From a virus: a DNA stretch of 22,004 nucleotides. A program made the position numbers and the translations under genes. Within the stretch, counting starts at the first letter, position 1, and every line of letters begins with the position of its first letter. This document shows, one piece after another, positions 1-22,004 of the stretch. Under the pieces are notes generated by a model. That model worked only from the letters and a program-made list of their open reading frames with translations. It was not told where the DNA came from and did not search any database. The DNA is taken from positions 1 to 22,004 of IMG/VR virus record IMGVR_UViG_3300032006_000103; one strand, given 5' to 3'.

Positions 1-569
1 TGCACCGCATCAAACTTCTTCTTACGATAGACAACACTGGTATGTTTGAACTTTAATGGTGGCTGATCCACCTTTGGACTAGACACGCGATACACTATGT
101 TGTCTGGTATATCTTTGCACCTTCTTAAAAACTTTCTCAGCCAGTTTGCTTCCTTGGTGGGCTTCCATATACCAACGCCAGGGTTTGCATGTGCCACCTC
201 ATTCCACATGTCAAACTCTTCAGGTGATACACAATCGCCACCGTCCCTGTCTCTTACCCACTGTCTATCTTTCTTCTGGATAATGAAGGACACTATCTTC
301 GCTACCTTACTGGGTCCAAGTCTAGTCATTGCATCCAGTAACTTGTCATAGTTATTCTTGTAGCTGACACGCACGTTGTCTCTGAAGTTACACAATGCTA
401 TTGAGTAACAATCAAAGCACACGCTGTCCTTCTTCTCACGCAAGACAGATCCTGTGTTGCATTCATGCGGATCAGTATTGAAACACAACACGTTCTTACC
501 CATCTTGCTATTGTCGGTAGTCGGCTTACCTACCACCTCGTATGCATCCTTTAATGTAGATACAGACAT
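1..569 (-). CDS. Cysteine-rich phage protein, truncated by window edge
   Basis: This reading frame opens at an ATG at 569, behind the ribosome binding site CAGGAGAGCTGTC, and runs without a stop to the window edge. About 189 residues are visible and the C-terminus is missing. The N-terminal part holds a cysteine cluster (C29, C37, C51, C54, C60) around the segments GKNVLCFNTDPHEC and SVCFDCYS, which could bind a metal. After that comes a helical, charged region rich in Trp and Lys (for example WVRDRDGG, FDMWNEVAHANPGVG). The arrangement NSKMGK followed by Cys-rich CxxCY recalls the GP88-like family of phage proteins, whose function is not known to me; this resemblance is from memory and weak. 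It is the most downstream visible gene of the leftward early cluster. That the frame is coding is fairly sure; the family is not. Confidence 0.7.
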   Translation of the reverse strand, partial: MSVSTLKDAYEVVGKPTTDNSKMGKNVLCFNTDPHECNTGSVLREKKDSVCFDCYSIALCNFRDNVRVSYKNNYDKLLDAMTRLGPSKVAKIVSFIIQKKDRQWVRDRDGGDCVSPEEFDMWNEVAHANPGVGIWKPTKEANWLRKFLRRCKDIPDNIVYRVSSPKVDQPPLKFKHTSVVYRKKKFDAV

Positions 570-684
570 GACAGCTCTCCTGTTGGTTAGTAATGTCTAC
601 TTATGTGGATCTGGTAAAACTAGGTGGGATTAATCAGGTTCCTATCTTATGTGCTACTAACTCTAAGCATTCGATGAACCCTCC

Positions 685-987
685 TTATGTTCTATCTCTG
701 TTTAAATTACTTGGTTTTGCAAAAACTTCTTTAGCTTCCTCACCAGTCAGATGATAGTGTCCCCAGAACAATCCACCATCTTGGAAATTGAAAGCGTGTA
801 CCTGATGATGCTCTTTGTTTGCACTAAGAGTCATGACTCTATACAAATGCCAATCATCCTTGTGAGGGAACTGTCTTGAATTTATATAGTGCCACCCCTG
901 TTCTTCAACTGCTTGCTCAATCATAACGATACGAGCGTGTATGTCCATGCACTCAAACAATACGGGATTAGAACCTATACCTTTCAT
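685..987 (-). CDS. Hypothetical early protein, 100 aa
   Basis: I place the start at the ATG at 987 rather than at the more upstream in-frame ATG at 1050. The 987 start is preceded by AAAGGAGGAAAAGC, a near-perfect ribosome binding site, and its ATGA overlaps the stop of the preceding gene by four bases. The protein begins MKGIGSNPVLFECMDIHARI. It is a mixed alpha/beta soluble protein rich in His and Trp in the middle (HYINSRQFPHKDDWHLYRV, HHQVHAFNF, GLFWGHYHLTG). The several histidines could bind a metal, but no known catalytic motif is visible. I do not recognise the family. It is translationally coupled to the 65-residue protein upstream and likely belongs to the same early transcript. Confidence 0.75.
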   Translation of the reverse strand: MKGIGSNPVLFECMDIHARIVMIEQAVEEQGWHYINSRQFPHKDDWHLYRVMTLSANKEHHQVHAFNFQDGGLFWGHYHLTGEEAKEVFAKPSNLNRDRT

Positions 988-1181
988 GCTTTTCCTCCTT
1001 TGCAAGGGTATTTTGCCAACCATTTCTTGTTCTCTGGGAGACTCAACCACTTGTTCATATATTGAATGAGACTCTTCTCATCCTTACCCGTGAACCGTAT
1101 CTGTGCCAACGTGCCATCGTTTGCTTTCCAAGTGTAGTTCACATACGCATTCAAGTTGTATCTCCTTTTGGGAACACTCAT
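984..1181 (-). CDS. Hypothetical small basic protein, 65 aa
   Basis: The start at 1181 follows the strong site AAGGAGGTGATGC. The protein (MSVPKRRYNLNAYVNYTWKA...) has net positive charge, an N-terminal segment that could form beta strands (YNLNAYVNYTWKANDGTLAQIRF is split by a turn at NDG) and a C-terminal helix rich in Lys and Trp. It ends in a four-base overlap (ATGA) with the next gene, which suggests coupled translation. No motif identifies a function. Small soluble proteins of this kind in an early phage cluster are often host-takeover factors, but that is only context. Confidence 0.72.
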   Translation of the reverse strand: MSVPKRRYNLNAYVNYTWKANDGTLAQIRFTGKDEKSLIQYMNKWLSLPENKKWLAKYPCKGGKA

Positions 1182-1213
1182 GCATCACCTCCTTGTTAGT
1201 GGTTAAACATTCA

Positions 1214-1417
1214 TCACACCAAATCTACTTCGGTTAGCTCAACAAGATCCTTTCTAATAGTTTCAACAAACTCGCTTTCAAGTTGTATCTCCTTGTCCAG
1301 CTTCACAAACTTCTCAATAAAGTCCTGAACAATTTCTCTTGCCCTATAACTTTTTGGGTCATGAGAACCTTTGATTGATGACATCTTTACATCCAACCAT
1401 GCTTCATATATGTCCAT
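1214..1417 (-). CDS. Hypothetical helical protein, 67 aa
   Basis: The start at 1417 is preceded by AAAAGGAGAAAAGAT. The product (MDIYEAWLDVKMSSIKG...) is predicted by eye to be almost entirely helical, with a charged heptad-like stretch (REIVQDFIEKFVKLDKEIQ) that could form a short coiled coil, and an acidic C-terminus ending ELTEVDLV. No transmembrane segment or catalytic motif is seen and I do not recognise it. Its translation start region is nearly identical over 22 bases to that of the phosphatase gene next to it, including the first codons for Met-Asp-Ile. Confidence 0.7.
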   Translation of the reverse strand: MDIYEAWLDVKMSSIKGSHDPKSYRAREIVQDFIEKFVKLDKEIQLESEFVETIRKDLVELTEVDLV

Positions 1418-1438
1418 ATCTTTTCTCCTTTTGTTAGG

Positions 1439-1984
1439 TTAGAAGTTACCCTCTGCTACTTGGCATACTCTTATGCCTTTACTTCTCCACATATCTACGA
1501 CCTGTTGCCTGTCATCAAAGACTAGCTTCGGATCGTAGCCATCCTCTAGCATTTGCTCATACATCTCCTCTTTAATAATAGAGTCCTTCCTATTGTCATC
1601 ATCCTTGCGAAAGTAGGAAGCTCTCCAAAAAGCACCGTATCTGTTAAGGTTTCCCTTCCCCAACAAGTACATCCTTCTGCTGATAATTGTGTTTGCTTCA
1701 CATAGCATCATCTCTGTTTCCTTCTGTTGTTTCTGCTTACGACCACTCGCAATGAGTATCGTGTGTCCCACCTCATGCAGAGCAATAGCTATCTGAAAGA
1801 CCTCAGCATTCGGAGTGTCTCTTACTATCTCCGATTCAAACTTGTCATAGTCATAGTCAGGGTTGATGTCTCGCAACTTAGTTATAGGATATTTATTCTC
1901 CACATCTGGGAGATACTTCCTCGCATACTTCACCCTGTGTTCTATGTTCATGAGTGTTCCATCTACATCAAACACTATGTCCAT
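1439..1984 (-). CDS. Polynucleotide kinase-type 3'-phosphatase (HAD superfamily), stand-alone domain
   Basis: The product (181 aa, starting MDIVFDVDGTLMN at 1984) has the motifs of the phosphatase domain of T4-type polynucleotide kinase. The nucleophile motif DVDGT is at residues 6-10, motif II is ILIASGR with S80, the basic patch RKDDDNRKDSIIK at about 126-138 supplies the Arg/Lys of motif III, and the acidic motif FDDRQQVVDMW is at 156-166. This family removes 3'-phosphate groups from nucleic-acid ends, normally as part of RNA or DNA end healing. Here the P-loop kinase half is absent, so the enzyme would act only on 3' ends. I reject the longer frame from 2041 because AAGGAGAAAAGAT sits just before 1984 and homology starts there. 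HAD phosphatase is sure; the nucleic-acid substrate is likely but could also be a nucleotide. Confidence 0.85.
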   Translation of the reverse strand: MDIVFDVDGTLMNIEHRVKYARKYLPDVENKYPITKLRDINPDYDYDKFESEIVRDTPNAEVFQIAIALHEVGHTILIASGRKQKQQKETEMMLCEANTIISRRMYLLGKGNLNRYGAFWRASYFRKDDDNRKDSIIKEEMYEQMLEDGYDPKLVFDDRQQVVDMWRSKGIRVCQVAEGNF

Positions 1985-1995
1985 ATCTTTTCTCC

Positions 1996-2214
1996 TTAAG
2001 TTACTAGTTCGGCAGCACTTGTAACTGAATTGGTTTCGCATACATCACACCAACCCTCTGTGCTGTCAGGTTCATAATCATATGTAGCATCACACCCTTC
2101 ATTCATGCATATTCCTGGGCAAGATCCATCAGTCAGACTCATCACCATCATTTCTTCTACTGATAAGCCTTCTATTTCTGATAGATCTGCCAGCTTGCTA
2201 GATCGATTAGACAT
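1996..2214 (-). CDS. Small zinc-ribbon-like protein, 72 aa
   Basis: The start at 2214 is chosen because AAGGAGGAAGACG lies directly upstream and the gene then overlaps the stop of the previous gene by eight bases. The N-terminal half is an acidic helix (LADLSEIEGLSVEEMMVMSL). The C-terminal half carries five cysteines: CPGIC and EGC (C32, C36, C41), then WCDVC (C56, C59). This CxxxC...CxxC arrangement with EPDSTEGWC between is typical of small phage zinc-ribbon proteins of unknown role, which may bind nucleic acid or a host protein. Zinc binding is inferred from the cysteine spacing only. Confidence 0.75.
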   Translation of the reverse strand: MSNRSSKLADLSEIEGLSVEEMMVMSLTDGSCPGICMNEGCDATYDYEPDSTEGWCDVCETNSVTSAAELVT

Positions 2215-2407
2215 CGTCTTCCTCCTTCTCAATCTCTTTCACTACTATCTTGTCACTAGGAAAGATGGTTAAACTTCTAATGAACTGTTTCATATGGACA
2301 TTAATTTCATACGGATAATTTCTATCCACATCAAACTCTTCAGTTCGCTCCTGCAAACTGCCAGAACTACTACGAAGCTCAATCACAACTGTTGCTATGT
2401 CATTCAT
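2207..2407 (-). CDS. Hypothetical acidic protein, 66 aa
   Basis: The start at 2407 has GAGGAGGACAT immediately before it. The protein is short and beta-strand-rich in its first two-thirds (IATVVIELRSSSG, YPYEINVHMKQFIRSLTIF), and ends in a very acidic tail (EIEKEEDDV). No known motif is visible. The end of the gene contains the ribosome binding site of the zinc-ribbon gene and overlaps it by eight bases, so the two are likely co-translated. Confidence 0.7.
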   Translation of the reverse strand: MNDIATVVIELRSSSGSLQERTEEFDVDRNYPYEINVHMKQFIRSLTIFPSDKIVVKEIEKEEDDV

Positions 2408-2426
2408 ATGTCCTCCTCAGTTAGTG

Positions 2427-2978
2427 TTAACAATCTTTAGACTTGCCTTGATACTTTACTTCGTCTACCTCTATGGTATCTGCGTCACAATCATAGTCAC
2501 CAGATATCCATATGCCGTCTTTCATTAATTCTTCGGCTTCCTCCTCTGACTTCGCAGTAACAGTGCCAGAGAATTCTATTGTTCCAGAAACCTTGTACTC
2601 GTTATAGAACTGATAGCCTTTGAGTAACCTATAAAGATTCCCAACATTCATACTCAGCTCATATAAGCTTTTCTCAGTGTCATCATCACTGCGTTGCTCA
2701 TACTCATAGGTTTCCGCAATCAAGGATTGGCAGTCACCAATCAAGGTAGTGAGTAATTTGTCTAACGAATCACGCACATCTGTAACCTTTGACCTGATGT
2801 CATCCTGAGTAATCTTCTCAGCAGGAAGATAATGCCTTGCAAGCTTCATGTTAGAAGAATTAAGCTCACTCTTTAGCCTTGCAACTTCACCCTTTAGGCG
2901 ATCTTCATATGTCGTCAATAAATTCCCTTCATCATCAAAGACTGGGCTACTTTCTGTGTTAACAACTGTGTCATTCAT
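2427..2978 (-). CDS. Hypothetical protein with helical N-part and small C-terminal beta domain, 183 aa
   Basis: Starts at 2978 behind AAAGGAGATCGCAA. Residues about 20-60 form a charged helix that could be a coiled coil (YEDRLKGEVARLKSELNSS); residues 60-125 are also helical. From about residue 127 there is a separate small domain with alternating strands and a helix (YKVSGTIEFSGTVTA, then KSEEEAEELMKDG), ending in an acidic strand (DYDCDADTIEVDEVKY). That C-terminal pattern resembles small phage domains in which a strand pair is followed by an EEA-type helix, but I cannot name a family. A candidate promoter with a palindrome lies directly upstream at 3008-3037, so this gene may start its own transcript. 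Confidence 0.72.
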   Translation of the reverse strand: MNDTVVNTESSPVFDDEGNLLTTYEDRLKGEVARLKSELNSSNMKLARHYLPAEKITQDDIRSKVTDVRDSLDKLLTTLIGDCQSLIAETYEYEQRSDDDTEKSLYELSMNVGNLYRLLKGYQFYNEYKVSGTIEFSGTVTAKSEEEAEELMKDGIWISGDYDCDADTIEVDEVKYQGKSKDC

Positions 2979-3007
2979 TTGCGATCTCCTTTGCTTAAGT
3001 TAAAGAT

Positions 3008-3037
3008 AATCTACATAAATGTAGATCCATTAGTCAA
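3008..3037 (-). promoter_or_regulatory. Candidate promoter with overlapping palindromic operator
   Basis: On the - strand, TTGACT (3037-3032) and TAGATT (3013-3008) are separated by 18 bases, a plausible sigma-70 promoter (5 of 6 and 4 of 6 consensus positions). A perfect inverted repeat ATCTACAT-AA-ATGTAGAT (3009-3026) fills most of the spacer and overlaps the -10 element, where a repressor would block it. It lies between two early genes, about 30 bases upstream of the 183-residue protein. Confidence 0.4.
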
Positions 3038-3218
3038 AACTATTTTCTTCTTTGTTGCTGTCTACTATTGCGTCTACAATCCGGGGATCTCCTATAACTG
3101 ACTTCAATAGTTTAGCTCCCCTTCGTAGATCACTAAGACTTCCATTTGCTTTTCTCTTACCATACAATCCCTCCCTCATGTTACGTTCAAACATCTTGTC
3201 TACTGGTACTGGCTTCAT
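3030..3218 (-). CDS. Hypothetical basic protein, 62 aa
   Basis: The start at 3218 follows AAAGGAGAACAATC. The product (MKPVPVDKMFERNMREGLYG...) is basic in its first two-thirds (KRKANGSLSDLRRGAKLLKS), then helical with an acidic end (DSNKEENSFD). No recognised motif is present; the basic patch could contact nucleic acid, which is speculation. A reading frame on the opposite strand over the same bases is an antisense shadow without a ribosome binding site. Confidence 0.65.
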   Translation of the reverse strand: MKPVPVDKMFERNMREGLYGKRKANGSLSDLRRGAKLLKSVIGDPRIVDAIVDSNKEENSFD

Positions 3219-3241
3219 GATTGTTCTCCTTTCTAGTTAAA

Positions 3242-3532
3242 TTAATTGTTAAACAAACCTGCTTCTTCCATCTCAGACCACTTGCTCTCCTTAAACCTCT
3301 TGTAACTTGCTTCATACACCTCAGCTTCATTGAGAATAAACTTATGAACTTCTGCTTCAGATGGCTTCATAAATTTATTGCCGCAATACATTACAAAGTT
3401 TCCACTTCCTAAAAAATCCCACACGCCACACATTTTTTTATACGCATCTGTAAAGCTTACAGCTTCCACTGAATCCCTTGGGATTCCATCTAGCAATAAG
3501 ATATAAAGATACGTTTTGACTAGCTCTTGCAT
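3242..3532 (-). CDS. Hypothetical protein, 96 aa
   Basis: The start at 3532 has AAAGGAGATGCTAA upstream. The protein begins with a hydrophobic helix (LVKTYLYILLLDGI), too short and interrupted to call a membrane anchor with confidence. It continues with a Cys/aromatic-rich middle (KMCGVWDFLGSGNFVMYCGNKF is broken here at GSG for reading) and a charged C-terminal helix (EAEVYEASYKRFKESKWSEM). I do not recognise it. It sits in the early leftward cluster with typical spacing to its neighbours. Confidence 0.7.
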   Translation of the reverse strand: MQELVKTYLYILLLDGIPRDSVEAVSFTDAYKKMCGVWDFLGSGNFVMYCGNKFMKPSEAEVHKFILNEAEVYEASYKRFKESKWSEMEEAGLFNN

Positions 3533-3551
3533 TTAGCATCTCCTTTCATAG

Positions 3552-3665
3552 TTAAACTTCTAGCATTCCAATTGATAATGCGAACAGCCATATAATTAAA
3601 ATGATTGCTGTTAGTGCAACAAACTCCATTACTTGTTTAAGAAATCTTTCTATACGATCTTTCAT
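3552..3665 (-). CDS. Single-pass membrane peptide, 37 aa
   Basis: This small gene begins at an ATG at 3665, preceded by CAGGGAGTATTT, a good ribosome binding site, and ends with TAA at 3552, just before the next gene's ribosome binding site. The peptide starts with a charged stretch (MKDRIERFLKQ), followed by an uninterrupted hydrophobic segment of about 20 residues (VALTAIILIIWLFALSIGML) and the end EV. By the positive-inside rule its N-terminus should be cytoplasmic. Membrane peptides of this size in phages can be lysis-related, superinfection-exclusion or membrane-interfering factors; nothing in the sequence decides among these. Confidence that it is real rests on start signal, spacing and the clear membrane segment. 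Confidence 0.62.
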   Translation of the reverse strand: MKDRIERFLKQVMEFVALTAIILIIWLFALSIGMLEV

Positions 3666-3709
3666 AAATACTCCCTGTTAAAGATTAATAAAGCTTTCAA
3701 AGAACCACA

Positions 3710-3752
3710 GAAAAAAGGCAAAAAAAAAGGGAGGAGGCCGAAGCCCCCTCCC
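3710..3752 (-). terminator. Strong intrinsic terminator, TTCG loop
   Basis: Read on the - strand, GGGAGGGGGC-TTCG-GCCTCCTCCC (3752-3729) forms a 10-base-pair, almost all-GC hairpin with one G-T pair, followed by eight T and, after GCC, six more. It lies about 20 bases downstream of the 143-residue gene. It should stop most transcription before the other early genes, so those need read-through, antitermination or a promoter of their own. Confidence 0.9.
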
Positions 3753-3773
3753 AATGTGGTGCATACTACGATG

Positions 3774-4205
3774 CTACGATGCTTTTTCAAGCTTTTCTAT
3801 TTTTGCTTTCTTCTTATCATCAAAGATATTGCCCAGTTCCACATTCGTATCGTGGATAACTACTCCAGACTCGCGAGCCTTGATGATTTGAGAAAGCAGA
3901 TTCTCAATCGCGTCCTGCAATTGATTGTAGGTTTCCTGAGTCAAAGGATAATTAGCAACAGTGCTAGAAAGCCTTTTAGTCATTTTACCCAAGACATTAA
4001 GCGTAACACGCAATAGAGTAGCACCCTTAATTGCTCCTATTGTCTTGTTTACTTTCTTGAAAGCGTCCGAATCCTTCTTATCATTCTTGATAAGATCGGC
4101 ATGTTCTTTCATAGCCTTCTTAACCCTTGCTTGAATCTTAGGGTCAACCTCAGAATGCTCTAAGAAAATGTTCCAAGAATCATCGGTTAAATTAAATGTT
4201 TTCAT
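3774..4205 (-). CDS. Hypothetical highly charged helical protein, 143 aa
   Basis: The first gene of the leftward cluster. I start it at 4205 (AAAGGGAGTACTTATC before ATG); the in-frame upstream ATG at 4274 lacks a ribosome binding site. The protein (MKTFNLTDDSWNIFLEH...) is rich in Lys, Asp and Glu and looks wholly helical, with long charged segments (VKKAMKEHADLIKNDKKDSD, and DDKKKAKIEKLEKAS at the end) and no cysteine. No domain is recognisable. Its position next to the large regulatory gap, and its own terminator right after the stop, suggest it is a separately expressed and possibly abundant early product; that is inference from layout. Confidence 0.75.
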   Translation of the reverse strand: MKTFNLTDDSWNIFLEHSEVDPKIQARVKKAMKEHADLIKNDKKDSDAFKKVNKTIGAIKGATLLRVTLNVLGKMTKRLSSTVANYPLTQETYNQLQDAIENLLSQIIKARESGVVIHDTNVELGNIFDDKKKAKIEKLEKAS

Positions 4206-4309
4206 GATAAGTACTCCCTTTAAATAAGGATAATAAATGATGCAATACGTTATGTACCGCACCTGTTCAACCATATATGTAGACAGGATATAAGTGTATG
4301 TATTTAAAG

Positions 4310-4435
4310 GACTTACACTGCTCGTGAAGAAGACAGACGTAAGCCATTGTAAATAAAGGGCTTACCTATGGCTGAATAATGCTGTAAAATCAATCACTTA
4401 GACATGTTTTAGGCATAAATGCCTGTAAGTCATTG
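4310..4435. repeat. Four GTAAGYC elements in both orientations
   Basis: The heptamer GTAAGYC occurs at 4310-4316 (- strand), 4339-4345 (+), 4359-4365 (-) and 4425-4431 (+). The two + strand copies extend to GTAAGYCATTG. The middle pair (4339-4365) could form a hairpin, GTAAGCC with GGCTTAC. Such clustered, oriented short repeats in a non-coding divergent region are typical of binding sites for a regulator or replication initiator, but no such protein is identified in this window. Confidence 0.45.
4411..4424. promoter_or_regulatory. Palindrome AGGCAT-AA-ATGCCT, operator candidate
   Basis: A perfect inverted repeat with a two-base centre. Its core CATAAATG is identical to the core of the palindrome at 3009-3026, so both might be read by one dimeric regulator. 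It directly abuts the last GTAAGYC element. Confidence 0.35.
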
Positions 4436-4640
4436 ATTTATATAGCCTTTCAGCGGATACCTTACCCGATAAGCACCCCTGCCCCCCCAAATAGGAGTCC
4501 CATGCTTTGCAATTTTTAATTATATATATGGGTTGTCTGGGAGAAATTTTTTTAGTTTTCTGAAATAGCAACTTTCCGCAGGGCCAGTGCTGGCAAGGGA
4601 ACTAGCGTTCAAAGCTATGCTTTCCTGTTTGCATAAGGTG

Positions 4641-4669
4641 TTGACAAAAAAGTGGTTAGTGTCTACAAT
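4641..4669 (+). promoter_or_regulatory. Near-consensus sigma-70 promoter
   Basis: TTGACA (4641-4646) is a perfect -35 element and TACAAT (4664-4669) matches 5 of 6 bases of the -10 consensus, separated by the ideal 17 bases. Transcription would start near 4676 and proceed rightward into the structured region and the dNMP kinase gene. It is the best promoter in the window and should be recognised by host RNA polymerase without a phage factor. Confidence 0.85.
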
Positions 4670-4675
4670 TAGGTG

Positions 4676-4980
4676 TACTAGCCTAGCGGTTGCATTATTG
4701 GGCCGAAGGCGAATGTGTACACCAACCTTATCACACGGGCATATCCGCATGATGTAAAGAGCGGATCGGGTACAAGGGCTTCTGGCGATGAGCCAAGCCA
4801 AACTTGATGCGGAGTAGCAGCGAAAGTGCCGACAATCCCCATCAGGCCTGCAGGGAGATTCCAACAGGGGACGGCTTCCGCTTTAAAAGATAAACCTGCT
4901 ATGTAGTGGCACTTGTTTTCTTCTAGTTTGCATGTCCCCTTCGGGGGTGCTTCGGGCTTGCGCCCTTGCACGAAAGTATT
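4676..4980 (+). ncRNA. Candidate structured non-coding RNA or long leader
   Basis: This stretch starts at the predicted start point of the strong promoter, is GC-richer than its surroundings and has no coding frame with a ribosome binding site on either strand. It can form many local hairpins. ATCCGC (4743-4748) pairs with GCGGAT (4761-4766). GGCT-TC-TGGC pairs with GCCA-AGCC around a GATGA loop (4777-4799), extended by CAAG/CTTG (4773-4806). TCCCC (4836-4840) pairs with GGGGA (4867-4871), CCCC with GGGG around TTC (4936-4946), and GTGC-TTC-GGGC with GCCC-TT-GCAC (4947-4971). I checked for tRNA, tmRNA, RNase P, 6S, group I intron and hammerhead landmarks and found none. The 3' end is unclear because no T-tract follows; it could be a 400-base leader of the dNMP kinase mRNA instead. 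Confidence 0.5.
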
Positions 4981-5082
4981 CGTTTGTTTAAAAAACATTT
5001 TGGTATTGCCCGTAGAAAATTGTTTTTCCTTAAACAACCGGGTTTTGGTTTTGGGTTTCAGTTAACACTATTGGTGGAGCAT

Positions 5083-5658
5083 ATGAGAAAACTAATTGCA
5101 TTGACTGGTACGGCATTTTCTGGGAAGTCAACGATAGCTAAAGAGTTAACTCGTTATGGCTATGTTCGCAAGAAAATGAGTCAGACATTAAAGAACATGT
5201 TATTGCAGATCCCTGGTGTTACAGAGGAGATGACTGAAGGAAGTTTAAAAGAGACTCCTCAAACTATATTAGGTGGAAAGACTCCTCGTTACGCTATGCA
5301 GTCATTGGGTACTGAATGGGGAAGAGATACTATTTTTAGAAGGATATGGTTGGAGTCATGGAAGCGCAGCATTATAGGAGTTCCAAAAGTAGTGGTAGAG
5401 GATTTACGCTTTCCTAATGAAGCTGAACTCATCAGGGAGCTTGGTGGTGAAATTTGGAGGGTCACTAGGGAGGAGGTCATTTCTAGTGATCACAAAAGTG
5501 AAGTTGAAATGAAGCAAATCAGCCCTGACATTGTAATTAAGAATGAGGGTGACTTGGATAGTTTGCATCTTATGTTAACGGGTATTATGTCTGACCAGCA
5601 AGAAGACGAATGGTCTGGGGAGGATTGTCATCCTTCATATTTACACAAAGTTAGCTAG
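5083..5658 (+). CDS. Deoxynucleoside monophosphate kinase
   Basis: This 191-residue protein starts at 5083 (GGTGGAGCAT before ATG); the longer frame from 4966 would read through structured non-coding DNA. The N-terminus MRKLIALTGTAFSGKST carries a P-loop (GTAFSGKST, residues 9-17) for ATP binding. The segment LGGKTPRYAMQSLGTEWGRD and the following Trp-rich helix match phage T4 gp1-type dNMP kinases, which phosphorylate dNMPs to dNDPs for phage DNA synthesis. VVVEDLRFPNEAELIRELGG is the conserved second acidic/strand region, followed by WRVTRE. It is the first coding gene after the strong promoter. Family assignment is sure; which dNMPs are used cannot be read. The C-terminal 25 residues (DQQEDEWSGEDCHPS) are an acidic extension that is probably not catalytic. 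Confidence 0.88.
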   Translation: MRKLIALTGTAFSGKSTIAKELTRYGYVRKKMSQTLKNMLLQIPGVTEEMTEGSLKETPQTILGGKTPRYAMQSLGTEWGRDTIFRRIWLESWKRSIIGVPKVVVEDLRFPNEAELIRELGGEIWRVTREEVISSDHKSEVEMKQISPDIVIKNEGDLDSLHLMLTGIMSDQQEDEWSGEDCHPSYLHKVS

Positions 5659-5662
5659 TGGT

Positions 5663-5854
5663 ATGAATAAGCAGCGCATTGTCATTGAGAACGAGGAGAT
5701 ACTTCTTCGTATTCTTTCTGACCTCTTGAATATCAGCAAGGAAAGATTGCAGGTTGAAAGGGATATGCGTGACATTCATGTTGATTTATTACAGTTAATG
5801 CGTGAACTTACGGAAAGTACCCAAGAGATCGCCAGCAGAATGCCTTACTTCTAA
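5663..5854 (+). CDS. Hypothetical helical protein, 63 aa
   Basis: It begins four bases after the kinase stop, with no clear ribosome binding site (TAGTGGTATG), so translation probably depends on coupling to the kinase gene. The product is one long charged helix (ENEEILLRILSDLLN, then KERLQVERDMRDIHVDLLQL) with leucine spacing suited to a coiled coil or dimer. No function is recognisable. The frame has no competing gene on either strand. Confidence 0.6.
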   Translation: MNKQRIVIENEEILLRILSDLLNISKERLQVERDMRDIHVDLLQLMRELTESTQEIASRMPYF

Positions 5855-5909
5855 TGTTTAGAAAGCTGAGGCATTGGTCCCATGTGCAGGTTTATCTCTG
5901 GTACTTTAC

Positions 5910-6470
5910 ATGGAAGATGTCAAAGGTAAGAAGGCTGATGAAAAGTTTTGCTGCAGGTGTCGTCAATTTGTTTCGCTGACAGGTTTTCATAAAGACAGGA
6001 ATAGAGCAGACGGATTAAAGTATATATGCAAGTCATGTATAAGGTTAGTCTCCAAGAAGCGTTACAAGAGTCGTAAGGAATTAAGTGAGCGTGAGGGTTA
6101 TTGCATTCGTTACAACTGTCGTTTCAAAGCTGGTAAGCCTGGTGGTTTATGTGCCATGCATTTTTTTAAGACAGCGGCTTCCAGCTTAAAGAACCCTGGC
6201 ATTTGGAAGGAGTTGGAAGAGTTGGCAGAAAAGCAGGACTATGTTTGTGTTCTTACTGGTGACAAGTTGGTAGCTGGTGTCAACATGAGTTTGGATCATA
6301 TAAAGCCAATTAGCAAGTACCCGGAGCTGGTTAATGATTTGGATAACATGCAATGGGTAACAAAGTGGGCCAATATATCGAAGTACGATATTACGGTTAA
6401 GGATTTTATTTTAAATTGCTCTAAGGTTGTGAAAATTTTTGAAGAGAAACATAAAGATTCGACTGTCTAG
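5910..6470 (+). CDS. HNH endonuclease with N-terminal zinc finger
   Basis: I start this at the ATG at 5910 (186 aa). A longer frame could begin at a TTG at 5874, but family members begin shortly before the first zinc knuckle. Residues 14-43 carry CCRC and CKSC (CxxC pairs C14/C17 and C40/C43) around FHKDRNRADGLKYI, the usual N-terminal finger of phage HNH enzymes. A second cluster follows (C65, C70, C81, H84). The nuclease core is VCVLTGD then SLDHIKPISK (D129-H130), with NMQWV and the Asn-containing WANISK near 146-158. Such enzymes nick or cut DNA and are often selfish homing genes, or serve in packaging when near terminase and portal. No terminase gene is adjacent here, so a free-standing homing type is more likely, but this is inference. 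Confidence 0.85.
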   Translation: MEDVKGKKADEKFCCRCRQFVSLTGFHKDRNRADGLKYICKSCIRLVSKKRYKSRKELSEREGYCIRYNCRFKAGKPGGLCAMHFFKTAASSLKNPGIWKELEELAEKQDYVCVLTGDKLVAGVNMSLDHIKPISKYPELVNDLDNMQWVTKWANISKYDITVKDFILNCSKVVKIFEEKHKDSTV

Positions 6471-6479
6471 GGTTTCGTT

Positions 6480-6503
6480 TAGGGTTGGAGAACCCTATTT
6501 TTA
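6480..6503 (+). terminator. Weak intrinsic terminator after HNH gene
   Basis: TAGGGTT-GGAG-AACCCTA (6480-6497) is a perfect 7-base-pair hairpin followed by a T-rich stretch (TTTTTAT-like). It lies ten bases after the HNH stop codon. The stem is short, so it may only attenuate. Confidence 0.5.
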
Positions 6504-6572
6504 TATTGTATGGGAATTTTTTATAGATAACAGGCGTTATAGCAGGGGTTCACATTTCCCCTTTTCTACATC

Positions 6573-6842
6573 ATGAGACTTCCTAAACTTGTAAAGGGAG
6601 AAAAGTATTACGTTGAATGGGATGACACCATGATCCGTAGTGACTGGAGTGATGATGATACGGAAGACTTGCTTAAGGAATCTCCTACTGTAAGATTCAT
6701 GGGCTGGTTTTCAAAGCGCGATAAAGATGCAATAGTATTTGTTCTTCATGGAGACATCCCACCAGGGAAAGTAGTAGGCGAAAGAATAAAAGTGCCAAAA
6801 GGGATGATTCGTAGAATAAAAAAGCTGTCATTTATTGAATGA
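6573..6842 (+). CDS. Hypothetical protein, 89 aa
   Basis: The product (MRLPKLVKGEKYYVEWDDTM...) is beta-rich, with an acidic loop (SDWSDDDTEDLL) and strands such as TVRFMGWFSKRD and DAIVFVLHGDIPPG, which gives the look of a small SH3-like or beta-barrel fold; the C-terminus is basic (VPKGMIRRIKKL). No family is recognised. No AGGAG-type site precedes the ATG; instead a short hairpin AGGGG...CCCCT (6544-6562) sits 10 bases before it, so expression may be low or structure-controlled. The frame is open and continuous with no overlap, which supports it being real. Confidence 0.65.
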   Translation: MRLPKLVKGEKYYVEWDDTMIRSDWSDDDTEDLLKESPTVRFMGWFSKRDKDAIVFVLHGDIPPGKVVGERIKVPKGMIRRIKKLSFIE

Positions 6843-6864
6843 CGTATTTTAAAACTAAGGGCTA

Positions 6865-7008
6865 ATGTTAATGGCTATAATTTATGATAAACTTATCAGC
6901 AAGCTGAAAGCCTTAGTTGCTGAAAGCTTTAGTGGGAGTATTACAATACATTTCTCTGAGGGCAGTTTGATGAAGCTTGAGATCAGGGAAGTGACAAGAA
7001 ATTTATAG
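6865..7008 (+). CDS. Small peptide, 47 aa
   Basis: Begins at the ATG at 6865 (AAGGGCTA just upstream), with a second possible ATG at 6871, and ends at TAG 7006-7008. The peptide (MLMAIIYDKLISKLKALVAE...) has an N-terminal amphipathic helix, then two short strands (GSITIHFSEG, LMKLEIREVTRN). It resembles nothing I can name. It fills the gap between the 89-residue gene and the terminator before the portal, and its stop is close to that terminator, as expected for the last gene of a transcript. Confidence 0.5.
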   Translation: MLMAIIYDKLISKLKALVAESFSGSITIHFSEGSLMKLEIREVTRNL

Positions 7009-7031
7009 CAGTTAGCCTATCTAACGTACAG

Positions 7032-7079
7032 ACGGCTAGTTGGGAAGACAAGTGTCTTCTCTTCTAGTCGTTTTTTTTT
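7032..7079 (+). terminator. Strong intrinsic terminator just before the portal gene
   Basis: ACGGCTAG ... CTAGTCGT forms the outer stem (one G-T pair) and GAAGAC-AAGT-GTCTTC the inner stem (7032-7071), followed by nine T (7071-7079). It ends one base before the portal gene's ribosome binding site GGAG, so read-through or a hidden promoter is required for the head genes. It separates the accessory block from the structural block. Confidence 0.88.
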
Positions 7080-7088
7080 GGAGTAAAC

Positions 7089-9359
7089 ATGGCGCAGGAG
7101 TTATCGGAGAATCAAATATCTGGTGGAACGCCAGCCCGTGCTGAAGGTGAGCGCAAGGATGTAGTCAAGCAGGCTTCTGTTCCAAGCAAGCTTGCTAGTG
7201 GTGACGTTATAAAGAAACCAAAAGTTCCCGTTGAGCCTGCCATTGACAAGAGGGTGGATGTTCCTCATTTGCTTAATTACCTGCAGGAGTCTGTACAACG
7301 CAGTATTGATGCGAGATCTGAATGGCAGGACAATTTGGAGATCTGGTACAAGCAATACAAGGGTGTTGTTAATGAAAAAAGTTTTCCTTGGGAAGGTTGC
7401 TCCAACCTGCATATCCCTATAACGGGGATCATCGTTGATACATTGGTCAGTCGAATGATCAATCCTATCTTTGGAACGCAGCCGTTTGTAACGGCTAGAG
7501 GGGTGAGCGAATCTGTACAGCAGGCTGCTCCACCTAACGGGGGGGACGATTCCCCCCGTATTCCTTTTGAGTCTGACAATGAGCAGGCAAACAATGTTGA
7601 ACACATGCTTGATTTTGTTTTAAGCAAGCGCATCCAGGTTTATCCGAAAGTTCAGGACTGGGTTCGCGAGGCTTTTATTTATGGGCGTGGTGTCATGAAG
7701 ATTGTTTGGCGCAAGGATGTTCGTAATTATTCCCGTAAGTTGAGCAAGTTTCAGGTTGAGGAGGAAATTGCATTTTACCAGCAAAGGGTCCAGTCAGGGG
7801 ACATGAATCCGTCAACACTTGAGTTCTTGGATCAGATGACATTTATTGCTGACAGTCATGATTGGGATGCAAAGCCATTCGTAACAATTGATCGCGAAGA
7901 GGTAACGTATGACAATCCAGACTGGGTGTTTATTCCTGTTGAAGACTTTATATATCATCCAAGAGCAATTGACATAGATTCATCTCCTTATGTAGGGCAT
8001 AGATTCAGGCGCGATTACGATGACCTTTTAAAATCGCAGGATGCTGGCATTTACCAGAATATCGATCAGGTAAATCCCATGAATACGGATAGCGGTAACA
8101 TTATTTCCGCTCATGGTGAAAATCTTTTGAAGGATGTACAAACTCTTGAAGAGGGTTACGAAGATGTTCCGCAGGAAGCGGAAGACCATCTAGAAGAAAT
8201 AGAGCTTATAGAGTTTCACGGCAAGTACGACATTGATGATGATGGAAGGATGGAGGACATTGTTGCCACCTTCTGTCCTAAACAGAATATTTTACTCTCT
8301 GCTAGAGAGTCTGATTTGTTGCACGGTAAAAAACCGTTTGCAGAAATAAAGATGTTTCCCGTTCCTGGGCGATTCGAGTCCCAAGGTGTCCCCGAAATTA
8401 TTACTGACCTCCAGCAAGAACTCAATGATATCCACAATCAACGTATCGATAACGGTACGATCACCAACGCGGTCATGTTTTGGTATGACCCCAATTCGGA
8501 TGTAGATCCAGAAATACACCGACCCGGCCCAGGAATGGGATTCCCAGCAGGCCCGAATCAGATAGGCATCTTACAAACAGGTGACGTTAAGTTTTCTTCC
8601 TTTAGAGAAGAAGAGCTAGTCAGGCGATTAATCCAAGATCGCATTGGAGTTTCCGATTTTGCTATTGGCAATGATGCCACTGCTATTCAAAACAAAACTG
8701 CAACGGGTGTAAGTGCAATAGTAAACGAAGGTAACCAGCGTTTGGAGATGATGCTTCGCAATGTTGCCGTAGGTTTAAACGAAGCTTGTTTGCAAACGCT
8801 TCAACTTCTACAGCAATTTGGTAAGGATGAAATCTTTTTCAGGGTAGCAGAGGGTGCGAAAACTTCTTTGCGTAAGTTATCTGCACGGGAAATTCAGGGG
8901 CAGTATGACATAGACATAGCAGCCAACTCTGTAAATACAAACAGGCTAATGCAGTTAAATGAGATTCAACAGCAGTTGGAAGTGGCATTAAGGGCTGGTC
9001 CTGAATATGTAAATGTTTCTCCTTTAATTAAGGAGTTCATGCGTAAGTCTGGATCTAGGATGGCAGATGAGATTTCAGTTCCAGAGAGTGAAGCTGTTCT
9101 AAGAAAGGCATCAGCAAATCCCAATATTCTTATGGCTTTAAAACAGCAGGTAGACCAACTGGCTATGCAGGCCGGGTTGATCCAGCCTCCTCCTCCTCAA
9201 GAGCAAGGACAGCCACAGCCTGCACAGCCTACTCAACCACAGGGTGGCGGTGTGGATCTGCAGGGGATTATTCAGCAATTGGGTCCAGTTATTCAGCAAC
9301 TATTTGGTGGTGGACAACAGCAACAACAACAGCCTCCACCACCAACACCATTAATATAG
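7089..9359 (+). CDS. Portal protein
   Basis: A 756-residue protein beginning behind TTTGGAGTAAAC. The portal is the dodecameric ring at one capsid vertex through which DNA is pumped and to which the tail attaches. The region around residue 100 (KSFPWEGCSNLHIPI) is characteristic of this podovirus/siphovirus portal family. Others are WVREAFIYGRGVMKIVWRKD, the Asp-rich central loop (GKYDIDDDGRMEDIV), GRFESQGVPEIITDLQQELN with the wing/stem helix, and TATGVSAIVNEGNQRLEMML. The last 80 residues are Pro/Gln-rich (QPPPPQEQGQPQPAQP) with six consecutive Gln, a low-complexity tail likely to be flexible inside the capsid. Length is similar to the P22 portal. It heads the head-assembly genes, and no terminase gene precedes it in this window. 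Confidence 0.9.
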   Translation: MAQELSENQISGGTPARAEGERKDVVKQASVPSKLASGDVIKKPKVPVEPAIDKRVDVPHLLNYLQESVQRSIDARSEWQDNLEIWYKQYKGVVNEKSFPWEGCSNLHIPITGIIVDTLVSRMINPIFGTQPFVTARGVSESVQQAAPPNGGDDSPRIPFESDNEQANNVEHMLDFVLSKRIQVYPKVQDWVREAFIYGRGVMKIVWRKDVRNYSRKLSKFQVEEEIAFYQQRVQSGDMNPSTLEFLDQMTFIADSHDWDAKPFVTIDREEVTYDNPDWVFIPVEDFIYHPRAIDIDSSPYVGHRFRRDYDDLLKSQDAGIYQNIDQVNPMNTDSGNIISAHGENLLKDVQTLEEGYEDVPQEAEDHLEEIELIEFHGKYDIDDDGRMEDIVATFCPKQNILLSARESDLLHGKKPFAEIKMFPVPGRFESQGVPEIITDLQQELNDIHNQRIDNGTITNAVMFWYDPNSDVDPEIHRPGPGMGFPAGPNQIGILQTGDVKFSSFREEELVRRLIQDRIGVSDFAIGNDATAIQNKTATGVSAIVNEGNQRLEMMLRNVAVGLNEACLQTLQLLQQFGKDEIFFRVAEGAKTSLRKLSAREIQGQYDIDIAANSVNTNRLMQLNEIQQQLEVALRAGPEYVNVSPLIKEFMRKSGSRMADEISVPESEAVLRKASANPNILMALKQQVDQLAMQAGLIQPPPPQEQGQPQPAQPTQPQGGGVDLQGIIQQLGPVIQQLFGGGQQQQQQPPPPTPLI

Positions 9360-9368
9360 GAGAGCAAA

Positions 9369-9704
9369 ATGGTTTTACCAGCAGTAGCAAGAATGGGTTC
9401 AGCGGCATATAAAGCATGGAAGGCAGCTAAAAGGGCTTCAGCAGCAAGCAGGAATAAGGGAGCAGCAGCCAGAGTTTCAGGTAGGAAGCCTGTTGCTGAC
9501 AAGACTGTAGAGATCCCAAAGAAGCCGCAAACAAAAGGGCCATTGACAAAACCCCAGAAGGTTAGAGGTGGACCAAAAAGCAAGGCAGATCAGGTGAGGG
9601 ATAAGTATGCAAAGGATTGGAAGCCTACTAAACCTAAAGCCAGTGCAAAGCCTGCGCCTAAGCCTAAGTCTAAATCTAAAAAGGGTAAGAAGAAAAAGAA
9701 ATAA
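9369..9704 (+). CDS. Highly lysine-rich protein, 111 aa
   Basis: Starts at 9369 with ATAGGAGAGCAAA upstream, nine bases after the portal stop. The protein is extremely basic: an Ala/Lys helix (AAYKAWKAAKRASAASRNKG), a Pro/Lys middle (EIPKKPQTKGPLTKPQK) and a tail of repeated KPK/KSK ending in GKKKKK. This composition is like that of virion proteins or nucleoid-like factors that neutralise DNA charge, but that role is inference. Being between portal and scaffold suggests packaging with the head. A parallel open frame over the same bases is caused by its A-rich repeats. Confidence 0.75.
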   Translation: MVLPAVARMGSAAYKAWKAAKRASAASRNKGAAARVSGRKPVADKTVEIPKKPQTKGPLTKPQKVRGGPKSKADQVRDKYAKDWKPTKPKASAKPAPKPKSKSKKGKKKKK

Positions 9705-9716
9705 AGGAGTCTTTGC

Positions 9717-9953
9717 ATGGAGCGAAAACGTAAATCTTATAAGCCTGATAAGCCAGATCCAAAAAGGAGTAATGCACGTTACAAACCTGATAAGCCAGAT
9801 CCAAAAAGGAGTAATGCACGTTATAAGCCTGAAAAAATACATAGGGCTAAACCTAGAGATCCAAGCAAGCCCCCACATGAAACTCCCGTTGGTTATAGGT
9901 GGGGCAAAAATAAATCAGGGAAGTATGCTTGGATTAAGAAGAAAAAGAAATAG
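9717..9953 (+). CDS. Lysine-rich protein with tandem 14-residue repeat, 78 aa
   Basis: Starts at 9717 with AAAGGAGTCTTTGC. After MERKRKS come two identical 14-residue units, YKPDKPDPKRSNAR (residues 8-21 and 22-35), then a partial third (YKPEK). The C-terminal part ends VGYRWGKNKSGKYAWIKKKKK split at the Gly-Lys pairs, with aromatic residues interspersed. The protein is strongly basic like its upstream neighbour, so both may bind DNA or polyanions in the capsid. The repeat is a recent DNA duplication (see the repeat entry). No known domain is present. Confidence 0.72.
   Translation: MERKRKSYKPDKPDPKRSNARYKPDKPDPKRSNARYKPEKIHRAKPRDPSKPPHETPVGYRWGKNKSGKYAWIKKKKK
9738..9821 (+). repeat. Two tandem 42-base repeats inside the lysine-rich gene
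   Basis: Units at 9738-9779 and 9780-9821 differ at only two bases (TATAAG versus TACAAA at the start). Each encodes YKPDKPDPKRSNAR. Near-identity suggests a recent in-frame duplication. Copy number probably varies among related phages. Confidence 0.92.
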
Positions 9954-10229
9954 ATGATTAATAAATACCTTCGCGTATCAAAGTCTCCTGAAGAAAAGGA
10001 GCAGCATTTAAGAAAACTTGCTGGCGTGATTAACACTCCACACTGGCAAGAGGTCAGAGAAGAGATGGAAGATGCTTTGATCAAGGGATACGAAAGGTTT
10101 GATGAGTGTGAAACTTATGAACAGTTCATCAGGGTTCAAGGAGAAATACTGGCAATCAAACGATTGGCAAACTTGAACGGGTTGATGAACATTGTCGCAT
10201 CAAGGCGACACAGGATTCGTACCCCTTAA
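9954..10229 (+). CDS. Hypothetical helical protein, 91 aa
   Basis: The ATG at 9954 directly follows the stop TAG of the previous gene, with no ribosome binding site of its own except a weak A-rich stretch, so translation is probably coupled. The protein is wholly helical and charged (SPEEKEQHLRKLAGVINTPH, then VREEMEDALIKGYERFDECE) with a basic C-terminus (VASRRHRIRTP). In phages a small helical protein between portal and scaffold is common and may take part in head assembly; I cannot assign this one. Confidence 0.65.
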   Translation: MINKYLRVSKSPEEKEQHLRKLAGVINTPHWQEVREEMEDALIKGYERFDECETYEQFIRVQGEILAIKRLANLNGLMNIVASRRHRIRTP

Positions 10230-10250
10230 GGTACAGACTAGGAGTCAAAA

Positions 10251-11303
10251 ATGCCAGAAACAAAAGAAGTCGTAACGCAGGAAACTACCCCGGTAAGTAT
10301 TGAGGATTCGGCTCCTCAAGAAGAGGTAGATTTAAGTGCCGTTGAAAATAATGCATCCGAAATGGGACATACGTTACCTATTTCCGATGACGTTTCTCCT
10401 GGTGACCTCGACTGGTCTGACATGAGTTCCATAGAGGAATTTGACCAGATCGCAGCTCAAAGGGGAGTTGGCCCACAAGTTCAGGAACAAGCAGAAGAAG
10501 TAGTTGAAGAACCTGCCCCTGAACAGCCACAGGCAGAAGGGTTGACCGATGGTATGTCGAAGCGTATTGCCAAACTGAAAAAGCAGGAGCAGCAAAAGCT
10601 TGCAGGCAAGGATGAGGTTATAGCTGAGAAGGACGCTATTATCGCTGCCAGAGAGCAGCAGATACAGCAACTTCAGTCTATGACCAAGGAGTTCCAAGAT
10701 TTGCAAAGCTCTTATGTACCACCTGAAGGAGATGTTGCTGAATTGGACAAACAGATTGCTGCAATGGATGCACAGTTGCAGGATGAAGGGGATACTTTTA
10801 CAGCAGCAGAAGTTGCACAGCATGTTCAGAAACGTCAAGACTTGGTAACAAAACGATCAGAGACTTCGCAAGCGCAGTCTAATGCACAACAAATTCTGCA
10901 AAAGCAGAAAACAATGAGAGCGCAGTCTGATCAGTTTGTTAGGGAAAATTATGATTTTGTTAATGATCCCAACAGTGAATATTACAAGGCGTTGAAGAAT
11001 CAAGCTTACCCAATGTTGGAAAACATCATTGGGCCTCACTTCAAGAATCATCCACAGGATATGGTTATAGCTGCCGAATTGAGTAAGTTGATGGTAGACG
11101 CAAATAAATATCAACAATTGTTAGGAAACCGTCCTGCCCCACGGCAGGAGGCAGCTCCTATGGCAGGCAATGTTACTCCACAGCCGCAAGCCAGCCAGAA
11201 AAGACAGCCAAGTTTTAGAGAGGCTGCTGCAGGAATGCGTGGTGGGGATGTAAGTCAGTTTGCCAGGTTGCTGACTGATCGTGGTCATACATGGCGACCC
11301 TAG
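10251..11303 (+). CDS. Capsid scaffolding protein
   Basis: A 350-residue protein starting behind TAGGAGTCAAAA. The first 100 residues are acidic and disordered (EEVVEEPAPEQPQAEG), then a long coiled coil from about 103 to 225 (for example AKLKKQEQQKLAGKDEVIAE and AREQQIQQLQSMTKEFQDLQ). A folded C-terminal part with NYDFVNDPNSEYYKALKNQAY follows, and finally a basic Pro/Gln/Ala tail ending FARLLTDRGHTWRP. This plan (acidic start, central coiled coil, basic C-terminus that binds coat protein) and the place just before the capsid gene are those of internal scaffolds that guide procapsid assembly and leave before packaging. No protease is visible nearby, so it may exit intact as in P22. Sequence identity to known scaffolds could not be checked. 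Confidence 0.82.
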   Translation: MPETKEVVTQETTPVSIEDSAPQEEVDLSAVENNASEMGHTLPISDDVSPGDLDWSDMSSIEEFDQIAAQRGVGPQVQEQAEEVVEEPAPEQPQAEGLTDGMSKRIAKLKKQEQQKLAGKDEVIAEKDAIIAAREQQIQQLQSMTKEFQDLQSSYVPPEGDVAELDKQIAAMDAQLQDEGDTFTAAEVAQHVQKRQDLVTKRSETSQAQSNAQQILQKQKTMRAQSDQFVRENYDFVNDPNSEYYKALKNQAYPMLENIIGPHFKNHPQDMVIAAELSKLMVDANKYQQLLGNRPAPRQEAAPMAGNVTPQPQASQKRQPSFREAAAGMRGGDVSQFARLLTDRGHTWRP

Positions 11304-11322
11304 TTAGTTAGGAGAATTTAAA

Positions 11323-12222
11323 ATGGCAGTATTTGAAACATACAATACAGCTACCGCAATACGGGAAGACTTGCTTGATGTCATAGTGAACATCTCGCCT
11401 ACAGAAACTCCCATGTTGAGTGGCTTTAAAAAGTCGAAAGCTAAAGCGACTTTGCATGAGTGGTTAACCGATACATTGGGAACTGCTGATGCAGGGCGAG
11501 TGGCTGAAGGCGCAACCTTTACGAGTCCGACATTAACTGCTCGAACAAGAGTAGGAAATTATTGTCAGATCAACCGTGAAGGTTTTGAAGTATCAGACAC
11601 CTTGGATGCCGTAGATCGTGCAGGCGTAAAGGGTGGTGAGTATGAGTACCAGATGGCGAAAGCATTAAAGATTATGGCTAGGGCAATGGAAGTTGACATT
11701 GTTTCTGGTGTGTCTGCTGCTGGAGCTGCTGCTGGTACTGCAAGACAAACACGCGGTGTACTGAGTTTCATTGCAACTAATGATGAAACGGGTGCTGCTG
11801 GTGGATCTTCTGCGGAAGCTCTGACAGAAGCAATGTACAACGATAGTTTGCAGACCATCTTTGACGCTGGTGGGAACCCAGATACAACTTATGCTAATGG
11901 TTTCCAGAAGCGGAAGATTAGTGCATTCACTGCAAGTCAAACTCGTAACATTGAAGCTTCCAGCAAAAAGTTGATTGCTTCAGTCGATGTTTATGAGTCA
12001 GATTTCGGAATGCAACGTATCATCCTTGACCGTTACATGCAGACGGACAAGTTAGCACAGCTACAAAAGGATATGTGGGGAGTAGCGATGCTGCGCCCTG
12101 TCAAGCATACGCCTATTGCTAAAGTTGGTTCCTCGCGTAGAGGAATGGTGGAAGCTGAGTGGTGTGTTGTTTCGTTAAACGAAGCAGCGTCAGGAAAAGT
12201 CACAGAGCTAACCACAAGTTAA
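11323..12222 (+). CDS. Major capsid protein, SU10-type
   Basis: A 299-residue protein following TTAGGAGAATTTAAA. It starts MAVFETYNTATAIREDLLDV and continues NISPTETPMLSGFKKSKAKA, the characteristic start of the phage SU10/phiEco32-type major head protein (HK97 fold), followed by WLTDTLGTADAGRVAEGATF, NYCQINREGFEVSDTLDAV and the Ala-rich A-domain helix. The segment DVYESDFGMQRIILDRYMQ and the end AEWCVVSLNEAASGKV also fit. About 420 copies would form an icosahedral or elongated shell. No N-terminal delta domain is seen, in keeping with a separate scaffold gene. A hairpin after the stop may set the excess of capsid over downstream products. Confidence 0.88.
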   Translation: MAVFETYNTATAIREDLLDVIVNISPTETPMLSGFKKSKAKATLHEWLTDTLGTADAGRVAEGATFTSPTLTARTRVGNYCQINREGFEVSDTLDAVDRAGVKGGEYEYQMAKALKIMARAMEVDIVSGVSAAGAAAGTARQTRGVLSFIATNDETGAAGGSSAEALTEAMYNDSLQTIFDAGGNPDTTYANGFQKRKISAFTASQTRNIEASSKKLIASVDVYESDFGMQRIILDRYMQTDKLAQLQKDMWGVAMLRPVKHTPIAKVGSSRRGMVEAEWCVVSLNEAASGKVTELTTS

Positions 12223-12228
12223 TAACTA

Positions 12229-12262
12229 GTAGGGGCGAGGGCTTTGTCCCTCCCCCTACATT
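12229..12262 (+). terminator. Hairpin after the capsid gene, attenuator
   Basis: GTAGGGG-C-GAGGG pairs with CCCTC-CCCCTAC (12229-12259): 12 base pairs with a one-base bulge, followed only by ATTAACTATTT rather than a T-run. A strong stem with a weak tail right after the capsid gene is a common arrangement for partial termination or mRNA protection. Confidence 0.65.
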
Positions 12263-12280
12263 AACTATTTAATCAATCAA

Positions 12281-12586
12281 ATGAATGACGATTCTTATAT
12301 TGGTGACATAGCAACACGTTTAAAGATTGAAAAAGATAAGGCCAATATCCAGCATATTCAAAAGTTGGATGATGTAGGGGAGCAGACAAAAGATGAAAGA
12401 ACTTATGGGGACAATGGATTTACTGATGGGAGAACCATGAGGAAGTTGGGAAGTATTCCTTCTATCTTTTTGCAGAAGCCAGAATATAAAGATGTGATTG
12501 ACGGTGATCAGCAGGCAATGGCAAAAGCAGCAAGGCGTTTCTTTGAGGATCACCCTGAGTTTAGAACTTGTAACCAAAATTTTTAA
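12281..12586 (+). CDS. Hypothetical head-region protein, 101 aa
   Basis: Starts at 12281 without a clear ribosome binding site (AATCAATCAA before ATG), about 60 bases after the capsid stop. The first half is charged and helical (IATRLKIEKDKANIQHIQK), the second contains RTMRKLGSIPSIFLQKPEYKD and a helix with AAKAARRFFEDHPEFR split for length. The pairing of an arginine-containing IPSIFL strand with a C-terminal xxxFLxxHPEFR-like end recurs in small genes after the capsid gene in other phages, from memory; its role in head completion is unproven. It overlaps the next gene by one base (TAATG). Confidence 0.7.
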   Translation: MNDDSYIGDIATRLKIEKDKANIQHIQKLDDVGEQTKDERTYGDNGFTDGRTMRKLGSIPSIFLQKPEYKDVIDGDQQAMAKAARRFFEDHPEFRTCNQNF

Positions 12587-13209
12587 TGGCTGATTTAAGA
12601 ACTAACCCCAATCTAAATAGAATGCAGATTGACAAAGCATTCGAGTCTTTAAGGAATAGACCAAATTTAGGTAGGGCTTTTGCAGATACTCCAATTGATA
12701 TTCGATTGGGTGATGTTAGAGGTAGGGGTTTTGGGGAAACTTATTTGCCAGGAGAGGCAGGTCCACCAAATAATCCAGCCCCAGGTGATCCAAATAAGTT
12801 GCGTATTGAATTACGCCAAAGCCGTTTTGATGATATTCGCGGTAAGAGAGATTTTATTCTTGGTGAATTGTTACATCAAATGGGATCAGTTGACTTAGAA
12901 GGAAAACCGTTTAATGAAAAGTTTTTTCGGTTAAAGGAAAAACTAATATCAAGTCTAACGCCAGAACAATTGGAAGAGGAAAGATATTTTTACAATCGTG
13001 ACAAGCGAGAGCATGGTGGAACCAATTTTCAAGACTTCCCTACTTACATGATGACAACAAGGGGGGATGGATTGATACGCAGCGATATTCTGCCACAAGG
13101 TTTGATTTATGAAGAAGAGCGCGACAGGTATTTACGCAGGGATGGTACTGGTCATTTTACAAAAGACCAAATAAAAATATTAGACGAAATAAGAAGTTTA
13201 ATTAATTGA
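12586..13209 (+). CDS. Hypothetical protein, 207 aa
   Basis: Begins in a TAATG overlap with the preceding stop. The protein has an N-terminal region with many Asn/Arg (NPNLNRMQIDKAFESLRNRP), a Gly/Pro loop (LPGEAGPPNNPAPGDPNK) and a helical core (GKRDFILGELLHQMGSVDLE, then LEEERYFYNRDKREHG). The ELLHQMG segment resembles the helix of a metalloprotease-like fold but lacks the HExxH motif, so I do not call a peptidase. From its place it may be a virion or assembly protein. Compared with its neighbours nothing in composition is unusual. Confidence 0.68.
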   Translation: MADLRTNPNLNRMQIDKAFESLRNRPNLGRAFADTPIDIRLGDVRGRGFGETYLPGEAGPPNNPAPGDPNKLRIELRQSRFDDIRGKRDFILGELLHQMGSVDLEGKPFNEKFFRLKEKLISSLTPEQLEEERYFYNRDKREHGGTNFQDFPTYMMTTRGDGLIRSDILPQGLIYEEERDRYLRRDGTGHFTKDQIKILDEIRSLIN

Positions 13210-13221
13210 AGGAATTATAGA

Positions 13222-13455
13222 GTGCTAACCGCTGATGGATTAGATGATGCAATCGTAGGTACTGTCAGTGCTTTTGGTAGAGATGAAACAATCCTATATA
13301 GCGTTCAAAGGATAATAAACATTTTAGTTGAGCGTGATGGAATGACTCCTGATGAAGCGTTGGAATATTACGATTACAACATAGCAGGCTCCTACAATGG
13401 TCCGGGGATGCCGACTTTTTTAAATGATCTTGGTGAAGAAATTGCTTACAAGTGA
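13222..13455 (+). CDS. Conserved small phage protein, 77 aa
   Basis: The start is a GTG at 13222, preceded by AAGGAATTATAGA. The protein has the order AIVGTV, a helix with SVQRIINILVERDGMT, then PDEALEYYDYNIAGSYNGPG and a final TFLNDLG. The pattern 'mT-x-EEA-x-EYF-x-x-N-x-x-G-A-x-x-G' followed by a Pro and Phe is one I remember from a widespread phage family without known function. In that family it usually lies outside the head/tail block, so its place here, right before glycosyltransferases, is notable. Its end overlaps the next gene. Confidence 0.7.
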   Translation: MLTADGLDDAIVGTVSAFGRDETILYSVQRIINILVERDGMTPDEALEYYDYNIAGSYNGPGMPTFLNDLGEEIAYK

Positions 13456-13912
13456 AAATTATATAGTCAGGGAACAGGTAGAGCCAGAAGTTCATCTTAG
13501 TTTCTACCATCCAAAGTCAGGCAATACTTTGACACAGGGTGACACAGGTTATCTAACTATAGTCACTGTTTGTAAAAAGGGAGCGGAGAATATAGACCGT
13601 TGCCAGCGTTCATTGATGAGTCAAACCAGTACTGATTATGACCATGTATTGATTCAAGCTGATGATGTTTCCAACGCGGATGCATTGGTTGAGCAGCACA
13701 TGGATTGGATAAAAGGAAAGTATGTGTTTCTGTTAGATGTAGACAGTACGTTGGAAGATAAAGAGCTTGTAGAAAAATTGAGAAGCCACAACGAAGACAT
13801 TATTTATCATCGTGGCAGCGCAATTTGTTTGAATGGGGTATTCCAAAAACATTTCGGAGAGTTAGATTTGCTAGTGAGTCAGAAACATCGATGCACTCGC
13901 AGTTCAATATGA
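13424..13912 (+). CDS. Glycosyltransferase family 2-like (short GT-A domain)
   Basis: Up to 162 residues; the start is uncertain, because the ATG at 13424 overlaps the upstream gene by 32 bases and a GTG or TTG slightly further in is possible. Residues 43-68 (YLTIVTVCKKGAENIDRCQ) form the first strand and helix of a GT-A fold nucleotide-binding domain. VLIQADDVSNADALVEQ follows, and YVFLLDVDSTLEDKELVEKL at about 100-119 holds the DVD triad (residues 105-107) in the place of the metal- and sugar-nucleotide-binding DxD. It lacks the acceptor-binding half of typical family 2 enzymes (about 250 aa), so it may be a minimal or truncated enzyme. It overlaps the next glycosyltransferase by ATGA, implying that the two products act together. 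Confidence 0.7.
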   Translation: MILVKKLLTSENYIVREQVEPEVHLSFYHPKSGNTLTQGDTGYLTIVTVCKKGAENIDRCQRSLMSQTSTDYDHVLIQADDVSNADALVEQHMDWIKGKYVFLLDVDSTLEDKELVEKLRSHNEDIIYHRGSAICLNGVFQKHFGELDLLVSQKHRCTRSSI

Positions 13913-15036
13913 TAAGGGTTTGCGGAGTACTTAGAGATGAAGGGGCTTGTGGCCTCTATAGAATTAAACAGCCACTGACTTTTTTGAATGACGAAAAGAA
14001 CTTTGATGTGGCTATAGGTGGTGTTGCCTTCAGCGAGGGGGGAATAAAGAGTGATCTTTTTTCCTTATTAAGAGATTGTGACTTAGCTATTATTCCTCGC
14101 CCAGTAAGTGATGAGGCTTTCGATCTTGTAAAGTCTTTGAAGGGTGTCAATCCAAGGAAGAAAGTTGTTATTGATTTTGATGACAACATCTTCAGCGTTA
14201 ATCCTTTAAGCCCTCATTATAGGGATTTTGGGACCAAGGAAATAACCATCGATTCGGAGGATGGAAGAGTAAAGCTTTGGAGTGACGGCAAGGACTTGTT
14301 TGATATTGAGAGAAACAGGAACAAGCTTGAAATCTCCAAGGAAATACTAAGGTTTGTTGACGCGGTAACTGTAACCACAGAAGAGCTTGCAAATGTATAC
14401 AGAGAGTACAATGAAAATACTTTTGTTCTTCCTAACAGCGTTGACTTTTCTGCTTGGAATGCGGTTCGGATTGTAAAAGATGGTTTTGTTCGCGTTACTT
14501 GGCACGGTGGATGTTCACATTATGATGACTTGTTGGAAATTCAACCCGTGCTGGAATCTGTTGCAAAGCAAAATAAGGCTGTAAGGTTGGAAATTTGTGG
14601 TCATGAGTTTAAAGGGATCTTTAAAAACATTCGCTCTGATCAGTATTCGTACCACGGATGGGTTCCAACAGAAGTTCATCCTTATAAACAGGCTTTATTA
14701 AATGCTGACATAGCAATCATACCTTTAAAGGATGATTTGTTTAACAGATGTAAGAGTCCAATTAAGTGGGTGGAATATGCAGCTTTACAAATACCTTGCG
14801 TTGCAAGGGATATTCCTCCTTATTCTGAGGTTATTGAACATGGGGAAACAGGATTTCTTTACAAGAACAACAGCGAGTGCGAAATGTTGTTGAAGGAATT
14901 GATTGGAGATCCTGCGATGAGAGCCAGGGTTGGCAAGAAGGCATATCATTATGTTGCTGAAAACTATAATGCCAAATCAAATAGTGAGCTTTGGGCCAAG
15001 GCAATAACAGAAATCATGGGGGATAAATGTCACTAG
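13909..15036 (+). CDS. Glycosyltransferase, GT-B fold (family 4-like)
   Basis: I start it at the ATG at 13909 (375 aa), which overlaps the upstream stop as ATGA; the frame is open further upstream but that part lies inside the previous gene. It begins MIRVCGVLRDEGACGLYRI. Motifs are VVIDFDDNIFSVNPLSPHYR, AVTVTTEELANVYRE followed by FVLPNSVD, VRVTWHGGCSHYDDL, YHGWVPTE, and in the C-terminal donor-binding half DIAIIPLKDDLFNRCKSPIK then WVEYAALQIPCVARDIPPYS and HGETGFLY. These are typical of retaining GT-B enzymes, which transfer sugar from a nucleotide sugar. Acceptor and sugar cannot be read. No transmembrane segment is seen, so it is cytoplasmic. Confidence 0.85.
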   Translation: MIRVCGVLRDEGACGLYRIKQPLTFLNDEKNFDVAIGGVAFSEGGIKSDLFSLLRDCDLAIIPRPVSDEAFDLVKSLKGVNPRKKVVIDFDDNIFSVNPLSPHYRDFGTKEITIDSEDGRVKLWSDGKDLFDIERNRNKLEISKEILRFVDAVTVTTEELANVYREYNENTFVLPNSVDFSAWNAVRIVKDGFVRVTWHGGCSHYDDLLEIQPVLESVAKQNKAVRLEICGHEFKGIFKNIRSDQYSYHGWVPTEVHPYKQALLNADIAIIPLKDDLFNRCKSPIKWVEYAALQIPCVARDIPPYSEVIEHGETGFLYKNNSECEMLLKELIGDPAMRARVGKKAYHYVAENYNAKSNSELWAKAITEIMGDKCH

Positions 15037-15692
15037 CAACTATAAGAAACCCGGTACTTCGAGATCTTGGGCTAGATATAAACTCAAGTCTTGTCAATGA
15101 CGCAAAAGAAAGAATCCTTGATTACATTAACGAATCAATAGATGAGTTAAACATACTTGCTAAGTGGGATATTCTCAAGGAACAAGCAACTATTACGCTG
15201 GCAACAGGAACAAGTTTATATGCTCTTGGGTCTGATGTTGATGTCAACAGGATTGTTAGTGATAGGTTCTTCATAGACTCTGAAGACTCTTTTGTTTATT
15301 TGGCAAGGTCAAACAAATATTTTCAAGAGCAGGTTATTAGGGGTAACACTGGTTTGCCCACAATATGGATTCCATTTGGAAAAAATTCATCACAGGTAGA
15401 CCAGATAAAGGTGGACCCTGTTCCTTCAAGTAGTGAAAACGGATTGGTTCTTACTTATTGGTATACGAGGTTGTTGGGAGATTTAAGTGCTGACTCTGAC
15501 ACCACGCCATTCCAAGAAGTTGTAATAAGGCATATGGTCAAAGCGAAGTATGCAGAGTATGACCAGGATTATGCAAAGCGTGACAGAGAGATGGGTTTAG
15601 CTAACTCCCTGTTGCAAAAATTACAGGCACAAAATCGCGGAGCCGTTAGGTTCAGTCCTTTAACCAGACGTAACTATTCATTGGCTAGGTAA
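15027..15692 (+). CDS. Head-tail adaptor protein, SU10-type
   Basis: A 221-residue protein whose ATG (after GGGGGATAA) overlaps the glycosyltransferase stop by ten bases. It begins MSLATIRNPVLRDLGLD, with an alpha-helix ERILDYINESIDELNILAKW followed by a beta-rich middle (ITLATGTSLYALGSDVDVNR, then FVYLARSNKYFQEQV). The PVPSSSENGLVLTYWYTRL strand and a C-terminal helix pair (VVIRHMVKAKYAEYDQDYAK) complete the pattern of podovirus adaptor proteins like that of SU10 (analogous to P22 gp4 and T7 gp11), which bind under the portal and connect it to the nozzle. It ends in a TAATG overlap with the nozzle gene, matching their partnership. Identification is by motif order and context. Confidence 0.82.
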   Translation: MSLATIRNPVLRDLGLDINSSLVNDAKERILDYINESIDELNILAKWDILKEQATITLATGTSLYALGSDVDVNRIVSDRFFIDSEDSFVYLARSNKYFQEQVIRGNTGLPTIWIPFGKNSSQVDQIKVDPVPSSSENGLVLTYWYTRLLGDLSADSDTTPFQEVVIRHMVKAKYAEYDQDYAKRDREMGLANSLLQKLQAQNRGAVRFSPLTRRNYSLAR

Positions 15693-18031
15693 TGGCATTA
15701 CAACAAAAAATATTTGAGTCAAACAATAAGGGGCTTTTTAATATTGCTGTAGGCGAGGGGAATATTTCTCCTAACTTTGCTACTGAATTGCAGAATAGTA
15801 GAGTTGCCTTGAATGGGGAGGTTTCTAAACGTAGAGGCAGAACTTTCTTTAACGAAGTAGCTATGGAATATTCTGCTGGGAACAGTATTGATACTTATGC
15901 CACCAGCAATCAAAGTGGTTCTGTTACCCAATACAATGGAAACAATGAACAGGTTGGGATTGCCATAACTCTTTCTTCCGGGGAAAGTTTGCAGTCTGTG
16001 CAGTTTTATTTGAAGAAACTTGGCAGCCCCCCCGGAGTTATGCAGGCTAAAATATTTGCAAGTAGTGGAACAGTTGGTACAAGTGGAGTTCCTACGGGTT
16101 CTGTTTTAAAGACTTCAATTGATGTAAACACATCTGTTCTTACAACATCTTTTGCAATGGTCAATTTTTGGATTGAGGAACCTTATGTTGCCTCTGCTGG
16201 GGACATTTGCATATTGCTTGAATACAAAATGGGGGACTCAAGTAACAATGTAATAATAGGAACAGATTCTTCTTCTGCTACTCATGGTAGCAATGTATTC
16301 AAAACAAACACATCTAATACTGGTTGGTCAGCAGACACTTCTCAGGACTTAATATTTGATTTGCTTAAGGCAGGTCCAAGTGTAGATTCCCTGATGGTTT
16401 ATGAAGGAAACTATCCTGGCTCATATGAGATTTTGGCTCAAGCTGATACAAGGTTGCTTCGTTATTCTTCATCTACTGGTGCGTTTGATACGGTTGTCAA
16501 GTCAAGTCTTACTTTAGGAAAGCGTTTGAATTGGACAATGTTTAACAACAAATTGATATTGTCTAACGGTACTGATGTTCCATTTAAATATGGGTACACT
16601 CCTCGTCCTTTTAAGCCAATAACCAGTACAACAACATCTGGGGCAAAAAGTAGTAGGACTTATTATATAACGGTAACTTATGTAACTGCTAACGGTGAGT
16701 CAGTTGCGAGTGAAGAGCAAACCCAGGTTATAGGGGCAAACGATGTTCTTATAGTAAACAGCCCAGTAACATTGGCAGGGGCAACTGGTTGGAATGTCTA
16801 TCATCATACTGTTTCTGGATCGTTAAAATTACAAAATACTACTCCTATAGCAATAGGTACTAACTATACAGAGGCAACAGGTTCATTGAATGATGGTGCA
16901 GCTCCTCCTTCTACGCATACGGGATGGTATGTAGTGGATATTGCGGATAACCCACCTAAAGGGAAATATATATTTGCCTTAAACAACAGGGTGTGGATGT
17001 CTGGAATTGCAAACGAATCGACACGTTTTGCTGGATCTGCCGTAGACAATGAGGACGATTGGTCTACTGCTAGTGATTACGTCACGATTGACTTGGCTGC
17101 TGTTCTTGCAAGGGGTGATGAAATAACTGGGCTTGCTAGGCTTGGTCAGACAAACGCTTTGATCATTGGCTTAAAGAACCACATTGTTACCTATAAAGTG
17201 CCAGCCACATTTTCAGACATAACTATAGACAAACAGGTATTCAATACCGGGGTGATGAGTCATAGGGGTATGGATGAGGTTGGCCTTGATAACTTCATAG
17301 TTGAAACGGAAGGATTGAATAGCGTTAAGAGTGAGCTGATTGTTCAAGGGCTGAAAACAAAAAAATTAAGTGACAACATTAGGGACAGAATTAATCCATT
17401 ACTTAAAGCTGTGTCTGACATGGATGAAGTTAATGTTGTTAACCACAAAGCTGAAAATGAATTTTGGATCAACATCCCTTCTATTGCAAGAAGATATATT
17501 TATAACTACGAAATAAAAGCTTGGATGGAAGACAGGGATGTAACTATCTATCAAAGTGTAAGAACTCCAGATAATAATATTTTAAGTGCTGGAAAAAATG
17601 GAAGGGTATACCGGGAGTATACGGATTCTTCTGATGTAGATATTTTTGGAGATGGAAATAACAACACCAGTATTTCATGGAGGTGGGAAACTCCTTGGCT
17701 TTGGCTTAATAATATTTCTATCAAAAAAATGTTTAAGTATTTTCAATTTAAGGGAACGGGTTCAGCAGGGTTGTTTAACCTGGACGTTTCTTTTGATTTT
17801 GACGATGCTTCATACAAAACATTTTATTTACAATCTACATTTTCTGAGTGGGACACTTCTGGCTGGGATGGTTCTTACTGGGATTTCCCAGATGTAAACA
17901 AGGTTCTTATTCCCATGATTGGCATGGGTAGAGCGGTTAAGTTTGCATTTTCGGCAGCGCATAGGGCAAATCTTAGTATTGCATTTTACGGTGTTAAATA
18001 TGTTAATGCAGGATTTCGAGCAAATGATTAG
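15692..18031 (+). CDS. Tail nozzle protein (P22 gp10 / T7 gp12-like) with inserted beta-sandwich
   Basis: 779 residues starting in a TAATG overlap. The first 55 residues (NISPNFATELQNSRVALNGE, then RRGRTFF) and the region from about 232 on (YPGSYEILAQADTRLLRYS, NWTMFNNKLILSNGTDVPFK, IADNPPKGKYIFALNNRVWM) match the nozzle/packaged-DNA-stabilising family, which forms the hexameric tail tube tip of short-tailed phages. Residues about 64-226 are an extra domain: GNNEQVGIAITLSSGESLQS, QFYLKKLGSPPGVMQAKIF, PTGSVLKTS, VASAGDICILLEYKM, a beta-sandwich pattern of the kind found in secreted surface proteins. The C-terminal third contains WRWETPWLWL and an RGD-free Trp/Asp-rich stretch (FSEWDTSGWDGSYWDFPDV). 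Fold of the insertion is inferred from strand pattern. Confidence 0.82.
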   Translation: MALQQKIFESNNKGLFNIAVGEGNISPNFATELQNSRVALNGEVSKRRGRTFFNEVAMEYSAGNSIDTYATSNQSGSVTQYNGNNEQVGIAITLSSGESLQSVQFYLKKLGSPPGVMQAKIFASSGTVGTSGVPTGSVLKTSIDVNTSVLTTSFAMVNFWIEEPYVASAGDICILLEYKMGDSSNNVIIGTDSSSATHGSNVFKTNTSNTGWSADTSQDLIFDLLKAGPSVDSLMVYEGNYPGSYEILAQADTRLLRYSSSTGAFDTVVKSSLTLGKRLNWTMFNNKLILSNGTDVPFKYGYTPRPFKPITSTTTSGAKSSRTYYITVTYVTANGESVASEEQTQVIGANDVLIVNSPVTLAGATGWNVYHHTVSGSLKLQNTTPIAIGTNYTEATGSLNDGAAPPSTHTGWYVVDIADNPPKGKYIFALNNRVWMSGIANESTRFAGSAVDNEDDWSTASDYVTIDLAAVLARGDEITGLARLGQTNALIIGLKNHIVTYKVPATFSDITIDKQVFNTGVMSHRGMDEVGLDNFIVETEGLNSVKSELIVQGLKTKKLSDNIRDRINPLLKAVSDMDEVNVVNHKAENEFWINIPSIARRYIYNYEIKAWMEDRDVTIYQSVRTPDNNILSAGKNGRVYREYTDSSDVDIFGDGNNNTSISWRWETPWLWLNNISIKKMFKYFQFKGTGSAGLFNLDVSFDFDDASYKTFYLQSTFSEWDTSGWDGSYWDFPDVNKVLIPMIGMGRAVKFAFSAAHRANLSIAFYGVKYVNAGFRAND

Positions 18032-18039
18032 GAGCAGGT

Positions 18040-19068
18040 ATGGGTACACTAAGTAGAGTAAGAGATTTTACGGCAGACAGGGATGCAACTCCTCCAATAG
18101 CTATTTCTGCCCAAGGCATTGATGATGAGTTTGACCAGTTAGTAACTGAATCAAATGCACAGGATGTTCGGCTTGATACGTTGGAAGCTGGCGGCAATGT
18201 TAGCACAGCGGATCTTGCTGACGATGCAGTTACTCCAGCGAAGGCTAGTTTTGTTGATGATTCTTTGGCAGCGACTGACACGCATATCATGGTTGCCGAT
18301 GGTACTGACTTCGGCAATGTTGCTGTGTCTGGTGATGCTACGTTATCAAACACGGGTGTGTTGACAATTGGTAGCGATAAAATTACTACTGCAAAAATTC
18401 TTGATGCAAATATTACCACTGCAAAAATTGCAGATGGAAGTATAACTGCAGCAAAAATTGCAGACGGGACCGTGGTTGAGGCAGAAATTGGAGATGACGC
18501 GGTTACTCCATCCAAGGTCAGTTTTGTTGACGATTCTTTGGCAGCTACTGATACACACATCATGGTTGCTGATGGAACTGATTTTGACAATGTGGCAATG
18601 TCAGGAGATGCAACCTTGTCTAATACAGGGGCGTTAACGATAGGCAATGACAAAATTACTACTGCAAAAATTCTTGATGCAAATATTACTACTGCAAAAA
18701 TTGCCGATGCAAATGTAACGTCAGCAAAACTGGCATCGAATATTGATGCGGCTAAGTTGCATGATGGCACTGTAAGCAATACAGAGTTTGGTTATCTTAA
18801 TGGAGCAACGTCTAGTATACAGACTCAAATCGATAATGTATCTGCTGGGGCTATATCAACAGTAAAAGATAATGTTTTCAGAGTGCAGGACAATTCTGAC
18901 AATACAAAGCAGACTGCAATTGAAAGCTCTGGTATTACAACCGGGACCACAAGAACAATAACAATGGCAGATCAAAATATAGATTTGACACCAGACACGG
19001 GATCTTATGCATCAGCAGGTTCAGGCGTGTCTGCAGGCTTTGCAATTGCTATGTCAATCGCACTTTAA
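18040..19068 (+). CDS. Tail fibre protein built of internal repeats
   Basis: 342 residues, ribosome binding site TAGGAGCAGGT. Residues 1-55 (SRVRDFTADRDATPPIAISA, then FDQLVTESNAQDVRL) look like the virion-attachment helix of marine phage fibres. Residues 61-135 and 152-226 are two copies of a 75-residue module (DDAVTPAKASFVDDSLAATD...ITTAKILDANITTAKIAD) offset by exactly 91 residues. The AKI-AD motifs (TTAKI, AAKIADG) repeat every few residues and should form a beta-helix or triple-stranded fibre shaft. The C-terminal part (SIQTQIDNVSAGA, then RTITMADQNIDLTPD) ends in a small hydrophobic tip (FAIAMSIAL). This is the first of four fibre-type genes. Confidence 0.82.
   Translation: MGTLSRVRDFTADRDATPPIAISAQGIDDEFDQLVTESNAQDVRLDTLEAGGNVSTADLADDAVTPAKASFVDDSLAATDTHIMVADGTDFGNVAVSGDATLSNTGVLTIGSDKITTAKILDANITTAKIADGSITAAKIADGTVVEAEIGDDAVTPSKVSFVDDSLAATDTHIMVADGTDFDNVAMSGDATLSNTGALTIGNDKITTAKILDANITTAKIADANVTSAKLASNIDAAKLHDGTVSNTEFGYLNGATSSIQTQIDNVSAGAISTVKDNVFRVQDNSDNTKQTAIESSGITTGTTRTITMADQNIDLTPDTGSYASAGSGVSAGFAIAMSIAL
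18220..18717 (+). repeat. Two in-frame fibre modules, offset 273 bases
   Basis: Module 1 spans 18220-18444 and module 2 spans 18493-18717. Proteins are about 85-90% identical by eye. At DNA level the first two-thirds differ at many synonymous sites, but the segments 18379-18436 and 18652-18709 differ at only two bases, including a 37-base exact match. This uneven divergence suggests partial gene conversion. Confidence 0.85.
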
Positions 19069-19080
19069 AGGAGAGTATAA

Positions 19081-19413
19081 ATGGCACAAAATTTTCGTAC
19101 CTACAAATTAAAGAACGTAGGCACTTCAGCAGTAGAGGCGTTTGGTGGCAACGCTGATAGCTACGATGCAATTGTGGGTATCAGATGTGCCAATACAACC
19201 AGTTCATCTATTAATGTTGATGCTTACATTACTAATTCATCTGTTGATTATTACCTTTTGAAAGAGGCGAGTATTCCTGCTGGCAGTTCGTTGGAGATTA
19301 TTTCTTCTGGGTCAAAGGTAGTTGTCGCATCTGGTGATTCATTAAAAGTGAAAAGTGATACCGCAACTTCAATGGACTGTATTGTTTCAACTGTTGATGC
19401 CATTAGCACATAG
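19081..19413 (+). CDS. Small beta-rich virion protein, 110 aa
   Basis: The ribosome binding site is AAAGGAGAGTATAA. The protein has the order MAQNFRTYKLKNVGTSAVEA, a Tyr/Asp loop, VGIRCANTTSSSINVDAYIT, DYYLLKEASIPAGSSLEI and the end VVASGDSLKVKSDTATSMDC, with a strand pattern of a compact beta-sandwich. Proteins of this layout sit beside tail-fibre genes in many marine phages, from memory, and are thought to be minor structural components, perhaps fibre-linking or knob proteins. Function is unproven. It lies between two fibre genes with short spacing. Confidence 0.75.
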   Translation: MAQNFRTYKLKNVGTSAVEAFGGNADSYDAIVGIRCANTTSSSINVDAYITNSSVDYYLLKEASIPAGSSLEIISSGSKVVVASGDSLKVKSDTATSMDCIVSTVDAIST

Positions 19414-19422
19414 GAGAATTAG

Positions 19423-20796
19423 ATGTCATATATAGGTGCAGAGCCAGCAGAAAAATATATCAGCTTGGAGACACAGAATTTTACTGTCTCCGCTACCACT
19501 AGTTATACGCTGGCTAATTCAGTTACTAATGAAAATGAAATTGCGTTATTCATTAATAACGTAAGGCAACAACCGGGTTCTAGTTATGCGTATACTGCAA
19601 GCGGTACTACTCTGACTCTTTCTTCCGCAACTGCTGGCACAGATACAATGTATTGTGTCTACCTTGGAAAAGCAGTAGGCACAATTAATCCCCCGGATGG
19701 TTCGGTGGGCGATTCAACGATTACAGCGATGTCTGCCAGTAAACTTACTGGAACAATAGCTGATGCTAGATTCCCTGCTACTCTCCCTGCTGTATCAGGT
19801 GCAAATCTTACTAATCTTCCTATTACTGATGAAATAACTAAAAGCACTTCAGAGCCAGCAGGTGATACCAATCCTAGCGGTGGGGTAGGTAGTTTATGGT
19901 TACGGACTACTACAGGGGAGATGTATTGTCTTACTGATGCGACTACTGATGCGAATGTTTGGACAAACATTGGAGAAGGCACAGGCAATCAACCTTTTAT
20001 TTATATGACTGCAACGGGTGGAACCATAACTAGCGATGGAAATTTTAAAGTTCATGTTTTCAATTCTTCTGGAACTTTTGAAGTCACTACTCTTGGGGAT
20101 ATTGGAACAGTCGAATATTTAGTAATAGCTGGAGGTGGGGCTGGCGCACACGGAGGTGGTGGTGCTGGAGGGTACAGGACTGCGACAGGCTTTTCTGTCT
20201 CTGCTCAATCTTACTCCATTACAGTAGGTGCTGGCGGTGCAAAAGATACCACGGCTACAATTTATGGTGGGAATGGTAGCGATTCCGTTTTTAGCACTAT
20301 TACCTCAACTGGCGGTGGAGGTGGAGGGTCTTATTATGGAAACGCCACAAATGAAACGGGGCGAGATGGTGGATCAGGCGGTGGCGGTGGCCCATCTGGA
20401 AACAAACCCGGTGGAAGTGGAACAGCAGGTCAAGGCAATGATGGTGGGGCTGGAATGACTGACGGAGTAACTCATTCATCGGGAGGAGGAGGCGGTGGTA
20501 GTAGTTCCGCTGGTATTGCAGTTAGTAGTTCCGCAGGGGGAAATGGTGGAAATGGGACGGAAAGCAGTATAACTGGGAGTGCTGTTACACGGGCTGGTGG
20601 TGGAGGTGGGGCGAAAGACAGTTCTGGCTCACTAGGTTCGGGAGGGACAGGTGGTGCGACTTCCGCTACATATCTGACCAGCGTTGCTGACCCAACTGTC
20701 AATACTGGTTCTGGTTCAGGTGGGTCTTATACAGGGGCTTACAATGCCAATGGTGCTTCTGGTGTTGTAATTATTCGTTATCAATTTCAAGGATAG
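19423..20796 (+). CDS. Glycine-rich tail fibre / adhesin, 457 aa
   Basis: The ribosome binding site is TAGGAGAATTAG. Residues 1-85 (AEKYISLETQNFTVSATTSY, then ENEIALFINNVRQQPGSSYA) form an attachment-type beta domain; 105-133 is a SASKLTG...GANLTNLP linker. Residues about 150-190 (NPSGGVGSLWLRTTTGEMYC, TDATTDANVWTNIGEG) resemble a widespread fibre module; 200-235 contains GGTITSDGNFKVHVFNSSGT. From 236 to the end it is a glycine-rich domain (AGGGAGAHGGGGAGGYRTA) finishing in SGVVIIRYQFQG. Polyglycine-rich sandwich domains act as receptor-binding tips in phages such as S16, so this is probably the host-binding tip. It is a paralogue of the next gene. Confidence 0.82.
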   Translation: MSYIGAEPAEKYISLETQNFTVSATTSYTLANSVTNENEIALFINNVRQQPGSSYAYTASGTTLTLSSATAGTDTMYCVYLGKAVGTINPPDGSVGDSTITAMSASKLTGTIADARFPATLPAVSGANLTNLPITDEITKSTSEPAGDTNPSGGVGSLWLRTTTGEMYCLTDATTDANVWTNIGEGTGNQPFIYMTATGGTITSDGNFKVHVFNSSGTFEVTTLGDIGTVEYLVIAGGGAGAHGGGGAGGYRTATGFSVSAQSYSITVGAGGAKDTTATIYGGNGSDSVFSTITSTGGGGGGSYYGNATNETGRDGGSGGGGGPSGNKPGGSGTAGQGNDGGAGMTDGVTHSSGGGGGGSSSAGIAVSSSAGGNGGNGTESSITGSAVTRAGGGGGAKDSSGSLGSGGTGGATSATYLTSVADPTVNTGSGSGGSYTGAYNANGASGVVIIRYQFQG

Positions 20797-20804
20797 GTGA
20801 ATAA

Positions 20805-21908
20805 ATGGCAACAAGTAAAATAAAATCAGACTCAATAGATACTGTAGCCGCAAGTAAACTGACAGGTTCTTTGCCAGCTATATCAGGTGCATCGCTTACG
20901 AACTTGCCAAGTGAATTTACCAAAAGCGGTTCTAACCCAACTGGTACAACAAATCCTTCTGGTGGTGTAGGTAGTCTTTGGCTTAACACATCAAGTGGTG
21001 AGATGTACTGTTGTACTGATGCCACTAGCAACAATAATGTTTGGACAAACATAGGAGAAGGTACAGGTAATGAACCAGTTTTAGCCCCTACTGGTGGAAC
21101 CATAACTACAGACGGGGATTATAAAGTTCATACATTTACTTCATCAGGAAATTTTATAATTACGCATCTAAGCCAAGTTCTTAACTCTGAAGTAGAGTAT
21201 CTCGTTGTCGCTGGAGGAGGCGGTGGCGGTGGGGGAGGAGGAGGCGGTGGGGGTGCTGGTGGATACCGTACTGCTACTGGTTTGTCTGTATCCGCACAAA
21301 CATACGCAATTACCGTTGGGGCTGGTGGGGCTGGAAATACGAATGGTGGTGGAGGTACACCCGCATCTGGTACTAACGGAAACGATAGCATATTTTCTAC
21401 CATTACTTCTACAGGGGGTGGCGCAGGGGGTGGCGCAGGGGGAGGTGGGGGTGGAGATGCTGGTAAAAATGGTGGTTCAGGTGGTGGTGCTGACGCATTT
21501 TCATCTGGTGGTTCAGGGAATACACCTTCTACAAGTCCATCACAAGGTAATAATGGTGGAGCAGGTGGAGATAGTGGTGGTTCAAATTGGGGTGCTGGCG
21601 GTGGCGGTGGTCATGGTGGAGTCGGGGGGAATCGTTCTGGTTCAACAGGTGGTGACGGAGGTGCTGGTACGGCAAATAGTATTTCTGGTTCAGCAGTTAC
21701 TTATGCCGCTGGCGGTGGGGGTGGCGGTGGTAGCACCGCTGGTCAAGGTGGTTCAAGTGGAATTGGTGGTGATGGTGCAGTTACATATAGTTCAAATACT
21801 GCTGATAATGCTTCCCCTGCAAATAGAGGCGGTGGAGGAGGTGGTGCTGGTCTTACTGGAGGATCAGGAAGTTCAGGCGTAGTAATTATTAGATATAAAT
21901 TTCAATAA
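20805..21908 (+). CDS. Second glycine-rich adhesin, 367 aa, without the N-terminal attachment domain
   Basis: The ribosome binding site is AAGGATAGGTGAATAA, eight bases after the previous stop. The product aligns with the previous gene from its SKLTG linker on: SKLTGSLPAISGASLTNLP, NPSGGVGSLWLNTSSGEMYC, NVWTNIGEGTGNEP, GGTITTDGDYKVHTFTSSGN and EYLVVAGGG, then a run of 14 consecutive glycines at residues 137-150, AGGYRTATGLSVSAQTYAIT and a final SGVVIIRYKFQ. The attachment domain of the paralogue (residues 1-100) is absent, replaced by a short start (MATSKIKSDSIDTVAA). It could be a second, interchangeable receptor-binding tip that binds to the same base, or a product used with the first. Glycine-rich loops between the tips are very different, which suggests selection for receptor change. 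Confidence 0.8.
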   Translation: MATSKIKSDSIDTVAASKLTGSLPAISGASLTNLPSEFTKSGSNPTGTTNPSGGVGSLWLNTSSGEMYCCTDATSNNNVWTNIGEGTGNEPVLAPTGGTITTDGDYKVHTFTSSGNFIITHLSQVLNSEVEYLVVAGGGGGGGGGGGGGGAGGYRTATGLSVSAQTYAITVGAGGAGNTNGGGGTPASGTNGNDSIFSTITSTGGGAGGGAGGGGGGDAGKNGGSGGGADAFSSGGSGNTPSTSPSQGNNGGAGGDSGGSNWGAGGGGGHGGVGGNRSGSTGGDGGAGTANSISGSAVTYAAGGGGGGGSTAGQGGSSGIGGDGAVTYSSNTADNASPANRGGGGGGAGLTGGSGSSGVVIIRYKFQ

Positions 21909-21918
21909 CAGGTGAGAT

Positions 21919-22004
21919 ATGAGTCATTTTGCAGAAATAAATAATGATGGAGTAGTACAGAGGGTCATAGTAGCAGAACAAAATTTTATAAACTCTGGGG
22001 CAGT
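21919..22004 (+). CDS. Short tail-region protein, truncated by the right edge
   Basis: The frame starts at 21919 behind CAGGTGAGAT and runs to the edge (28 codons seen). The start MSHFAEINNDGVVQRVIVAE followed by QNFINSGA matches a short protein that recurs in fibre regions of marine phages, from memory; its function is unknown. The C-terminus lies beyond the window. Confidence 0.7.
   Translation, partial: MSHFAEINNDGVVQRVIVAEQNFINSGA

Follow-up and report, generated by a model that had tools for sequence, protein, structure and literature searches.

An apparently new family of structured non-coding RNA with its own promoter in a group of uncultured bacterial viruses

The spacer between leftward and rightward genes

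The window, i.e., the whole 22,004-nt stretch of viral DNA analyzed here, contains a junction from which leftward and rightward genes diverge (Table 1). The leftward genes include a polynucleotide kinase gene in this phage and, in the 31.6-kb relative L092/L177, genes for a DnaB-like helicase, a RecE-like nuclease, a single-strand binding protein, a methyltransferase, and an integrase. The rightward genes encode a dNMP kinase, endonuclease VII, and the portal, capsid, and tail proteins; the dNMP kinase gene is the first of this late/structural block. The RNA described here lies at the junction and heads the structural block.

Two observations concern the surroundings of the RNA. The same intergenic region holds a second conserved non-coding block (4469-4590), which has a blastn match in 11 of the 12 full-length relatives, the exception being L102, and which reads on the minus strand (T)AGACAACCCATATATA, ~15-20 nt, and then GGGACTCC..GGGGG; its possible roles are those of a promoter or leader for the leftward genes, an origin, or a recognition site of another kind. 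In L097/L085 and L087, three direct repeats of the GAGTTC(A/G)CA type (operator- or iteron-like) are located upstream of the RNA promoter.

A preliminary description of 4641-4980, made from the sequence alone, reported a near-perfect sigma-70 promoter followed by a GC-rich, hairpin-forming transcript without a coding frame. The promoter indeed scores higher than any other site in the first 12 kb, and the RNA starts, judged by position, approximately where TTGACA-17-TACAAT would initiate transcription. All seven members of the sub-clade of this phage have TTGACA, a 17-nt spacer, and a -10-like hexamer 6-7 nt before the RNA start; the -10 hexamer of L083 (AAAAAT) is poor. A simple scan detected no promoter upstream of the RNA in L101, L102, and L121; by eye, TTGACA-17-TAGGCT is present in L101. 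The G+C content is also elevated as described, at 51% for 4651-4950 versus 36-45% in flanking windows. The statement about coding potential needs to be qualified: frames are not shared by relatives, but minus-strand ORFs of 114 and 119 aa that begin with TTG do overlap the stretch. In relatives, most frames through the RNA are interrupted by stops, and the length differences between copies are not multiples of three. The kinase ORF could be extended upstream to a TTG at 4966; relatives align from the ATG at 5083 or just after it.

The three hairpin loops named in that description are all present: GATGA forms the loop of P4 within the conserved RNA, and TTC and TTGC cap two hairpins just 3' of the RNA, outside its conserved part. 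As an argument for an RNA, the hairpins fail, because hairpin formation alone is at the level of chance and the folding energy does not stand out (z = -0.14 for 4676-5000; mean z of approximately -0.9 over 13 homologues). A folding energy of 4676-5000 no better than that of shuffled sequence is what would be expected if the spacer merely contained chance hairpins and no functional RNA. Because the promoter and the G+C content are no proof of an RNA, and the folding energy is ordinary, the question was settled by means of relatives.

Table 1. Features of the RNA locus (coordinates of the window; RNA elements in RNA letters)
Feature	Position	Strand	Remarks
sigma-70 promoter of the RNA	4641..4669	+	TTGACA 4641-4646, 17 nt, TACAAT 4664-4669; 11/12 consensus matches
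Conserved structured RNA	4677..4916	+	ACUAGCC to GGCACUUGU; covariance model R1, covariation
P1	4681-4683/4708-4710	+	100% paired; two-sided change in 1/3 pairs
P2	4687-4690/4702-4705	+	Enclosed by P1; 98% paired; two-sided changes in 3/4 pairs
P3	4716-4723/4768-4774	+	94% paired; two-sided changes in 5/8 pairs
AUCACA	4730-4735	+	Conserved, in P3 loop
P3-loop insertion	4743-4766	+	Itself a hairpin, AUCCGC...GCGGAU; in this copy only
P4 hairpin	4777..4799	+	GAUGA loop; 96% paired; two-sided changes in 6/8 pairs
P5	4803-4809/4840-4846	+	7 bp; 100% paired (n = 13); two-sided changes in 5/7 pairs
PK1	4824-4830/4908-4914	+	AAGUGCC with GGCACUU; 7 bp; 100% paired (n = 13); two-sided changes in 4/7 pairs
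PK2 (possible pairing)	4837-4838/4867-4868	+	CC of P5 loop with GG of P7 loop
P6	4850-4857/4875-4881	+	Topped by P7; P6 and P7 together 96% paired, two-sided changes in 8/11 pairs
P7	4859-4862/4869-4872	+	Tops P6
Two hairpins after the RNA	4936-4946, 4947-4971	+	Both fold; terminator-like hairpins of relatives sit here
dNMP kinase gene	5083..5658	+	PHROG 139, E 1e-43; homologous start in relatives

Copies in related viruses and covariation

Relatives were first reached via the dNMP kinase and portal proteins, and the spacer 5' of the kinase gene could be aligned wherever a contig covers it. L097, L101, and L102 were added using a pattern from the most conserved loop, and L121, L123, L124, and L126 were reached by portal alignment, i.e., by protein relatedness. 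Altogether, the RNA is present in 16 related viral contigs, with one copy per contig, and in these carriers, the rightward late gene block always begins shortly after it; in the portal clade (at least 65% identical), it is found in every contig that extends far enough upstream. The copies comprise 13 different full-length sequences that are 57-97% identical over the aligned RNA, and two incomplete ones of 143 and 81 nt. The copy in this phage is 240 nt long and those of relatives 210-222 nt; within 4641-4980, the conserved RNA occupies 4677-4916 only. In most copies, the conserved 3' end is GGNACUUGU, and the sequence is variable beyond it. At full length, model R1 scored 197 bits for the copy in this phage and 146-235 bits for those of relatives, with the best match outside the family at 8 bits. 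A covariance model built without L121, L123, L124, and L126 recovered their copies with E values of 5e-50 to 1e-69.

The structure consists of the hairpins P1-P7 and the 7-bp pseudoknot PK1. In the 13-sequence alignment, 96% of the pair cells are standard pairs and 32 of the 51 pairs have two-sided changes; none of 500 shuffles of the alignment reached the paired fraction or the two-sided count. In the hand alignment, in which the letters were checked against the genomes, 98% of 454 cells are standard pairs. Because a hand alignment leans towards its own structure, the count was repeated on a plain MAFFT alignment (n = 9), in which 94.7% of the cells were paired, two-sided changes occurred in 24 of the 51 pairs, and 0/500 shuffles were as high. 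Sliding the partner by 1-3 columns in the MAFFT alignment decreased pairing from 95% to 33-47%, a single column being sufficient to halve it, and RNAalifold returned essentially the same P1-P7 from this alignment without being given a structure. To allow for relatedness, events were also counted on an independent portal-protein tree, giving 67 compensatory changes versus 11 breaks; 500 random pairings of the same columns on this tree gave at most 15 compensatory changes and at least 78 breaks.

We single out PK1 because programs limited to nested folds cannot return it along with P5. On the portal tree, PK1 has six compensatory changes and no breaks; its variants are AAGUCCC/GGGACUU in L083, AAGUACC/GGUACUU in L102, GGAUGCC/GGCAUCC in L121, and GAGUGCC/GGCACUC in L123, L124, and L126. 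Similarly, the loop end of P4 occurs as GGC/GCC, GAG/CUC, GAC/GUC, and CUC/GAG. The pattern sought as the mark of a new RNA family, i.e., covariation in P2-P7 and PK1, is therefore present. A second pseudoknot of 2-3 bp, PK2, is only suggested, as two of its pairs are invariant and the third often breaks, which provides no covariation support. The most conserved loop is that of P5, GCGGAGUAG..GCGA..GACAAUCCC, and the nearly invariant unpaired segments are AUCACA in P3, GCGGAGUAG..GCGA in the P5 loop, and AAAGAYAAACC before PK1.

Covariation, and not folding energy, is the real evidence for an RNA: folding energy alone would have dismissed it, while homologues and covariation reveal it. Together with the model matches to unseen copies and the conserved start and end, covariation refutes, at the level of sequence, the explanation by chance hairpins, which we regard as having practically no probability.

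G-U occurs in 14 pair columns versus three with A-C, and this excess points to the plus strand being the RNA. This observation bears on the alternative that the segment functions at the DNA level or belongs to a replication origin (primer RNA or cruciform) at the divergent junction. Such a function would fit a position where gene direction and GC skew switch, next to the other conserved non-coding block (~4469-4590), and the DnaB-like helicase gene in the relative L092. However, the excess of G-U over A-C columns and the covarying pseudoknot favor a plus-strand RNA; moreover, the RNA is transcribed away from the block at 4469-4590 and, in several relatives, is followed by terminator-like hairpins. 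We consider this alternative improbable.

Altogether, the homologues, the covariation, and the conserved start position strongly support that 4641-4980 specifies a structured non-coding phage RNA driven by its own promoter. Its elaborate knotted shape has been preserved in evolution, so that the RNA is almost certainly of use to the virus.

Downstream hairpins, second promoters, and the kinase gene

Hairpins follow the conserved RNA in most members. In this phage, no T run directly follows those at 4936-4971. In L083, the hairpin is directly followed by TTTTTGTTT, a T run, and in L123 and L124, long T runs start 7 or more bases after the stem of a 7-bp hairpin; a strict terminator scan gave no score for the hairpins of L083, L123, and L124. 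In L083, only ~20 nt separate the end of the terminator-like hairpin and T run from the kinase ATG, too few to accommodate another promoter. Second promoters precede the kinase gene in L101 and L126 (TTGACA-17-TATATT) and in L121 (TTGACA-17-TACGAT). A promoter scan found none in the interval between RNA and kinase gene of this phage, L083, L087, L088, L090, and L092, and in these six members, the late genes may be read through from the promoter of the RNA.

The preliminary description had suggested, among other roles such as a host-targeting decoy, which is conjectural, a leader controlling the dNMP kinase gene. Such a leader would be a riboswitch-like regulatory element specific to this gene. 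Consistent with this idea, the next longer gene after the RNA encodes the kinase in 12 of the 13 full-length neighborhoods compared. However, the distance from the RNA to the gene varies from 91 to 353 nt; a terminator-like hairpin and/or an independent promoter lies between them in several members; tiny hydrophobic ORFs intervene in L085, L087, L088, and L121; and L102 has a different longer ORF first, with the kinase gene following ~0.9 kb after the RNA. Furthermore, the covariance model found no copy at 79 other dNMP-kinase loci. As far as the sequences tell, an RNA next to the kinase gene and on the same transcript is not what L083, L101, L121, L123, L124, L126, and L102 present. The terminator-like hairpins, the second promoters, and the gene order in L102 argue against a kinase leader, which we consider very improbable; for one branch of the clade at least, they make a separate transcription unit likely.

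Several minor features were noticed in the downstream interval. By eye, the first longer ORF of L102 (864 onward) encodes a NifU-like C-terminal (iron-sulphur scaffold) protein. The very small ORFs between RNA and kinase gene encode hydrophobic peptides of ~19-28 aa and are located at ~850-911 in L085, just before the kinase gene in L087 and L088, and at ~1950-2040 in L121; one small hydrophobic ORF overlaps the kinase start. A TTTAAACCRCCCGGTTTTG-TTTTG-like element at 5028-5058 recurs in L085, L101, L123, L124, and L126; its version in this phage also resembles the coding sequence of a tail-region gene of relatives.

Comparison with known RNAs and proposed role

The reported lack of landmarks of known RNAs is borne out at the sensitivity of the tools used: neither Rfam 15 nor ARAGORN gave a match, including to tRNA, tmRNA, RNase P, 6S, group I introns, IMES, Ocean-V, Whalefall, GOLLD, or ROOL. 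The Rfam search that had been proposed (4227 families) returned no gathering match in the window, and Rfam 15 likewise had none for group II introns, pRNA, Whalefall-1, or HEARO. With E values up to 5, there was only a chance mir-70 match on the minus strand and outside the RNA; among six relatives, there were three sub-threshold matches, none of them within the RNA. ARAGORN found no tRNA or tmRNA genes in the window. Strings resembling the hammerhead (GAUGAG/CGAAA) occur in P4 and the P5 loop, without the hammerhead arrangement.

Using blastn with the RNA region and L088 against 50,697 phage genomes, we obtained chance matches only or none. The covariance model detected no copy in portal relatives of <30% identity or in the parts scanned of the pelagiphage HTVC106P and of Venkman, the closest cultured phages found by capsid (35-40% identity). 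No copy was found under strict filters in bacterial genomes of the class (385) and phylum (398) of one Sphingomonas genome, two overlapping sets; because the host is not identified and the filters were strict, this negative result is weak evidence. A loosened pattern gave 105 stretches. The model was run on the 74 listed loci and matched none but known members; nhmmer over all collected loci gave no further member. Pattern matches in bacterial genomes (L108-L113) were judged coincidental by eye and had no model match, and the matches to a second pattern (L104-L107) were by eye not the RNA but chance. A limited literature search found no published description of the RNA. Based on the lack of an Rfam match and of a published description in that search, the family of this ~210-240 nt RNA, which a group of uncultured bacterial viruses carries behind its own promoter, appears new and undescribed so far.

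The put RNA of HK022, which has ~70 nt and two stem-loops, acts in cis on RNA polymerase (PMC9378689). Like put, the RNA described here is a phage RNA element just after a strong promoter (in the sub-clade, 6-7 nt after the -10 hexamer) and before terminator(s) and an operon. Unlike put with its two adjacent stem-loops, it has seven helices and a covarying pseudoknot in 210-240 nt, and a terminator and a new promoter lie between it and the next gene in some members. By analogy, the RNA could be a cis-acting leader of the late operon that, attached to or bound by RNA polymerase, gives or tunes read-through of the downstream hairpin or terminator. Because no second promoter was found in six members, their late genes may need read-through, which keeps a put-like function under consideration. 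This function would also agree with the constant location of the RNA at the start of the rightward structural genes, behind a strong promoter and ahead of a terminator-like hairpin, with the lack of room for a promoter before the kinase ATG in L083, and with the finding that no phage RNA polymerase or antiterminator was recognized among the proteins scanned (22-kb stretch and 31.6-kb relative). However, such an element could not serve the kinase gene in L101, L121, and L126, which has a strong promoter of its own; the RNA is three times larger than put and pseudoknotted; and the shared position could simply reflect conserved gene order overall. We therefore regard a cis-acting leader as a serious but rather unlikely alternative.

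In phage lambda, the PR'-6S leader/tR' unit comprises a constitutive-looking host promoter, a leader of ~200 nt, and a terminator followed by the late genes, and this order is the same here. The lambda leader needs the protein Q; a non-exhaustive search recognized no Q-like gene here, and, to our knowledge, the lambda leader is not a conserved pseudoknotted fold. The pRNA of phi29 attaches to the prohead/portal and is required for packaging. It resembles the RNA described here in being phage-encoded, structured, of similar size, located near head genes, and engaged in loop-loop pairing; in contrast to pRNA, the RNA described here ends without a terminal helix, its 3' end pairing into the P5 loop by PK1 in 100% of the 13 sequences, and has no Rfam match to pRNA. 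GOLLD, ROOL, and other orphan structured RNAs, the functions of which were unknown when they were found, are likewise conserved, ornate, and phage-associated, but the RNA described here is much smaller than GOLLD and ROOL, has another architecture, and has no Rfam match. As a kind of thing, it appears to join the orphan structured RNAs of phages; we claim no new mechanism.

We suggest, with a probability of roughly 60%, that the RNA is best read as a stand-alone structured RNA that is expressed from its own promoter and acts in trans. Judged by its near-consensus sigma-70 promoter, it would be transcribed immediately by the host, whose RNA polymerase with the housekeeping sigma factor would make a transcript starting at or next to ACUAGCC. 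The covariation shows that the 5' part of the RNA forms three hairpin domains (P1/P2, P3, and P4) and that P5, P6/P7, and PK1 make up a 3' core holding the 3' end against the P5 loop. A discrete transcript of ~215-300 nt would be released, at least in those relatives that have a terminator-like hairpin downstream. The RNA would most likely act in trans as a folded scaffold, with the nearly invariant unpaired segments contacting a protein or host machine early in infection. The fixed promoter spacing, the terminator-like hairpins in L083, L123, and L124, and the second promoters in L101, L126, and L121 support a stand-alone unit; on the other hand, the six members without a second promoter fit a cis-acting leader equally well, and the 3' hairpins at 4936-4971 have no adjacent T run. 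More tentatively, the stand-alone RNA might represent a new class of trans-acting phage RNA, either a catalytic RNA or the pseudoknotted scaffold of a ribonucleoprotein, which the host polymerase would make at once on infection and the whole clade would require; we speculate that it could, e.g., redirect a host machine, block a defense system, or function in virion assembly, and such a class would have no known counterpart.

Long non-coding RNAs retained by compact phage genomes have repeatedly proved to be unusual machines or regulators. Because its secondary structure, pseudoknot included, is well supported, its ends are defined, and a covariance model is at hand, the expression, partner, and role of this RNA are directly testable.

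Two further observations concern the genomes that carry the RNA. The integrase gene of the relative L092 (L177 4119-5249) suggests possible integration by at least some members of the clade. Near the right end of the window (20127-21741), two tail-region proteins with PHROG 2295 matches contain long Gly-rich repeats.
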